DNA of 64,000 nt from assembly GCF_002895565.1 (NCBI RefSeq), contig NZ_AZRN01000033.1:1-64000 (forward strand), written 5' to 3'. Each line of letters begins with the position of its first letter. Positions within the stretch are counted from its first letter, which is position 1. The notes under the pieces were generated by a model that ran no database searches, was not told the DNA's origin, and saw nothing but the letters and a program-made list of their open reading frames with translations. Shown in pieces: positions 1 to 64,000 of the stretch. The position numbers and the translations under genes are program-made. Origin of the DNA: Petrotoga mexicana DSM 14811 (lineage in GTDB: Bacteria; Thermotogota; Thermotogae; Petrotogales; Petrotogaceae).

Positions 1-442
1 TGTCTAATGTTTGTGCCCATGCCTTGTTTTTAAAGTATCCTGCAAGTGCCCCTATTATACTTCCTACTAACCAAGAGAGGATTGTAGTTGTTAATAGTAA
101 TCCAGCCGTCCAGGGCAGTGAGTCCATTATTAGCTCCATTACAGGTACCGGAAATTGAAAGAGTGATGGCCCAAAGTCTCCATGTAGCAGTCTTCCCCAA
201 AAGGCAACGTATTGTTGGAATATCCCTCCTTCTAATCCGTACATCTCTGTGAGCGATTGCCTTAATGCTTCAACAGCCGCTGGGTCTAAGAAGGCTCCTT
301 GTGATGTCATTTGACTGATTACTTGTTGTACGGGATCAACCGGCGTTAGCCTGGGTACAATAAATACCACCGTTATCCCTACGAATACTACAACTAGAAA
401 TTGTATTATCCTTGGTAGCAAGTATCGCTTGAAAAATAGCAA
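1..442 (-). CDS. ABC transporter permease, DppB/OppB type (N-terminal part, runs off window)
   Basis: This is the first 147 codons of an inner-membrane permease of a peptide/oligosaccharide importer. The start is a TTG at 442, chosen because GGAGGTG lies just upstream (about 448-455 on the minus strand). The protein opens with a basic patch and one membrane segment, then a periplasmic stretch with the family phrase PRLTPVDPVQ, then GDFGPSL and further hydrophobic segments, which is the DppB pattern. It aligns closely with the permease at 20942. It lies downstream of the binding-protein gene at 501-2390 in the same direction, so the two probably form one transport operon separated by a hairpin. 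The rest of the operon is outside the window. The substrate cannot be read from the sequence. Confidence 0.9.
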   Translation of the reverse strand, partial: MLFFKRYLLPRIIQFLVVVFVGITVVFIVPRLTPVDPVQQVISQMTSQGAFLDPAAVEALRQSLTEMYGLEGGIFQQYVAFWGRLLHGDFGPSLFQFPVPVMELIMDSLPWTAGLLLTTTILSWLVGSIIGALAGYFKNKAWAQTLD

Positions 443-460
443 GTGTTACACCTCCATAAT

Positions 461-480
461 AAGCCCCCCGAGGGGGGCTT
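461..480 (-). terminator. intercistronic GC hairpin between binding protein and permease
   Basis: Nine-base-pair AAGCCCCCC / GGGGGGCTT inverted repeat with a two-base loop, directly after the binding-protein stop. There is no long T-run after it on the minus strand. It may therefore act as a partial terminator or mRNA-stabilising hairpin that keeps binding protein above permease, rather than as a full stop. Confidence 0.75.
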
Positions 481-500
481 AATGTATTTATCTGTAGCCC

Positions 501-2390
501 TTATTTTCTCCCTGTTGGTTCAAGGAAGGGGAGTACGTATTTGAAGTTTGGCCAGTGATGATAGGGAATCATATACGGATTTTCGGCACCAGGGTAATTA
601 GTCCAATAATACTCATCCCATCCTACTACTCCAGGATATCCGAAAGCTGGAACTGAAGGCATTTCTTCTATAAGTATTTTTAACCCTTCGATACCTAATT
701 CCATGTTTTCCTCACTATCCCAGTCTACCTTTTCCATTCCTTCTATAACCTTATCCATCCTAGGATCTGTCCATCTACCTCCTGCAGGACCCATGCCAGT
801 CACAGCATTATTCCCTATCGGTTTGTAGTATTTCGAATGCGTACTCGAAAAAACACGATACAAATCAGGATGACCACCCCATGGCTCAGATGCAGGCCAT
901 TGGTCAGTAACCTCAAAGTTACCTAACTGAGCTATACTCGCATATTGTTCGCTAGGATGAATCGAAACCTCTATACCAAAGTTTCTCCATTGTTGTGCTG
1001 CAGCAAGCGAATTCCTGTGTTGCGGATGTGAAGGATTTGGATGAGCTTCAATATTAATTTTCCAAGGTGTACCGTCTGGTAACAACCATTTGCCATTTTT
1101 ATCTCTTGTAAATCCATTCCTTTCTAACAGTTGTTCCGCTACATCAGGTGCATATTTCCACCATCCTGGACCAAACATCTCTTTCAATGTTTCTATATCG
1201 TTTGGTACCTCGTATCCTCTTTCCCTCGCATATTGAGCTGCTCTTAATGTCGCCGTTGGATCGTATGGTTTGAATGGTTTCCCATTAACTTCTATGTCTA
1301 AGGTGAAATTCTTCAACCAATCTTCTAATGGTTCATAATAAATCTCTTGGTAATAAGGTATTGGAGGAACATGAAGTACACCCATAGGTGCAGCACCATC
1401 AAACGCTATCCCTATATAATCTACTATATCTATTGCAAGAGTTAATGCCCATCTTACATCTTTTATGTTGTATGGATATACATCGGTATTGAATACAAAA
1501 CCTGTCATACAAGGATCCGTGTTAACTACCCATGGGTATTCTATTCTGTATCCTCTTGAGTATGGATTTCTTTGAACAAGTGCCCTGAATGCTTCCATTG
1601 TTAAATCTGCCATGTCTAAATTATGGTTGGCTTGTGCAATTACTTGGTTTGTAGCTTCTCCATAGTAATAGAAAAGTACGTATTTTGGTTTTGGTTCACC
1701 AAACAACATCCCAGTTGGCGTCCTATCCCAGTCTTCCCTCTTTTCCCAAAGTGTCCAATAACCAGCGGCATCATAATCTTTTAAAATATATGGACCACTG
1801 CTTACAGGAGGGTTGAAATCAAAGGATAAGGGATCTTCTACTTTTTCAAAAATATGTTTTGGGAAAGGCCTCCATGCTCCCCATCTGTCTACAAAATTGG
1901 TGTGGAACCGGGCGTTAGGTTCTTTCAGTTCAAATACTACTGTGTAATCATCTGTTTTGTATACTTTATCAATATACATATCGAACTGCTCATGATAAGA
2001 CATTCCTTGATGCTCCATGGTAGTTTCAATACCATATACAATATCATCCGCAGTAATTTCAACACCATCACTCCAATAACACCCTTTCCTTAACTTAACC
2101 GTCATCTGTGTGAAGTCTTCGTTGTAGATTGCACCTTCTGCTGCAAGAGAATTAATAACTTCTCCCCTGGCAGGTTCCATCGTCCATAATGGTTCCAGCA
2201 TCAATTGTTGAACCCCTCTATCAGGATTTCTCCAGCTAGTGGTAAATACGTTAAAAATACTCGGGGAACCTACTCTTCCAGTTAAAACGTTAGCAATGAG
2301 TGTTTCTTCTCTTGGAATCCCAGCTACTTGTGAAAATCCTGCAACAACAAGTAACACAGAAACAAAAATCACCAATAAACTCTTTTTCAT
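501..2390 (-). CDS. extracellular solute-binding protein, DppA/OppA family (copy 1)
   Basis: Secreted ligand-binding subunit (family 5) of an ABC importer for peptides or oligosaccharides, 629 aa. The start is ATG at 2390, preceded by GGAGGTGTGAAAGA. The reading frame stays open upstream, but that part is the leader. Signal peptide: MKKSLLV, a hydrophobic core, and cleavage near FSQ. Family landmarks follow: EPLWTME, the TVKLRKGCYWSDG strand, TADDIVY, ISSGPY/VSSGPY, and VRWALTLAI near mid-protein. The length exceeds a typical E. coli DppA by about 90 residues, as is usual for these long Thermotogota proteins. It is followed by a hairpin and then by the permease start at 442. Its near-identical paralogue lies at 3095-4984. 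The ligand is unknown. Confidence 0.92.
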   Translation of the reverse strand: MKKSLLVIFVSVLLVVAGFSQVAGIPREETLIANVLTGRVGSPSIFNVFTTSWRNPDRGVQQLMLEPLWTMEPARGEVINSLAAEGAIYNEDFTQMTVKLRKGCYWSDGVEITADDIVYGIETTMEHQGMSYHEQFDMYIDKVYKTDDYTVVFELKEPNARFHTNFVDRWGAWRPFPKHIFEKVEDPLSFDFNPPVSSGPYILKDYDAAGYWTLWEKREDWDRTPTGMLFGEPKPKYVLFYYYGEATNQVIAQANHNLDMADLTMEAFRALVQRNPYSRGYRIEYPWVVNTDPCMTGFVFNTDVYPYNIKDVRWALTLAIDIVDYIGIAFDGAAPMGVLHVPPIPYYQEIYYEPLEDWLKNFTLDIEVNGKPFKPYDPTATLRAAQYARERGYEVPNDIETLKEMFGPGWWKYAPDVAEQLLERNGFTRDKNGKWLLPDGTPWKINIEAHPNPSHPQHRNSLAAAQQWRNFGIEVSIHPSEQYASIAQLGNFEVTDQWPASEPWGGHPDLYRVFSSTHSKYYKPIGNNAVTGMGPAGGRWTDPRMDKVIEGMEKVDWDSEENMELGIEGLKILIEEMPSVPAFGYPGVVGWDEYYWTNYPGAENPYMIPYHHWPNFKYVLPFLEPTGRK

Positions 2391-2422
2391 TCTTTCACAC
2401 CTCCTAATGAGTTTTTTACCTT

Positions 2423-2447
2423 TACTTTGGCATTTCTTCCCAAAGTA
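2423..2447 (-). other. leader hairpin upstream of the start codon (copy 1)
   Basis: Inverted repeat TACTTTGG / CCAAAGTA with a 9-nt loop, about 32 nt upstream of the ATG and just before the GGAGG. The same 8-bp stem is kept in the other copy (5017-5041) although its loop sequence differs. That suggests a structural role in the mRNA leader, such as stability or translation control. Confidence 0.5.
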
Positions 2448-2810
2448 GTAAAAATAAAAGTTTATTAATACCCCCTTTATCCCCTTTTTCGCTCTTTGAG
2501 CTTCAAACAAAAAATCATAGAATTCTCTATTAGAAATATTTAAGTGAAAAAGCACAAGCAATCATTGGTAAGTTTACCAAATAAATTAATATTCGAATCA
2601 ACAATAACCCATTTTCGTTCTTCATAATTTATTTTTTAAAAATCAAAACATTCATTGTCTTTGAATTAAAAACCAAAGGAATTTTATTAAATCCTACAAT
2701 TAAACAGCTTTTTAATCTAACCTATATTTTTTATTGCAGTGTACCAAAGTGGATTTTTAAAGTTTTAAAGAAAACAAATGTCTAAATAAGTTCAAATTTT
2801 GTTCAAAACG

Positions 2811-2839
2811 ATTATACGTGAGTTAACTTTTTTTGTCAA
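2811..2839 (-). promoter_or_regulatory. sigma-A promoter of binding-protein gene copy 1
   Basis: Read on the minus strand: TTGACA (2839-2834), 17 bp, TATAAT (2816-2811), a perfect consensus. Transcription would begin near 2804, giving a leader of about 415 nt before the ATG at 2390. Confidence 0.85.
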
Positions 2840-2852
2840 CCATTAATTTATC

Positions 2853-2898
2853 CAATCAACTAATATTAGAAGCAATTACGAGCAATTATTTGCGATTA
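2853..2898 (-). promoter_or_regulatory. 10-bp-period TAATYG array A, upstream of the promoter
   Basis: On the minus strand five units start exactly 10 bp apart: TAATCG (2898-2893), TAATTG (2888-2883), TAATTG (2878-2873), TAATAT (2868-2863) and TGATTG (2858-2853). They point in the direction of transcription. The last unit ends 13 bp before the -35 hexamer, the position expected of an activator platform. Confidence 0.7.
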
Positions 2899-2910
2899 GG
2901 AAGCTTTTTC

Positions 2911-3051
2911 TTAGTTTTTCTTGAATTTTGAAAAAAATCGTTTTGTAAGATTTCGGTCGAAATGAGCTTTGATTTGTTTTAGTTCTGCAATTACAAATTC
3001 ATATGGAACCTTTTCACCATTCACAGTACACAGGAAAAGTTTCGTGATCAT
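2911..3051 (-). pseudogene. 46-codon ORF, probable 3' remnant of an ancestral upstream gene
   Basis: ATG at 3051, eight bases after the GGGGGG arm of the hairpin, then 46 codons ending in TAA at 2911, opening MITKLFLCTVNGEKVPYEF. I do not recognise it. The last 14 codons (RNLTK-FF-KFKKN, then stop) also occur upstream of the other binding-protein copy (5517-5560), where an in-frame TAA directly precedes them and the match ends. The simplest reading is that the duplication captured the 3' end of a neighbouring gene. The longer piece could still be a small translated protein. Nothing indicates a function. Confidence 0.3.
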
Positions 3052-3055
3052 AATA

Positions 3056-3073
3056 AGCCCCCCGAAGGGGGCT
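3056..3073 (-). terminator. GC hairpin after binding-protein copy 2
   Basis: AGCCCCC / GGGGGCT stem after the stop codon, the counterpart of 461-480. No permease follows it here, so this copy is a stand-alone binding-protein gene. Confidence 0.75.
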
Positions 3074-3094
3074 CAATGTATTTATCTGTAGCCC

Positions 3095-4984
3095 TTATTT
3101 CCTACCTGTTGGTTCAAGAAAGGGGAGTACGTATTTCAAATTTGGCCAGTGATGATAGGGAATCATATACGGATTTTCAGCGCCAGGATAATTCGTCCAG
3201 TAATACTCATCCCATCCTACTACTCCAGGATATCCAAAAGTTGGAATTGAAGGCATTTCTTCTACAAGTATTTTTAATCCTTCCATACCCAATTCCATGT
3301 TTTCCTCACTACCCCAGTCCACCTTTTCCATTCCTTCTATAACCTCATCCATTCTAGGATCTGTCCATCTGCCTGGTGCAGGGCCTAAATTAGTAATAGC
3401 ATTTTCTCCTATAGGTTGGTAGTAGTTTGAGTGCATACTCGAAAAAACACGGTACAAATCAGGATGTCCACCCCATGGTTCCATTGCAGGCCATTGGGAA
3501 CTAACCTCAAAGTTACCTAACGCAGTTACACTCGCATCTTGTTCGCTGGGAGTAACTGAAACATCTATACCAAAGTTTCTCCACTCTTGTGCCGCAGCAA
3601 GTGCATTTCTATGCGATGGATGTGAAGGATTTGCATTGGCAATAATATTAATTTTCCAAGGTGTACCATCTGGTAACAACCATTTGCCATTTCTATCTCT
3701 TGTAAATCCATTCCTTTCTAATAGTTGTTCCGCTACATCAGGTGCATATTTCCACCATCCTGGACCAAACATTTCTTTCAACGTTTCTATATCGTTTGGT
3801 ACCTCATATCCTCTTTCCCTTGCATATTGAGCTGCTCTTAATGTCGCCGCTGGATCATACGGTTTGAATGGTTCTCCATTAACTTCTATGTCTAAGGTGA
3901 AATCTTTTAACCATTCTTCCATCGGTTCATAATAAATCTCTTGGTAATAAGGCATTGGTGGGATGTGAAGTGCACCCATAGGCGCAGCACCATCAAACGC
4001 TATCCCTATGTAATCCACTATATCTATTGCAAGAGTTAATGCCCACCTTACATCTTTAAGGTTGTATGGATATACTTCGGTATTGAATATAACACCTGTC
4101 ATACAAGGATCTGTGTTGACCACCCATGGGTATTCTATTCTGTATCCCCTTGAGTATGGATTCCTTTGAATGAGGGCTCTGAATGCTTCCATTGATAAAT
4201 CCGTCATGTCTAAGTTATGGTTAGCTTGTGCAATTACTTGGTTTGTAGCTTCTCCATAGAAATAGAAGAGTACGTATTTTGGTTTTGGTTCACCAAACAA
4301 CATTCCAGTTGGCGTCCTTTCCCAGTCTTCCCTTTTTTCCCAAAGTGTCCAATAACCAGCACGATCATAATCTTTTAGAACATATGGACCACTACTTATC
4401 GGAGGGTTGTAATTAAAGGATAAGGGATCTTCTACTTTTTCAAAAATATGTTTTGGGAAAGGTCTCCATCCTCCCCATCTGTCTACAAAATTAGCGTGAA
4501 ATCGTGCGTTAGGTTCTTTCAATTCAAATACTACGGTGTAATCATCTGTTTTGTATACGTCATCAATGTACATATTGAACTGATCATGGTAAGCCATCCC
4601 AGGGTGTTTCAAAGTTAGTTCAATATCATATACAATATCATCGGCAGTAATTTCAACACCATCACTCCAATAGCATCCTTTCCTCAACTTAACGGTCATC
4701 TGTGTGAAGTCTTCGTTGTAAATCGGGCCTTCCGCTGCAAGAGAATTAATAACTTCTCCTCTGGTGGGTTCCATCGTCCATAATGGTTCCAGCATCAATT
4801 GATGAATCCCTTGGTCAGGGGTTCTCCAGCTACTGGTAAATATATTGAAATTACCAGGGGAACCTACTCTTCCAGTTAAAATGTTAGCAATGAGTGTTTC
4901 TTCTCTTGGAATACCCGCTACTTGTGAAAATCCCGAAACAACAAGTAACACAGAAACAAAAATCACCAATAAACTCTTTTTCAT
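3095..4984 (-). CDS. extracellular solute-binding protein, DppA/OppA family (copy 2)
   Basis: Secreted family 5 binding protein of 629 aa, the same length as copy 1 and roughly nine residues in ten identical by eye. Start ATG at 4984 with GGAGGTGTGAAAGT upstream. Signal peptide MKKSLLV..., cleavage near FSQ. Differences cluster in surface-type segments (for example SPGNFNIFTSSW against SPSIFNVFTTSW, and the region around residues 500-570), while the TVKLRKGCYWSDG core is unchanged. It has its own promoter, array and hairpin but no permease. It either shares the transporter of copy 1 with altered specificity or simply raises the dose. Transcribed away from hutH. Confidence 0.92.
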   Translation of the reverse strand: MKKSLLVIFVSVLLVVSGFSQVAGIPREETLIANILTGRVGSPGNFNIFTSSWRTPDQGIHQLMLEPLWTMEPTRGEVINSLAAEGPIYNEDFTQMTVKLRKGCYWSDGVEITADDIVYDIELTLKHPGMAYHDQFNMYIDDVYKTDDYTVVFELKEPNARFHANFVDRWGGWRPFPKHIFEKVEDPLSFNYNPPISSGPYVLKDYDRAGYWTLWEKREDWERTPTGMLFGEPKPKYVLFYFYGEATNQVIAQANHNLDMTDLSMEAFRALIQRNPYSRGYRIEYPWVVNTDPCMTGVIFNTEVYPYNLKDVRWALTLAIDIVDYIGIAFDGAAPMGALHIPPMPYYQEIYYEPMEEWLKDFTLDIEVNGEPFKPYDPAATLRAAQYARERGYEVPNDIETLKEMFGPGWWKYAPDVAEQLLERNGFTRDRNGKWLLPDGTPWKINIIANANPSHPSHRNALAAAQEWRNFGIDVSVTPSEQDASVTALGNFEVSSQWPAMEPWGGHPDLYRVFSSMHSNYYQPIGENAITNLGPAPGRWTDPRMDEVIEGMEKVDWGSEENMELGMEGLKILVEEMPSIPTFGYPGVVGWDEYYWTNYPGAENPYMIPYHHWPNLKYVLPFLEPTGRK

Positions 4985-5016
4985 ACTTTCACACCTCCTA
5001 ACGAATTTTCTTCCTC

Positions 5017-5041
5017 TACTTTGGTTTTTCTTCCCAAAGTA
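5017..5041 (-). other. leader hairpin upstream of the start codon (copy 2)
   Basis: Same TACTTTGG / CCAAAGTA 8-bp stem as at 2423-2447, with a different 9-nt loop, 32 nt upstream of the ATG at 4984. Confidence 0.5.
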
Positions 5042-5416
5042 GTAAAAAAGTCTATTATTTAATACCCAATTTAGCCCTTTCAATCCTCTTATACTTTATA
5101 CTTCATATTTCAAACAAAAAATCATAGAGTCCTCTATTAAGAAATTTAAGTGAAAGAGCACAAGCAATCACTGGTAAGTTTATCCAATCAATTAATATTC
5201 GAATTAACAATAACCCATTTTTGTTCTTTATAATTTATTTTTTAAAAATCAAAACATTCATTGTCTTTGAATTAGAAACCAAAGGAAGTTTATTAAATCT
5301 TACAATCAAACAGCTTTTTCATCTAACCAATATCTTTTGGTATATGGCACCAAATTAGATTTTTAAAGTTTTAGAAGAAGGAAATGTCTAAATAAATTCA
5401 AATTTTGTTCAGAATA

Positions 5417-5445
5417 ATTATATGTGAGTTAACTTTTTTTGTCAA
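5417..5445 (-). promoter_or_regulatory. sigma-A promoter of binding-protein gene copy 2
   Basis: Minus strand TTGACA (5445-5440), 17 bp, TATAAT (5422-5417). Identical in layout to copy 1. The leader to the ATG is about 425 nt. Confidence 0.85.
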
Positions 5446-5458
5446 CCATTAATTTATC

Positions 5459-5504
5459 CAATCAACTAATATTAGAAGCAATTACGAGCAATTATTTGCG
5501 ATTA
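5459..5504 (-). promoter_or_regulatory. 10-bp-period TAATYG array B
   Basis: Five units identical to array A: TAATCG (5504-5499), TAATTG, TAATTG, TAATAT and TGATTG (5464-5459), spaced exactly 10 bp and ending 13 bp before the -35. It lies in the divergent region between this gene and hutH. Confidence 0.7.
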
Positions 5505-5576
5505 GGAAGCTTTTTCTTAGTTTTTCTTGAATTTTGTAAAAAATTGTTTTGTAAGATTTCTTTAGATTTTCTTGTT

Positions 5577-5612
5577 TAATCGACTTAGATTGTTTTTAAT
5601 CACCATTAATCG
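5577..5612 (+). promoter_or_regulatory. 10-bp-period TAATYG array C, upstream of hutH
   Basis: Units at 5577 (TAATCG), 5587 (AGATTG), 5597 (TAATCA) and 5607 (TAATCG), all in 10-bp register and pointing toward hutH. The last unit ends 13 bp before the expected -35 position. Confidence 0.65.
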
Positions 5613-5625
5613 GCTCTATTTAGAA

Positions 5626-5654
5626 GTGAGAAATTTTTTTCATGATGTTATAAT
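5626..5654 (+). promoter_or_regulatory. hut operon promoter with poor -35
   Basis: TATAAT at 5649-5654. Seventeen bp upstream, at 5626-5631, is GTGAGA, a poor -35. A good -10 with a weak -35 behind an activator-type array suggests an activator-dependent promoter. The start codon follows 50 bp later. Confidence 0.5.
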
Positions 5655-5704
5655 TTTGTTAGAAGATGTAAAATTTTTGTTCGATCGAAAGTGAGGTCTT
5701 ATAC

Positions 5705-7231
5705 TTGAAAGAGGTCTATATAGACGGCGAACATCTGAGTTTGGAAGATGTGATTAATGTAGCTAGACATTATTACGAGGTGGTAATAGATAACTCTGCT
5801 TTTGAGAATATTAAGAATTCTAGAAAAGTTGTAGAAAAGTTTGCAGAAGAGGAAAAAATTATATATGGTGTGACTACTGGCTTTGGAGAACTCTGCAATG
5901 TTTTCATTTCGAACGATAAAACAGAGAAATTACAAAAGAATCTGATCAGAAGTCATGCATGTGGAATCGGGGATCCTTTGGATATAGAAACTGTTAGGGC
6001 GATTATGTTGCTTCGCGCGAATTCTTTGGTCAAAGGTTTTTCTGGAATAAGGTTATCCACCATTCAAACTTTGATCAATATGATCAACAAGAAGGTTCAC
6101 CCGGTAATACCAGAAAAAGGGTCTTTAGGAGCAAGCGGTGATCTAGCTCCATTAGCCCATATGGTTTTACCGATGATGGGAGAAGGAGAGGCTTATTACG
6201 AGGGCAAGCGGTTAAGCGGAAAAGAAGCTATGAAGTTGGCGGGAATAGATACGATAAATCTTGTTGCAAAGGAAGGCCTCGCTTTGATAAATGGAACACA
6301 AGTTATGACTGCTATAGGTGCATTATCGATATACGATAGCATAGAACTTTTAAAAACGGCAGATATAATTTCATCGTTGAGTTTTGAGGCATTGAACGGT
6401 GTCATCGAGGCTTTTGATGAGAGGGTACACAATCTAAGACCTCATAAAGGGCAGATTGAGTCCGCTAATAATTTAAGGAAAATACTTGAAGGTAGTAAAA
6501 TGGTGTCTCATCAAGGCGTATTACGGGTTCAAGATGCCTATTCCTTGAGATGTATCCCGCAGGTTCACGGTGCTTCACGTGATGCGGTAAATTATGTGCA
6601 AGATGTCATTGTGAAAGAGATGAATGCAGCAACCGATAATCCTTTGATATTTTCAAAAGAAGAAGAAGCAATATCCGCGGGGAATTTTCACGGCCAACCA
6701 ATTGCATTGGGCATGGACTTTTTGGCGATTGCTTTGTCTGAAATTGCAAATATATCAGAAAGACGAATAGAAAGGCTTGTTAATCCTAAATTGAGCAGGT
6801 TACCTCCTTTTTTGATAGAAGAAAGTGGCTTGAATTCTGGATTTATGCTTGTTCAATATTCAGCCGCGTCGTTGGTTTCAGAAAATAAAGTCTTAGCCCA
6901 TCCTGCAAGTGTTGATTCAATTCCTTCTTCTGCAAACCAAGAAGATCACGTTTCTATGGGTACAATTGCAGCGAGAAAAGCGAAGAATATACTAAACAAC
7001 GTCCAAAAAGTATTAGCTATGGAAATGCTCTGTGCTTGCCAAGCCATAGACCTACGAGGAAACAAAGGTTTAGGAAAAGGTTCAAAGATAGTTTATGATA
7101 TAGTTAGAGATAAAATACCGAAGATAAACGAAGACAGAGCGATGTACGAAATGATAGATAAGAGTGAAGAAATCTTAAAATCTTGCATAATCGTTAAAGA
7201 AGTGGAAAAAGAAATTGGTAAATTACTTTAA
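5705..7231 (+). CDS. hutH: histidine ammonia-lyase
   Basis: Cytoplasmic enzyme that removes ammonia from L-histidine to give urocanate, the first step of histidine degradation; 508 aa, the usual length. The MIO cofactor tripeptide Ala-Ser-Gly is at residues 143-145 within GSLGASGDLAPL. The active-site Tyr is in YGVTTGFG (residues 54-61). The conserved QDAYSLRC and later helical segments are present. The start is TTG at 5705, with a weak AGTGAGG ribosome site. First gene of hutH-hutU-formiminotransferase-hutI, with 17 bp to hutU. Probably controlled by the TAATYG array just upstream. Confidence 0.97.
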   Translation: MKEVYIDGEHLSLEDVINVARHYYEVVIDNSAFENIKNSRKVVEKFAEEEKIIYGVTTGFGELCNVFISNDKTEKLQKNLIRSHACGIGDPLDIETVRAIMLLRANSLVKGFSGIRLSTIQTLINMINKKVHPVIPEKGSLGASGDLAPLAHMVLPMMGEGEAYYEGKRLSGKEAMKLAGIDTINLVAKEGLALINGTQVMTAIGALSIYDSIELLKTADIISSLSFEALNGVIEAFDERVHNLRPHKGQIESANNLRKILEGSKMVSHQGVLRVQDAYSLRCIPQVHGASRDAVNYVQDVIVKEMNAATDNPLIFSKEEEAISAGNFHGQPIALGMDFLAIALSEIANISERRIERLVNPKLSRLPPFLIEESGLNSGFMLVQYSAASLVSENKVLAHPASVDSIPSSANQEDHVSMGTIAARKAKNILNNVQKVLAMEMLCACQAIDLRGNKGLGKGSKIVYDIVRDKIPKINEDRAMYEMIDKSEEILKSCIIVKEVEKEIGKLL

Positions 7232-7248
7232 AGAAAGGAGAAAATATC

Positions 7249-9276
7249 ATGGTGAACAATATTGATATTTCTAGCGCAATGTCCATTAAGTTGGATGATG
7301 AACTTCCTCCTATGCCTAAATTCTTAGAAGGTATAAGAAGGGCTCCTAAAAGACCTTTGAACTTATCAAAAAGAGAAGTAGAACTAGCCCTTGCAAACGC
7401 TTTAAGGTACGTGCCGGAAAGTTTGCATGAAGAATTGGCACCAGAATTTTTACAAGAGTTGCTTACTCGAGGTAGAATTTATGGATACAGGTATAGACCT
7501 GAGGGCAACATTAAGGCAAAACCTATAGATATGTACAAGGGTAAGTGTATTGAAGGAAAGGCATTTCAGGTCATGATCGATAATAACTTGGATTTCGATG
7601 TCGCTTTGTACCCTTATGAACTGGTAACCTATGGTGAAACCGGTCAAGTTTGTCAAAATTGGATGCAGTACAGGTTGATTAAAAAATACTTAAAAGAACT
7701 AACAAGAGAACAAACCTTAGTTGTGGCTTCAGGACATCCCCTAGGTTTGTTCAGATCAACTCCAAATAGTCCACGGGTGATAATAACAAATGCCTTGATG
7801 GTTGGGATGTTTGATGATCAAGAACATTGGATCAAGGCACAAGCTATGGGTGTTGCCAACTACGGGCAAATGACTGCTGGAGGGTGGATGTACATAGGAC
7901 CTCAAGGTATCGTTCATGGTACTTACAATACCTTGTTGAACGCGGGAAGGTTGAAATTAGGAATACCCCAAGATAGTGATCTAAGAGGACGCTTGTTTGT
8001 TAGTTCGGGTTTAGGTGGAATGAGCGGTGCTCAGGCAAAAGCGATAGAAATCGCAAGAGGGGTTGGGATAATTGCAGAAGTAGATTATTCCAGAATTCAA
8101 ACAAGGCTCAACCAAGGTTGGCTAAAAACTTACAGCAAAGATTTGAACGAAGTTTTTGAAATAGCCTTCGATCATCTAAATAGAAAAAAAACCATTTCCA
8201 TCGGTTATTATGGTAATATTGTAGATCTATTGGAATACATTGCAAAGAAAGGTATAAAAGTAGATTTGTTATCAGATCAGACATCTTGTCACGCCGCCTA
8301 CGAGGGAGGGTACTGCCCTCAAGGCTTGACTCATGAAGAGAAGAATCACCTCTTAGAAACAAATAAAGAGAAATTTGTTGAATTAGTCAACAATTCATTG
8401 AGAAGACATTTTGAGCTTATAAAAACAATGGTTGAAAGGGGAACCTACTTTTTTGACTATGGGAATAGTTTCATGAAGGCGGTTTTTGATGCAGGCGTGA
8501 AAGAAATAGCAAAAAATGGCTTGGATGAAAGCGAAGGATTCATCTTTCCCTCGTATGTGGAAGACATAATGGGACCATTAATATTCGACTATGGTTATGG
8601 ACCTTTCAGGTGGGTATGTTTAAGTGGAAAACGGGAAGATCTATTGAAAACGGATAAAGCAGCGATGGAATGTATAGATCCCAATAGAAGGGGCCAAGAT
8701 AGAGACAATTACATATGGATTAGAGATGCTGATAAAAACAATCTCGTTGTAGGTACTCAAGCTCGGATCCTTTACCAGGATGCTATGGGAAGAATGAAGA
8801 TAGCTCTTAAATTCAATGAAAAGGTTAGAAAAGGGGAAGTTGGCCCCATAATGCTCGGAAGGGATCATCACGATGCAGGTGGAGCTGACTCTCCTTTTAG
8901 AGAAACGGCGAATATAAAAGATGGGAGTAATATAATGGCAGATATGGCAACCCATGACTTTGCTGGAAACATAGCAAGGGGAATGAGTTTGGTAACACTG
9001 CACAACGGAGGCGGAGTTGGTATCGGTAAAGCCATTAACGGTGGTTTTGGATTGGTTCTTGACGGAAGTGAAAGGGTGGATGAAATAATAAAGAACGCAA
9101 TTCCATGGGATGTTATGGTTGGGGTTGCCAGACGATCATGGGCTAGAAATGAAGCTTCTATAGAAACATCAATAGAGTATAACAAAGAAAACAAAAACAC
9201 GGACCACATAACTTTGCCATACATTGCTGATAAAAATATGATAAAAGATTTGGTTGACAAATACTATGAGGGTTAG
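7249..9276 (+). CDS. hutU: urocanate hydratase, long form
   Basis: Converts urocanate to imidazolone propionate using tightly bound NAD+, in the cytoplasm; 675 aa. Visible landmarks are GQMTAGGWMYIGPQGIVHGT (residues 205-224), SGLGGMSGAQAKA (about 253-265) and CHAAYEGGYCPQG (about 347-359), the last being the NAD/active-site region. It is about 120 residues longer than the common bacterial enzyme of around 555 aa and matches the long class otherwise known from animals and some bacteria. Start ATG at 7249, with AAAGGAG upstream. 12 bp to the next gene. Confidence 0.95.
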   Translation: MVNNIDISSAMSIKLDDELPPMPKFLEGIRRAPKRPLNLSKREVELALANALRYVPESLHEELAPEFLQELLTRGRIYGYRYRPEGNIKAKPIDMYKGKCIEGKAFQVMIDNNLDFDVALYPYELVTYGETGQVCQNWMQYRLIKKYLKELTREQTLVVASGHPLGLFRSTPNSPRVIITNALMVGMFDDQEHWIKAQAMGVANYGQMTAGGWMYIGPQGIVHGTYNTLLNAGRLKLGIPQDSDLRGRLFVSSGLGGMSGAQAKAIEIARGVGIIAEVDYSRIQTRLNQGWLKTYSKDLNEVFEIAFDHLNRKKTISIGYYGNIVDLLEYIAKKGIKVDLLSDQTSCHAAYEGGYCPQGLTHEEKNHLLETNKEKFVELVNNSLRRHFELIKTMVERGTYFFDYGNSFMKAVFDAGVKEIAKNGLDESEGFIFPSYVEDIMGPLIFDYGYGPFRWVCLSGKREDLLKTDKAAMECIDPNRRGQDRDNYIWIRDADKNNLVVGTQARILYQDAMGRMKIALKFNEKVRKGEVGPIMLGRDHHDAGGADSPFRETANIKDGSNIMADMATHDFAGNIARGMSLVTLHNGGGVGIGKAINGGFGLVLDGSERVDEIIKNAIPWDVMVGVARRSWARNEASIETSIEYNKENKNTDHITLPYIADKNMIKDLVDKYYEG

Positions 9277-9288
9277 GAGGTAGATGTT

Positions 9289-10188
9289 TTGAACAAAATC
9301 GTTGAATGTGTTCCTAATTTCAGTGAAGGAAGAGATAAAGAAAAGTTAGAACGGATTGTAGATGAAGTAAGAAAACAAGAAGGAGTAAAATTATTAGATT
9401 ACTCTATGGATAAAGATCATAACAGAAGCGTAGTTACTTTTGTGGGAGAACCTGATATGGTAATAGAAGCAGCTTTTAACGCCTGTAAAAAAGCGGCTGA
9501 GTTGATAGATTTGAGAACTCATAAAGGTGAACATCCAAGAATGGGAGCTACAGACGTTATCCCACTCATTCCAATAAAAAACATAACTATGCAAGAGTGT
9601 GTAGAATACTCTAAAAAATTGGCAAAAAGAATAGGAGAAGAGTTGAATATCCCCGTAATATTGTATGAAAAATCAGCTAGCCGACCCGAAAGAGAAGATT
9701 TAGCCGTTATAAGAAAAGGTGAGTTCGAAGGGATGTTTGAGAAATTAAAACAAGAAGAGTTCAAGCCAGATTTTGGCCCAGATCAACCGCATGAAAGTGC
9801 AGGAGTTACCGCTGTGGGGGCAAGAATGCCTTTGATAGCTTTCAACGTGAACCTGAATACCAACAATTTAGACATTGCAAAAAAGATAGCCAAAGCGGTT
9901 AGAGGAAAAAGTGGAGGATTTAAATACTGTAAAGCGTTGGGTTTTGAATTGAAAGAAAGGAATATAGTCCAAGTTTCCATGAATATGGTTGATTACACAA
10001 AAACACCTTTGTATAGAGTATTTCAAGTGATAGAAAACGAAGCGAACAGGTATGGAGTGAGCGTTGTTGGAAGTGAAATAGTTGGGTTAGTACCGTTAAA
10101 TGCCCTTGTTGATACCGCTGATTACTTTTTAAAATTAGAAGATTTCAGCTATGACAGAGTTTTAGAAAATAAAATTTATGGTGATTGA
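9289..10188 (+). CDS. ftcD: glutamate formimidoyltransferase (FtcD N-terminal domain type)
   Basis: Transfers the formimino group of N-formiminoglutamate to tetrahydrofolate, releasing glutamate; 299 aa. It contains only the formiminotransferase N and C subdomains and lacks the cyclodeaminase domain of animal FTCD. The catalytic His is at residue 82 in HKGEHPRMGATD, the same number as in the mammalian enzyme. Opening VECVPNFSEGRD is diagnostic. Start TTG at 9289 with TAGGAGGT upstream. Its place between hutU and hutI shows that histidine carbon and nitrogen leave through folate rather than through formamide-releasing HutG. Confidence 0.95.
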   Translation: MNKIVECVPNFSEGRDKEKLERIVDEVRKQEGVKLLDYSMDKDHNRSVVTFVGEPDMVIEAAFNACKKAAELIDLRTHKGEHPRMGATDVIPLIPIKNITMQECVEYSKKLAKRIGEELNIPVILYEKSASRPEREDLAVIRKGEFEGMFEKLKQEEFKPDFGPDQPHESAGVTAVGARMPLIAFNVNLNTNNLDIAKKIAKAVRGKSGGFKYCKALGFELKERNIVQVSMNMVDYTKTPLYRVFQVIENEANRYGVSVVGSEIVGLVPLNALVDTADYFLKLEDFSYDRVLENKIYGD

Positions 10189-10189
10189 T

Positions 10190-11464
10190 ATGGATGAAAA
10201 AGCTACTTTAGTGATAAAAAACATTTCAAATTTAATAACCATGAGAGGGCCTAATAGACCAAGAAAGAAAGAGGAAATGTCAGAAATTGGCTTAATTAAA
10301 AATGGAATCATTGCTGCTTCTAAAGATAAGATAATCTATGTTGGAAATGGAGAGTTGCCAAAAGACATAGAAATAGCTCAAGATGCAAAAATTATAAACG
10401 CCCAAGGGAAAACTGTAACACCCGGTTTAATAGACTCTCACACTCATTTGGTTCATGGAGGCTCAAGGGAATACGAATTATTTAAGAAGTTAGAAGGTAA
10501 AAGTTACTTAGATATTTTAAATTCTGGGGGAGGAATATACGACACCGTCGAATCAACTAAAAAGGCCTCTTTTGAAGAATTACTTAAAAAGGCAGAAAAG
10601 AGTTTAAATAGAATGTTGTCTTATGGAGTAACAACCGTTGAAGCAAAAAACGGTTACGGGCTTGATGATTTTAACACCGAGTTGAAACAGCTTGAGGTTA
10701 TAAAAGAACTCAATAGAATTCATCCCGTAGATTTGGTCCCAACTTTTCTGGGAGCCCATGCTGTACCTAAAAAGTACGAAGACGACGTCGATAAATTCGT
10801 AGATATACTCATAACAGAAATGATTCCATATGTTTCGGAAAAAAATCTAGCTAAATTTTGTGATGTATTCTGTGAAAAAGGAGTTTTCTCAGTTGATCAA
10901 TCCAGAAAAATACTATCTGCTGCAAAAGAACGCGGTCTATTTCTCAAAATTCATGCAGACGAAATAGAACCTTTAGGAGGTGCCGAATTAGCTGCTGAGT
11001 TAGGTTGTGTTTCGGCTGATCATTTGGTAGGTGCAAGTGATGAAGGCTTGAAAAAAATGGCCCAGAACAATGTAATAGCCACACTTCTTCCCACAACAAC
11101 CTTCTTTTTGCAAAGTGAGAAGTATGCAAAGGCCAGAAAGATGATTGAACTTGGTATACCAATTGCATTGTCGACCGATTATAACCCAGGAAGTTCGCCT
11201 ACAGAAAATTTACAATTGGTTATGACGTTTGGGGCACTAAAATTACATATGAATCCAAGGGAAATAATTACATCGGTTACTATTAATGCGGCTTGTGCAC
11301 TGAAATTAGAAGATAAAATTGGTAGTTTGGAAGTAGCTAAAAAAGCTGATATGGCGATTTTCGATGTTCCCAATATAGAATACTTAATATACCACTTCGG
11401 AGTAAACCACACTCAAACTGTCATAAAAAATGGAGAGGTATATGATATGACCTCGGTCTCTTGA
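10190..11464 (+). CDS. hutI: imidazolonepropionase
   Basis: Metal-dependent amidohydrolase that opens imidazolone propionate to N-formiminoglutamate; 424 aa from this start. The metal pair His-x-His is in DSHTHLVHGG; further ligands are in IHADEIEPLGG, SADHLVGAS and LSTDYNPGS. I chose the ATG at 10190 because GGTGAT, a good ribosome site, ends 5 bp before it. A more upstream ATG at 10178 would overlap ftcD by 11 bp but has no ribosome site. Last gene of the hut operon; its stop overlaps the -35 of the following tRNA promoter. Confidence 0.95.
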   Translation: MDEKATLVIKNISNLITMRGPNRPRKKEEMSEIGLIKNGIIAASKDKIIYVGNGELPKDIEIAQDAKIINAQGKTVTPGLIDSHTHLVHGGSREYELFKKLEGKSYLDILNSGGGIYDTVESTKKASFEELLKKAEKSLNRMLSYGVTTVEAKNGYGLDDFNTELKQLEVIKELNRIHPVDLVPTFLGAHAVPKKYEDDVDKFVDILITEMIPYVSEKNLAKFCDVFCEKGVFSVDQSRKILSAAKERGLFLKIHADEIEPLGGAELAAELGCVSADHLVGASDEGLKKMAQNNVIATLLPTTTFFLQSEKYAKARKMIELGIPIALSTDYNPGSSPTENLQLVMTFGALKLHMNPREIITSVTINAACALKLEDKIGSLEVAKKADMAIFDVPNIEYLIYHFGVNHTQTVIKNGEVYDMTSVS

Positions 11465-11489
11465 CAAAGCCTATAACGTAGTGTATAAT
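11461..11489 (+). promoter_or_regulatory. tRNA-Leu promoter overlapping the hutI stop
   Basis: TTGACA (11461-11466), 17 bp, TATAAT (11484-11489), a perfect consensus. The TGA stop of hutI lies inside the -35 hexamer. The tRNA begins 31 bp after the -10. Confidence 0.85.
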
Positions 11490-11520
11490 AATTTTGATAT
11501 ATTAACATAAGCAACTTTTT

Positions 11521-11609
11521 GCCGGGGTGGTGGAATTGGTAGACACGTATGGTTGAGGGCCATATGAGTATTTACACTCGTGCGGGTTCAAGTCCCGCCC
11601 CCGGCACCA
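11521..11609 (+). tRNA. tRNA-Leu (anticodon GAG)
   Basis: Acceptor stem GCCGGGG / CCCCGGC, D-arm, anticodon stem TATGG / CCATA around loop TTGAGGG giving GAG, a long class II variable arm, T-arm GCGGG-TTCAAGT-CCCGC, discriminator A and encoded CCA. Confidence 0.95.
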
Positions 11610-11614
11610 GAATG

Positions 11615-11646
11615 AAGGATCGTGTTTTACGATCCTTTTGTTTTTT
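11615..11646 (+). terminator. Rho-independent terminator after tRNA-Leu
   Basis: Stem AAGGATCG / CGATCCTT with a 7-nt loop followed by TTGTTTTTT. Confidence 0.85.
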
Positions 11647-11774
11647 GAATTAATTTTATTATATTCCTGATTGATAATCTCACTTCTGATTTCTATCTAC
11701 TGGGGGGTAAAAGTATAGAAAAGAAAACTGAGGTTAACTTTCCCTTTTTTATTGAATTATTTATTGCCTTTTCT

Positions 11775-13010
11775 TTGTTATTAGTACTTTCCTACTTGAA
11801 TAAAGCCGCTGTATTAATAGGTTATATTTTGTTTCTTTTTCTTTTAAAACTCTTGGAGGAAGATAAATTAAAAGTCTTTTTAATCGCTATTTTATTGTTT
11901 CCTGCCTTGTTATACATTCCCATCAATCTAAATTCAGAAGTAGGTATTTTAGGAAAAATTATAGACAAAAGAGGAAATTATTATACAGTATTTTCAAAAA
12001 AAATCTATTATGAAAATCAATGGCAGAATTATAGGAATTATTATAAATTTTACTATGGTGAATTCAGCACCGTTCCCATCACCACCGGCAAAAACGTCTA
12101 CATATACGGGACAATTGAAAACGATTTTCTTAGAGCTGAATATGTGGCTCCTGCCAACAACAATTCGATTATGAAGATAAAAGATCTTGCAACTAATAGA
12201 TTGTCTGAAAACATTCAAAATAATGAGGCACTTGATATACTGACGAGCTCTTTTATGGGTAATATACGGGATAAAGAGGTATTTCAAAAAACAGGAACTC
12301 TGCATCTATTTGCCGTTTCGGGTATGCACGTTTACATAATTTACTCGATGATCAGCTTCTTTCTGAACTTTTTTATCTTGAAAAGGAATCTAAGACTCAT
12401 CTTATACTCCACTATCATCACTTTTTATTTGGTTTTTACCGGATTCACCCCAAGTTCTGTACGGGCTGTATTGCTTTTAGTTACCTTGAACTTATTCAGA
12501 CTTTTCGACGTCCCTGTTAGCTCTTTCAACATCTTAGGATTAATAGGATATCTCAATCTTTTGTTAATTCCCAATAATCTTATGAACGTTAGCTTCCAAA
12601 TGAGTTATGCTGCGACTTTTATGATTTTATTTACAATGAATCATGTAGAATATCAATATTTTAAAGCTTTGTCTGTCCCCATAGCTGCATATGTCGGTAT
12701 ATTTCCTATAGCTCTAATACACTTTGGAGAAATTTCTTTGATTGGACTTTTCATAACGCCTATTCTAACCCCTGCTATTTCATTACTAATCTTATGTAGC
12801 GTTCTTTCAATATTATTGCCTTTCAATTTTGTTCATTCTTTTTCAACTTTTTTTGCATTATCAATAAAAAATTTCGTAAATCTTTTTACCTTTTATGAAC
12901 CGATTGAATTTAGTTCTTTATTTATCCCGCTATTTTTATGGAGTTTGATCTTTTTACTTTATGTCTGGCTTCTTCAAGTTAAAAAAAGAAAAAAGGCCCC
13001 AATTAAATAG
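11775..13010 (+). CDS. comEC: ComEC/Rec2-like competence membrane protein without the C-terminal hydrolase domain
   Basis: Predicted inner-membrane channel for DNA uptake. Two hydrophobic segments open the protein, followed by a DUF4131-like beta region (GILGKIIDKRG... to about residue 115) and then the competence domain with its signature FAVSGMHVYI and several membrane helices. At 411 aa it lacks the metallo-beta-lactamase-like domain of full ComEC. The coordinate given is a TTG without a ribosome site. The frame stays open upstream, and an ATA codon at 11715, seven bases after a GGGGGG run, adds about 20 plausible residues; that may be the true, non-canonical start. It stands alone between tRNA-Leu and convergent gcvH. 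Confidence 0.75.
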   Translation: MLLVLSYLNKAAVLIGYILFLFLLKLLEEDKLKVFLIAILLFPALLYIPINLNSEVGILGKIIDKRGNYYTVFSKKIYYENQWQNYRNYYKFYYGEFSTVPITTGKNVYIYGTIENDFLRAEYVAPANNNSIMKIKDLATNRLSENIQNNEALDILTSSFMGNIRDKEVFQKTGTLHLFAVSGMHVYIIYSMISFFLNFFILKRNLRLILYSTIITFYLVFTGFTPSSVRAVLLLVTLNLFRLFDVPVSSFNILGLIGYLNLLLIPNNLMNVSFQMSYAATFMILFTMNHVEYQYFKALSVPIAAYVGIFPIALIHFGEISLIGLFITPILTPAISLLILCSVLSILLPFNFVHSFSTFFALSIKNFVNLFTFYEPIEFSSLFIPLFLWSLIFLLYVWLLQVKKRKKAPIK

Positions 13011-13021
13011 AGGCCTTTAAT
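12992..13021. terminator. bidirectional terminator between comEC and gcvH
   Basis: AAAGGCC / GGCCTTT stem with flanking A-run on the left and T-rich right side, overlapping the comEC stop. It fits termination of both convergent genes. Confidence 0.65.
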
Positions 13022-13037
13022 TTTGAATTATACTTGT

Positions 13038-13388
13038 TTACATTGGAGGCTCTTCATCCAAAAGATCTTCTATCTCTGATTGATCAGAAATTTCAATTTT
13101 TACAATCCATCCTTTATTTTCGGCGTCTTCGTTTATTATTTCCGGCTGATCTTCAAGATCGCTGTTAACTTCAACAATTTTTCCACTTAAAGGTACATAT
13201 ATATCTTCAGCTGACTTCACGGATTCTATGGTGCACAGGACTTCACCTTTTTTTACTTTTTTCCCGACTTCCGGTAATTCAACGTAGGTTACATCACCCA
13301 ATTCTTCAGCAGCCTTCGCGGAAATCCCAACAGTTGCAATATTCCCTTCTATTGTCACGTATTCGTGGGTAGCTGAGTATTTCTTCAT
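13038..13388 (-). CDS. gcvH: glycine cleavage system H protein
   Basis: Lipoyl carrier that shuttles the aminomethyl group between the P, T and L proteins of the glycine cleavage system; 116 aa, normal for the family. The lipoylated Lys is residue 58 in ESVKSAEDIY. Opening YSATHEYV and the C-terminal GWIVKIEIS are typical. ATG start with AGGAGGAGTC upstream. No gcvP or gcvT is in this window. The preceding gene on the same strand, 103 bp upstream, is an ECF S component. Confidence 0.95.
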   Translation of the reverse strand: MKKYSATHEYVTIEGNIATVGISAKAAEELGDVTYVELPEVGKKVKKGEVLCTIESVKSAEDIYVPLSGKIVEVNSDLEDQPEIINEDAENKGWIVKIEISDQSEIEDLLDEEPPM

Positions 13389-13491
13389 AATACTTGACTC
13401 CTCCTTTTAATTTGTAATTTTTGCTAATTTTAGAAATTAAAAAAGTTGCTATAGCGCCCTTCCCCCGAATCCCACCCAAATGATGAGATAA

Positions 13492-14088
13492 TCAATAGCC
13501 TGCTTTTTTTACCGCTCTGATTACTCCAACAGTTATTAAAACCGCTATTATGATCTCTGGAATACCGTTTGTTAGGCCTATAGCCAACACTACCCCACCT
13601 ACTGCTTCCCTCGCTACTCCCATAGCGGTAGCTATCCTGTCGGCAAATAAAAGATACATCATACCTAAAACACCTGCTGTGTTAGTCAAAGTTCCTAAAG
13701 CAGCACTTACACCAATAGATACGCTATCTCTCCACTTTGAAACTTTTTCTTTATTACGCGAGAAAAGTTCAAATACTAACCTGTATGAATAATATGAAAC
13801 AAAACCAATCAATATTCTTGGTAATACAGAAACTAAAGGATTAACAAAAGCAAAAGACAATATATTTGGTCTTAAAAGTGCCTGAATTATACTAGATACA
13901 CCAAATATCAAACCAATAACCATTCCTGCAACAGGTCCCTCCAATATTGCCCCAATTATAACTGGAATATGCATAGTTGTTGCATTCGCTGGAGGAATAG
14001 GGATAAATCCCAATGGAGTAAATCCTAGAACAAAAGAAATACCAGATAACAACGATATAGTTACCAAACGTTTGGTTTTTGCTCTCAT
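13492..14088 (-). CDS. ECF transporter substrate-specificity (S) component
   Basis: Small integral membrane protein of 198 aa with about six hydrophobic segments. The stretch TTMHIPVIIGAILEGPVAG, followed by IGLIFGVSSI, is characteristic of the general ECF S-component family. These proteins bind a vitamin or similar micronutrient and work with a shared EcfA/A'/T module, which is not encoded here. The ligand cannot be told from the sequence, and I see no riboswitch in the 44 bp before it. It follows the S9 peptidase gene in the same direction. Confidence 0.8.
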   Translation of the reverse strand: MRAKTKRLVTISLLSGISFVLGFTPLGFIPIPPANATTMHIPVIIGAILEGPVAGMVIGLIFGVSSIIQALLRPNILSFAFVNPLVSVLPRILIGFVSYYSYRLVFELFSRNKEKVSKWRDSVSIGVSAALGTLTNTAGVLGMMYLLFADRIATAMGVAREAVGGVVLAIGLTNGIPEIIIAVLITVGVIRAVKKAGY

Positions 14089-14132
14089 GTTTTCTCTCCT
14101 TATAATGCGAAAAGTTAGCTACATACATTTAA

Positions 14133-16133
14133 CTATTTCAAATAACTGTCAAACCACGTGGTAATTTCTTTTAATCTTCTTATTCTATGTTTTGGTTTCC
14201 CACTTCTGCTCAATTCATGATTTTCTCCTCTGAACATAACCAGTTTTGATTCGACACCATTGTATTTGAGTGAAGTGAACATCTGCAATCCTTCAGCTAA
14301 CCAACAGCGGTAATCCTCTTCCGAATGTATAAACAGAGTTGGAGTTTTAACGTTATCTGCGTATTTCATAGGTGAGTGGAACCATAACTTTTCATAATCA
14401 CTCCATGGTGTAGCTGCTTGTTGATCTTCAACAAAGTAGTAACCGATATCTGTAGTGCCGAATTTAGCAATCCAATTTGCTATACTTCTTTGAGAAGCGG
14501 CAGCCTTGAACCTATCAGTATGTCCAATTATCCAGTTGGTCATGTAACCACCGTAAGAACCACCTGTTACCCCTATCCTACTTCCATCTATGAAAGAGAA
14601 CTTTTCCAATACTTTATCAACAAAGTTCATTATGTCTTCATAATCTATTGTTCCATACTTTCCTCTGATATCGGCAAACTCATCCCCTCGCCCATCGCTT
14701 CCTCGAGGATTACAAAACATAACAACATAACCTTCGTTTGCCCAATACTGCATTTCATGGAAAAAAACATCTCCACCATAAACGGTTTTTGGACCACCAT
14801 GAATATCTAAGATTGCAGGGTATTTTTTGTTCTCTTCAAAATTTACAGGTTTCATAACCCATCCTTCTATTTCTATCTCACCTTTACCAAGGAAGGTTAT
14901 CCTTTCTGGCTTAGATAAAGTTTTTTCTTTTACTACCCATTCGTTGAAAGTAGTTAGTTGTTTCTCTTCATTGCCTTCTAATTCGTATAGTTCTTGAAGT
15001 TTCACATCTCTCATTCCTACAAAGATAATACGATCTTTAAATACATCGAAACCATCAACGGATCCGCCTTGTGTGGTTAATTTTTCTCTCTTACCTCTCT
15101 CATCTATTCTATTTATGAAAGAACTGCCATACTCTGTTGTTTCAAAATAAAGGTAATTGTCTTCCACTTTGAATTCACTGTTAGAACCATATCTACAATC
15201 AGAACCTACAGAACTCCAAGTACTAAAATCAAAATCAGTTTGAATTTGTTTCACTTCTTTTGTTTGTAAATCCATTAAATAAAATTTGGGATTTTCATTG
15301 ATTCCGTACTCTTTCATGTTGGAACCTAAGAAGATTATTTTCTCTTTTAGAAAGTCTGCATATACGTAATTGAAAGGGTCTTCATGTGTTAATTTCTCTA
15401 AACTTTCTTTCTTTAAGTCATATAAATAAAGATCGGATCTTATTTCCATTTTATCTTTAAAAGGGTTGGAAATAAAAAGCATTAAATCTTTTTCTTTATT
15501 CAATTTAAAACCTTCAACGTTCGTCAATTCGTCTGTTATAGGGGTAACTTTCTTATCTTCTAACGTATAAATGTATAATCTATTTCTTTTCTTATTGGTA
15601 AATCCTCTTCCGTTCGACCAGAAAGGTATTTCATCTAAAACTTCGTAGTCTTTTTCTTCTTTGAGCTTATCCAGTTCTTTTTCTTTTTCTTCCTTTGAAA
15701 GGTTCTCCAAATTTTTATATTTCGGGTCATAAATACCAGTTACAACAAACTTATCTTTAGATATGGGTTCGATATCTGATGCAAAGAATGGGAGTTCGAA
15801 ATATTTTTGAGCTTCTCCACCTTTGATGTTTATTATATAATAAATTGTAAAAGGTTCTCCTTTTTCCTTCCTCTTTTTATCCTTTTCCTCTCTCACCGTT
15901 GAGAAGATGATATTCTCATCGTCCAACCAAACATAAGAGCTTTCTTGATTGAAAGCGGTAAGTTTGTTGATCGTTTTATTATCAACATTGTAAAGCCATA
16001 TGTTTGAAAGATACTTGTTCTCATCTACATCCATTTCAGATACAACAAAAGCTAAGTTTTTACCGTTCGGTGAAAATTTTGTGTTAGATATAAACTTGTA
16101 CTTTGTAAAATCCTCTAAAACTAATTTCTCCAT
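14133..16133 (-). CDS. S9 family serine peptidase (acylaminoacyl-peptidase / prolyl oligopeptidase type)
   Basis: Probably cytoplasmic peptidase that trims oligopeptides; 666 aa with no signal peptide. The N-terminal two-thirds is beta-propeller-like (repeated strand motifs such as NIWLYNVDN and LYLYDLKKE). The C-terminal alpha/beta-hydrolase domain carries the catalytic Ser526 in GGSYGGY, Asp607 in SEEDYRCW and His639 in GENHELSR, plus the oxyanion-side HGGPKTVYG. Start ATG with GAGGAGGTAGTGTA upstream. Consistent with a peptide-consuming lifestyle; the 44-bp gap suggests cotranscription with the ECF gene. Confidence 0.93.
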   Translation of the reverse strand: MEKLVLEDFTKYKFISNTKFSPNGKNLAFVVSEMDVDENKYLSNIWLYNVDNKTINKLTAFNQESSYVWLDDENIIFSTVREEKDKKRKEKGEPFTIYYIINIKGGEAQKYFELPFFASDIEPISKDKFVVTGIYDPKYKNLENLSKEEKEKELDKLKEEKDYEVLDEIPFWSNGRGFTNKKRNRLYIYTLEDKKVTPITDELTNVEGFKLNKEKDLMLFISNPFKDKMEIRSDLYLYDLKKESLEKLTHEDPFNYVYADFLKEKIIFLGSNMKEYGINENPKFYLMDLQTKEVKQIQTDFDFSTWSSVGSDCRYGSNSEFKVEDNYLYFETTEYGSSFINRIDERGKREKLTTQGGSVDGFDVFKDRIIFVGMRDVKLQELYELEGNEEKQLTTFNEWVVKEKTLSKPERITFLGKGEIEIEGWVMKPVNFEENKKYPAILDIHGGPKTVYGGDVFFHEMQYWANEGYVVMFCNPRGSDGRGDEFADIRGKYGTIDYEDIMNFVDKVLEKFSFIDGSRIGVTGGSYGGYMTNWIIGHTDRFKAAASQRSIANWIAKFGTTDIGYYFVEDQQAATPWSDYEKLWFHSPMKYADNVKTPTLFIHSEEDYRCWLAEGLQMFTSLKYNGVESKLVMFRGENHELSRSGKPKHRIRRLKEITTWFDSYLK

Positions 16134-16209
16134 TACACTACCTCCTCACGAAATATAATTATTACTGTCGTTAGAAACTCTAGTGCTCGCACCTTTTTAA
16201 AATCAAAAC

Positions 16210-17499
16210 CTAATTTTCAGTTTGATAGATCTTTGGTTGAGATATTTCAACAAAAGGATCATCTTGAAATATTAAAGCGTTACTTTCCATACTTTCTTGC
16301 CTATCAATGTTATCTATAATTTCTGGACCATAGGTAAGCTGATACAAAGAGTAATTATAAGGGATCCCTATTTCTTTCAATCTTTTAATATCTCTCAACC
16401 AATCTGGTTCTTCAACTGGAGCATCTGATGAAATAAAAAGAGACACTTGTGATCTGTATAAATCATAAAATCTAAAGGCATCATTTACCCTTTCACCTAA
16501 TCTATCTTCAATAAAAACCTTATCGGATTCCATGAATTGAGGTTGTATGTCTACAATAAGGTTATGTTTTTTAATCCTTTCTATTTGATTAGATCTAAGA
16601 ACTATAGCATGAATTATTCTATGTCTTAATTTAGGATTGACCTTTTCAAAAACTCGTAAAATTTGTTCTATAGCCCCGTCTCCTATAGCATGAGCAGCTA
16701 AATGAAGCCCATTGTTTTCACAAAATTCAACGACCTCAGTCAACTCAGTATCTTCCCATAATTTTTCCCCGTACGTATTGGAATCGTTGTACTTATTAAG
16801 CAATAAAGCTGTTCGTGCTCCTAGGGAACCATCCAAGTATATTTTAACACATTTAAATTCGTTAAAGTATCCTAGTTCATAATATTTTGAAAGCTCACTA
16901 TAATCCTTAACGGCAACTTTTTCATATACAAAAAACTCATTATCATGTACAAACGGCAAGTTATCTTTAGAAATACCATGTAAATCATCTGAATGGACAA
17001 AACCATAACCTTTATTTTTTAGATACTTCTTTGAGGTTTCGTAATTATTTTTTACGTCTGTGAAAGGGCCAAAGGTTTCATAAAATTTATCGATTGCACT
17101 TTCTTTGATTTTTCCTTCTTCAAAATCCACGTAATTAATTGAATCTGAAAAATTAATACTCTCAAAAACCTTTGAATTCACAACCGCAAAATGTCCGCAT
17201 CTTCTAACCAGCATGATGGGGATTTCTCTATTTATTGAATCCAAAAAATCTTTATCGGGATTTGCAAACTCTTCAGTCCAACCTCTTAAAACAATTTTAT
17301 TCGATCTTTTAATGACAATTTCTTCTATAATACCCTTAATTTCAGATATTTTCTTTTTCTCCAAAGTTGGTTGAGAAAGCTTTTCTCCCAATCCCAATAT
17401 ATGTAAATGTGAATCTGTTATCAATGGAGTAACAAATATCTGCTTGTTGTGTTTGGTACTTAAAAATTTAAACTTACCACTTCGACTGAGTTTAAACAA
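16210..17499 (-). CDS. amidohydrolase family protein (YtcJ-like metal-dependent hydrolase)
   Basis: TIM-barrel metal hydrolase of unknown substrate, 429 aa, shorter than the typical 520-550 aa of YtcJ-type enzymes. Landmarks are TDSHLHILGLGE near the N-terminus (metal His-x-His), the YLDGSLGARTALLL loop, HAIGDGAIEQ, a conserved RIIHA segment, and SSDAPVEEPDW near the C-terminus. The small N-terminal beta domain appears reduced. The start is TTG at 17499 with GGGGGAAAGTG upstream. Divergently oriented from the ROK regulator. Confidence 0.8.
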   Translation of the reverse strand: MFKLSRSGKFKFLSTKHNKQIFVTPLITDSHLHILGLGEKLSQPTLEKKKISEIKGIIEEIVIKRSNKIVLRGWTEEFANPDKDFLDSINREIPIMLVRRCGHFAVVNSKVFESINFSDSINYVDFEEGKIKESAIDKFYETFGPFTDVKNNYETSKKYLKNKGYGFVHSDDLHGISKDNLPFVHDNEFFVYEKVAVKDYSELSKYYELGYFNEFKCVKIYLDGSLGARTALLLNKYNDSNTYGEKLWEDTELTEVVEFCENNGLHLAAHAIGDGAIEQILRVFEKVNPKLRHRIIHAIVLRSNQIERIKKHNLIVDIQPQFMESDKVFIEDRLGERVNDAFRFYDLYRSQVSLFISSDAPVEEPDWLRDIKRLKEIGIPYNYSLYQLTYGPEIIDNIDRQESMESNALIFQDDPFVEISQPKIYQTEN

Positions 17500-17616
17500 A
17501 ATTCACTTTCCCCCTTTTTAGGTCTCTATTTCCTATTTCTTATTACAATATTTTACCATTAATTTTTTTTATTTTTTAAATTAAGTACAAGTTTCAATTT
17601 TTAAGATTTATGCTCA

Positions 17617-17662
17617 TAATTGACTATAAAGATTAATAGTTGACTGAGATCGTAAATAATCG
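17617..17662 (+). promoter_or_regulatory. 10-bp-period TAATYG array D, upstream of the ROK gene
   Basis: Units at 17617 (TAATTG), 17627 (TAAAGA, poor), 17637 (TAGTTG), 17647 (AGATCG) and 17657 (TAATCG), in exact 10-bp register. The last unit ends 13 bp before the -35, as in arrays A-C. Confidence 0.55.
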
Positions 17663-17675
17663 GTTGCTATTAAGA

Positions 17676-17704
17676 TTGCTTTGATAAATAATTGTTGGTA
17701 TAAT
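17676..17704 (+). promoter_or_regulatory. promoter of the ROK regulator
   Basis: TTGCTT (17676-17681), 17 bp, TATAAT (17699-17704). The start codon is at 17772. Confidence 0.7.
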
Positions 17705-17771
17705 GTTTTTGTGTGCATCGTGCAAATAATTATTTTGTCATTTATATTAAGGTTTAAAAAAGGTGATTTGA

Positions 17772-18893
17772 TTGATTTTAAAAAACGAAACTCAATTGAA
17801 AATATTACGTGAAATATGGCTAAAGAAAAAAACAACTATGTTAGAAATTAGTAATAATCTAGGAATAGATAGATCAAACGTATCTAGAAATTTAAAAAAC
17901 TTAAGAAGTATAGGTTTAGTTTATTATTCTGACAACAAGATAAAAAATACCAATCGTGGCAGAAAGACTTTACAATTACAAATCAATTACTCTTTTGCAT
18001 ACAATATAGGAATCGCAGTTACAGAAAATTTTTTTCTTGTTTTATTGATGGATCTGAATTTTAACGTAATTAGAAAAGAAACAATTTTCAAAGAAGTGAA
18101 TGAAAAAACAATAGTAGATGATTTGATTAATTGCATAGAAATTTTTTCGGATTTTTTAGAGCAGGTTCTCTTCATAGCAATATCTTTCCCGGAACCGGTT
18201 GATGATGAAAAAGGGTTGATCTTATCTTCTGGTATTTTCCCTATAAAAGATATGTATTTGAAGAATATATTGGAGGAACGAATAAACATTCCAGTTCATT
18301 TAGAAAATGACGCAAATGCAGGAGCTATCTATCACTATTATAAGAATAATGGTATTTATAGATTTATAAATTTCATGTTTTTAAGTTTTTATGTTAATAG
18401 AAAAAGTATTAATGCAATTCAAGGGAACGGAATAATAATTAACGGTGAGATTTATAAAGGGGCTCATAGTTTTGCGGGGGAAGCACCTGTAATTATTCCA
18501 ATTTGGAAACAGAACGAAAAAGATTATATGGATATTTTAAAATTCCAACAGTATATCAAAGATGAAAAAAAATCTCATATCTTGAAAGATTACATTGATA
18601 TATACTCAAAAGCAGCTTCGATAATCATTAATTTTTTAGATCCTGAAATTTTTATATTCGGAGGACATACAGAGATACTTCCGGACTTTTCATTAGAATC
18701 TATGGTTATTAAAACAAAAGAAAAAATTATAGATAATGAAAGAAGAAAGATAAAAATCTATATCGATAATGATGGTTTAGAAAGCATAGCAAAAGGTTCC
18801 ACCATGGCTTTTATGAGTAAAATTATGAACAATTACAACATGGCAAATAAGGTTTTCCTTAAGTTGAAGAAACCAGCATTTTCCCATCTTTGA
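17772..18893 (+). CDS. ROK family transcriptional regulator
   Basis: DNA-binding repressor of 373 aa. An N-terminal winged helix-turn-helix (about residues 15-50, MLEISNNLGIDRSNVSRNLK) is followed by an ROK sugar-kinase-like domain with LENDANAGAIYHYY and INGEIYKGAHSFAGEAP. The usual Zn motif (CGCGxxGCxE) after that point is absent, so the metal site is lost. Start TTG at 17772, AGGTGA upstream. ROK regulators in Thermotogota commonly control adjacent sugar or oligomer ABC operons; the one starting at 18992 is the likely target. I infer that from position only. Confidence 0.85.
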   Translation: MILKNETQLKILREIWLKKKTTMLEISNNLGIDRSNVSRNLKNLRSIGLVYYSDNKIKNTNRGRKTLQLQINYSFAYNIGIAVTENFFLVLLMDLNFNVIRKETIFKEVNEKTIVDDLINCIEIFSDFLEQVLFIAISFPEPVDDEKGLILSSGIFPIKDMYLKNILEERINIPVHLENDANAGAIYHYYKNNGIYRFINFMFLSFYVNRKSINAIQGNGIIINGEIYKGAHSFAGEAPVIIPIWKQNEKDYMDILKFQQYIKDEKKSHILKDYIDIYSKAASIIINFLDPEIFIFGGHTEILPDFSLESMVIKTKEKIIDNERRKIKIYIDNDGLESIAKGSTMAFMSKIMNNYNMANKVFLKLKKPAFSHL

Positions 18894-18991
18894 TTCCTTT
18901 TTTACTCCATTTTTATACTTTAAAAGTATTCAAAAGCGGAAGTTTTTTCGTAGTGAAAAACTGGTGAAATCAAAAAAGGAGGTAAGTTAGC

Positions 18992-20863
18992 ATGAAAAAG
19001 AAAGTATGGCTAGTAACGTTGTTTGTTCTGTTGGTTGGCATGGTATTTTCCCAGGTCTTACCAACAATTCCAAGAAATGAAACACTCATCGTGGATAACC
19101 TACATGGACGTGTTGGTAACCCTGGAAACTTCAACTTATGGATACCAGGATCTCTCGCTGGTCATGGCCCTCAACAGGTATTGATGGATGCTCTATGGTA
19201 TGTTGATCCACAAACAGGTGAATGGATAAACGCCTTAGCTGCCCAAGAACCTATTTACAACGACGATTTTACACAAATAACCATTAAACTCAGACAAGGA
19301 CTTTATTGGAGTGATGGTGTTCCTTTCACCGCTGACGATGTAGTATTTACTGTAAAAAACATTGCAAGCCATCCAGGTATGAATTCAAGTGCACAAATTC
19401 AAATGTACGTAAAAGACATTTACAAAACGGATGATTACACTGTAGTTATAGAACTTAATTCCCCCAATCCAAAAGCTCACAACATTTTTACTTCTTTAGT
19501 TTATGGAGCTCTTTTTATTCAGCCAAAACACATATGGGAGAAAGTAGATAATCCATTAACTTTCACCTTCAACCCTCCTGTTTCAATAGGCCCGTATGTA
19601 CTTGATAGCTACGATCCTCAAGGGTATTGGTTCTTATTCAAAAAACGCGAGGATTGGCAAAGAACAAGCGTTGGTCAACTGTATGGAGAACCAAAGCCTA
19701 ACTATGTTCTCTTTATTTACTACGGTACGGATGACAGAAAAGTTGCGGCTCAAGCCCGCCATGAACTGGACATGATTTTCGATTTAACTCCAGAAGCTTT
19801 CGAAGTCTTAAGGGCTAGAAACGAGTATTCCGTCGTATGGTACGAAGATTTTCCTTGGGCGTGGATGGATGATGTTAACTCAAGAGGAATGTTCCTTAAC
19901 AACGCTAGATATCCTTTAGATAACAAAGATGTCAGATGGGCATTAACCTTGGCAATAAACATTGAGGATGTTGTTATTTCGGGATATGCTGGAATAGAGA
20001 GAGTAACCGCTCTTCACTCGTGTCCAACTCAGTATTTCACTGAGATTTATTATGAACCTCTAGAACCATGGCTCGAAAACTTCACACTGGATGATGGATA
20101 TAAACCTTACGATACAAACGTTGCCTACAGAATAGCAGAATGGGCTGAAGAATCTTACAATATTGAAGTGGAAGATCCCGAAGCGGTCTGGGGAATAGGT
20201 TGGTGGAAATATGATCCTCAAGAGGCAGAAAAATTACTTTTAGACAATGGATTTTCAAAAGACAGAAATGGAAGATGGTTGCTACCAGATGGTACTCCAT
20301 GGAAGATCAGCATAATTGCACCGGCAGATTTTGAAATAGATGCTACAAGATTAGCATTTGCAGTAGCTGATCAATGGAGAAAGTTTGGTGTTCAAGTTAA
20401 TGTTGAAACCTTAGAAGCAGGCCCATTATGGACAAGACAAGCTCTCGGAGATTACGATGTTGGCTCTTTCTGGGGTGGGATGTTAGCATCCTCAGGTATT
20501 CCAGATATTTGGACGTTCATCAATGGTTTTAAATCTGATTTCTACACTCCTTTAGGAACCGCAGTTACAACTCCAAATAATTATAGATGGAAGGTTCCAG
20601 ATAAAGTAGATCAAATAATTGATGATATGGGTGCTTCTTACTTTGCAGACCCGAAAGTTGTGGAATTGACAAAAGAATTCTACAAAGTAGCCGTTGAAGA
20701 AATGCCTGTGATTCCAATGGTAATAAACAAAAAATTCAATGCCAATGATAACTATTATTGGACAAACTATCCAAATGCAAACAATCCTTATATGGCAAAC
20801 GTTTCTTGGTGGGCAGAGTTTAAGTTCATGTTGCCAAGACTTGAGCCAACTGGAAGAAAATAA
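18992..20863 (+). CDS. extracellular solute-binding protein, DppA/OppA family
   Basis: Secreted binding subunit of the ABC importer encoded downstream, 623 aa. Signal peptide MKKKVWLVTLFVLL... with cleavage near FSQ. Family 5 landmarks: ITIKLRQGLYWSDG, FTADDVVFT, SIGPYVLDSY and VRWALTLAI. Related to, but clearly distinct from, the pair at 501-4984. In Thermotogota this family includes binders of both peptides and oligosaccharides such as cellobiose. A sugar is plausible because of the upstream ROK regulator, but unproven. GGAGG ribosome site and ATG start. Followed by a strong hairpin before the permease. Confidence 0.92.
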   Translation: MKKKVWLVTLFVLLVGMVFSQVLPTIPRNETLIVDNLHGRVGNPGNFNLWIPGSLAGHGPQQVLMDALWYVDPQTGEWINALAAQEPIYNDDFTQITIKLRQGLYWSDGVPFTADDVVFTVKNIASHPGMNSSAQIQMYVKDIYKTDDYTVVIELNSPNPKAHNIFTSLVYGALFIQPKHIWEKVDNPLTFTFNPPVSIGPYVLDSYDPQGYWFLFKKREDWQRTSVGQLYGEPKPNYVLFIYYGTDDRKVAAQARHELDMIFDLTPEAFEVLRARNEYSVVWYEDFPWAWMDDVNSRGMFLNNARYPLDNKDVRWALTLAINIEDVVISGYAGIERVTALHSCPTQYFTEIYYEPLEPWLENFTLDDGYKPYDTNVAYRIAEWAEESYNIEVEDPEAVWGIGWWKYDPQEAEKLLLDNGFSKDRNGRWLLPDGTPWKISIIAPADFEIDATRLAFAVADQWRKFGVQVNVETLEAGPLWTRQALGDYDVGSFWGGMLASSGIPDIWTFINGFKSDFYTPLGTAVTTPNNYRWKVPDKVDQIIDDMGASYFADPKVVELTKEFYKVAVEEMPVIPMVINKKFNANDNYYWTNYPNANNPYMANVSWWAEFKFMLPRLEPTGRK

Positions 20864-20879
20864 ACAATCTTGTATGAAA

Positions 20880-20920
20880 CCAAAGCCCGCTCAATGGGGC
20901 GGGCTTTGGTTTAAATTTTT
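20880..20920 (+). terminator. strong hairpin between binding protein and permease
   Basis: Eleven-bp stem CCAAAGCCCGC / GCGGGCTTTGG with an 8-nt loop, then TTTAAATTTTT. A terminator or attenuator allowing high binding-protein and lower permease expression. Confidence 0.85.
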
Positions 20921-20941
20921 CAAAAAAGGAGGAACTTAATT

Positions 20942-21952
20942 TTGAAAGTTTTAAAAACATACATTATTCCTCGATTAATTCAATATTTATTAGTAATATT
21001 TATAGGGATAACTATAACTTTTATTATTCCTAGATTAACTCCTATAGATCCAGTACAGTCTGCTATAAACAGATTAACCTCTTATGGTGGAGCTTATATG
21101 GAACCTGAGGCAGTTGCAAGTTTGCAAAATACTCTAAAAGAATTATATGGATTAGAAGGGGGCTTAGTTGAACAGTACTTTGCTTTTTGGAAACATCTCT
21201 TTACTTTTGACTTTGGTCCTTCCTTATCTATGTTTCCCACACCTGTTACGGAGATTATTGCCAACTCTCTACCATGGACCTTTTTCTTGCTTTTTTTCTC
21301 TCTAATCATTTCCTGGATTATAGGAAATATTTTAGGAGGATTAGCTGGATATTTTAAAGAAAAAAAATGGTCCAATGTGTTGGCTGTAGTTGCAATGTCC
21401 ATATATCCAATTCCATACTACGTTATGGCTTTAATTTTAGTTATTCTGTTTGTTTATATCTTTCCAATATTTCCCATGATGGGAGGATACAGTGTAGGGC
21501 TTCAACCAACTTTTAGCTGGTCATTCCTTTTGGATGTCTTAAGACATAGTATTTTACCTGCAATTTCTTTGATTCTAGTAGGCATAGGTTAGTGGTTCTT
21601 AAGTATGAGATCACTGACATCCAACATAGTTGCAGAAGACTTTGTCACTTACGCAGAATTCGCCGGCTTACCTAAAAACAAGTTGTTATACAGTTATGTT
21701 ATGAGAAATGGTATATTACCACAGATTACTGCTTTAGCTCTTCAAATAGGCGGAATATTCAACGGGGCTATTATAACTGAAGTTGCCTTTTCTTACCCTG
21801 GAGTCGGCTCCTTGTTACAAAAATCCATCACAAACGGCGATTTCAATTTAATGATGGGGATATCCGTTCTCTCCATAATAGCCATAGCAACTGCATCGTT
21901 GATAATAGATTTAATATACCCATTATTTGATCCAAGAATAAGGTATAGATGA
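20942..21952 (+). pseudogene. DppB-type ABC permease gene interrupted by an in-frame TAG
   Basis: Codons 1-216 (20942-21589) encode the N-terminal half, starting at TTG after AAAGGAGGAAC. A TAG sits at 21590-21592. The same frame then continues with WFLSMRSLTSNIVAEDF to 21952 without any shift. Homologous permeases run straight through this point (pattern GIGGW-L-MR), so one codon, normally a Gly, has become a stop. The C-terminal piece contains the EAA-type cytoplasmic loop and last helices and could only be made by readthrough or by restart at the ATG at 21605, which has no clear ribosome site. All neighbouring transporter genes are intact, so a sequencing error, a recent mutation or readthrough are all possible. 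Confidence 0.85.
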
Positions 21953-21961
21953 GGTGATTAT

Positions 21962-22825
21962 ATGTTTGTGATACTGAAAGATCTTCTGAAAAGAGATAAA
22001 AAATTTCTGTTTGGATTCACTGTAATATGTATCTTGGTTTTCTTAGCTATTTTATCGGCATTTTCACCATACGATCCTAGGTCATGGAATGTTGTACCAA
22101 AAGATAAGCCACCTAGTTTCCAACATCTTTTAGGAACAAATTCGATGGGGCAAGATATATTCTGGAATACCACACACGCCTTAAAAAATTCATTCATTTT
22201 AGGGTTAACAGCGGCATGTATTTCAACTATAATAGGCACCATAGTCGGACTAATAGCGGGTTACAGAGGAGGTGTTTTGGATCGAGTTCTAATGTCCATA
22301 AACGACAGTTTCATAGTTTTGCCTTCTTTACCAATACTCGTATTCCTTTCTTTTTCTCTAAGAGAAAAAATGACTATCTTTGTTATGGGAGCGATACTTT
22401 CAATATTCTCCTGGCCGTGGGGTGGAAAACAAGTGAGAGCCCAAGTTCTAAGTTTAAGAGAAAGAGAGTTCACATACACTTCTGTATTTTCAGGAATGAA
22501 CATGTGGAAAGTAGTGTTCAAAGAACATCTTCCTTTTGTAATACCTTGGGTGATAGCGAACTTTATTAATACAATTCTTTGGGCTTTAGGAATGGAGATA
22601 ACTTTGTCGGTTCTTGGATTGACTAGTCTAGAAACGCCTACTATAGGCACAACTATCCATTGGGCAATGCAATATCAAGCCATTTTTAGAGGAATATGGT
22701 GGTGGATGTTAACACCAATAATTTTATCTATTATATTTTTTGTCGCATTATACATGCTTTCGGTGAGTATAAGTGAATTTCTGGATCCACGAACCAGATT
22801 GCAAAGAATAAAAATGGGAGGTTAA
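21962..22825 (+). CDS. ABC transporter permease, DppC/OppC type
   Basis: Second membrane subunit of the importer, 287 aa. N-terminal membrane helix, then the periplasmic segment with HLLGTNSMGQDIFWN (DppC signature), four or five more helices, and the ATPase-contacting loop around LSLREREFTYTSVFSGMN. ATG at 21962, nine bases after the permease stop, with GAGGTGAT upstream. Operon order is binding protein, permease, permease, ATPase, ATPase. Confidence 0.93.
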   Translation: MFVILKDLLKRDKKFLFGFTVICILVFLAILSAFSPYDPRSWNVVPKDKPPSFQHLLGTNSMGQDIFWNTTHALKNSFILGLTAACISTIIGTIVGLIAGYRGGVLDRVLMSINDSFIVLPSLPILVFLSFSLREKMTIFVMGAILSIFSWPWGGKQVRAQVLSLREREFTYTSVFSGMNMWKVVFKEHLPFVIPWVIANFINTILWALGMEITLSVLGLTSLETPTIGTTIHWAMQYQAIFRGIWWWMLTPIILSIIFFVALYMLSVSISEFLDPRTRLQRIKMGG

Positions 22826-22830
22826 TATAG

Positions 22831-23856
22831 ATGTCTTTACTTGAAATAAAAGACCTATCTGCTTATTATATTACCCATGTATTTGGCGTGAAAAGGGATG
22901 TAAAAGCAGTAGACAATCTGACCTTTTCAGTTGAAGAAAATGAGATCTTGGGTTTAGCCGGTGAATCAGGATGTGGAAAAAGCACCTTGCTAAAAGTTCT
23001 TTTATCTATGGTCAAACCTCCTTTGAAAGTACTAAAAGGAGAAGTAAACTACTCATATGATAGTAAGAATTTCAATCTATTGACCTTAGATGAAAATAGA
23101 CTAAGAAAGGTACGTTGGGAAGACATATCGTATATTCCTCAAGGTTCTATGAGCACGTTCAACCCTGTGAGAAAAATACGAAAAACCTTTGAAGATGTTA
23201 TAAAAACACATAAAAAAAACGCTGATAAAGAAGTGTATGAAAAACTTATGGAAGAGCATTTAAAATATTTAGGACTGCCTTTGGAGGTTTTAGATTCGTA
23301 TCCCCACCAACTTTCAGGAGGTATGAGACAACGAACAACTATCGCACTTGCAACTATACTAGAACCGAAAGTTATATTCGCTGATGAACCTACAACCGCT
23401 TTGGATGTCGTAGTTCAAAGGGGAGTTATACAGATGCTTAAACAGCTTCATAGGGAGCATAGAAATACAATGGTAATGGTTACACATGATATGGCGGTGC
23501 ACGCTAACGTTGTCGATAGGGTTGCTGTAATGTACGCTGGAAAGATAGTTGAAATTTCCAAAAAAGAGAAATTGTTTACAAATCCAAGTCATCCCTACTC
23601 TAACTTTCTGATAAACTCTCTTCCAAAGATAGGAGATAGAAGGCAAAGGGCAAGTGCACCAGGTAATCCTCCTTCTTTGGCGAATCCACCCGAAGGATGC
23701 AGGTTCCATCCAAGATGTCCTTATGCCAAGGATATTTGTAAAAAACACATACCTAAACTAATAGAAGCTGAAAAAGGACATTATGTTGCTTGTTTCTTAT
23801 TCTCTGATGAAGTAGAGGAAGGTGAGAACGTTGTCCAACAAACTACTCGAGGTTAA
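22831..23856 (+). CDS. ABC transporter ATPase, DppD/OppD type
   Basis: ATP-hydrolysing subunit, 341 aa. Walker A GESGCGKST, signature LSGGMRQR, Walker B VIFADEPTTALD, switch His in MVTHDMAV. The C-terminal extension typical of oligopeptide ATPases contains the cysteine cluster RFHPRCPYAKDIC (a [4Fe-4S]-type motif in this family). Five bases after the previous gene. The following gene starts inside its 3' end. Confidence 0.95.
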   Translation: MSLLEIKDLSAYYITHVFGVKRDVKAVDNLTFSVEENEILGLAGESGCGKSTLLKVLLSMVKPPLKVLKGEVNYSYDSKNFNLLTLDENRLRKVRWEDISYIPQGSMSTFNPVRKIRKTFEDVIKTHKKNADKEVYEKLMEEHLKYLGLPLEVLDSYPHQLSGGMRQRTTIALATILEPKVIFADEPTTALDVVVQRGVIQMLKQLHREHRNTMVMVTHDMAVHANVVDRVAVMYAGKIVEISKKEKLFTNPSHPYSNFLINSLPKIGDRRQRASAPGNPPSLANPPEGCRFHPRCPYAKDICKKHIPKLIEAEKGHYVACFLFSDEVEEGENVVQQTTRG

Positions 23857-24844
23857 AGATTTGGAGAAAGTATTCCATTTAGGTGGAAGATTCTTTGGAA
23901 GTAAATTAAAAGCTGTAAATAAGGTAAATTTTGATTTAGATGCTGAAAAACCTGAAATCCTAACTTTTGCTGGAGAGACAGGGAGTGGAAAAACGACTGT
24001 AGCTAGAATGATCCTGGGGCTTGAGACTCCCACTTCTGGAGAAGTTATATACAAAGGAAGGAACGTTACACATATAAAAAAAAGAAAAGAACTTTTGGAA
24101 TATATGAAAGAAGTACAACCCATCTTTCAAAATCCTTTTGAAACATTTAATCCGCTAAAAAAAGTAGATTCGTATCTATTTGAAATGGCTGAAAATTATG
24201 AAATAGCAAAAACAAAAGAAGAAAAGCAAAAAGGCGTAGAAGAATCTCTTAATTCGGTAGGACTGACACTAAAAGAAATTAAAGGAAGATACCCCAACGA
24301 ATTATCTGGTGGGCAGTTGCAGAGAGTTTCTGTTGCCAGAGCTCTTGTAACAAGGCCTTCACTTCTAATAGCCGATGAACCTGTTTCGATGGTTGATGCC
24401 TCTTTGAGAATGTCAATAGTGAATTTGTTTGCTGAGTTGAAAACAAAGTATAACGTATCCGTTTTATACATAACTCATGATCTTGCAACCGCTTACTACA
24501 TAAGTGACAGAATAGCCATAATGCTTAGAGGGGATGTGGTCGAATTTGGAGATATAGATAAAGTCATGCTTTCTCCTCTCCATCCTTACACCCAAATACT
24601 CCTAGAGTCTGTTCCTCAACCGGATCCAGAAGGAACATGGAAAGAAGATATAAAATTATCCTCCTTAGAAGTCAAAGAATTTTCAAGATTAGGATGTAAA
24701 TTCTATGAAAGATGCCCATTTGCTATGAAAATTTGTAAAGATGTGGAGCCTCCATATGTTTTTAAAGATGGGAGAGAAGTGAAATGCCATCTTTATTCTG
24801 AAGAAATTAAAAATACTGAAAAGTCTGAAGAAACTGTAAACTAA
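23822..24844 (+). CDS. ABC transporter ATPase, DppF/OppF type
   Basis: Partner ATPase, 340 aa. Walker A GETGSGKTT, signature LSGGQLQR, Walker B LLIADEPVSMVD, switch His in ITHDLAT, and the C-terminal FYERCPFAMKIC cysteine motif. The GTG at 23822 overlaps the upstream gene by 35 bp. A TTG at 23831 with GGTGAG four bases ahead may be the actual start, shortening the protein by three residues. Last gene of the operon. Confidence 0.95.
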   Translation: MRTLSNKLLEVKDLEKVFHLGGRFFGSKLKAVNKVNFDLDAEKPEILTFAGETGSGKTTVARMILGLETPTSGEVIYKGRNVTHIKKRKELLEYMKEVQPIFQNPFETFNPLKKVDSYLFEMAENYEIAKTKEEKQKGVEESLNSVGLTLKEIKGRYPNELSGGQLQRVSVARALVTRPSLLIADEPVSMVDASLRMSIVNLFAELKTKYNVSVLYITHDLATAYYISDRIAIMLRGDVVEFGDIDKVMLSPLHPYTQILLESVPQPDPEGTWKEDIKLSSLEVKEFSRLGCKFYERCPFAMKICKDVEPPYVFKDGREVKCHLYSEEIKNTEKSEETVN

Positions 24845-24879
24845 GTAAAATTTAGAAACAGTAGGAACCAAAAAATAAT

Positions 24880-24908
24880 GGCGCTTAATTTCGGCGCCTT
24901 TATTTTTA
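24880..24908 (+). terminator. terminator of the Dpp-type operon
   Basis: GGCGC / GCGCC stem with a 9-nt loop followed by TTTATTTTT. Confidence 0.7.
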
Positions 24909-24958
24909 GAATCTATAAATGAAAAGGAATTTGGTAGGTTGAAATTGTTGAAGGAATA

Positions 24959-25978
24959 TTAATTCACTTTGAAAAAAATAGCTAAATATCCTAGATTAGC
25001 AAAGCGGTATTTGATATCTTCGAACCTCATTTCGTTTATAATAATATTAGATATCAGCCTTTGAAAAGGTAGCCAAGTAATATGATCGATGGGGACCGTC
25101 ATCTTTCTAGGTCTTCCTAAGTTTTCCCATAGAACCCTTCTTGTGTTTTTAGGTAAGGTTTTATCAAAAGCTGCTTCTAAGAATGTTACCTTTTCTCTAT
25201 CTAAAAATTTGGCATAAGCTGCAGGATCGACCTTCATCAACGGATGTATGTTTGAATTTAAAAACTCTTGAATGTTCTTAAACTCTCCTATCCTCTTTAA
25301 ATCATTTTGAAAGGTCTTTTTTAGTCTTTCTCTATCGCTTAAATAAGCTATCTGATCCTTCTTTTTAAGTAGTTCCCTTCTTGTAAATTCCAAGGTAGGT
25401 GATTCCCATATAAGTTCAGCCATGTTTCCACCACTGGCTATAATGAAATTGTGCTTTATTTCAGGATTTAAAGCATTAACGATAACAGATACCATGCCCC
25501 CAAGACAGTATCCTATCATGAAGTTTCGCTCATGCCAAAGTTCGTTTGCTTTCAAAAAATCTATGATACTTAATATATCAACAACCGCATGTTCCCAGGT
25601 GTTTAAGGTTGTATAAATATCAGCAGAAAAATAATTTTTACCACTCATAGATCCGTTAGATGTTCTGGTGTAATTGTCCGGTAATATTGGTACTACAGCC
25701 CTTATACCTAATTTGGAAAAATATCGTCCCATTTTTAAGATATATGTAATGTTTTTGGTTCCCAACCCATGAAGTATCAAAGCAACACCCAAAGCTTTCC
25801 CTCGAGGCTCAAAAAGATAAATTTCATTAGCTTCTGTACCTTTTTTATTAAATTTGTATAAGGAATTAAATTTTATTAATGATTCTCTATAATTTTTGCC
25901 TTTATTTATGAAAGCTTGAGTAAATTCTATATTTTGTTTTGCATAACGAAAATCTATTTTAAAATCCTCTTGTAACAT
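24959..25978 (-). CDS. alpha/beta hydrolase with cysteine nucleophile elbow
   Basis: Putative hydrolase or acyltransferase, 339 aa, no signal peptide. The oxyanion-side HGLG (residues 70-73) and the nucleophile elbow GYCLGG place a Cys, residue 158, where most esterases have Ser. Dienelactone hydrolase and PHA synthase share this trait. A late conserved IDHITW segment probably carries the catalytic His. The substrate is unknown. Last gene of a four-gene minus-strand run (29763 down to 24959) with gaps of 13, 39 and 34 bp. ATG with GGGGAGATGAACC upstream. Confidence 0.7.
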   Translation of the reverse strand: MLQEDFKIDFRYAKQNIEFTQAFINKGKNYRESLIKFNSLYKFNKKGTEANEIYLFEPRGKALGVALILHGLGTKNITYILKMGRYFSKLGIRAVVPILPDNYTRTSNGSMSGKNYFSADIYTTLNTWEHAVVDILSIIDFLKANELWHERNFMIGYCLGGMVSVIVNALNPEIKHNFIIASGGNMAELIWESPTLEFTRRELLKKKDQIAYLSDRERLKKTFQNDLKRIGEFKNIQEFLNSNIHPLMKVDPAAYAKFLDREKVTFLEAAFDKTLPKNTRRVLWENLGRPRKMTVPIDHITWLPFQRLISNIIINEMRFEDIKYRFANLGYLAIFFKVN

Positions 25979-26012
25979 AGGTTCATCTCCCCATTTTCGT
26001 TGATCTTTATTT

Positions 26013-27032
26013 CTATACAGCTCTTCTATCTAATGTATCAACAGTCTCCGTATTTTGACATACTTTTTTAATAAAACTCACCGTTTTTTCAACAAACTTC
26101 TGGGTTAAAACATCTTTTAATTCCAATTCGAAAGAATGCTTCCCTTTCGGATGAATTAACAATGCAGAAGGAACACCACATTCTTTTATCTTCTGGTTTA
26201 ACTTTATAGAAGTTGTTACCGGGACGGTAGCGTCTTTTTCCCCATGTGCTAACAATGTTGGAACCATTCTTTCAGATATATAATTTATAGGTGAATATAG
26301 CTTATATTCTTCAAATTTTGTTTTAGGGGTACCTTTCATTGTGGTTGTAACTGCAAACTGGGCAAAAAGCGAATCAACTTGCTTACTCCAGAGATCTAAA
26401 AGGTCTGATGGAGCGTACCAAGCTACAACTCCTTTTATGCCCTTCATCTTTTCAAAATGATTATAGTAAGAGTTATATGCTGCATAATAAAGGGACAACG
26501 TACCACCTGCTGACGTCCCCATCAACACGATATTTTCTTTGTCTAAACTGAGCTCTTCACTATGATCTTTTATATAATTTAGGGCATCGTTGTAATCTTC
26601 TATCAACTCTTCATACTTGTTAAAATAACCATACCTGTAATCTATTGCGACAACAGCAAATCCTCTACTAGCTAAAAACTTGCCCCATGCGGTAACGCTT
26701 GATAACTTCCTACTTCCTGTTATCCAACCTCCTCCATGAGCAAAAAAGAGTACAGGATACTTGCTTTTTATTTTAGAAGGATAATATACATCTAATTTCA
26801 AAGGTATCTTTTCCTTTTTATACTCTACAGTAATTGCATCAGTATAAGAACCTTTCTTAACTTCCAATGGAAGATTACCAAATACAGATTTCTTTATTGT
26901 TTTTACGTTTAATAGAATTATTAGAAAAAAAGTTATTAAAGCATTCCAGAAAAAGAGAAAAAACAAAAGAATAAATCCAAAGATTTTAGCAATTTTTTTA
27001 TACTTATTCTTCTCAGAAACTTCTTCGTTCAC
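26013..27032 (-). CDS. membrane-anchored alpha/beta hydrolase (esterase/lipase, HGGG type)
   Basis: Putative carboxylesterase, 339 aa. One N-terminal membrane helix (about residues 15-42) anchors a catalytic domain, probably outside the membrane. The HGGGW oxyanion motif is at residues 99-103, the nucleophile Ser174 in GTSAGG, the acid in HGEKDATVP and the His in PKGKHSFE. The start appears to be GTG at 27032 without a good ribosome site, so the first residues are uncertain. Second from the 3' end of the radical-SAM operon. Confidence 0.8.
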   Translation of the reverse strand: MNEEVSEKNKYKKIAKIFGFILLFFLFFWNALITFFLIILLNVKTIKKSVFGNLPLEVKKGSYTDAITVEYKKEKIPLKLDVYYPSKIKSKYPVLFFAHGGGWITGSRKLSSVTAWGKFLASRGFAVVAIDYRYGYFNKYEELIEDYNDALNYIKDHSEELSLDKENIVLMGTSAGGTLSLYYAAYNSYYNHFEKMKGIKGVVAWYAPSDLLDLWSKQVDSLFAQFAVTTTMKGTPKTKFEEYKLYSPINYISERMVPTLLAHGEKDATVPVTTSIKLNQKIKECGVPSALLIHPKGKHSFELELKDVLTQKFVEKTVSFIKKVCQNTETVDTLDRRAV

Positions 27033-27071
27033 GTTTTCGTTAATTATTCAAATCACTCCAATAGAGTTTTA

Positions 27072-28268
27072 TTATCTATTAACCTTAATTTTTTCTCTGT
27101 TTATAACAAAAATATCTGATTCTGAATAATAATTAGTAAAAAAAACATATTTTTTGTCTGCAGAATACGTTGGATAGAAGCAGTCATTTGTCAACATGCT
27201 CGATAAATTTCTTTTTTCTCCATTATCGTATTCATATATACTGAAATAGGTTCCGTTAAACTCAGAGTACACAAGTAATTCTGAACCGTTAGACCAATTA
27301 TCGGTTTGATTATTTGGTTGTGCTATTAACGGTGAAATACTGTTTTCTTCGTCAACAAAGTAAACATTCATACTCGCCGTTTGATGGTCAACACCGTAAA
27401 AACTAATTTTGTTACCATCCCACTTAGTGGGCCTAAATTTCAAAAGATCCTTTGATTCGGTTAATTTCTCAAGTTTATCGTAGTATAAGTCATAGATCCA
27501 AACTTCCGTCCATTGGCCAGTATCTTCATCCATAGTGAATAGAATCAATGTGTTGTCATAAAAATATGGTGAATAAGCATTCTTATCTGGCGGACTTATC
27601 CTTTGAATCTCCTTAGTTTCTAAATTATACAATACAATGTCCCATTTTCCAAACAATGTTGTTTGAAAAGTTAAATACTCATCGTTTGGGGAAATATCAG
27701 GAAAATATTCGGCAGAGTATTCCAATGGAATCTTCTCTTGTGTACCTTCTTTAAAGTCAAAAATATAAATTTCCCTATTTCCAATATATCTATCACTTAC
27801 AAGATATAACTTATTATTTTGAAAAACTGGATATTCATCTACCCCTTCCCAAAAAGTGATCTGTAAAACATCCCAATTTTCTCCATACAGAAATCTTTGA
27901 ATAGATAATGTCTCCAGAGTCTTTACCGCAAATTTTTCTACCCAATCAGCAGTTTCACCAGATTCTTCTGAATAAGAAAAGCCCCCACCATCAAAGTAAC
28001 CAAAAGCAATTGTGATATTTTCCTTGGTATTTGTAAATATGTTCATTGTCACATCATAATCACTGATATTTATTGAGTTAGACATCGCATCTTTTATTTT
28101 TATATTGTACATATAACTTCCAATATTTTTTATTTTTTCTGCAATTTGATTTGTTATCCACGTATTATCGTTTAAATTTATAATCATATTATCTTTGGAT
28201 AGATTTGCAGAAAAAGATCCCAACGCAATGGAAATAAATGCAAAAACCAAAATTATTTTTTTTATCAT
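27072..28268 (-). CDS. exported TolB-like beta-propeller protein
   Basis: 398-aa protein with a signal peptide (MIKKIILVFAFISIALGSFS). PD40-type repeats follow, for example FPDISPNDEYLTF and YSPYFYDNTLILFTMDE, each pairing a -WDIVLYNLET- like strand. These are features of TolB/WD40-like propellers that usually bind proteins or sugars. No enzyme motif is visible. ATG start with AGGTGAGAAAATAG, 13 bp after the radical SAM gene, so almost certainly cotranscribed and probably working outside the membrane next to the anchored hydrolase. Confidence 0.75.
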   Translation of the reverse strand: MIKKIILVFAFISIALGSFSANLSKDNMIINLNDNTWITNQIAEKIKNIGSYMYNIKIKDAMSNSINISDYDVTMNIFTNTKENITIAFGYFDGGGFSYSEESGETADWVEKFAVKTLETLSIQRFLYGENWDVLQITFWEGVDEYPVFQNNKLYLVSDRYIGNREIYIFDFKEGTQEKIPLEYSAEYFPDISPNDEYLTFQTTLFGKWDIVLYNLETKEIQRISPPDKNAYSPYFYDNTLILFTMDEDTGQWTEVWIYDLYYDKLEKLTESKDLLKFRPTKWDGNKISFYGVDHQTASMNVYFVDEENSISPLIAQPNNQTDNWSNGSELLVYSEFNGTYFSIYEYDNGEKRNLSSMLTNDCFYPTYSADKKYVFFTNYYSESDIFVINREKIKVNR

Positions 28269-28281
28269 CTATTTTCTCACC

Positions 28282-29763
28282 TTATAAATTTTCTGCAATT
28301 TTTCTGAAATGGTAACCGTAAATTGAAAGAGAAATCATCTTTGGTAACGCTTTAGGTTTCTTAAACAAACTCCAAAAAAGAGTTCCCCAATATTGCTTTC
28401 TTTCTTTACCAACAATTCCTAAAATAATGATGGATTTAATAAAAGCGTTTATTTCTTGGAAACCTATCTTAGCTTTTGAGAATCCCGGTACTTTATAATT
28501 AACCAAAAATTTTTTCAAACGATCATAATAGTTTTCGGGCTGATAAAGCTTAGCAACCAGATTTTTGTAATTTTTGACTAAAAATTCTAAGTTCATCTTT
28601 GGAATAATGTTCGTATTGATATCTACATTGTTTCCACTTATTTCTCCCCGTAACCTATTTTCCTTGAGTAATCTTAAATATAATTCACTTCCTCTGGGGG
28701 CGTTTAAAATACCAACCATTGCCGTAACTATACCATTTTTTTGTATAAAATCGAATTGCCTATCGAAAATTGTAGGTTTATCGCTATCAAAACCGACAAT
28801 AAAGCCTCCCTGAATTTCAAAACCAAAACTTTGAATTTTTTTGATAGACTCTTCAAGATCTTGTTTGATATTTTGATACTTGTTAGCTTCTCTTAAACTA
28901 TCCGGATCAGGGGTTTCTAAACCAATAAAAACTCTGTCAAAGCCTGCTTTGAACATCAGATCCATGAGTTCATCATCATTAGAATAATCTATAGAAACTT
29001 CGGTATAGAAAGAAAAAGGGTAATCATGAGTTTCTTGCCACTGTATTACTGCGGGTAATATTTCTTTTTTTAACTTTGATTTATTTGAGATAAAATTATC
29101 ATCTACAAAGAAAACGGAATGCCTCCAACCTGCATCGTACAAAGATTGAAGTTCTCGGATCAATTGTACGCTTGTCTTAGTTCTGGGTTTTCTACCATTC
29201 AAGGCCGCAATATCGCAAAATTCACAATTATATGGGCATCCTCTAGAATACTGGATGCTCATGGACCCATACCATTTGAGATTTAACAGATCCCACCTGG
29301 GAGCAGGTGTAGTTTCGATATTACAAAAATTTGGTTTCGCATAATATCTTTTTAATTTATTATTTTTGATATCTTCCACCAGCTCATCCATCAGTTCTTC
29401 TGCTTCTCCAAGAACAAAATGGTCCACAGTATTTTGAAATGTATCGGGTTCCATTGTAAAAAGAGGGCCACCAGCGACTATAGGTTTACCATAGTCGTTA
29501 CATTGTTTGATTACCTTTATCGCAGACTCTCTTTGAACAGCCATGGCACTTATAAAAACATAATCTGAATTCAGTATATCCTCTTTTTTTAATTTTTCGC
29601 AATTCATATCCACCAACCTAACGTTCCATTCTTTTGGTAGATAAGAAGCTATTGTAATCAAACCCAAAGGTGGCAAAGCAGCGCGTTTGGAAACAAATTT
29701 CAGCGCGTGTTTAAAGCTCCAAAATGTTTCGGGATAAGCAGGATAAACTAAAAGTATGTCCAT
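28282..29763 (-). CDS. B12-binding-domain radical SAM protein
   Basis: 493-aa enzyme. The N-terminal cobalamin-binding-like Rossmann domain (about residues 1-135) lacks the DxHxxG base-off motif. The radical SAM core carries the 4Fe-4S ligands Cys176, Cys180 and Cys183 in RGCPYNCEFCDI, followed by FVDDNFI. A C-terminal DUF4070-like part ends the protein. The family includes methylases acting on unactivated carbons (for example hopanoid C2 methylase HpnP) and many orphans. The opening YPAYPETFWSFKHALKF marks the large uncharacterised branch. First gene of the operon, AGGAGGGGTAACT ribosome site. Substrate unknown; lipid is one possibility. Confidence 0.85.
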   Translation of the reverse strand: MDILLVYPAYPETFWSFKHALKFVSKRAALPPLGLITIASYLPKEWNVRLVDMNCEKLKKEDILNSDYVFISAMAVQRESAIKVIKQCNDYGKPIVAGGPLFTMEPDTFQNTVDHFVLGEAEELMDELVEDIKNNKLKRYYAKPNFCNIETTPAPRWDLLNLKWYGSMSIQYSRGCPYNCEFCDIAALNGRKPRTKTSVQLIRELQSLYDAGWRHSVFFVDDNFISNKSKLKKEILPAVIQWQETHDYPFSFYTEVSIDYSNDDELMDLMFKAGFDRVFIGLETPDPDSLREANKYQNIKQDLEESIKKIQSFGFEIQGGFIVGFDSDKPTIFDRQFDFIQKNGIVTAMVGILNAPRGSELYLRLLKENRLRGEISGNNVDINTNIIPKMNLEFLVKNYKNLVAKLYQPENYYDRLKKFLVNYKVPGFSKAKIGFQEINAFIKSIIILGIVGKERKQYWGTLFWSLFKKPKALPKMISLSIYGYHFRKIAENL

Positions 29764-29880
29764 AGTTACCCCTCCTTATGAGTCTTTTACTGCTATCAGT
29801 CTGATGAGCTCTTTCTTATCAATTTAATTATACCACACTTTTTCATTTTAAATTTTAAAAGTGAAAAAAGTGAATATCTT

Positions 29881-29896
29881 TAGGAAACGTTTTCAT
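29881..29896 (+). promoter_or_regulatory. cre-like LacI-family operator upstream of GH13 gene
   Basis: TAGGAAACGTTTTCAT matches the cre consensus WTGNNARCGNWWWCAW at 15 of 16 positions and is centred on a GAAAACGTTTTC-like palindrome. A TAGAAT -10 follows at 29916-29921, so the site overlaps the expected -35. It fits repression by a LacI/CcpA-type regulator encoded elsewhere. Confidence 0.6.
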
Positions 29897-29950
29897 TTTT
29901 TTAAAAAAAGAATGATAGAATAACTCTAAGTAAACTATGGGAGGAATTTT

Positions 29951-31261
29951 ATGTTTTTAGGATACCACATTCTAATAAAATTTTTTAAAAATGGAGAATT
30001 AACAAACGATTTCCCAAGAGGGAGTTATCGCTATTACGAGAAAAATGCAATAGATGGAGATCTCCAAGGTGTCATTCAAGAATTAGACTATTTAAAAGAG
30101 CTTGGGATAGATTTGATATATCTTGGACCCATTTTTAAGAGTAAAACTACCCATGGATACGATATTACCAATTATTTTTCTATTTCAGAAAATATAAGTT
30201 CCAATTCCGAAGAAGAAGCTAAAGTTATCTTTACAAAGCTTATTGAAGATGCTCATAAAAGAGGAATAAAGGTTATTATAGATCTAGTACTTAACCATGC
30301 CTCAAAGGAGTTTGATTTTAATTCCGTCCCTAAAGATTTGACTGTTAAAACTGAATCTCCCCGTTCACCCCAAGAAGAAAGATGGCAAAGATCCTTTTTG
30401 TTCTGGAATCTAGATGACGAAGATACAAGAGAATTTTTAATAAGGGTTGGGGAATATTGGTTAAAAAACTATGAAATAGATGGATTTAGGTTGGATCATG
30501 CTTTGGGCTTGCCATTATCCTTTTTAGAAGAATTTGCTACAAGGATGAAAAAAATAAAAAAAGATGTGGTAATTTTAGGTGAAGTATGGGAAGACGAAGG
30601 AGATAAGTTAAAAAATTTTAATCTTCTCAAAAAGTTCAAAGGGAATGATGCTCAACGTTTTACCAGTATGTTTGATTTTGCTACATACGATACTTTTAAA
30701 GAAGTTTTAGGAAAGAAAAATGGATCATTATTACAATTATACAACCAAATAGTATTATCAAACCAATTAAATGAAAAGGAATTTCAGCTAACTTATTTTA
30801 TAGAAAATCACGATCTTCCAAGGTTCATAGATATATGCCAAGAATTAGAGACATTTTACATCGCACTTGGATTATTAATGGCTCTTACTGGAAATGTTAT
30901 GCTAGAATATGGTAATGAGATAGCTTTAAAAGGGGACGAGACAATTCATAATTTTCATGAAAGTGGAAGAGTTGCAATGAAATTCAAAGAAGATTGGTCA
31001 AATTTAGAAAAAGAAACCTTCAATTACTGTAAAAATCTCATTAATTTAAGGAAAGTTCACCCCTCTCTTTCATCAGGGAGTTACGAGCTAATTACTTCAG
31101 AAGAAAATTTACTAATATTTAAAAAGAAAGCAGCATGTGATGAGATAAAAGTAGTAATTTATACTGGAGAACAAGCATATCAATTAGATAAAGAATATTT
31201 TGACCTCATTAAAAATACCAAAGTTTTTACATTAAAAAAAGGCATTTATTACCTCGAATAA
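29951..31261 (+). CDS. alpha-amylase family glycoside hydrolase (GH13)
   Basis: Retaining alpha-glucan-active enzyme, 436 aa, no signal peptide, so intracellular. The four classical regions are present: DLVLNHAS (residues 111-118), GFRLDHAL with nucleophile Asp182, GEVWED with acid/base Glu211, and ENHDLPR with Asp288. The protein is compact, with a short C-terminal beta domain. The exact activity (amylase, glucosidase, glucosyltransferase) cannot be assigned. ATG with GGGAGGAATTTT. Possibly controlled by the cre-like site 55 bp upstream. Convergent with the HAD gene, only 2 bp apart. Confidence 0.9.
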   Translation: MFLGYHILIKFFKNGELTNDFPRGSYRYYEKNAIDGDLQGVIQELDYLKELGIDLIYLGPIFKSKTTHGYDITNYFSISENISSNSEEEAKVIFTKLIEDAHKRGIKVIIDLVLNHASKEFDFNSVPKDLTVKTESPRSPQEERWQRSFLFWNLDDEDTREFLIRVGEYWLKNYEIDGFRLDHALGLPLSFLEEFATRMKKIKKDVVILGEVWEDEGDKLKNFNLLKKFKGNDAQRFTSMFDFATYDTFKEVLGKKNGSLLQLYNQIVLSNQLNEKEFQLTYFIENHDLPRFIDICQELETFYIALGLLMALTGNVMLEYGNEIALKGDETIHNFHESGRVAMKFKEDWSNLEKETFNYCKNLINLRKVHPSLSSGSYELITSEENLLIFKKKAACDEIKVVIYTGEQAYQLDKEYFDLIKNTKVFTLKKGIYYLE

Positions 31262-31263
31262 AT

Positions 31264-31977
31264 TTAAAGTAAACTTTTCAGCTCTGTAAGCTTGGATATA
31301 CTCATAACATTCTTTTCTTGGGTTACAAGAGTTTCTTCATGATTTTTAAACCAAATGGCGCCAATTCCGCATTTCATTGCTGGTAAGATGTCATTTTCAA
31401 GATCATCGCCAACATAAACAATTTCATCTTTAGATTTCTTAGACATTAAAATCGCATAATTAAAAATCTTTTCATCAGGTTTAGGAAAGCCGACATCTTC
31501 AGAACTAACTAAAATACTAAAATAATCATATATTCCCGAACTTTTCATTTTAACAATTTGAGTGTCTCTAAAGCCGTTTGTCAAAATTCCCAATTCATAC
31601 TTATCTTTTAAATACTCCAAAGCTTCCACTGCACCATCGACGAGGAGTTTTTGTTTTGATAAAATATTTAGGTAAGAATTATTCATCTCTTCTATCAAAT
31701 CCTCTCTATGCTTTATTTTTAAAGCATTTAAAGTAATTTCAAAACGAAGAAGTTTTAATTCTTGTTGGCCTATTTCTTTTTTCCTATACATTTCCCATAG
31801 TTGTTTATTTATTTTTTTGTAAGATTCCACAAACTTATCCAAAGATGTTCCTCGAAAAACGTGACCGTACTTTTGATAGACCAACTTCAATGCTTCTTGT
31901 GAATTACTTTCAAAATCCCACAGGGTGTGATCTAAATCAAAGTAGATCATCTTTACTTGGTCTTTCAAATATTTCAC
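31264..31977 (-). CDS. HAD-superfamily hydrolase, YjjG-type nucleotidase
   Basis: Phosphatase of 237 aa. Motif I DLDHT with nucleophile Asp14 and Asp16, a four-helix C1 cap (residues 20-90), motif II LTNGF, motif III Lys in the GFPKPDEKIF stretch, and motif IV GDDLENDI. This arrangement is typical of the YjjG/pyrimidine 5'-nucleotidase branch of HAD enzymes, so a housekeeping nucleotide role is likely but not certain. ATG with GAGGTGAAATATTTG in the leader. Confidence 0.85.
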   Translation of the reverse strand: MKYLKDQVKMIYFDLDHTLWDFESNSQEALKLVYQKYGHVFRGTSLDKFVESYKKINKQLWEMYRKKEIGQQELKLLRFEITLNALKIKHREDLIEEMNNSYLNILSKQKLLVDGAVEALEYLKDKYELGILTNGFRDTQIVKMKSSGIYDYFSILVSSEDVGFPKPDEKIFNYAILMSKKSKDEIVYVGDDLENDILPAMKCGIGAIWFKNHEETLVTQEKNVMSISKLTELKSLL

Positions 31978-32349
31978 CTCTATTCTTCAACTAGATAAAA
32001 TTGCTGAAAAAAATCTCTTTTTTAATTATAACATTAAACCTTTTTTATTCAAAACTTATGAAATAACCTTTATTTAATCTTTCTTTATTAAAAAGCTGAC
32101 AAAGTTAATTTAATTTTTACTTTTTTTTGTTAGTATAATGTTGGATTTCAATTAGTGATAGAAATAACAAATCTAATATTTAATTTTTTTCATATTTAAA
32201 AGTGTTATTTGATCTTTTAGTTTATTTCGTGAACTATTTCACAAAAAAGGGGGTGAAGTTTAAATATTCAACTAAGGTTTTGGTAAAACCCATCTTTTAG
32301 TAATTCAAAACTTTTGTTTTAAAAATGCCTTTAGACGGGAGGAAAAAGT
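31978..32349. other. intergenic region upstream of the sulfur cluster
   Basis: About 370 bp of AT-rich sequence without an ORF. A TATAAT lies at 32134-32139 without a convincing -35, which would give a leader of about 200 nt. Two small inverted repeats lie in that leader: GTGAA-CTAT-TTCAC near 32229 and GGTTTT-GGT-AAAACC at 32276-32290. I see no known riboswitch and no repeat array. Confidence 0.4.
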
Positions 32350-33642
32350 ATGACTAAAACAGTAGAAAAGGTTCTTGGTTTGTTAAGTTTTGCACTAATT
32401 CTCATCCTCGGAAACGCACTTTTAGCAACAGATATGCTTTTTTTTAGACTTTTGATAGGAGTAGGTTTTGGATACACCTTAGCTAGAGCTTATACAGGGT
32501 TTGCCGGAAGTGTCAATAGAGCTTATAGAACCGGATCTACTCAACTCATGCGTGCAATGATTTTCATGTTTTTTATAACCTCTTTGATGATCATGGGATT
32601 TTTGTTTAATTCAGATCCAACTAATTACAGCCTTTGGATAAGTCCAATTAATTTTGGTTTACTGCTGGGAGCCTTTCTTTTTGGTTTTGGTATGTCCCTG
32701 TCCGTTTGTTGTGCTACAGGTGTGCTTACCGATTTAACTATGGGATTTACAAGGGCTTTGATAACATTAATATTTTTTGGAATAGGTGTTTTTCTAGGAT
32801 TTCCTATTCAAAGAACGGCTGGATGGGTTACCAATTCCTGGATTACATCTCCAACTGGAGCTAAGTTCAATGGAGGTGTTTTTCTACCAGATTTATTCAA
32901 ATGGGACGGTTTTCAAGGTTATTTGGGAGCTATCTTATTGTTAGCAATATTTTCCTCCATAGTAATTTTTACATCTTACCAATATGAAAAAAAGAGAAGG
33001 AAGGAAAAAACTTATTTTGGAGTTCCTTCGGAAAAGGAACAAGAAAGCAGAAAAAAATTAGATCTTTCTAATTTCAAATTTTTTAGTCAAGACACTTATA
33101 ATCATATATTTGTGAAACCTTGGACTTTAACTGAAGGTGCAGTAATTTTAAGCATACTTTTTGTCCTGTTGTTTGGAGTTACAAAGGCAGGTTGGGGAGC
33201 TTCCACTCCACATGGGGTGCTAATAGGCAAAGTACTAATGGTTTTTGGTGTTTCTGGAGAAGCTCTTGCTGAGTTTACAAAAATGCCTGCTGCTACCTTT
33301 GCTACACCTTTTTTTCAAAATCCATCGTTAGTTCAAAACTTTGGAATAGTAGTAGGAGCGCTAACTTATCTTCTATCAGCAGGTAAATTTGTTGAGTCTT
33401 TTAAATCAGAGTTGCGTGTAACTGGAAAAGAAGCCCTTTTATACTCATTGGGCGGTATTTTGATGGGATTTGGAACTCGTTTTGCTAATGGTTGTAACGT
33501 TGGAGCATTATACAGCCCTATAGCCGAATTTTCATTATCTGGTTGGATATTTTTAGCTTTCATGGTTTTAGGTGCTGTGGTTAGCAACAAGATATTTTAT
33601 AAGATACCATCAAAAACAGATTTTAAAGTGAATAAGGATTAA
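32350..33642 (+). CDS. YeeE/YedE family membrane transporter (sulfur compound uptake)
   Basis: Integral membrane protein of 430 aa with about ten hydrophobic segments arranged as two YeeE-type repeats. Each repeat has its conserved cysteine region: SVCCATGVL (Cys120, Cys121) and RFANGCNVGALY in the second half. In characterised relatives (TsuA) such cysteines relay thiosulfate through the membrane; other YedE proteins are linked to selenium. The linkage here to a persulfide-handling reductase/rhodanese fusion favours a sulfur species. ATG with CGGGAGGAAAAAGT. Probably cotranscribed with the next gene. Confidence 0.85.
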   Translation: MTKTVEKVLGLLSFALILILGNALLATDMLFFRLLIGVGFGYTLARAYTGFAGSVNRAYRTGSTQLMRAMIFMFFITSLMIMGFLFNSDPTNYSLWISPINFGLLLGAFLFGFGMSLSVCCATGVLTDLTMGFTRALITLIFFGIGVFLGFPIQRTAGWVTNSWITSPTGAKFNGGVFLPDLFKWDGFQGYLGAILLLAIFSSIVIFTSYQYEKKRRKEKTYFGVPSEKEQESRKKLDLSNFKFFSQDTYNHIFVKPWTLTEGAVILSILFVLLFGVTKAGWGASTPHGVLIGKVLMVFGVSGEALAEFTKMPAATFATPFFQNPSLVQNFGIVVGALTYLLSAGKFVESFKSELRVTGKEALLYSLGGILMGFGTRFANGCNVGALYSPIAEFSLSGWIFLAFMVLGAVVSNKIFYKIPSKTDFKVNKD

Positions 33643-33729
33643 TACTATAGGAGTTAAAAACTTCTTAAAAAACATAAGATCCATTGCTACTATAACTTTT
33701 ATTTTGTCAAACTAAAGGAGGACTTTAAA

Positions 33730-35427
33730 ATGGGTAAACGAATACTTATAGTTGGAGGAGTTGCAGGAGGTGCCTCTGTAGCAGCAAGAGCAAGAAGGCT
33801 TGATGAATCTGCAGAAATAATAATGTTTGAAAGGGGACCTCATGTTTCTTTCTCCAATTGCGCCTTACCATTTCACTTAAGTGGTATGGTAGAAAATAGT
33901 GATGATTTGGTTTTGATGACACCAGAGCAATTTAAAAAACAGTATAACATTGAAGCAAGGGTTAACAGTGAAGTTATTAAAATTATAAGGGATCAAAAGA
34001 AAGTCATTGTTAGAAATACACAAACGGGAGAAGAATACGAAGAACATTATGACAAATTGGTTCTTTCTCCAGGCGCCAAACCTGTTCTTCCAAAAAGTAT
34101 TGAAGGAATAGACAGAGCAAATGTATTTACAGTCAGAAACGTGGTAGATATAGTTAAAATTAAAGACTACATAGAAAAAAATAATATAAAAGATGTCGCA
34201 GTAGTTGGAGGAGGTTATATTGGAATTGAAGTTGCAGAAAACCTTAAATTAGCGGGTTACAACGTTAATTTGATAGAAGCTTTAGACCAAGTGATGCAAC
34301 CTTTTGACTATGATATGGTTCAGATCTTACATAAAGAGTTATACGATAACGGTGTAAACCTTATTTTAAGTGATTCTGTAACTAAAATCTTTGATGATTA
34401 TGTAGAATTAAAATCTGGTAAAAAAGTAAATGCTAGAGCTGTTATAATGGCTGTAGGAGTATCCCCTGAAACATCTTTAGCAAAAGAGGCCGGTTTGGAA
34501 ATAGGTGAAACAGGTGGGATTAAAGTAGATCATAACTACAGAACAAGCGATGATGATATTTATGCTGTCGGAGATGCTATAGAAACTTATTGTGCTTTAT
34601 CGTGTAAACCCTTAAGACTACCTCTTGCTGGTCCTGCTCAAAGACAAGCAAGGGCCGCAGCAGATCACATTTATAATATACCTCATATAAATAAAGGTAC
34701 GATTGGATCATCGACCGTGAAAGTTTTTAATTTAAATGCGGCTGCCACAGGGCTCAATGAAAAAAAAGCTAAAGCCAATGGTATTCCTTACGACTTTGTT
34801 TATATCATTCCTCAGGATAAAGTTGGCTTAATGCCGAATAGTTATCAGCTACATTTAAAGTTGATATACGAAGTTCCTACGGGAAGAATACTGGGAGCAC
34901 AAGCGATTAGCAAAGGTGATGCTGTTAAACGAATCGATGTGATAGCCACACTAATTCGTATGAATGGGACATTAGAAGACTTAAAAGAATTAGAACTATG
35001 TTATGCACCTTTGTTTTCCACTCCAAAAGATCCAGTTAATCATGCTGCACTAGTTGGTTTAAATCTATTACATGGTAGATTCAGACAAGTCCCTGTGACT
35101 AAAGTTAGAGAACTTGTGGAAAATGGTGCTTTCATCATCGACTGTCGTGAAAAAGATGAATACGAAAAAGGGCATCTCAAAACCGCTGTTAATATACCGT
35201 TGAGTGAACTCAGGGATAGACTAAATGAAATACCTAAAGATCGCCCAGTTTATGTTCATTGCCGTTCTTCTCAAAGAAGTTATAATGCGGTTATGGCCCT
35301 TCAAGGAAGAGGTTTCAATAATGTCTTTAATATTTCTGGTTCATTCTTGGGTATATGTTATTATGAATATTATTTAGACCAAATCACTGGTAGAGAAAAG
35401 ATAGTTACCGCTTATAACTTTGATTGA
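33730..35427 (+). CDS. CoA-disulfide reductase / NAD(P)H sulfur oxidoreductase with C-terminal rhodanese domain
   Basis: FAD flavoprotein of 565 aa. N-terminal FAD site GGVAGGASVAARARR, redox Cys44 in SFSNCALPF, a central NAD(P)H site VVGGGYIGIEVAENL (about residues 157-172), second FAD motif YAVGDAIET, a dimerisation domain, and a rhodanese domain (about 460-550) with catalytic Cys511 in VHCRSSQRS. Such fusions reduce CoA-persulfide, polysulfide or CoA-disulfide. Together with the upstream transporter it suggests an import-and-reduce path for sulfane sulfur. ATG with AAAGGAGG. Followed by a terminator. Confidence 0.9.
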   Translation: MGKRILIVGGVAGGASVAARARRLDESAEIIMFERGPHVSFSNCALPFHLSGMVENSDDLVLMTPEQFKKQYNIEARVNSEVIKIIRDQKKVIVRNTQTGEEYEEHYDKLVLSPGAKPVLPKSIEGIDRANVFTVRNVVDIVKIKDYIEKNNIKDVAVVGGGYIGIEVAENLKLAGYNVNLIEALDQVMQPFDYDMVQILHKELYDNGVNLILSDSVTKIFDDYVELKSGKKVNARAVIMAVGVSPETSLAKEAGLEIGETGGIKVDHNYRTSDDDIYAVGDAIETYCALSCKPLRLPLAGPAQRQARAAADHIYNIPHINKGTIGSSTVKVFNLNAAATGLNEKKAKANGIPYDFVYIIPQDKVGLMPNSYQLHLKLIYEVPTGRILGAQAISKGDAVKRIDVIATLIRMNGTLEDLKELELCYAPLFSTPKDPVNHAALVGLNLLHGRFRQVPVTKVRELVENGAFIIDCREKDEYEKGHLKTAVNIPLSELRDRLNEIPKDRPVYVHCRSSQRSYNAVMALQGRGFNNVFNISGSFLGICYYEYYLDQITGREKIVTAYNFD

Positions 35428-35461
35428 TTTATGTTTAGATCAAAAGTATGATATATTTTAT

Positions 35462-35491
35462 AGGCCATCAAGATAATTGATGGCCTTTTAT
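35462..35491 (+). terminator. terminator after the sulfur reductase gene
   Basis: AGGCCATCA / TGATGGCCT stem, 7-nt loop, then TTTTAT. Confidence 0.8.
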
Positions 35492-35524
35492 CTAAAATCT
35501 TTCTAAAGAGAAGGAATTGTTTGT

Positions 35525-36313
35525 ATGAATAATAATGAATCAAACAAAAAAAACAATCACATTTTATTAACAGTATTTACGTGGTTAACGATATTTTTAA
35601 CCTGGTATATTGTTACAAAACTAGAAATATTCACTCCAACTTTGCTACCTTCACCCGAAAGAGTCTGGTCAGCATTTTTAAGTTTAGCTAGAGATGGATA
35701 CAACAATATTCCCTTATGGGTGCATATAGGAACAAGTTTCAAAAGATTGTTCGTTTCTTTAGCCTTTGCTATAATATTTGCTTTACCTATAGGACTTCTA
35801 AGTGGTTATTTTAAAAAAGTGGAAGCAATCATAGATTCTATCGTAGAATTTTATAGGCCCTTACCACCTTTAGCTTATTACACGATTCTTATTTTATGGT
35901 TTGGTATAGGAGATTTATCAAAAGAAGTTTTACTTTTTTTAGCCGCCTTTGCTCCTATATACATAGCGTGTGTTTCCGCTGTGAGAGGAATAAACCAAGA
36001 TTATATATTGAGTGCAAGATCCTTGGGAGCAGATCAAATGAATGTGTTTTTTAAAATTGTGTTACCTGCATGTCTACCAGAAATATTTACTGGGATTAGA
36101 ACTTCTTTTGGTGTTGCATACACAACTCTTGTTTCTTCTGAAATGGTTGCAGCTACATCGGGTATCGGCTGGATGGTAATTGACGCTTCTAACTATTTAA
36201 AAAGCGATGTTATATTCGTAGGTATTTTTATAATGGGAATCAGTGGTGTTTTGATAGATTACGGATTACGATCTTTAGAAAGAAAATTAATTTTCTGGAA
36301 AGGTAAGGTTTAA
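35525..36313 (+). CDS. ABC transporter permease, SsuC/TauC type
   Basis: Membrane subunit of a sulfonate/nitrate/taurine-type importer, 262 aa with six hydrophobic segments. The FIELYRPLPPLAY-like segment (IVEFYRPLPPLAYY), the ATPase loop with SARSLGADQMNVFFKIVLPA, and the LVSSEMVAATSGIGWMV stretch are typical of SsuC/TauC. ATG with AGAAGGAATTG upstream. Thirty base pairs to the binding-protein gene. Confidence 0.9.
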   Translation: MNNNESNKKNNHILLTVFTWLTIFLTWYIVTKLEIFTPTLLPSPERVWSAFLSLARDGYNNIPLWVHIGTSFKRLFVSLAFAIIFALPIGLLSGYFKKVEAIIDSIVEFYRPLPPLAYYTILILWFGIGDLSKEVLLFLAAFAPIYIACVSAVRGINQDYILSARSLGADQMNVFFKIVLPACLPEIFTGIRTSFGVAYTTLVSSEMVAATSGIGWMVIDASNYLKSDVIFVGIFIMGISGVLIDYGLRSLERKLIFWKGKV

Positions 36314-36342
36314 AAGTTGGTTTCTTCTTTAAAGGAGGTGTT

Positions 36343-37398
36343 ATGGCATATATGAAAAGTAAATTAGTGAAATCTTTATTATTTTTTGTTTTAATTACAT
36401 TGATAACTCTTATCTTTACAAGTTGTAATAAGGGTCAGCAAGATTTACCCAAGGAGATTAACATTGGAATCTTAAGGGTACCTAACGATGAAACAATTGC
36501 TATTGAACAAGGGCTATTTGATAAATACTTTTCTGATAAAGGTATCCAATGTAATTTTATAGTTTTTGATTCTGGAGTAGAGGCCAATCAAGCTTTTGCC
36601 TCAGGAAGTATAGATTTTGCTACTATGGGGAACATAAATTCTATCATTGCTTTTGTTAGAAACCTTGATGTAGAGTTAATTTGGATACACGAAGTCTTAG
36701 GTGATATAGAGGCTTTGGTCGTTAGAGAGAACGATGAAATAAACAGTATAAACGATCTTGTTGGTAAAAAGATAGCAACTCCTTTTGCTTCCACTAGTCA
36801 TTATATTTTATTGAATATTCTCAAAGAAGCTGGAATAGAAGAAAAAGTTCAACTCCTAGATATGAAAACAACCGAGATAGTTGCTGCCTGGTCAAGAGGC
36901 GATATAGACGCTGCCTATACTTGGCAACCTTCTTTAGGTGAACTTATAGAAAATGGTGGAAGAGTTTTAATTTCCAGTGAGGATATGTTAGAAAGGGGCT
37001 ATATTACAGCAAATGTTGCTTTAGTAAGTAAAAACTTTTCAGAAAAGTACCCTGATTTAGTTGTATCTTTTATAGACTGTTTGGCTGAAGCAAACGACAT
37101 ATATTTAAATGATCCAGAACGTGCCGCTGAGATAGTTTCAAGAAATTTAGGAATATCTCCTGAAACTGCTTTAATCCAAATGCAAGGTTCAATTTGGCTC
37201 ACAAGAGAAGAAATGATCAGTCAAAAATATATGGGCACAAGTGAAAAACCAGGGAATTTTGTAAGAGTTATGAAAGATACATCGGATTTTTTAAAAGCTC
37301 AGGGTTTTATCGAAAATTCACCAAGCTTAGAAGAATTTAGCGAATATATTAATCCTTATTACATTGAAAAATCCTTGGAAAAGGATGATGAGATATAG
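36343..37398 (+). CDS. substrate-binding lipoprotein, SsuA/TauA type
   Basis: 351-aa binding protein. The signal peptide ends in a lipobox (IFTSC, Cys28), so it is probably tethered to the membrane. The mature part is an NMT1/SsuA-like fold: INIGILRVPNDETIAIEQGLF, then ASGSIDFATMGNINSI, LVGKKIATPFASTSHYIL and IDAAYTWQPSLGEL. Relatives bind aliphatic sulfonates, taurine or related anions; an anionic sulfur compound fits the neighbours. AAAGGAGGTGTT ribosome site with ATG at 36343. Confidence 0.88.
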   Translation: MAYMKSKLVKSLLFFVLITLITLIFTSCNKGQQDLPKEINIGILRVPNDETIAIEQGLFDKYFSDKGIQCNFIVFDSGVEANQAFASGSIDFATMGNINSIIAFVRNLDVELIWIHEVLGDIEALVVRENDEINSINDLVGKKIATPFASTSHYILLNILKEAGIEEKVQLLDMKTTEIVAAWSRGDIDAAYTWQPSLGELIENGGRVLISSEDMLERGYITANVALVSKNFSEKYPDLVVSFIDCLAEANDIYLNDPERAAEIVSRNLGISPETALIQMQGSIWLTREEMISQKYMGTSEKPGNFVRVMKDTSDFLKAQGFIENSPSLEEFSEYINPYYIEKSLEKDDEI

Positions 37399-37418
37399 AC
37401 AATCTTTATAAAGAAACT

Positions 37419-38189
37419 TTGATAAAAATTGAAAATTTGAGTGTCAATTACGAAACAAAAACCGGTTTAATAGAAGCATTGAAAGGTGTTAATTTAGAAT
37501 TAAAAAAAGGTGAGTTTCTTTGTATTTTAGGGCCCTCCGGTTGCGGAAAAAGTACTTTGCTAAGAGTAATAGCAGGTTTCATCCCATTAACTTCTGGAAA
37601 ATGTTTGATGCATGAAAACCCTATAGAAGGGCCAGACTGGCATAGAGGAGTTGTATTTCAGTCCCCTACACTCTATCCATGGTTGACTGTTAAAGGGAAC
37701 ATAGAGTTTGGACCAAAAAGTAGGGGTGTACCAAAAGATAAAATCGAAGAAATTTCAAAATTCTTTATTCAAGAAGTTGATCTTACTGGTTTTGAAGAAA
37801 AATACCCTTTTGAACTTTCGGGAGGTATGAAACAGCGAGTAGCTCTTGCAAGAGTTTTAGCAAATTATCCTGAAGTTATCTTAATGGATGAACCTTTCGG
37901 ATCTTTAGACGCATTTACTAGAAGCAACATGCAAAATTTGATTCGAAATATTTGGTTAGAAAATAAGTGTAGTATATTTTTCATAACCCATGACGTAGAC
38001 GAAGCTTTAATGCTAGGTACAAAAGTTTTAGTTATGTCTCCCAGGCCTGGAAAAATAATAAAAGAATTCACCTTAGATTTTACTAACAAGTTGCTAACTC
38101 AAAAAGCAAAATATATACTTCATTCAGACGAATATTTTAATACAAAAAGCGAAATTTTAGATTTAATAAATTCTCAAAGTGAAATATAA
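37419..38189 (+). CDS. ABC transporter ATPase, SsuB/TauB type
   Basis: ATPase of the same importer, 256 aa. Walker A GPSGCGKST, Q-loop VFQSPTLYPWLTV, signature LSGGMKQR, Walker B VILMDEPFGSLD, switch FITHDVDEAL. Start TTG at 37419, 20 bp after the lipoprotein gene, with a weak ribosome site. Last gene of the operon; its terminator lies inside the convergent aroH gene. Confidence 0.93.
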   Translation: MIKIENLSVNYETKTGLIEALKGVNLELKKGEFLCILGPSGCGKSTLLRVIAGFIPLTSGKCLMHENPIEGPDWHRGVVFQSPTLYPWLTVKGNIEFGPKSRGVPKDKIEEISKFFIQEVDLTGFEEKYPFELSGGMKQRVALARVLANYPEVILMDEPFGSLDAFTRSNMQNLIRNIWLENKCSIFFITHDVDEALMLGTKVLVMSPRPGKIIKEFTLDFTNKLLTQKAKYILHSDEYFNTKSEILDLINSQSEI

Positions 38190-38194
38190 AAAGA

Positions 38195-38551
38195 TTATTC
38201 TTTTTTTGTTCTTAAGTTCTTTGCCTCATGTAAGTATACAAAATTTTGGGTGCTGCTTTCACAAATAATCAGCACCCTTATTATTTTTTTTCGAGAATCG
38301 TTAAATGAAGCTTCTTCTAAACTCATAAAAGGAACGTTATTCAGATCTAATTTCTCACGTAAAATGGTAGCAGGATTGAGACTTTTGATGTCAGGTGTTA
38401 CAGAAAATATCACCGATATTATACGTGATATATCATTTTTATTCATTATTTCATTCCATAGCTCTATAACATTTTCAGTTACTTTCATTGGATGATCTTC
38501 AGTTAAAGAAGTTGCTCCCCTAATTCCAACTACCTTATATTCAGAACCCAT
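38195..38551 (-). CDS. aroH: chorismate mutase, AroH type
   Basis: Rearranges chorismate to prephenate for Phe/Tyr synthesis; 118 aa, a trimer-forming AroH fold by similarity. Opening VVGIRGATSLTED corresponds to the B. subtilis enzyme start with its active-site Arg. SVTPDIKSLNPATILRE and NVPFMSLEE contain the conserved Arg and Glu, and IIRVLI the key cationic Arg. The residue at the position of B. subtilis Cys75 is Ser. The start is ATG at 38551, nine bases after GGGGGA; an upstream TTG at 38581 is less likely. Thirty-nine bp after infB, so probably cotranscribed. Confidence 0.85.
   Translation of the reverse strand: MGSEYKVVGIRGATSLTEDHPMKVTENVIELWNEIMNKNDISRIISVIFSVTPDIKSLNPATILREKLDLNNVPFMSLEEASFNDSRKKIIRVLIICESSTQNFVYLHEAKNLRTKKE
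38248..38291 (+). terminator. terminator of the SsuABC-type operon, embedded in the convergent aroH gene
   Basis: Perfect GGGTGCTG / CAGCACCC stem with a 14-nt loop, then TTATTATTTTTTTT on the plus strand, about 60 bp after the ATPase stop. The whole element lies within the coding sequence of aroH on the other strand. Confidence 0.75.
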
Positions 38552-38590
38552 ATTATCATATCCCCCATTTACTTTTATCAAAACACCTAA

Positions 38591-40693
38591 TTATTTAGTT
38601 TTTTGTTCCAAATCCAATTCTCGTTTAACAAATACATGTTTATAAAATTCTAATTCATCACCTTTAGTGAAATCTTCGAAATTTTCAAATTGAATTCCAC
38701 ATTCTTTAGGTGCTTCAATGGATTTAACTTCATCTTTATAATGTTTCAAACTCTTAATTTTCACATCGGCAACTAAACCACCATTTCTATAGATTCTAAC
38801 TCCGCCATCCCTTTGAACGTAACCTTCATTTACTTGAACACCAGCAATTTTTCCTACACCTTTTATCTTGAACTCTTCTTTAATTACACCATTTCCAGTG
38901 AGCTCTTCCTTTTGAATAGGCTCTAACATACCTTCTAAAGCTTTCTTGATATCATCAATCAAGTCAAATATAATATTATACCTTCTAACTTCTATTCCTT
39001 CAGCTTCTGCCATCTTTAATGCCTTTGAATCAGCTTTTACTCTAAAGCCCAGAACAATTGCATCTGAAGCGGAAGCTAACATTATATCGCTTGTGCTTAC
39101 CGGTCCTATCCCAGCGTGTATAATTTCTATATTTATTTCTGGATTTTCGAACTTTTGAATAGCATTCTTTAAAGCCTCTATTTCTCCATAAGTATTGGCT
39201 TTTAATAGAATATTTAATTTCTTTTTTTCTTCTTCTTCCATTTTTTGCATAATATCTTCAAGCCTCATGTGTCTTTTAGCTGGACCTTTACTTTTTTCTT
39301 CTTCTTTTTCTTTGATTTTTTCTGCTAATGCTCGAGCTTCTTCTTTTGAATCAACCACATACATAATAGAATGTGTGTTCGGAACATCATTAAAACCTAA
39401 AACTTGTACAGGAGTGGAAGGAACGGCTCTTTTTAAACTTTCTCCTCTGTCATTTATCATTCTTCTGACCCTACCATAAGTAGAACCTGAAATAAAGTCA
39501 TCTCCAACTTTCAATATCCCATCTTTAACTATAACCGTTCCCAAAGGCCCCATAGCCTTATCAACCCGACTTTCTATTATCACTGCTCTAGCATTTCCTT
39601 CAGGGATACATCTTATCTCCTGCATTTCAGCTACTAGAATTATCATTTCCAATAACTCATCGATTCCTTTACCTGTTTTTGCAGAAATTGGAATAGTTAT
39701 AGTATTTCCACCCCAATCTTCTGGAATAAGATTGAGTTTAGATACCATCTGTTGTTTTGTTAATTCAATGTTGGCATTAGGTTTGTCAATTTTATTTATC
39801 GCCACTATTATAGGAACGTTGGCACTTTTTGCATGATTATAAGCCTCTATTGTTTGAGGCATCACCCCATCATCTGCCGCAATGATAAGAACAACTATAT
39901 CCGTAACTTGAGCTCCTCTGGCTCTCATTTCTGTAAATGCTTCATGACCAGGGGTATCGATAAAAGTAATCTTTTGATCGTTATACTCTATCTGGTAAGC
40001 ACCTATAGATTGAGTAATACCGCCTTCTTCTTTATCAGCAACATGGGTATTTCTAATTTTATCTAATAGAGTCGTTTTCCCATGATCAACGTGTCCCATA
40101 ATAGTGACAACCGGTGGACGTGGAGCCAATTTGTCTTTCTCTTTTTCATAAATATCGTTCCACTTTTTGGTAAGTATGGTTTCTATATCTTCCTCTTTTC
40201 CTTCTTCTGGTTCCTTTTTTTCAATTTCAAAATTCAATATAACATTATAATTCATTGCAATCTCTTCTGCCATGGTTTTATCTAGTTTCTGACCTGGCCT
40301 TAATACTATACCTTTCATAAACATATCTTTTATAATATCGTTTTGTTCTAATTCGAGGCGTTTCGCTAAAATATCAAGCGTTATTTCTTGCGTAGTTATA
40401 GTGACTTCTCTTACGGGCTTTTCTTCGACAGGTTCTTCTTCTAATTTTTCCTTGACTTTTATTTTTTCTGGAGTCTTTTTCTTTTCTTTTGGCGGTTCTT
40501 TTTGCTTTTTTACTTCCTTTTTAGCTTGCCTTTCTTCCTCAATAAGATCCTTAATAGCTTGCACCGTTTCCTCTTCTATAGTGCTCATATGACTTTTGAC
40601 AGAGATATTTAATTCCTTTTCCAAAAATTCCATTAATTCTTTAGAGTTCATTCCTAACTCCTTCGCGACTTCGTATATTCGGGTCTTCGACAC
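38591..40693 (-). CDS. infB: translation initiation factor IF-2
   Basis: GTPase that places initiator tRNA on the small ribosomal subunit; 700 aa. N-terminal IF2-N domain (residues 1-52), a Lys/Glu-rich linker (53-95), a second IF2-N-like part (about 96-150), then the G domain with G1 GHVDHGKT at 200-207, G3 DTPGHEAF, G4 NKID and G5 SAKTG. Domain II and the C-terminal IF2-C domains follow (ILLKANTYGEIEALK, then GNGVIKEEFKIKGVGKIAG). Length and order are normal. Preceded by ylxQ 16 bp upstream. Confidence 0.98.
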   Translation of the reverse strand: MSKTRIYEVAKELGMNSKELMEFLEKELNISVKSHMSTIEEETVQAIKDLIEEERQAKKEVKKQKEPPKEKKKTPEKIKVKEKLEEEPVEEKPVREVTITTQEITLDILAKRLELEQNDIIKDMFMKGIVLRPGQKLDKTMAEEIAMNYNVILNFEIEKKEPEEGKEEDIETILTKKWNDIYEKEKDKLAPRPPVVTIMGHVDHGKTTLLDKIRNTHVADKEEGGITQSIGAYQIEYNDQKITFIDTPGHEAFTEMRARGAQVTDIVVLIIAADDGVMPQTIEAYNHAKSANVPIIVAINKIDKPNANIELTKQQMVSKLNLIPEDWGGNTITIPISAKTGKGIDELLEMIILVAEMQEIRCIPEGNARAVIIESRVDKAMGPLGTVIVKDGILKVGDDFISGSTYGRVRRMINDRGESLKRAVPSTPVQVLGFNDVPNTHSIMYVVDSKEEARALAEKIKEKEEEKSKGPAKRHMRLEDIMQKMEEEEKKKLNILLKANTYGEIEALKNAIQKFENPEINIEIIHAGIGPVSTSDIMLASASDAIVLGFRVKADSKALKMAEAEGIEVRRYNIIFDLIDDIKKALEGMLEPIQKEELTGNGVIKEEFKIKGVGKIAGVQVNEGYVQRDGGVRIYRNGGLVADVKIKSLKHYKDEVKSIEAPKECGIQFENFEDFTKGDELEFYKHVFVKRELDLEQKTK

Positions 40694-40709
40694 TTATAAA
40701 CCACCTCCA

Positions 40710-41036
40710 TTATTGGAACGTCTTCAATATTCCTTCGATAATATTTTCATCTGTAATTCCGACGACGCTTATATTTTGTTTACCAAGAGCCTTAGCTAAA
40801 ATTGACTTTGGGGAGTTCAATTCTATATAAGGTACATCGAAAATTTGACAATGTTTGATTACATCTAATTTCACTCTTGAACCAGTATCCCTTGGAATAA
40901 GTATTACTTTTTTCTTCTGAAATGAACGAATATAATTCCTCACCCCTTGTTTACCATAAACTATCTTATTGGCTTTAGCAGCAAACCCCATATAGCTCAA
41001 GATCTTTTGTTCCCTTAAGGAATACTCATTCCCCAT
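40710..41036 (-). CDS. ylxQ: L7Ae-family ribosomal protein-like (YlxQ)
   Basis: Small RNA-binding protein, 108 aa from ATG at 41036 (GGGGATC is 10 bases upstream). Core features of the L7Ae/L30e fold are GFAAKANKIVYGKQGVRNYI, KKVILIPRDTGSRV and VPYIELNSPKSILAKALGKQ. It normally sits in the nusA-ylxR-ylxQ-infB operon; here only the ylxQ-infB part remains. An ATG at 41072 is in frame, but it lies almost at the predicted transcription start. Confidence 0.85.
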   Translation of the reverse strand: MGNEYSLREQKILSYMGFAAKANKIVYGKQGVRNYIRSFQKKKVILIPRDTGSRVKLDVIKHCQIFDVPYIELNSPKSILAKALGKQNISVVGITDENIIEGILKTFQ

Positions 41037-41081
41037 GTTGTTTTCTGATCCCCTTTTTCGTGCAACCTTCATTCCTTTTTT

Positions 41082-41110
41082 ATTATAACATTTTATTGCT
41101 GTGATTCAAA
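41082..41110 (-). promoter_or_regulatory. promoter of ylxQ-infB-aroH
   Basis: Minus strand TTTGAA (41110-41105), 17 bp, TATAAT (41087-41082). Confidence 0.6.
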
Positions 41111-41243
41111 ATATTTTTTCATTACATTTTAAGAAAATACCTTAAAAACTCAAAAAAGGATAAAAAAGATCCATATTGATATTTAAAAAGTATGGTAAAA
41201 TTACTATAAGAAAACTTTCACAATTCTTAGAGGAGGGATATAC

Positions 41244-42392
41244 GTGGCAAAGTTAATAAGAAAGAACTATCTCATGGCTCCAGGGCCAACCCCTGTTCCA
41301 ATCGATCTTTTATTGGAAGGTGCAAAGGATACCATCCATCATAGGACACCACAATATTTGGATATTCAAAACAAAGCTTTAGAAAATCTCAAATATCTCT
41401 TTCAAACGAAGAATAACGTATACACCTTAGCTGCGTCCGGAACAGGAGCAATGGAAGCCGCAGTTGCTAACCTCGTTTCACCTGGAGATACGGCTATTGC
41501 CGTAAATGGGGGAAAATTTGGAGAAAGATGGTGCGAATTATGTAAAGCTTACGGCACTAATTTAGTAGAAATCGATATCGAATGGGGAAAATATGTTCGA
41601 GTAGAACAAATCAAAAAAGAACTAGAAAAACATCCAGAAACAAGAGCTGTTTTCACTACCTTAAGCGAAACTTCTACAGGGGTTGTACATCCCATCAAAG
41701 AAATAGCTGAGATTGTAAAAGAAACCAATGCAGTTTTAGTTGTTGATGCTATTTCTGGAATGCTGGCCGAACCTTTAAAAATGGATGAATGGAACATTGA
41801 TGTTGTAGTTTCTGGAGTTCAAAAAGGATTTATGATGCCTCCTGGCGTAGCAATAATAGCTTTAAGTGAGAAAGCAATGGAGATTGTTGAAAATTCTAAC
41901 AGCCATAGATATTACTTTGACTTAAGAGCATATAAAAAGAGCTTCCCAGATTCCCCTTACACTCCTCCTGTTAACCTCGTTTACCAATTATTAAAATCAA
42001 CTGACATGCTAAAAGAAGAAACAATTGAAAATGTTTGGGAAAGACACAGAATCTTAGCTGAAGCAACAAGGGCTGCTACAAAAGCTATGAACTTAGAACT
42101 TTTTGCAGAAAGACCCGGAAACGTCCTCACTGCAATAAAAGTACCACAGAATGTTGACGGTAAAGGTATAGTTAAATTTTTGAGAGATGAATGGGGAGTA
42201 ACCTTTGCTGGTGGTCAGTCACAGCTAAAAGGAAAAATAATAAGAATTGCCCATCTTGGTTACATGTCAAAATTTGATGTTATTGTTGCGGTAAGTGCCT
42301 TGGAAATGGCTTTTAACAAATTTGGTTTTGAGATTGAACTAGGTAAAGGTGTAAAAGCTGCTGAAGAAGTTTTTATGAAAGAGGGGGTTTAA
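41244..42392 (+). CDS. class V aminotransferase (serine-pyruvate / alanine-glyoxylate type)
   Basis: PLP enzyme of 382 aa. The PLP Lys is residue 194 in [21 protein letters not shown] near the start and [14 protein letters not shown] are characteristic of the serine-glyoxylate/serine-pyruvate group. Start GTG at 41244 with AGAGGAGGGATATAC. Immediately followed (5 bp) by a D-3-phosphoglycerate dehydrogenase-like gene, so the pair may make or break down serine or convert glyoxylate and glycine. Confidence 0.92.
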
Positions 42393-42397
42393 AAAAG

Positions 42398-43330
42398 ATG
42401 AAAATTCATATAAACGACCCTTTAGATGAAAATGCTTTAAAAAAGTTACAAAAGGAATTACCTAATGTTGAAATTACTTCGGAACATCTCGAAAAAGACG
42501 TTCTCAAAGATAAGATTAAAGAAATTGACGTATTGATTGTAAGAAGTGCAACTAAGGTGACGAGAGAAATATTAGAACATGCAGATAAGTTAAAGATCAT
42601 AGGTAGAGCGGGCATGGGATTAGATAATATAGATGTCGATACTGCTAAATCGAAAGGAATAACCGTCTTAAATACGCCGGGGCAGAATTCTTTATCCGTT
42701 GCAGAATTGGTTATAGGGATGGTTTTAGATATTTATCGACATATTACAAGAGGAACGATCGGTCTAAAAAATGAACAATGGGAGAAAAAACAACTAAAAG
42801 GATTGGAGTTGTCCCAAAAAACCTTTGGTATCATCGGCTTTGGCTATGTAGGAAAAAATTTGGCAAAATTACTAAAAGGTTTCCAAACCAATACTCTGGT
42901 GTTTGATGTTGTTAATATAAGTACTGATGAGCTAAAGCATTATAACGTTAGACAGGTATCTTTAGAAGAATTACTCCAAAATTCTGATGTTATTTCTTTA
43001 CATATTCCAAAAAACGAAAAAACTTATCATTTTATAAGTGAACCCCAAATCCAAATGATGAAAGATGGTGCAGTAATAATTAATGCTGCAAGAGGAGGTG
43101 TCCTCGACGAGAATGCTGTGCTGAAATATCTGAAAAATGGTAAGCTCCTTGGAGTAGGATTGGACGTTTTCGAAGAAGAACCTCCAAAGGGTGATCTCTA
43201 CAAGGAACTTTTTGCTTTACCAAACGTTGTAGCCACACCCCATATAGGTGCTTCCACAAAAGAAGCCCAAGAACGAGTTGGAATAAATATAGTAGACAGA
43301 GTGGTAGAAGAAATTAGGAAACTGAACTAA
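42398..43330 (+). CDS. serA: D-3-phosphoglycerate dehydrogenase-like 2-hydroxyacid dehydrogenase
   Basis: NAD-dependent dehydrogenase, 310 aa, the short form without ACT domains. NAD motif GIIGFGYVGKNLA (about residues 144-156), catalytic Arg232 in NAARGGVLDE, Glu in the DVFEEEPP stretch, and catalytic His282 in TPHIGAST. Likely oxidises 3-phosphoglycerate to phosphohydroxypyruvate at the start of serine synthesis. Strongly coupled to the aminotransferase just upstream, which is the usual arrangement in this group. Confidence 0.92.
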   Translation: MKIHINDPLDENALKKLQKELPNVEITSEHLEKDVLKDKIKEIDVLIVRSATKVTREILEHADKLKIIGRAGMGLDNIDVDTAKSKGITVLNTPGQNSLSVAELVIGMVLDIYRHITRGTIGLKNEQWEKKQLKGLELSQKTFGIIGFGYVGKNLAKLLKGFQTNTLVFDVVNISTDELKHYNVRQVSLEELLQNSDVISLHIPKNEKTYHFISEPQIQMMKDGAVIINAARGGVLDENAVLKYLKNGKLLGVGLDVFEEEPPKGDLYKELFALPNVVATPHIGASTKEAQERVGINIVDRVVEEIRKLN

Positions 43331-43446
43331 TTCAATGTAGTTATATTTTCTTAAATCAATTTTTAAATTTAATTGTGTAGATTTATGGTATAATCAAATG
43401 GTTTTAATTAGTAGTATATGTAACAGATAGAAAAAGAACTTTTTAA

Positions 43447-43650
<204 letters not shown>

Positions 43651-43677
43651 ACAGGCAACAAAAATAGTTTTTAAATT

Positions 43678-43712
43678 AATCGGGGATTTTTCCCCGATTT
43701 TTTATTTTTTAA
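43678..43712 (+). terminator. ferredoxin terminator
   Basis: AATCGGGGA / TCCCCGATT 9-bp stem, TTTT loop, then TTTTATTTTTT. Confidence 0.9.
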
Positions 43713-43824
43713 TCAATTTGTAGTATAATCTGTTTAGCCCTTAGAATATCTTAACTTTTTTAACTTATAAAAACTTCTATCTTATAATTAATAATGGGCA
43801 AAGTTTTCTAGTGGAGGGGTAGAG

Positions 43825-44646
43825 ATGGAAAATGCAAAGGTGTTTGTTATTACCTCCGGAAAAGGAGGAGTTGGTAAAACTACTATCGTAGCTAATTTGG
43901 GGGCCACTTTAGCAAAAAAAGGTTACAATGTTTGCCTTATAGATGCAGATATTGGATTAAAAAATCTGGATTTGATTTTGGGTTTGGAAAACAGAGTAGT
44001 TTACACTATTATGGACGTTGTAAGTGGTAACAAAACCGTTATGGAAGCACTCGTAAAACACAAACAATTAAAAAATCTCTCTCTTCTGGCTTCTTCTCAA
44101 ATCGCCAATAAAGATTTAATGTCTCCTCAAGATATGAACAATATAGTCTCTAAACTTTCCAAACATTTCCATTATATTATTATTGATTCTCCCGCCGGAA
44201 TAGAAAGAGGATTCCAAAATGCTGTTTCATCTGCACAACACGCTATTGTTGTTACTACACCAGACCTGACTGCTATAAGCGACGCGGATAGAGTCGTAGG
44301 GTTGCTTGAAAATCAAGGTTATACAGACGACCACATTTCACTAATTGTGAATCGATTAAAATTGAGACTTGTTAGAAGAAACGAAATGCTTTCCGCTGAT
44401 GATATTAAAGAAGCGTTAGCATTGAATTTAATTGGAATCATACCTGATAGTGAGGAAATTTTACTTTCTTCCAACGAAGGAGCTCCAATATCAACAAACC
44501 AGGAAGCTAAACTTTATTCGGTTTTCAATAATATAAGCGAGAGAATCTTAGGAAAAGATGTGCCGTTAGAAAAAGATTTGATAGATGTTGACCATGCCCC
44601 TCAAGGATTTATAGAATTCATCAAAAGAATATTCAGAAGAGGGTGA
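43825..44646 (+). CDS. minD: septum site-determining protein MinD
   Basis: Membrane-associated ATPase that positions the division site, 273 aa. Deviant Walker A KGGVGKTT (residues 13-20), switch motifs DADIGLKNLD and IIDSPAGIE, and a C-terminal amphipathic helix (GFIEFIKRIFRRG) for membrane binding. GTGGAGGGGTAGAG before ATG. Followed by minE 6 bp later. minC is not in this window. Confidence 0.97.
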   Translation: MENAKVFVITSGKGGVGKTTIVANLGATLAKKGYNVCLIDADIGLKNLDLILGLENRVVYTIMDVVSGNKTVMEALVKHKQLKNLSLLASSQIANKDLMSPQDMNNIVSKLSKHFHYIIIDSPAGIERGFQNAVSSAQHAIVVTTPDLTAISDADRVVGLLENQGYTDDHISLIVNRLKLRLVRRNEMLSADDIKEALALNLIGIIPDSEEILLSSNEGAPISTNQEAKLYSVFNNISERILGKDVPLEKDLIDVDHAPQGFIEFIKRIFRRG

Positions 44647-44652
44647 AGGTAA

Positions 44653-44919
44653 ATGTGGCCTTTCAAAAGTAAAAAGAATAAAAGTCGGGAAACCGCAATA
44701 AAAAGAATGAACTCTTTCTTAAGCACCTCCGATCGAAAAAATGGAGCTAAGAGTCAAATGAGATTTGAAAACGTCAAACAAGAAGAGTTGGATTTCGTGA
44801 TAAACTATATAAAAGATTATGCTGTTAAACATTTGGCAGTAAAAAAAGAAGATGTGAAAGTACACGTCTCCAAAGAAGGTAACTCTATCACCATTGTTGC
44901 TAATATAATTTACCAATAA
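44653..44919 (+). CDS. minE: cell division topological specificity factor MinE
   Basis: Regulator of MinD ATPase, 88 aa, normal length. The amphipathic N-terminus is reduced to MWPFKSKKNKS, followed by the anti-MinCD helix region and a C-terminal dimer domain (ELDFVINYIKDYAVKHL, then KEGNSITIVANI). GAGGGTGAAGGTAA before ATG. Confidence 0.9.
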   Translation: MWPFKSKKNKSRETAIKRMNSFLSTSDRKNGAKSQMRFENVKQEELDFVINYIKDYAVKHLAVKKEDVKVHVSKEGNSITIVANIIYQ

Positions 44920-44939
44920 CAAAAAAGGAGTTGAAGATT

Positions 44940-45338
44940 ATGACATACACTTATTCTTTAAAAACACATAATAGAGAAGAAATGATCGACATAACCAGCT
45001 ATATTCAAGAGAGTGTCGAAAATTCAAAAATAGAAGAAGGTATTTTGATCGTATATGTCCCCCATACAACTGCCGCTGTAACAATCAACGAAAACGCAGA
45101 TCCGTCTGTAAGAAAAGACATCACCAATTTTCTAAAAAATAAAATTCCTAAAAGTAAAGAATATTCTCATCTCGAAAGCAATGCTGACTCACATATAAAA
45201 TCAACGCTTGTTGGACCATCTTTGACCTTAATTATTGAAAATGGAAAGCTTTTATTGGGAACCTGGCAAGGAATTTATTTCTGTGAGTTCGATGGCCCAA
45301 GAAATAGAAATTTTATTGTAAAAATAATCGAAGGTTAA
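44940..45338 (+). CDS. yjbQ: YjbQ/UPF0047 family protein
   Basis: 132-aa protein of the secondary thiamine-phosphate synthase-like UPF0047 family. HTTAAVTINENADP, HLESNADSHIKS and LGTWQGIYFCEFDGPRNR are the conserved His/Asp-rich segments. The cellular role is not settled. I chose ATG at 44940 because AAAGGAG lies 9 bases before it; a TTG at 44931 abuts that site. Third gene after minDE, 20 bp from minE, ending at a strong terminator. Confidence 0.9.
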   Translation: MTYTYSLKTHNREEMIDITSYIQESVENSKIEEGILIVYVPHTTAAVTINENADPSVRKDITNFLKNKIPKSKEYSHLESNADSHIKSTLVGPSLTLIIENGKLLLGTWQGIYFCEFDGPRNRNFIVKIIEG

Positions 45339-45371
45339 AAGATTGAAGTTAATAATTCTCTATTACAACAA

Positions 45372-45404
45372 AAATTGACCAGAAATAATCTGGTCAATTT
45401 TTTT
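45372..45404 (+). terminator. terminator of minD-minE-yjbQ
   Basis: Twelve-bp stem AAATTGACCAGA / TCTGGTCAATTT with AATAA loop and a T-run. Confidence 0.9.
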
Positions 45405-45672
45405 ATCTACTTGCCAGTTGCTACGCGAATGAGAATTTGGAAAGTATTTTTAATACACTATAAATAAAACTTTTTGCACAAATCGGCAAAATAGTTGCAT
45501 TATAAATTTATTTATTGTATAATTAAGAAAATTACTGATTAATTTCTTTTCTGTTAGGTAATTGATATATTCATATGAAATTTAGTTCACAGAAGATAAA
45601 GTCTATGAAAATTCTTTCTATACTTTATTAAGAAAAATAACATCTACACATATCATATGAGGAGGGATAAAC
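45405..45672. other. intergenic leader region of the liv operon
   Basis: AT-rich, no ORF. It contains the livJ promoter (45495-45523) and a leader of about 140 nt. I see no operator array of the TAATYG type. Confidence 0.4.
45495..45523 (+). promoter_or_regulatory. promoter of the liv operon
   Basis: TTGCAT (45495-45500), 17 bp, TATAAT (45518-45523). Confidence 0.75.
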
Positions 45673-46803
45673 ATGAGAAAGACTTTTGTTATGGTGTTTT
45701 TGGTAATCCTTATGACCTTCACACTTTTTAGTCAAGAAGTTATCAAAATTGGTATGAACTTTGAACTAACCGGACCTGTCTCGGGTTATGGTCAAATGTC
45801 AAGAGATGGTGTATTGTTAGCCAACAAGTTGAAACCAACAGTCAACATCGGAGGTAAAGAAATCAAAGTAGAGGTCGTAGCTGTCGACAACAAATCAGAC
45901 AAAGCAGAAGCTGCCAATGCGATAAGAAGACTAATAGATCACGAAAAAGTAGTAGCAGTTATTGGGCCTGCAACAAGTTCAGCAGCCTTAGCCGCAGCTT
46001 CAATAGCAGAAGAAAGACAAATACCCATGGTGGTTAATACCGCCACTAACCCTTTAGTCGCTCAAAACAAAAAGTATGTCTTCAGGACCTGCTTTGAGGA
46101 TACCTTGCAAGGTGCTCTACTTGCAACATTTGCCTGGGAGGAGCTTGGAGCTAAAAACGTCGCCATAATGATTGATGTTGCACAAGATTACGTCGTGGGA
46201 CTTGCCAATTATTTTGAAAAAGCTTTTGAACAGTTTGGAGGAACCTACTTCACTGAATTTTATACAACTGGTGACCAAGATTTCACGGCTCAACTTACCG
46301 ACGCTCTTTCGAAAAATCCCGATGCTATTTTTATGCCAGGATACTATGCTGAGATAGCCTTAATCTGCAAACAAGCCAGAGATTTAGGTTTCACAGGTCC
46401 CATGTTCGCTGGGGATGGTGCGGACGCGCCTGAACTAATACAAATTGGTGGAGAATACGTAGAAGGAGTATCTTATACAACTTACTTCCACGAGGATGCA
46501 GATTTATCCCCTGCTACTAAACCTTTTGTAGAGGCCTATCAAAAAGAATACAACAGAAGAGCCGACGCATTTGGAGCTTTGGCGTACGATGCTTACATGG
46601 TAATAGTTAACGCTATTGAGTCTGCACAGTCTACAGATCCTGTAAAAATTAGAGACGCTCTAGCAAAAACTAAAAACTTTCCTGGTGTAGCTGGTACAAT
46701 TACGTATCCTGAAGGTTCTGGAAACCCTATAAAACCGGCGGTAATCAACATGGTTGAAAATGGACAATTTGTTTTCCGTACCGTTATAAAACCCAGCATG
46801 TGA
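45673..46803 (+). CDS. livJ: branched-chain amino acid-type binding protein (LivJ/LivK)
   Basis: Secreted periplasmic-binding-fold protein, 376 aa. Signal peptide MRKTFVMVFLVILMTFTLFS. Family landmarks: KIGMNFELTGPVSGYGQ at the mature N-terminus, VIGPATSSAALAAASIAEE, VNTATNPLVAQNKKYVFR, and YDAYMVIVNAIE. Likely binds leucine/isoleucine/valine or a related amino acid. GAGGAGGGATAAAC before ATG. First gene of livJHMGF, followed by a hairpin. Confidence 0.92.
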   Translation: MRKTFVMVFLVILMTFTLFSQEVIKIGMNFELTGPVSGYGQMSRDGVLLANKLKPTVNIGGKEIKVEVVAVDNKSDKAEAANAIRRLIDHEKVVAVIGPATSSAALAAASIAEERQIPMVVNTATNPLVAQNKKYVFRTCFEDTLQGALLATFAWEELGAKNVAIMIDVAQDYVVGLANYFEKAFEQFGGTYFTEFYTTGDQDFTAQLTDALSKNPDAIFMPGYYAEIALICKQARDLGFTGPMFAGDGADAPELIQIGGEYVEGVSYTTYFHEDADLSPATKPFVEAYQKEYNRRADAFGALAYDAYMVIVNAIESAQSTDPVKIRDALAKTKNFPGVAGTITYPEGSGNPIKPAVINMVENGQFVFRTVIKPSM

Positions 46804-46819
46804 TATTTAAAAATATTAA

Positions 46820-46844
46820 AGCCATCTCACAAAATGAGATGGCT
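46820..46844 (+). terminator. hairpin between livJ and livH
   Basis: Ten-bp stem AGCCATCTCA / TGAGATGGCT with a 5-nt loop and only a weak T-run. Probably a partial terminator or stabiliser. Confidence 0.7.
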
Positions 46845-46877
46845 ACATTTTCTTGGATCCAGAAAGGGGGCTCATAA

Positions 46878-47792
46878 TTGACTATCCAAATGTTCTTTCA
46901 ACATCTAGCCAATGCCATCTCACTTGGTAGCATATATGCACTTATTGCCATAGGTTATACTATGGTTTATGGAATACTCAATTTAATAAACTTTGCTCAT
47001 GGTGACATTTTTACTTTTAGCATGTATTTTGCTTTTTATGCAGTTACTCTCTTTTTATTTCCGTGGTGGGCAGCTTTTATTTTTGCTATTGTTTTAACAA
47101 CTCTATTAGGCGCTACAATCGAACGAGTTGCCTACAGACCGTTAAGAAAAGCTAATGCCCCCAAGATCTCAGGATTAATCACAGCTATTGGTGTATCATT
47201 CTTCTTACAAAACTTCGCAATAGTTGTCTTTGGTGGAAGGGCAAAATCATTCAATCCACAATTAGGAGTTTACCCAACACAATTTGCACAAGTATTAACT
47301 TTTGGAGATGTAAGGATACCTTTATTAACCTTTATTATTATAGGTGCTTCTATTCTTGCACTTCTTGTATTGGTTTGGATAGTTTATAGAACAAAAGCCG
47401 GCATGGCGATGAGAGCTGTTTCCAAAGATGTTACTGCAGCAAAATTAATGGGCATAAACACTGATAGAACTATTTCTCAAACATTTATGTTAGGGTCCGC
47501 TTTAGCAGCAGTCGGGGGTATTCTTTGGGCTATGAAATACCCTCAAATCTATCCTTATACCGGCATGATCCCCGGTTTAAAGGCATTTATAGCTGCTGTT
47601 GTCGGAGGAATAGGAAGTATTCCAGGGGCTATGCTTGGAGGTTTTATTTTAGGGGTTGCAGAAATAATGATAGTCGCATTCTTACCTGCTTTGGCAGGAT
47701 ATAGAGACGCTATTGCTTATATTATTTTAATAATTATTCTTCTAGTAAAACCAAACGGGCTTCTCGGTGTTGAAATAGGGGAGAAGGTGTGA
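46878..47792 (+). CDS. livH: branched-chain amino acid ABC permease LivH
   Basis: Inner-membrane subunit, 304 aa, about eight hydrophobic segments. SLGSIYALIAIGYTMVYGIL and LINFAHGDIF at the start, MRAVSKDVTAAKLMGIN (ATPase loop) and FIAAVVGGIGSIPGAMLGG in the second half are LivH hallmarks. Start TTG with AAAGGGGGCTC upstream. Overlaps livM signals by a few bases. Confidence 0.93.
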   Translation: MTIQMFFQHLANAISLGSIYALIAIGYTMVYGILNLINFAHGDIFTFSMYFAFYAVTLFLFPWWAAFIFAIVLTTLLGATIERVAYRPLRKANAPKISGLITAIGVSFFLQNFAIVVFGGRAKSFNPQLGVYPTQFAQVLTFGDVRIPLLTFIIIGASILALLVLVWIVYRTKAGMAMRAVSKDVTAAKLMGINTDRTISQTFMLGSALAAVGGILWAMKYPQIYPYTGMIPGLKAFIAAVVGGIGSIPGAMLGGFILGVAEIMIVAFLPALAGYRDAIAYIILIIILLVKPNGLLGVEIGEKV

Positions 47793-47794
47793 AT

Positions 47795-48868
47795 ATGGAA
47801 AAAACGCTATCTTTTAAGACCAAATTCTTTTTGACTATTTTTTTTATATTGGCAATCTTTCTATTGCTGTTGACAGCTAATAACAAAGCGAGTGATTATT
47901 TAATTTTGATATTGAATTTAATGGCAATTAATATAATATTCGCCGTAAGTTTAACCTTTATTAACGGTATTACAGGTATCTTTTCGTTAGGACATGTTGG
48001 ATTCATTGCAATTGGGGCATATGTATCGTCCATTTTAACACTTTCTCCTGCTCAAAAAGAAATAAGTTTTTTGATAAAACCTTTAATATACCCTTTAAAT
48101 GTTATCCAAATCCCTTTCCTACCTGCAATTATAATTGCGGGACTAGTAGCCGCAGCGTTTGGATATTTAGTTGCTGCCCCATCTCTTCGTTTAATAGGAG
48201 ATTATTTAGCCATTGCAACTCTTGGATTAGGTGAAGTAGTGAGAGTTATCGCAAATAATACATGGTCTATCACAAATGGAGCTTTGGGCTTAAAAAGCAT
48301 CCCACAATATTCTAACCTTTGGTGGACATGGGGGTTTGCTTTAATAACGGTAGTCTTCATTTCTAGTTTAGTTAAAAGTAGTTATGGAAGAGCTTTAAAG
48401 GCAATCAGGGAAGATCCAGTTGCTGCTAAATCTATGGGAATTAATGTTTTTTCTCATCAAGTAGTCACTTTTGTAATTGGTTCTTTTTTTGCAGGAGTTG
48501 GTGGAGCATTGTGGGCACACCTAATTACCACTATCGATCCTAAATCTTTCATGTTTCAAAAAACCTTTGAAATATTGATAATGGTGGTCATCGGTGGACT
48601 TGGGAGTATTAGTGGAGCCATAATCGGAGCTTCACTTTATACGGTAGGATTAGAGTTCCTAAGGGTTTTAGAAGAGCCTATATCGATCGGTCCTATCTAC
48701 ATACCAGGCATCCCGGGAATGAGAATGGTGGTTTTATCTCTCATTCTCATAATTATAATGCTATTTTGGAGAAGAGGCATAATGGGAAGAAATGAAATAA
48801 CATGGGATGGCATTTATAAACTGATAACAAAATTAAAAAATAAAAGTAGTATGAGAGAGGATGAATGA
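47795..48868 (+). CDS. livM: branched-chain amino acid ABC permease LivM
   Basis: Second permease, 357 aa, about nine hydrophobic segments. INGITGIFSLGHVGFIAIGAY, LRLIGDYLAIATLGLGE, ALKAIREDPVAAKSMGIN and VVIGGLGSISGAIIGA are conserved LivM stretches. ATG at 47795 chosen because AAGGTG is 5 bases upstream; a GTG at 47789 overlaps the livH stop. Confidence 0.92.
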   Translation: MEKTLSFKTKFFLTIFFILAIFLLLLTANNKASDYLILILNLMAINIIFAVSLTFINGITGIFSLGHVGFIAIGAYVSSILTLSPAQKEISFLIKPLIYPLNVIQIPFLPAIIIAGLVAAAFGYLVAAPSLRLIGDYLAIATLGLGEVVRVIANNTWSITNGALGLKSIPQYSNLWWTWGFALITVVFISSLVKSSYGRALKAIREDPVAAKSMGINVFSHQVVTFVIGSFFAGVGGALWAHLITTIDPKSFMFQKTFEILIMVVIGGLGSISGAIIGASLYTVGLEFLRVLEEPISIGPIYIPGIPGMRMVVLSLILIIIMLFWRRGIMGRNEITWDGIYKLITKLKNKSSMREDE

Positions 48869-48896
48869 CTTAGAAAAATCCCCAAGGAGGCTTCCA

Positions 48897-49694
48897 ATGA
48901 GTAATACAAACAATAACGAATATATCTTAGAATTTGAGAATGTAACCAAAAAATTTGGAGGTTTAATAGCTGTTAACAATTTCAATGGCTATTTAAAAAA
49001 TGGCGAGTTACTTGGTTTAATAGGTCCCAATGGGGCGGGGAAAACCACTCTTTTCAATTTGATTACCGGTATATACACTCCAGACATTGGAAAAATTTTA
49101 TTTAAGAAACAAAAAATAAATTCTAAAAAACCTCACGAAATAACTCAGTTGGGAATTGCTAGAACTTTCCAAAATATTCGTTTGTTTAAAGATATGACAG
49201 TTTTAGAAAATGTTTTAGTTTCTCAGCATTTGAAATTGAAGAGTTGGATTTGGCTTTTTAAAAGTGTTTTAAAGACTCCTGACGTTTTAAAAGTAGAAAA
49301 AGAAATGCAAAACGAAGCCTGGGATCTTCTAGAAGAAGTCGGGTTGTCTATTTACGCTAATGACAAAGCAAACTCTCTTCCATATGGATTACAAAGAAAG
49401 TTAGAAATCGCAAGAGCACTTGCCACCGGAGCAAAACTACTTCTGTTAGACGAGCCCGCAGCAGGAATGAACCCTCATGAAACGAGTGAATTGATGGAGT
49501 TTATAAAACATATAAGACAGGAATATAAGTTATCTATTCTCATTATAGAACACGATATGAAAGTTATCATGGGAATTTGTGAGCGTATATATGTATTGGA
49601 TTATGGGAAAAAAATCGCTGAAGGTAGTCCGGAGGAGATTCAAAAAGATCCTTTGGTAATAAAAGCCTATTTAGGTGAGGAGTTGGCAATATGA
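48897..49694 (+). CDS. livG: branched-chain amino acid ABC ATPase LivG
   Basis: ATPase, 265 aa. Walker A GPNGAGKTT, IARTFQNIRLF (LivG-specific Q-loop), signature LPYGLQRK, Walker B LLLDEPAAGMN, switch IIEHDMKV. ATG at 48897 with AAGGAGG six bases upstream; an earlier in-frame ATG at 48861 lacks a site. Overlaps livF by 4 bp. Confidence 0.93.
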   Translation: MSNTNNNEYILEFENVTKKFGGLIAVNNFNGYLKNGELLGLIGPNGAGKTTLFNLITGIYTPDIGKILFKKQKINSKKPHEITQLGIARTFQNIRLFKDMTVLENVLVSQHLKLKSWIWLFKSVLKTPDVLKVEKEMQNEAWDLLEEVGLSIYANDKANSLPYGLQRKLEIARALATGAKLLLLDEPAAGMNPHETSELMEFIKHIRQEYKLSILIIEHDMKVIMGICERIYVLDYGKKIAEGSPEEIQKDPLVIKAYLGEELAI

Positions 49695-50425
49695 ACGGTG
49701 AAAATTCAAACATAATTCTTAAAATATCAGATATGCACGTTCACTATGGTGGTATACATGCAGTAAAAGGGATAGATATGGAAATCAAAAAGAATGAAAT
49801 CACAACCTTGATTGGATCAAATGGAGCCGGAAAAACTACAACCTTGAACGGGATAATGAATGTAGTTAAAAAAAGCGGTGGAACGGTGCTTTTTGATAAT
49901 GTTGATATTACAAGCATAGAAACACATAAAATAGTAGAAAAGGGAGTAGTTCTAGTTCCTGAAGGTAGACGTATATTCCCTAATCTAACGGTTTTAGAAA
50001 ACCTCCGATTGGGTTCGTATTCTCGCAAAGACTCTGAAAAAATAAACGAAGATTTCGATTGGGTACTTACACTTTTCCCACGATTAAAGGAAAGACTTAA
50101 ACAACTTGGAGGCACACTATCTGGAGGAGAACAACAAATGTTGGCGGTTGCAAGAGGACTAATGTCAAGACCAAAGGTTCTAATGCTTGATGAACCTTCT
50201 CTTGGACTAGCTCCGATTCTAGTCAAAGAGGTTTTAGAAACTATAGAAAAAATATGTGAAGAGGGAGTAACCATATTGCTTGTAGAACAAAACGCCGTTG
50301 GTGCATTAAAAATCGCTCATTATGGTTATGTCTTAGAAACAGGCAAAATTGTTCTCGAAGGACCTGCAGAAGATCTCTTAGAAAACGATGAAGTTAGGAA
50401 AACTTATCTAGGAGTGACGGTTTAA
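49691..50425 (+). CDS. livF: branched-chain amino acid ABC ATPase LivF
   Basis: Second ATPase, 244 aa. Walker A GSNGAGKTTT, VLVPEGRRIFPNLTV (LivF signature), LSGGEQQM, Walker B VLMLDEPSLGLAP, and LVEQNAVGAL in place of the switch His segment, as usual for LivF. Start ATG overlapping the livG stop (ATGA). Last gene of the operon. Confidence 0.94.
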   Translation: MNGENSNIILKISDMHVHYGGIHAVKGIDMEIKKNEITTLIGSNGAGKTTTLNGIMNVVKKSGGTVLFDNVDITSIETHKIVEKGVVLVPEGRRIFPNLTVLENLRLGSYSRKDSEKINEDFDWVLTLFPRLKERLKQLGGTLSGGEQQMLAVARGLMSRPKVLMLDEPSLGLAPILVKEVLETIEKICEEGVTILLVEQNAVGALKIAHYGYVLETGKIVLEGPAEDLLENDEVRKTYLGVTV

Positions 50426-50451
50426 AACTTTGAAACTACCACCATGTTTTT

Positions 50452-50506
50452 TTTAAGTTTCTTCTAAGCTTCCATTAAGTGAACATTAAGCATATTGTTT
50501 TATTAT
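50452..50506 (+). promoter_or_regulatory. 11-bp-period TTAAG array and -10 (Pho-box-like activator site)
   Basis: Four units start exactly 11 bp apart: TTTAAG (50452), TCTAAG (50463), ATTAAG (50474) and ATTAAG (50485-50490). Ten bp later is TATTAT (50501-50506), a plausible -10. Direct repeats at 11 bp ending about 10 bp before the -10 are the layout of OmpR/PhoB-family activator boxes. A TTTTGAT-GT-ATCAAAA inverted repeat follows at 50506-50521. Confidence 0.5.
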
Positions 50507-50552
50507 TTTGATGTATCAAAAATATAAAACATTACTTAGTGGAGGTGTTAGT

Positions 50553-51185
50553 ATGAAAAAAGTTTTTCTGTCTTTCTTTATAGGTATTCTTTTAGTCGGA
50601 TCGTTATTTGCGCAAGTAGGACCAACTGGTGGGGCTCCAATGTCCCAGGTACAAAATCAGGATCCTGACAACCAGATGTTTCAAGTTCAAGAAAGATTGC
50701 AAGAAAGAGTATTATCTCAAGATGTTTCACCAGTATCCGTTACAGGAACTGTCAAAACCATAGTGGATGACGATGTCTCTTTAACCTTGAGTGTTGAAGT
50801 AGACTCTGAAATTTACTCAGTAAGAGTACCCAAGAATCTTTTGGATGATGTAAAAGCCGGCGAAAGTATTGAACTAACAGGATACAAGGTAGTAATAAAC
50901 GACATCAAAAACTTTGTACCTTTAGAGATCAAATATCAAGATAGAACAGTGAATATGCAGAGATACATGGAAAATGTTCGATCTCAAAATTTTGAAGAAA
51001 GATATCAAGGAAATTTCCAACAAAACCAAGATTATCAAAGATATAAAGACTACCAAAATTACCAAGATTTCAAAAGATATCAACAGTATAAGGATTATCA
51101 AGACTACCAAGATTTTCAAAGATACCAAAATAACCAAAGATTCAACCAAGAAAGATATCAAGATTGTCCTTATTACAACGACTAA
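50553..51185 (+). CDS. secreted protein with OB-like domain and Tyr/Gln triplet-repeat tail
   Basis: 210 aa, function unknown. Signal peptide MKKVFLSFFIGILLVGSLFA (start ATG at 50553 after TGGAGGTGTTAGT). A Gln-rich segment follows, then a compact beta domain (about residues 60-120, VTGTVKTIVDDDVSLTLSVEV to IELTGYKVVIND). The tail, from about residue 150, is built of three-residue units Tyr/Phe-Gln/Lys-Asp/Arg/Asn repeated some 14 times (for example YKDYQDYQDFQRYQ). It is highly charged, aromatic and low-complexity. It is monocistronic with its own terminator and a likely activator array. It could be a surface or matrix protein or a periplasmic stress protein; I cannot decide. Confidence 0.8.
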   Translation: MKKVFLSFFIGILLVGSLFAQVGPTGGAPMSQVQNQDPDNQMFQVQERLQERVLSQDVSPVSVTGTVKTIVDDDVSLTLSVEVDSEIYSVRVPKNLLDDVKAGESIELTGYKVVINDIKNFVPLEIKYQDRTVNMQRYMENVRSQNFEERYQGNFQQNQDYQRYKDYQNYQDFKRYQQYKDYQDYQDFQRYQNNQRFNQERYQDCPYYND

Positions 51186-51205
51186 TTCAAAGTAAAGACG
51201 ATGAG

Positions 51206-51232
51206 AAGAGGCCTAAAGGCCTCTTTTTTTTT
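51206..51232 (+). terminator. terminator after the triplet-repeat protein
   Basis: AAGAGGCC / GGCCTCTT stem with TAAA loop and a run of T. Confidence 0.9.
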
Positions 51233-51297
51233 ATATAAAGAAATAATTAACTTTATAATATTTTTCAAAAATTGAAAAAAACTTCAATATTTGGCTT

Positions 51298-51343
51298 TAA
51301 TCGTCCCTAATCATGAAATTTTTTTCATAATCGCCTATAATCG
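51298..51343 (+). promoter_or_regulatory. 10-bp-period TAATYG array E, upstream of the proline operon
   Basis: Units at 51298 (TAATCG), 51308 (TAATCA), 51318 (degenerate), 51328 (TAATCG) and 51338 (TAATCG), in exact 10-bp register and pointing to the operon. A candidate promoter follows, TTGTGA (51364-51369) with TATAGT (51388-51393), 18 bp apart. Its distance from the array (20 bp) differs from the 13 bp seen at the other sites. Confidence 0.6.
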
Positions 51344-51452
51344 ACTTTTTTTAAAAATGAAAATTGTGATTCAATTAATAGTAGAAGTATAGTACTTGTA
51401 GGGTAGGCTGCGGGGCGAAGGTAGCATATAATTTATTTAAGAAGGAGAAAAA

Positions 51453-51761
51453 ATGAGAATACAAAATCATCCTATACTAAGTTTTAATAGAGGAAACCAA
51501 ATAAAATTCTATTACAACGGTAAAGAATTGATAGGTTACGAAGGAGAAACCATTGCGGCAGCTTTGTATGCAAACGGCGTTTTTAAATTCAGTGAAAGTA
51601 AGAAATTACACAGGCCAAGGGGAATTTTTTGTGCTATTGGACATTGTTCCTCTTGTTTGATGACAGTTGATGGGGTTCCAAACGTAAGAACGTGCATAAC
51701 TCCTCTAAAAGATGGAATGAGAATAGAATCAGAAAATATTGGAGTTGAGATAAATGAGTAA
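51453..51761 (+). CDS. (2Fe-2S)-binding subunit of an amino-acid dehydrogenase complex
   Basis: 102-aa ferredoxin-like protein related to HcnA and to the N-terminal part of sarcosine oxidase alpha. Cluster ligands Cys60, Cys65, Cys68 and Cys81 in FCAIGHCSSC and VRTC. Passes electrons between the flavin subunits. AGAAGGAGAAAAA before ATG. Its end overlaps the next gene by 8 bp, which implies coupled translation and a shared complex. Confidence 0.88.
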   Translation: MRIQNHPILSFNRGNQIKFYYNGKELIGYEGETIAAALYANGVFKFSESKKLHRPRGIFCAIGHCSSCLMTVDGVPNVRTCITPLKDGMRIESENIGVEINE

Positions 51762-53397
51762 AATCCAAAACCTTGAATTATTGGTCGTAGGGGGAGGCCC
51801 TGCGGGACTTTCAGCTGCACTTGCTGCTGCTAATTATGGAATTAAAGTATCTTTATCAGAAGAAAGAGAATTTTTAGGTGGACAACTAATAAAACAAACC
51901 CATAGATTTTTCGGTTCAGAAAAGGAATACGCAGGCACAAGGGGAATAGATATACTCAAGAAGCTAATCGATGAAGTTAACAAGAATAACAACATAGAAG
52001 TGCTATTGTCTTCTAGGGTGTTGGGAATCTATGAAGATAACATTGTAACTATATTAAACGATCATAAAATGAAAAAATATTATCCTCAGAGTATTATTTT
52101 TGCAACGGGGGCATCAGAAAAATTTTTAGCTTTTGAGAATAACGACCTTCCTGGCATTTTTGGTGCCGGAGCAGTTCAGACTTTGATGAATGTTTATGGC
52201 GTATTACCAGCTACGAATGTCTTAATGATTGGTTCGGGAAATATTGGGTTGATAGTTTCTTACCAGTTACTACAAGCTGGTGTAAAAGTAGCTGCAATAG
52301 TTGAAGCAGCGCCAAAAATAGGTGGATACTCTGTTCATGCATCAAAACTCAGAAGGTTGGGCGTACCTATTTTAACATCCCATACCATAAAAAAAGCCAT
52401 TGGAAAAGAAAAGGTTGAAGGAGCGGTAATATGTGAACTCGACAGCAATTGGAATGAAGTAAAAGGTACTGAGCAACTTATCAAATGCGATGCAATCTGT
52501 TTATCGGTAGGATTAACCCCGTTGGTTGACCTGTTAAAACAAAGGAAAGTGAAAACCACTTATGTTTCAGAACTGGGCGGCTACGTTCCCTTAAGAGATG
52601 AAAATATGGAAACGTCAATTAAAAATTTATTTGTCGCAGGGGATGTTTCAGGGATAGAAGAAGCAACAGCAGCTATGATTGAAGGCCAAATTGCCGGTTT
52701 ATCCGTTGCCAAAAGAATCGGAAAAAACAGCAAAGACGAAATTGAAGAAAGAATAGAAGAGGCTAAAAATGAATTAGAATTGCTAAGATCTGGACCTGTA
52801 GGCAAGAAAATTAGGAAAGGATTATCTAAATTAGGTTTGAATCACGGGAAAAATTATAACGAAAAATTTTCAGAAGAAGCACTCGATATCTCTCATTTGA
52901 TGAAAACTGGGGTACCTTCGGAAGAAAACTTAAAAAACAAGTTACCATCAGAAGAAAAGGTCTTTGACAAAGGTCCTATAGCCATATCAGAGTGCTTTCA
53001 AAGATTCCCTTGCGACCCCTGCGTAAAAAGCTGCCTTTTCAACGCCATATCTGAAAATGCTAACATCAACAACATTCCCTACGTTGACTTTGAAAAATGC
53101 ACCGGATGTGGCATATGTGTTAGCAAATGTCCAGGACTGGCAATGTTTGTAATTCATAAAAATTTCAGTGAAACAACCTCGGTTGTAATCATGCCTTACG
53201 AATTTCTTCCAAGACCCCATAAAGGAGAAATTGTAAAGGTATTTGATAGAGAGGGAAAATACTTATGTGATGGCAAAGTAATAAGAATATTGGATGGAAA
53301 ATTTCAAGACAAAACAGCCGCAGTGAGTATAGAAATTCCAAAAGAATACTATTTGCAAGCTAGGAATTTTAAAGTGGAGGAAGGAAATCATGGATGA
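51754..53397 (+). CDS. FAD/NAD(P)-binding oxidoreductase subunit with C-terminal Fe-S domain
   Basis: 547-aa subunit resembling HcnB and the alpha subunit of archaeal proline dehydrogenase complexes. FAD motif VVGGGPAGLSAALAAA near residue 10, a second dinucleotide motif MIGSGNIGLIVSYQLL (about 158-173), FAD-closing LFVAGDVSGIEEA, and a C-terminal ferredoxin-type region with CFQRFPCDPCVKSC and CTGCGICVSKCPG. Probably transfers electrons from the partner dehydrogenase to NAD or ferredoxin. Overlaps both neighbours by 8 bp. Confidence 0.9.
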   Translation: MSKIQNLELLVVGGGPAGLSAALAAANYGIKVSLSEEREFLGGQLIKQTHRFFGSEKEYAGTRGIDILKKLIDEVNKNNNIEVLLSSRVLGIYEDNIVTILNDHKMKKYYPQSIIFATGASEKFLAFENNDLPGIFGAGAVQTLMNVYGVLPATNVLMIGSGNIGLIVSYQLLQAGVKVAAIVEAAPKIGGYSVHASKLRRLGVPILTSHTIKKAIGKEKVEGAVICELDSNWNEVKGTEQLIKCDAICLSVGLTPLVDLLKQRKVKTTYVSELGGYVPLRDENMETSIKNLFVAGDVSGIEEATAAMIEGQIAGLSVAKRIGKNSKDEIEERIEEAKNELELLRSGPVGKKIRKGLSKLGLNHGKNYNEKFSEEALDISHLMKTGVPSEENLKNKLPSEEKVFDKGPIAISECFQRFPCDPCVKSCLFNAISENANINNIPYVDFEKCTGCGICVSKCPGLAMFVIHKNFSETTSVVIMPYEFLPRPHKGEIVKVFDREGKYLCDGKVIRILDGKFQDKTAAVSIEIPKEYYLQARNFKVEEGNHG

Positions 53398-53677
53398 AAA
53401 CAAGGTAATAATTTGTAGATGTGAAGATGTAACTTTAAAAGAAATAAGGGATGCCATAAGAGAAGGGTTCACCACCGTTGAAGAAATAAAGAGGGTAACA
53501 AGAAGCGGGATGGGACCTTGCCAAGGTAAAACCTGTGGTTTATTGATCGCAAAAGAAATTTCACAGATGACGGGCAAACCGATGGAAGAAATAGAACTAC
53601 AAAGCATCAGACCTCCCTACGGAGGAATAACCTTTGAAGAAGTAACAAAAGGAACCGTAATGGAGAATGATAAATAA
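53390..53677 (+). CDS. BFD-like [2Fe-2S] subunit
   Basis: 95-aa protein with the bacterioferritin-associated-ferredoxin fold: Cys9 and Cys11 in IICRCEDVT, Cys44 and Cys49 in GPCQGKTCG. In related complexes this domain is fused or separate and carries electrons between the FAD subunits. Start ATG overlapping the upstream gene. Confidence 0.9.
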   Translation: MDENKVIICRCEDVTLKEIRDAIREGFTTVEEIKRVTRSGMGPCQGKTCGLLIAKEISQMTGKPMEEIELQSIRPPYGGITFEEVTKGTVMENDK

Positions 53678-53709
53678 ACTCTAATAAAATTAGTTAGCAG
53701 GTGAAAAAC

Positions 53710-54855
53710 ATGAAAAATAAAGCAAATGTTGTGATAATAGGAGGAGGGGTCGTAGGTTGTTCCATTGCCTATAACCTTGCCAAAAAAGGTGTTAAAGATG
53801 TAGTTTTACTTGAAAAATCCTATCTTTCAAGCGGAGCAACTGGTAGATGCGGTGCAGGAGTTAGGCAACAATGGGGCACCAAACAAAACTGTCTTCTGGC
53901 AAGTGAAAGTATGCATATTTTTGAACACTTTGAAGATATTCTTCAAATAAAAAGAGACATAGAATTAAAGCAAAAAGGTTACTTGTTACTGGCATACTCT
54001 GACAAAGAATTAGAACAATTTAAAAAAAATATCGTAGTTCAACACAGTTTAAATATTCCTTCTATTCTTTTAACTCCTAAAGAAGCTAAAGAAATCGTCT
54101 CCGACTTAAACATAGAAAAATTGGTAGGAGCCGCCTACTGTGCTAAAGATGGGCATGCCAACCCTTTTCAAGTGACTTTGGGTTACGCAGAAGCTGCACA
54201 AAGATTAGGTGTGGAAATAAACAAATTTACCGAAGTCAAAGACATAATAACTAAAAACAACACAGCGCTAGGTGTACAAACAAACAAAGGTTTTATAGAA
54301 TGTAAAAAGGTAGTTGTAGCTGCAGGAGGTTGGACACAAAATATAGTTAAAATGGCTGGATTAGATCTGCCAATTTACTCTGAAAGACACGAAATATTGG
54401 TCACAGAATCTGTTAAAAATGTACTGGATCCAATGTTAATGTCCTTCTCCTACAATATTTACTGTCAACAAGAACCCAATGGAAGCTTCATCATGGGATA
54501 TGGACCTGAGAACGAGCCCCCTAGTTACAACATGGAAAGTTCATGGGAGTTCCTTGAAACTATGTCGAAAAAGGCAACGTGGTTGCTGCCTCCTCTCAAA
54601 AATATTCGTGTCATTAGGCAATGGGCTGGCTTATACAACATCTCACCAGATAGACAACCAATAGTATCACAGATTAACCAGCTAGAAGGCCTCTATGTAG
54701 CTTGTGGATTCAGTGGACATGGTTTCATGCTTGCACCAGCCGTTGGGATTCTAATGGCAGATATAGTTACAGGTGATCAATTAACTTACAATGTAATTTT
54801 AGATTTAGAAAGATTCAATAGGGGAGAAATCATTGAAGAACCCTCAGTTGTATAA
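53710..54855 (+). CDS. FAD-dependent dehydrogenase, proline dehydrogenase beta / DadA type
   Basis: Catalytic flavoprotein, 381 aa, D-amino-acid-oxidase fold. FAD motif VVIIGGGVVGCSIAYNLAKK at the N-terminus, ATGRCGAGVRQQWG, VVVAAGGWTQNIVKMAG in the middle and the C-terminal YVACGFSGHGFMLAPAVG. The neighbours (Fe-S and FAD subunits before, P5C dehydrogenase after) make L-proline the most likely substrate; hydroxyproline, sarcosine or a D-amino acid are alternatives. ATG at 53710 chosen because AGGTG is six bases upstream; that GTG at 53701 is also in frame. Confidence 0.85.
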   Translation: MKNKANVVIIGGGVVGCSIAYNLAKKGVKDVVLLEKSYLSSGATGRCGAGVRQQWGTKQNCLLASESMHIFEHFEDILQIKRDIELKQKGYLLLAYSDKELEQFKKNIVVQHSLNIPSILLTPKEAKEIVSDLNIEKLVGAAYCAKDGHANPFQVTLGYAEAAQRLGVEINKFTEVKDIITKNNTALGVQTNKGFIECKKVVVAAGGWTQNIVKMAGLDLPIYSERHEILVTESVKNVLDPMLMSFSYNIYCQQEPNGSFIMGYGPENEPPSYNMESSWEFLETMSKKATWLLPPLKNIRVIRQWAGLYNISPDRQPIVSQINQLEGLYVACGFSGHGFMLAPAVGILMADIVTGDQLTYNVILDLERFNRGEIIEEPSVV

Positions 54856-54878
54856 AACTTAAAAAGGAGGAATCAACT

Positions 54879-56510
54879 TTGAACAACTCGATACCTATTT
54901 TCGAAATGCCTGAAAACGAGCCAATTTTAAATTATGGGCCAGGGAGCAAGGAAAAGAAAGAATTAAAGGAAAAACTTTCTGAACTGAAAGGTGAGAAAAT
55001 CGAAATCCCTCTTATAATTGGTGGGAAAGAAGTAAGAACAGGCGATCTTGGAAAATGTGTTATGCCTCACGATCACAGCCATGTATTGGCAGAATACCAC
55101 AAAGCTGATGAAAAAGAAATTGCAATGGCAATAGAAAGTTCTTTAGAGGCAAAGAAAGTTTGGGATAAATTTTCATGGGTTGATAGACTATCCATTTTCA
55201 AAAAAGCAGCTGAACTGTTATCCACGAATTGGAGGTCAACATTAAATGCAGCAACCATGCTCGGTCAAAGCAAAAACGTTTTTCAAGCAGAAATCGATTC
55301 AGCTTGCGAATTGATAGACTTTTTAAGATTCAACTCATACTATGCAACAAAGATATACATGGATCAACCAAAATCTATCAAAGGTGTATGGAATAGATTA
55401 GAGTATAGGCCTTTAGAAGGATTCGTTTTCGCAGTTACTCCATTTAATTTCGCTTCTATAGCAGGAAACCTACCCACGGCACCTGCTATCATGGGAAATA
55501 CGGTTTTGTGGAAACCTGCTTCTTCAGCTGTATATTCTGCATACTTCTTCATGAAATTACTACAAGAAGCCGGATTACCCGATGGAGTAATAAATTTCAT
55601 ACCTGGTTCAGGATCCAAAATTGGAAGTATAGTTTTTAAAGATCCTAACTTTACTGGATTACATTTCACCGGTTCAGCTCCAACTTTTCAAAATATGTGG
55701 GAAACAATCGGCAAGAACATAAGAAATTATAAAACTTACCCAAGAATAGTTGGAGAAACAGGTGGAAAGGACTTTGTGATTGCACACGAAAGTAGTGAAA
55801 TAGAATCACTGGTAACAGCGCTAATTAGGGGAGCATTTGAATATCAAGGTCAAAAATGTTCGGCTGTCTCAAGAGCTTATATACCTGACAACATCTGGCC
55901 GAAGGTAAAAGAAAATTTGATCGAAAATTTGAAAGAAATTAAAATCGGCTCTCCAGAAAATTTCACCAACTTTATGAATGCTGTAATTGACAAAGAGGCT
56001 TTTGATAAGATAAAAAGTTACATAGATTTTGCAAAGGAAAGTAATGAAGCAGAAATAATCTATGGTGGAAAGTGCGATGATTCTATTGGATATTTTATTG
56101 AGCCGACTGTAATACTAACGACTAATCCAAAGTTTAAAACTATGGTAGAAGAAATATTCGGCCCTGTTTTAACCATCTACGTTTACGATGCAAAAGAGTT
56201 TGACAGTGTATTGAAATTATGTGATGAAACTTCACCCTACGGTTTGACTGGAGCGATCTTCGCTCAAGATAGAAAGGCTATTAAAAAGGCAGAGGAAGTA
56301 CTCGTTAACGCTGCCGGAAACTTCTACATCAACGATAAACCTACTGGTGCTGTGGTGGCTCAACAACCGTTTGGTGGTGCAAGAGCTTCAGGAACAAACG
56401 ACAAAGCTGGAAGCGTTATAAACCTTTTAAGATGGGTTTCCGCCAGAGCGGTTAAAGAAAATTTCGTTCCACCAAAAGATTTCAAATATCCATTCATGAA
56501 CGAAGAATGA
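54879..56510 (+). CDS. pruA: L-glutamate gamma-semialdehyde (P5C) dehydrogenase
   Basis: NAD-dependent aldehyde dehydrogenase, 543 aa, of the class with PHDHSHVLAEYHKA near the N-terminus. General base Glu293 in VGETGGKD, catalytic Cys327 in QGQKCSAVSR, and the C-terminal QQPFGGARASGTNDKAG. Oxidises the proline product P5C/glutamate semialdehyde to glutamate. Start TTG with AAAAAGGAGGAATCAA. Last gene of the operon, 23 bp after the dehydrogenase, followed by a terminator. Confidence 0.95.
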   Translation: MNNSIPIFEMPENEPILNYGPGSKEKKELKEKLSELKGEKIEIPLIIGGKEVRTGDLGKCVMPHDHSHVLAEYHKADEKEIAMAIESSLEAKKVWDKFSWVDRLSIFKKAAELLSTNWRSTLNAATMLGQSKNVFQAEIDSACELIDFLRFNSYYATKIYMDQPKSIKGVWNRLEYRPLEGFVFAVTPFNFASIAGNLPTAPAIMGNTVLWKPASSAVYSAYFFMKLLQEAGLPDGVINFIPGSGSKIGSIVFKDPNFTGLHFTGSAPTFQNMWETIGKNIRNYKTYPRIVGETGGKDFVIAHESSEIESLVTALIRGAFEYQGQKCSAVSRAYIPDNIWPKVKENLIENLKEIKIGSPENFTNFMNAVIDKEAFDKIKSYIDFAKESNEAEIIYGGKCDDSIGYFIEPTVILTTNPKFKTMVEEIFGPVLTIYVYDAKEFDSVLKLCDETSPYGLTGAIFAQDRKAIKKAEEVLVNAAGNFYINDKPTGAVVAQQPFGGARASGTNDKAGSVINLLRWVSARAVKENFVPPKDFKYPFMNEE

Positions 56511-56538
56511 AGAAAGCCTCACGGCAAGTAAGTAAAAT

Positions 56539-56560
56539 GTCCCCACCAGGGGACTTTTTT
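56539..56560 (+). terminator. terminator of the proline operon
   Basis: GTCCCC-ACCA-GGGGAC followed by TTTTTT. It also separates the operon from the convergent tRNA cluster. Confidence 0.9.
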
Positions 56561-56562
56561 AT

Positions 56563-56637
56563 TGGAGCGGATAATGGGATTCGAACCCACGACCCCTTGC
56601 TTGGCAAGCAAGTGCTCTACCGCTGAGCTATATCCGC
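56563..56637 (-). tRNA. tRNA-Gly (anticodon GCC)
   Basis: Acceptor GCGGATA / TATCCGC, anticodon loop TTGCCAA, T-loop GTTCGAATC, encoded CCA. Third and last of three tRNA genes read on the minus strand. Confidence 0.95.
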
Positions 56638-56647
56638 AATATTTGGC

Positions 56648-56735
56648 TGGTGCGCGAGGTGGGACTTGAACCCACACGGATTATTAATCCACAGGATTCT
56701 AAGTCCTGCGCGTCTGCCAGTTCCGCCACTCGCGC
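56648..56735 (-). tRNA. tRNA-Leu (anticodon TAG)
   Basis: Acceptor GCGCGAG / CTCGCGC, anticodon loop CTTAGAA, long class II variable arm, T-loop GTTCAAGTC, encoded CCA. Confidence 0.95.
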
Positions 56736-56752
56736 TAATAACTATAAAAAAA

Positions 56753-56828
56753 TGGTGACCCGCCTGGGATTCGAACCCAGGACCCTTTGATTAAAAGTCA
56801 AATGCTCTACCAGCTGAGCTAGCGGGTC
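56753..56828 (-). tRNA. tRNA-Lys (anticodon TTT)
   Basis: Acceptor GACCCGC / GCGGGTC, anticodon loop CTTTTAA, T-loop GTTCGAATC, encoded CCA. First gene of the cluster. Confidence 0.95.
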
Positions 56829-56875
56829 ACTTAGTAGTTACATATATCAAAAATCTTTTTTTGCAACCGTTGAAT

Positions 56876-56904
56876 ATTATAACCGTTCATAACACTTTTG
56901 TCAA
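56876..56904 (-). promoter_or_regulatory. promoter of the tRNA-Lys-Leu-Gly cluster
   Basis: Minus strand TTGACA (56904-56899), 17 bp, TATAAT (56881-56876), a perfect consensus, about 47 bp upstream of tRNA-Lys. Confidence 0.85.
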
Positions 56905-56970
56905 GTCTAAAGTTAAAACAACAAGTAAAATTGAGTTTAATATTCATTGTTTTTTTTAACTTTTTTTCAA

Positions 56971-58032
56971 TTATTTCTCTTCTTTCAAAAAAACCTCAGA
57001 CGAGACAAACAATAGAAAAAGCCCTCCTACAAACAAAACCAAATTAATTATTACAAAGTCGTTTAAGCTAATTTGTTTGATATTTCCTGTGTACCTTATT
57101 AAATCCACCACATACTTAACCGGTAAAATATTACTTACCCATCTAACAGATGAAGGCAAAAATTCAACAGGGAAATATACCCCTGAAAAGAAAGTCATTG
57201 CAACATAAAGGATAGAAGCAATTTCTATCGTTACCGAAGGTTCTTTGAACAACAATAAAAGTAATATCCCAAATCCCATCATCCCTATAGATGAAGTAAA
57301 AAACACTATAACAAGCAGTCCCCAGTTGAATGTCAAACTCAAATCAAATATTATTTTACCCAAAAAAACTATAATAAACATGGATATGAGATTCAAAAAA
57401 AGCTTAGTGGATGAAGCCGATAAAGTAAATTCTATCGGTTTCATTGGTGAGGCTTTAAGTCTTTTAATTGTGCCTAGTTTTCGATATCTTCCAAATACAT
57501 TTATCATTGAAAACATTCCACCTGATAAAAGCGATAATCCTATAACACCTGTCAAAATAAAATCCAAAGAATTTTCTTGACTTTCTCCTATGGGGGTTTC
57601 AACAAATTCCACGTTTATATAATCTTCATTCATACCTATAAAATACTTTTTCAAAAAACTTTCCAATTTTAACTTTAAAAATATATTGCTCTGATTATTT
57701 ATGTCTGTTCCTTTTTGAACAAAGGTTATTTGATTATTCTCAACTATAATTATTCCCATATCGATTTGATCGCTTTCTAAAGCTTGGCTTAAAGAGTTTT
57801 TGTCTTCAAAAATTAACACTTGATAAGGAAGAGCTTCTACAATTTCCTCTTCAAAGTTACCAGCGATTCCCAATTTATACTCAACACTTTGGTCAGTCTC
57901 TGTACCAAAAATAATCCCAAAAAGAAACATCAATAGAACGGGTAGAAGAAGAGTAAAGAACACTTCGAAACCATTTCTAAAGGTTTCTTTATAAAATATA
58001 CTCACTAAAGAAAATATGCGTTTATTTTTCAC
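56971..58032 (-). CDS. ABC-2 type exporter permease
   Basis: 353-aa membrane protein. An N-terminal helix (FFTLLLPVLLMFLFGIIFG) is followed by a large extracytoplasmic domain (about residues 40-165) and five helices, the ABC-2/YhgE-like layout. FSGVYFPVEFLPSSVRW is the conserved pre-helix motif. Overlaps the upstream permease gene by 11 bp, so the two probably form a heterodimer with the ATPase at 59175. The cargo (drug, lipid or peptide) is unknown. Confidence 0.85.
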   Translation of the reverse strand: MKNKRIFSLVSIFYKETFRNGFEVFFTLLLPVLLMFLFGIIFGTETDQSVEYKLGIAGNFEEEIVEALPYQVLIFEDKNSLSQALESDQIDMGIIIVENNQITFVQKGTDINNQSNIFLKLKLESFLKKYFIGMNEDYINVEFVETPIGESQENSLDFILTGVIGLSLLSGGMFSMINVFGRYRKLGTIKRLKASPMKPIEFTLSASSTKLFLNLISMFIIVFLGKIIFDLSLTFNWGLLVIVFFTSSIGMMGFGILLLLLFKEPSVTIEIASILYVAMTFFSGVYFPVEFLPSSVRWVSNILPVKYVVDLIRYTGNIKQISLNDFVIINLVLFVGGLFLLFVSSEVFLKEEK

Positions 58033-59164
58033 AATAAACCATCCCCTTATAACTCATTGAAAAGATTGAGATAGATGCCACCATCCAGATAACAGGGACG
58101 ATTATATTAACAGGGACAAGAACATTACCAGTCATCAACTTCCTCATCCCATCTACTAAATAAGTAACAGGGTTAAAATAAACGTACCATCTTATAAACC
58201 AAGGTGTATTAGTCACCTCAAAATAGAATCCACTTAAAAAAATGGTCGCTTGATATATGACCTGAGAAATTGCTTCGGCGGATCCCATATTCTTATACAA
58301 AGAAGAAAGAAGAAGGCCGACACTCAGTATCACGAGGATTGAAAAACCACTGTAAGCTATAAACTCTGGGTTATATATATCCGGACTAACATCAAAAAGG
58401 TAAGCCTCAATGTATAAAACGATCAAAGAAAGTAACAGTAGGATGAGATGTGAAAGTAAAAAGCTAAAAAAGTATTCATTCCCCCTTATAGGAGTGGAGT
58501 TTAGCCTTTTAAAAACACCTTTTTCAACGTAATATGAAAAATCAAAAGGCATATTAAATACAGCTACAGTCAAAACAGACATCAAAATAATGGCAGGAAA
58601 TAGAAAATCTCTGTATCTATACGGTTCTGATTGTTTTATACCTATAATCTCTTCATTAACCGTTAATTTTACTTCTTCCCCTCTTGTATACATCATTATA
58701 TTCATTTCATTCAAAAATACTTCAAAAATGTCTTTTGCATACATAGAAGCACTATCGTTGGTATAATAAACTTTTATATCAGGAACCTCAATGGTTTCGA
58801 TCAAAAATTTCAGATTCAGCAAATTAAAGTTTTCAGGGAATACTACAAAAACATTTATCTCGGAATCTTTTAAGTTCTGAAGTCCTTTTTCGAAAGAATC
58901 ATACTCCTCTACTTTAAAAGGGATATGATTTGATTCAGACGGAGAAAAGACATCATCGAATGTAGTTTTTATTACTCCCTGTAAAGGCTCTTCGTAATAT
59001 ATTCCAACCTTCAAATCTAAATTTTCTGAGGTGCCAATATTTTCAAAGATACTCACGAATAAAATGAAAAATAACGTGGGAAATATTATAGTCCAAAAGG
59101 GAACAGCAAATTCTCTTGAAGAATCAATAAAAAATGTCTTTGTGAGATTTATAATTTTTTTCAT
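58022..59164 (-). CDS. ABC-2 type exporter permease
   Basis: 380-aa paralogue of the next gene with the same layout: one N-terminal helix, an external domain, five helices and the FLSGFYFEVTNTPWFIRWYVYFNP segment. KRLNSTPIRGNEYF is the conserved cytoplasmic loop that contacts the ATPase. Lies 10 bp after the ATPase gene. Confidence 0.85.
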   Translation of the reverse strand: MKKIINLTKTFFIDSSREFAVPFWTIIFPTLFFILFVSIFENIGTSENLDLKVGIYYEEPLQGVIKTTFDDVFSPSESNHIPFKVEEYDSFEKGLQNLKDSEINVFVVFPENFNLLNLKFLIETIEVPDIKVYYTNDSASMYAKDIFEVFLNEMNIMMYTRGEEVKLTVNEEIIGIKQSEPYRYRDFLFPAIILMSVLTVAVFNMPFDFSYYVEKGVFKRLNSTPIRGNEYFFSFLLSHLILLLLSLIVLYIEAYLFDVSPDIYNPEFIAYSGFSILVILSVGLLLSSLYKNMGSAEAISQVIYQATIFLSGFYFEVTNTPWFIRWYVYFNPVTYLVDGMRKLMTGNVLVPVNIIVPVIWMVASISIFSMSYKGMVYCEK

Positions 59165-59174
59165 AATATCTCAC

Positions 59175-60101
59175 CTAATCCCTTAAGCTTTTTCCGGTTA
59201 AATGGAGAAAAACGTCCTCTAAGTTAGGCTTTCTAATAACAATATTCGATATATCAAATTTCTTTATTTTTGCATCCTCAAATATTCTTACAAGAGTACT
59301 CTCTACATCTTTTGTTTCTATGGTATAAAAATTTTCGTTTTTGGTGACTTGAAAATTTGAATCTTTGAAAAGTTCTTCTTTTATCTCATCAAAGTTCCCG
59401 TTAGAATTAATTTCAAAGGTGATTATGGAGTCCATTTTCAATGAATGTATTAGCTCTTTAAGTGTTCCATGGGCTATTACCCGACCTTGATCAAAAATGT
59501 AGATTCTATCAGCCAAAAATTCAGCTTCTTCCATATAATGGGTAGTTAGTATTATGGTCTTGCCTAAATTTCTTAAGTCCGATATTTTTTCCCATGTACT
59601 TCTTCTTGCTTGAGGATCTAACCCTGTAGTTGGCTCATCAAGAAACAACAACACAGGATCATTAATTACCGCTGTAGCTAACGCTAATCTTTGTAATTGT
59701 CCACCTGAAAGTTTTGATACTTTACTATTCTTTTTTTCTTCAAGATTAAACTCCTTCAAAATCTTATTTACATCAAGACGATTTTTGTATAACCCCGAGA
59801 ATGCCTTAAGGGTTTCCAAAACCTTTAAATTTGGGAAAAAATTAGTATCTTGTAATTGAATGCCTATTCTTTCTTTAATATTAGAATCTACGTTTTCTAT
59901 CTTTTTTCCAAAATAGTAAATTTCTCCCGCGTCTTTTTTTCTCAATCCTTCGATTATTTCAAGTGTTGTTGTTTTCCCAGCACCGTTTGGACCTAAAATA
60001 GCAACGATCTCGCCTTTTTTTACATCAAAAGAAACACCGTCAACCGCTTTTATACTCTTATAATACTTCTTCAAATTCTTCACTTCAATAATACTCTCCA
60101 T
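59175..60101 (-). CDS. ABC-2 exporter ATPase (DrrA/CcmA-like)
   Basis: 308-aa ATPase. Walker A GPNGAGKTTT, signature LSGGQLQRL, Walker B LLFLDEPTTGLD, switch LTTHYMEEAE, and a C-terminal regulatory part. ATG at 60101 preferred because GGGGGG lies 9 bases upstream; an ATG at 60110 abuts that run. First of three exporter genes; the MATE gene precedes it by about 30 bp. Confidence 0.92.
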   Translation of the reverse strand: MESIIEVKNLKKYYKSIKAVDGVSFDVKKGEIVAILGPNGAGKTTTLEIIEGLRKKDAGEIYYFGKKIENVDSNIKERIGIQLQDTNFFPNLKVLETLKAFSGLYKNRLDVNKILKEFNLEEKKNSKVSKLSGGQLQRLALATAVINDPVLLFLDEPTTGLDPQARRSTWEKISDLRNLGKTIILTTHYMEEAEFLADRIYIFDQGRVIAHGTLKELIHSLKMDSIITFEINSNGNFDEIKEELFKDSNFQVTKNENFYTIETKDVESTLVRIFEDAKIKKFDISNIVIRKPNLEDVFLHLTGKSLRD

Positions 60102-60131
60102 CACAAACATCCCCCCTGTAAGGTTTAAAAC

Positions 60132-61469
60132 CTAAGCCTCTTCTAAAACGTTTCTAAGCCATTTTTTACTTCTATATCTGAAAAAAAGAATTATTGATTT
60201 TATAATCTCTTCCATCATCGTTAAAAAATAAACGGTAGGAAAACTTAAATTTAATAACAATCCTCCAATCGCAGCTAGAGGAACACCTATACACCATAAC
60301 GTAGAGGCTTCAACCAAAAAAGAGAATCTTGTGTCTCCTCCGGCTCTTAAAAATCCGACAACGTTCATACCGTTGAAGATCTTTACCGGTAGAAACCCCA
60401 TTGAAATAATTATTGTGACTTTTACCATATTTTTAACTTCGTCTGAAACATCGAATACATCAACTACTAAAAATGTAGTTACTATCCCTACAATAGCTGC
60501 TATTACACTTATTAACTCCGCCAATTTTAAGGCTTTTTTGGAGGTTTCAAAGGCTTCTTCAAATTTAGATACTCCCAATATATTTCCAATAATTACTGAT
60601 GCAGCGTTAGCTATAGAAAAAGTCACAGAAACCGCAAACCCTTCTATAGTTGACATAACTCTTTGAGCAGCTATGACATCTGTTCCCATATGAGCATAAA
60701 CAACAGAATACATAGTGAATCCCAATGACCAGGCAAATTCATTTGCCAAAGTAGGTAAGGCGTAATGAAAGAAGTTTTTCATAAATTTTGAATTCAATTC
60801 AGCAACATGTTTAAAATAAGCCCTTCCTGGGAGCTTTCCAACGTAAACTATAAAAACTGTTGCAGTACATCCGATCGCTCTAGCAATCAAAGTTCCTATC
60901 GCAGCACCTTTTATACCTAAAACAGGGAAACCAAACTTACCAAAGATTAGCAAATAATTTAGCAAGATATTTGTAGATAATTCTATAATAGTTATTATCA
61001 AAGGCAGATGAGCTTTTCCTATGCTTCTCAGCATGAAAGAAAAGACCATTGTAATTGCAAACAAAGGGTAACTAAAAGCAATTACCTTTAAATAAGGTAT
61101 TCCAGCTTTAATAACCTCAATATCTGGGCTAAAAAATCTCAAAACCAACTCTGGAGTAAAATAACTCAATAAAAAGAATGGAATAGAGAAGAGAAGGGAA
61201 GACAAGATAGTTAACGCGACAGAACGAGATAAACCATCTTCATCTTTTTTCCCCCAATACTGTGCAAAGAAAATGCCTCCTCCAGAGACTAGTCCAAACA
61301 ATATTAAGTTGTACAAGAAGAAAAACTGATTTGAAAGTCCAACTGAAGCGATGGCGACCTCTCCCAAAAGACCGATCATTAAGGTATCAACAAAATTAAC
61401 GCTTGTAAAGATAACTTGCTGAAGCGCTATTGGGAAAGCTATTCTGATTATTCTTTTGTAGATCTCCAT
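60132..61469 (-). CDS. MATE family efflux protein
   Basis: Twelve-helix cation-coupled multidrug or metabolite exporter, 445 aa. Opening IIRIAFPIALQQVIFTSVNFVDTLMIG is typical, as are the mid-protein LNYLLIFGKFGFPVLGIKGAAIGT and the C-terminal-half NVVGFLRAGGDTRFSF. ATG at 61469 with GGGAGG four bases upstream. Likely cotranscribed with the ABC-2 exporter genes. Confidence 0.92.
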   Translation of the reverse strand: MEIYKRIIRIAFPIALQQVIFTSVNFVDTLMIGLLGEVAIASVGLSNQFFFLYNLILFGLVSGGGIFFAQYWGKKDEDGLSRSVALTILSSLLFSIPFFLLSYFTPELVLRFFSPDIEVIKAGIPYLKVIAFSYPLFAITMVFSFMLRSIGKAHLPLIITIIELSTNILLNYLLIFGKFGFPVLGIKGAAIGTLIARAIGCTATVFIVYVGKLPGRAYFKHVAELNSKFMKNFFHYALPTLANEFAWSLGFTMYSVVYAHMGTDVIAAQRVMSTIEGFAVSVTFSIANAASVIIGNILGVSKFEEAFETSKKALKLAELISVIAAIVGIVTTFLVVDVFDVSDEVKNMVKVTIIISMGFLPVKIFNGMNVVGFLRAGGDTRFSFLVEASTLWCIGVPLAAIGGLLLNLSFPTVYFLTMMEEIIKSIILFFRYRSKKWLRNVLEEA

Positions 61470-61644
61470 AGAACCTCCCACAATGCATTTTGCAAAATAA
61501 AGAATATATACACAAAAGGAATTCTACCACAATAGTCATGGTTATTTTTCTAAAAAATCAAAAAATAATTGTTAAGAATCACTCGGAATAAAAACTGTGC
61601 TTCTACTAAAATAAAATTGGGCAACATCAAATACTAAAAGAAAT

Positions 61645-61680
61645 AAGTCCGCTCAAAAAGAATTATCCCAGAGCAGACTT
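61645..61680 (-). terminator. putative terminator after glpP
   Basis: Imperfect 10-bp stem AAGTCTGCTC / GAGCGGACTT (one mismatch) followed on the minus strand by ATTTCTTTT, about 40 bp after the glpP stop. Confidence 0.5.
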
Positions 61681-61720
61681 AGTATATAACATCTTTATCA
61701 GAAACTTTAAAATAATCTTT

Positions 61721-62278
61721 TTACCATAAATCTTTAGTACTAGTAGAAATAGCATGGATACCCTTTTTAAAAAGATCTAGAGTTTCGCTTTTTTTAGCTA
61801 CCAATCCACCAGCTATCAAACATACTTTTGTTTCTATATTTTCTAAAAAATATGGTGCTGCTATCGCTGGTAATATTTCAAAGGCATCAGGTTGAGAAGT
61901 TTTTTCCAAAAAATTTACAACAGATTTTAAAGAACCAGAATCTAACAAAAACACTCTTTGAACTGCCATTAAATTTTCTTGCATTGCTGTTTTTATAGCG
62001 TTATTTTTTGTGGATATTATTCCATCACATAACTGTTTACGAGCTAAATATTCGATACCTTTTTTATCAGAAGCGATGCCTTCTAATAAATCGATATTGA
62101 TAAATAACTTTTTATTAAATTGTTTTACAATAGGCATAACATCTTCTAAAATCAATATGGATCCCGTAAGCAAAAAAATGATAGGGGATTCAGTTTTTAA
62201 GGCATCATCTAAGTCATTTAAATCTCTAATAGCAGGAATTATAGTGTTTTTCTTGATTAAATTACATAAACCTTTCAT
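61721..62278 (-). CDS. glpP: glycerol-3-phosphate responsive antiterminator GlpP
   Basis: 185-aa protein of the GlpP family, which binds glycerol-3-phosphate and permits transcription through glp leader terminators. TIM-barrel-like pattern: NTIIPAIRDLNDLDDAL, then IIFLLTGSIL, LFINIDLLEGIASDKKGI, CDGIISTKNNAIKTA and VCLIAGGLVAKKSE. TAAAAGGAGATAAT before ATG. Follows the two oxidoreductase genes, so glycerol use is the shared theme. Confidence 0.9.
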   Translation of the reverse strand: MKGLCNLIKKNTIIPAIRDLNDLDDALKTESPIIFLLTGSILILEDVMPIVKQFNKKLFINIDLLEGIASDKKGIEYLARKQLCDGIISTKNNAIKTAMQENLMAVQRVFLLDSGSLKSVVNFLEKTSQPDAFEILPAIAAPYFLENIETKVCLIAGGLVAKKSETLDLFKKGIHAISTSTKDLW

Positions 62279-62308
62279 ATTATCTCCTTTTAAGACACTT
62301 TTTATTTC

Positions 62309-62701
62309 TTATTTTTTCCTATTGACACTTCTAGTAGCTATTATATCACTACCTGTGTCTAATATATTTTGTATTACAACGTCCCCTCTTTTAACGGGTG
62401 CTTTTACCTTTGTTTCTTTTAATATTTTCATTATATCTTGCATAAGTCTCAATGGGACAGGTTTATCAGACCGAACCGAAGCCATCGAAATTTCTCCATC
62501 TTCTACTTTAACACTTGTTACAACCACTCTTAAGGGATCAGTGATTTCTTGTTTTACAAATTCTAAACCTCTTTTACATCTGTTCCCCTTAACTTCTACA
62601 ATTTCTATTTCATCCGCATCTGCATAAACAACGTTTATTTTACATCCCAAAGGGCAATTCGTACACACTATTTTCTTCTTTTTGTATTCAACCGAGTTCA
62701 C
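62309..62701 (-). CDS. DUF1667 four-cysteine protein of the glp module
   Basis: 130-aa protein with CTNCPLGC near the N-terminus and a later RCKRG, giving four cysteines suited to an Fe-S cluster. Family DUF1667 is regularly found beside anaerobic glycerol-3-phosphate dehydrogenase-type flavoproteins. It presumably links their electrons to a carrier. GTG at 62701 chosen because GAGGTG is seven bases upstream; a GTG at 62707 is also in frame. Overlaps the upstream gene by 14 bp. Confidence 0.8.
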   Translation of the reverse strand: MNSVEYKKKKIVCTNCPLGCKINVVYADADEIEIVEVKGNRCKRGLEFVKQEITDPLRVVVTSVKVEDGEISMASVRSDKPVPLRLMQDIMKILKETKVKAPVKRGDVVIQNILDTGSDIIATRSVNRKK

Positions 62702-63905
62702 GTGCACTCACCTCTATTTCTTTCAAATTCTTATCCTTAAATGGTTTTATGGAAATTTCAATCATTTCAGAAGGTCTAGCTTCTTCTTCTATCATCTTAA
62801 TTCCAAGAGGTTCTACTGTAACTTCCACTCTTTTGAAAGTTTTTGAAACTCTAAGGTACAACTTTGTCCTTTCGTTGGGATCTATATACATTGGATGCAA
62901 TATATTTATATTTTTACCTTTTTTAACTTTTACCTTTTGCTCTGGAAAGTATTGATTTTGTGAATAAAGAGCAGCATATTTACCGGCTTTTTCCCCTTCT
63001 CTTGAAACATAATCCACTAAGTCAAATACAACTGTACAGTTCCCAGCTGCAAAGATCCAATCTTCAGAAGTTTGATTAGTATTAGATGTGATAAATCCAG
63101 GACCAGTTTCAACAAATTTTACAGGGTCTGTTAAAGGTATAAGGCCAACGGATGTTATGAGGGCATCCACGTTAAATACCTTTTCCGTGTTTGGAATAAC
63201 TTGCCTATTTTCATCAACTTGAGATACGTAAACTTTACTCAATCTCTTATTTCCTTCGACTCTTGTGACGGTATGAGAAAGATACAATGGAATATTATAA
63301 TCTCTTAGACACTGTTGAACGTTTCTTTCCAACCCACCTGGGTATGGCAAAATTTCTACAACACCTTTTACTTCTATTCCCTCTAAATGAAGCCGGCGAG
63401 CCATTATCAATCCAATATCTCCTGAACCAACTATTAAGGCGCTATTGGCTGGCTTGAGATTTTGAAGGTTGATGTATTTTTGAGCTACTCCTGCGGTAAA
63501 AATACCAGCAACCCTATCACCCGGAACCGCAAGTGAATTAAAATGTCTTTCTCTTGCCCCTGTTGCCATAACTAAAGCCTTTGTTTTTATCTCGTGTATC
63601 CCTTTATGATTCACAAAAGTCAATTGTTTATCTTTATTCACATTCAACACAAAGGCACTGTTCAATATTTTTATATTCGTATTGGCTAATTCTTCTTGAA
63701 GCGTTTCTTTGAATTCTGGGCCGGTTAAATCTTTTCTATAATAATGTATCCCAAAACCATTGTGAATACATTGATTTAAAACTCCACCGTTTTCTTCTTC
63801 CCTTTCTATAAGAATAACGTTTGCACCATTTTTATCTGCAGCCTTAGCAGCGGCCATTCCTCCTCCACCACCACCTAATACAACAACATCTGTTTCGTAT
63901 TTCAT
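62688..63905 (-). CDS. FAD/NAD-dependent oxidoreductase of the glp module
   Basis: 405-aa flavoprotein. FAD motif VVVLGGGGGGMAAAKAA, the CIHNGFGIHYY segment, ATGARERHF, second dinucleotide motif IVGSGDIGLIMARRL and FAAGNCTVVFDLVD. It resembles the HcnB-like oxidoreductase partner of GlpA in Thermotogota. ATG at 63905 with GAGGTGAG six bases upstream, overlapping the stop of the preceding gene (ATGA). Probably accepts electrons from glycerol-3-phosphate oxidation. Confidence 0.88.
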   Translation of the reverse strand: MKYETDVVVLGGGGGGMAAAKAADKNGANVILIEREEENGGVLNQCIHNGFGIHYYRKDLTGPEFKETLQEELANTNIKILNSAFVLNVNKDKQLTFVNHKGIHEIKTKALVMATGARERHFNSLAVPGDRVAGIFTAGVAQKYINLQNLKPANSALIVGSGDIGLIMARRLHLEGIEVKGVVEILPYPGGLERNVQQCLRDYNIPLYLSHTVTRVEGNKRLSKVYVSQVDENRQVIPNTEKVFNVDALITSVGLIPLTDPVKFVETGPGFITSNTNQTSEDWIFAAGNCTVVFDLVDYVSREGEKAGKYAALYSQNQYFPEQKVKVKKGKNINILHPMYIDPNERTKLYLRVSKTFKRVEVTVEPLGIKMIEEEARPSEMIEISIKPFKDKNLKEIEVSARELG

Positions 63906-64000
63906 ATCGCTCTCACCTCGGAATTTATTATCCACGAACCTTTTTCATTTTGGAGTACTTCTTCTGGTCTTAACCCTGTCTCTTCGGAGATTATTTTTAA
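63902..64000 (-). CDS. C-terminal end of the preceding glp gene (probable GlpA-like dehydrogenase)
   Basis: Thirty-two residues and a stop: starts LKIISEETGLRPEEVL and ends SEVRAI. Its position directly before, and translationally coupled to, the FAD oxidoreductase fits the GlpA-like glycerol-3-phosphate dehydrogenase of the module, but too little is visible to be certain. Confidence 0.55.
   Translation of the reverse strand, partial: LKIISEETGLRPEEVLQNEKGSWIINSEVRAI

Follow-up and report, generated by a model that had tools for sequence, protein, structure and literature searches.

A predicted exported OB-fold protein of Petrotoga mexicana with an aromatic triplet tail apparently held in register by selection

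The locus studied here raises the question of whether the aromatic triplets near the end of a small, apparently secreted protein are a selected property of that protein or an accident of repetitive DNA, and of what such a tail may do if it is selected. The open reading frame concerned (50553-51185, forward strand) encodes 210 amino acids and lies in a window, i.e., the whole analysed stretch of 64,000 nucleotides, from Petrotoga mexicana DSM 14811 (NZ_AZRN01000033.1). It is a real gene, with a ribosome-binding site, a terminator-like stem on its 3' side and conservation in three genera, whose genomes keep both the gene sequence and the gene order, and it is present as a single copy in its own genome. 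The ATG at 50553, preceded by GGAGGTG, was preferred over the less likely upstream TTG start of the reading-frame listing, because it has both a ribosome-binding site and a signal peptide. The features of the gene and of the encoded protein are collected in Table 1.

Table 1. Features of the gene and of its product, with their positions in the window and the evidence for each.
Feature	Coordinates	Strand	Evidence or remark
Ribosome-binding site GGAGGTG	50541..50547	+	5 bases before ATG; sequence
Sec signal peptide, residues 1-20 (MKKVFLSFFIGILLVGSLFA)	50553..50612	+	No lipobox Cys; read from sequence
N-terminal linker, residues 21-60	50613..50732	+	Gln-rich, poorly conserved (alignment); low pLDDT
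OB-fold domain, residues 61-134	50733..50954	+	AlphaFold model, Foldseek matches, dN/dS
Connecting segment, residues 135-160	50955..51032	+	Helix 135-152 in part (AlphaFold model)
Aromatic triplet tail, residues 161-199	51033..51149	+	Permutation test; register conservation in orthologues
C-terminal cap ERYQDCPYYND	51150..51182	+	Terminal Cys recurrence among homologues
Intrinsic terminator-like hairpin and T run	51203..51236	+	Stem 51203-51228; beyond ORF end

From residue 161 onward, the tail reads YQR YKD YQN YQD FKR YQQ YKD YQD YQD FQR YQN NQR FNQ. Eleven (Y/F)(Q/K)X triplets stand in an unbroken row (residues 161-193), and NQR and FNQ continue in register, with one aromatic residue lost (Y194N), giving 13 triplets in total. 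The first-pass annotation, which had described a protein ending in about 14 triplets, was thus close in its count, but not in its description of the end, where the cap ERYQDCPYYND follows the tail. When the tail was shuffled 200,000 times at constant composition, no triplet run exceeded 6, against 11 observed. At the DNA level, a degenerate six-unit pattern occurred 6 times in the window, always inside this gene, and 0 times in 100 dinucleotide shuffles. The repetitive DNA that had also been announced was indeed present, but only as a loose repeat (period 45, 2.2 copies, 79% matches), whose triplet units use mixed and drifted codons (TAT, TAC, TTC and TTT).

Conservation of the triplets was compared in seven orthologues, six of them from different species of the window genus and the seventh from a sister genus. 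Tyr or Phe was found at 88 of the 90 register positions and at 0 of the 180 off-register positions, both exceptions being Y194N, in the window protein and its closest relative. Tyr and Phe swap freely on the register and the spacer residues vary, while the runs of aromatics at every third residue are 11, 11, 13, 13, 13, 16 and 15 long. Changes in the length of the triplet region, with one genome per species, involve whole triplets only (four more in G017, of the same genus, and one fewer in G001, of the second genus). The length variation expected between strains was seen between species, and four orthologues of the same genus have an unchanged triplet number. The dN/dS ratio of the tail is about 0.16-0.37, from small counts of changes, and that of the OB domain about 0.11-0.22; synonymous change is saturated in the most distant orthologue pairs. 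As the aromatic register is kept while codons drift, the constraint bears on the protein and is not an accident of repetitive DNA, and a minisatellite reading was rejected in view of the register conservation and of a dN/dS below 1. These alignments well support a constraint on aromatic spacing and indicate a tail under purifying selection.

This tail is restricted to part of its family. The first-pass annotation had suggested that other Thermotogota be searched for the domain together with the tail: the domain proved widespread, but the triplet tail was found in two genera only. The six-triplet DNA pattern occurred in 7 of 103 Thermotogota genomes, each time in this gene. Among the matches listed in a scan of named genomes for the DNA pattern, no mixed-triplet tail like that of the window was recognised, and almost all were near-perfect 9-base repeats, the majority of them in short or equally open frames. 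The tails of other lineages are Arg/Gly/Asn-rich, Met/Asn/Gly/Pro-rich or short, and mostly cationic. In one sister genus, the domain persists with no more than a short remnant of a tail, and the triplet tail is therefore not essential to the family. Two changes of the triplet tail are needed on the OB-domain tree, which has few columns and is thus weak at deep forks; most simply, it would have been gained once in the ancestor of three genera (g1, g2 and g3) and lost once in g3. In one genome (G014), the pattern also occurs in a second, tail-only fragment (L082:5196-5342; G014 281195-281341), which lies some 5 kb upstream of the complete gene. This fragment, a remnant of local duplication, is preceded by a truncated duplicate of the transporter's last ATPase gene, and a TnpB-like gene, of IS200/IS605 type as judged by eye, stands beside it.

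The remainder of the protein is in line with an exported binding domain. The Sec signal peptide that had been proposed was indeed read from the sequence, and its MKK...GS(I/L)FA pattern is kept across 24 homologues in the alignment. Export is thus well supported, by a conserved signal peptide, and the protein probably resides in the periplasm (toga-space). The small beta domain that had been described was confirmed by an AlphaFold model built with 24 homologues (block pLDDT about 82-97 over residues 61-140), and its fold is modelled with confidence as an OB-fold. The top Foldseek matches of the model are indeed OB-folds (Stn1, RPA32), and a distant, divergent homologue also gave a confident OB-fold model with OB-folds as its best structural matches. 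A domain profile search placed family members in 37 of the 103 Thermotogota genomes (14 of the 38 genera). Neither the window protein nor its homologues reached the cut-off of a Pfam or NCBIfam model; the homologues gave weak OB-fold matches below cut-off, and the window protein none. Searches of PDB sequences returned nothing convincing, the matches to phosducin and to signal peptides being probably compositional; no description of the family was found in literature searches, and a protein search of the named genomes gave zero relatives, close records being perhaps absent from that set. On sequence grounds, this is an unclassified family of predicted exported OB-fold proteins in Thermotogota, under no Pfam or NCBIfam cut-off. 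In one genus, a shorter second paralogue group (L027, L026, L025 and L062-L064) combines this domain with a tail rich in Pro, Tyr and Asn. In another case, genome G081, the family gene occurs with equal score on four contigs (L054, L081 and further copies; C4, C5, C6 and C8), with three of the four copies near a contig end, as a result of recent duplication or of an assembly artefact.

Beyond the tail, the cap contains the single cysteine of the protein, Cys205, six residues from the end (codon 51165-51167). A lone cysteine in the last seven residues was found in 21 of 58 homologues, against 1.7 expected if mature cysteines were placed evenly, a significance that is inflated by the relatedness of these homologues. 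It occurs in four families (f1, f2, f9 and f10), with endings such as CPYYND, CVYNAR, CIYQNR and CWR, and also in many distant members (L048-L081). This terminal cysteine may serve in disulfide linkage or anchoring.

Gene order was also considered. In each of three sister genera, the gene has minD-minE-yjbQ-like genes on one side and an amino-acid dehydrogenase cluster on the other, these names being our reading of the neighbouring sequences. A branched-chain amino-acid ABC transporter operon adjoins it, which the third genus does not have at this site, and no conserved operon partner was found outside the three. As the gene is followed by a terminator of its own, it probably stands alone as a transcription unit, and its context therefore gives no function. 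Three tandem tRNA genes (56566-56828, reverse strand) were also noted between the dehydrogenase cluster and ABC exporter genes.

From a mechanistic point of view, we favour an exported OB-fold binder with a disordered tail whose aromatic stickers would make it self-associate multivalently within the periplasm or the toga, a reading to which we give slightly less than an even chance. The compact OB-fold domain would bind a partner or ligand, while the tail would present 11-16 evenly spaced aromatic residues. These may act as stickers, by pi-pi contacts and by cation-pi contacts with spacer Arg and Lys, the Gln, Asp and Asn spacers keeping the chain soluble. Reversible multivalent self-association, or binding of other envelope polymers, would thereby concentrate OB domains in the envelope, and the terminal cysteine could lock or anchor the assembly. 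A grammar of aromatic stickers set at uniform intervals among polar spacers has been described for phase-separating low-complexity domains (PMC10491635), and self-association in the envelope was therefore preferred as mechanism. The tail indeed has non-random, uniform aromatic spacing that is kept across homologues. Since evolution has preserved this spacing, the tail probably acts as a kind of glue within the envelope, and the strict spacing lends indirect support to a plausible adhesive or self-associating role. Disorder, sticker function and the role of the cysteine are our own deductions: the tail has a pLDDT of about 35-55, which agrees with disorder but is not proof of it, and the model shows low-confidence coil and weak helices over residues 160-203, so that the tail may be partly ordered. 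By contrast, the amyloid-like character first suggested was not supported, because a spacing of three does not match beta-strand alternation, the tail is rich in Asp, Lys and Arg, and the model predicts no strands.

Other readings were weighed against multivalent self-association. An ordered tail, forming a 3-10, polyproline-II-like or alpha-helical rod with its aromatics on one face or in a spiral that binds a partner such as glycan or peptidoglycan, would be in line with a period of exactly three residues, with whole-triplet insertions and deletions and with the modelled helices; the low pLDDT and the very variable tail chemistry of relatives make it distinctly unlikely. A further reading, in which the OB-fold binds extracytoplasmic nucleic acid, either as extracellular DNA or during DNA uptake, with tails that bind or condense it, was suggested by top structural matches to ssDNA-binding Stn1 and RPA32 and to tRNA-synthetase OB-folds, and by the cationic, Arg/Gly/Asn-rich tails of most homologues. 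OB-folds, however, match structures of these kinds whatever their ligand, the triplet tail is close to neutral (net charge -2 to +5 within the genus), and no competence or DNA-uptake genes were recognised beside the gene, so that we consider this reading very unlikely. A tail of little function, left behind by repeat expansion, is hardly credible: a 45-base internal duplication is still visible, and perfect 9-base repeats are common elsewhere, mostly in non-coding-looking frames among the matches listed, but this reading is largely refuted by register conservation over two genera despite saturated synonymous change, and by a dN/dS well below 1.

A somewhat less remote reading, unlikely in our judgement, is a soluble stress protein like those of the BOF family PF04076 (E. 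coli YgiW, Salmonella YdeI and Vibrio SipA), with an OB-fold that binds cationic peptides or small ligands and a tail that docks an outer-membrane protein. Size class, export and fold all match, the window protein sharing the BOF architecture of a small, exported OB-fold protein while falling outside the PF04076 cut-off. To our knowledge, BOF proteins have no long low-complexity tail, unlike the window protein. Furthermore, PF04076 gave no match in the window protein, in 24 homologues or in 32 wider members, and exceeded its cut-off in 0 of 103 Thermotogota genomes; no stress-type genes were seen around the locus. Of the BOF proteins, SipA is a periplasmic protein that binds antimicrobial peptides and also contacts OmpA, while YgiW and YdeI contact porins (PMC6370654). 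A further point in favour of this reading is MamS, whose OB-fold was modelled on YgiW (PMC3905215) and which is the best curated model match in four family members. This similarity to MamS (NF040991) is weak, extends over the OB region of four distant members (best E 8.5e-05) and scores no higher than 22.8 bits, in a distant homologue only, where the cut-off is 200 bits, the window protein being unmatched. MamS is, moreover, a magnetosome protein, and no magnetosome genes were recognised near the window gene.

Multivalent self-association would have consequences beyond this species. If the tail is a sticker array, a thermophile would possess, outside its cytoplasm, a natural and minimal low-complexity domain with strictly periodic aromatics, and the seven natural variants, with 11-16 stickers, would allow aromatic number and spacing to be related to assembly. 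In any case, an unclassified exported OB-fold family has been flagged in Thermotogota, a phylum in whose toga one layer has no known components. Because this amorphous layer is biochemically uncharacterised (PMC5487896), a link between it and the window protein is speculative. A broader proposal, and a long shot, is that a phylum-wide exported OB-fold family builds extracytoplasmic condensates or a soft matrix, perhaps the amorphous layer of the toga, with tails that switch chemistry between lineages (Arg/Gly/Asn-rich or Tyr/Phe triplets) yet remain cohesive throughout and in many cases retain a terminal cysteine.

Like OmpA1 and OmpB of the Thermotoga toga, the window protein is apparently an exported envelope protein of Thermotogota, but these are a coiled-coil anchor and a porin, with different sizes and architecture. 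The tail of the window protein resembles the prion-like low-complexity domains of FUS and hnRNPA1 in its uniform aromatics, polar spacers and conserved patterning. It differs from them in being bacterial, apparently exported and thermophilic, in its strict period of three and in its Gln, Lys, Asp and Arg spacers where theirs are Gly and Ser, and, as a point against the sticker reading, stickers at every third residue are denser than in described prion-like domains.
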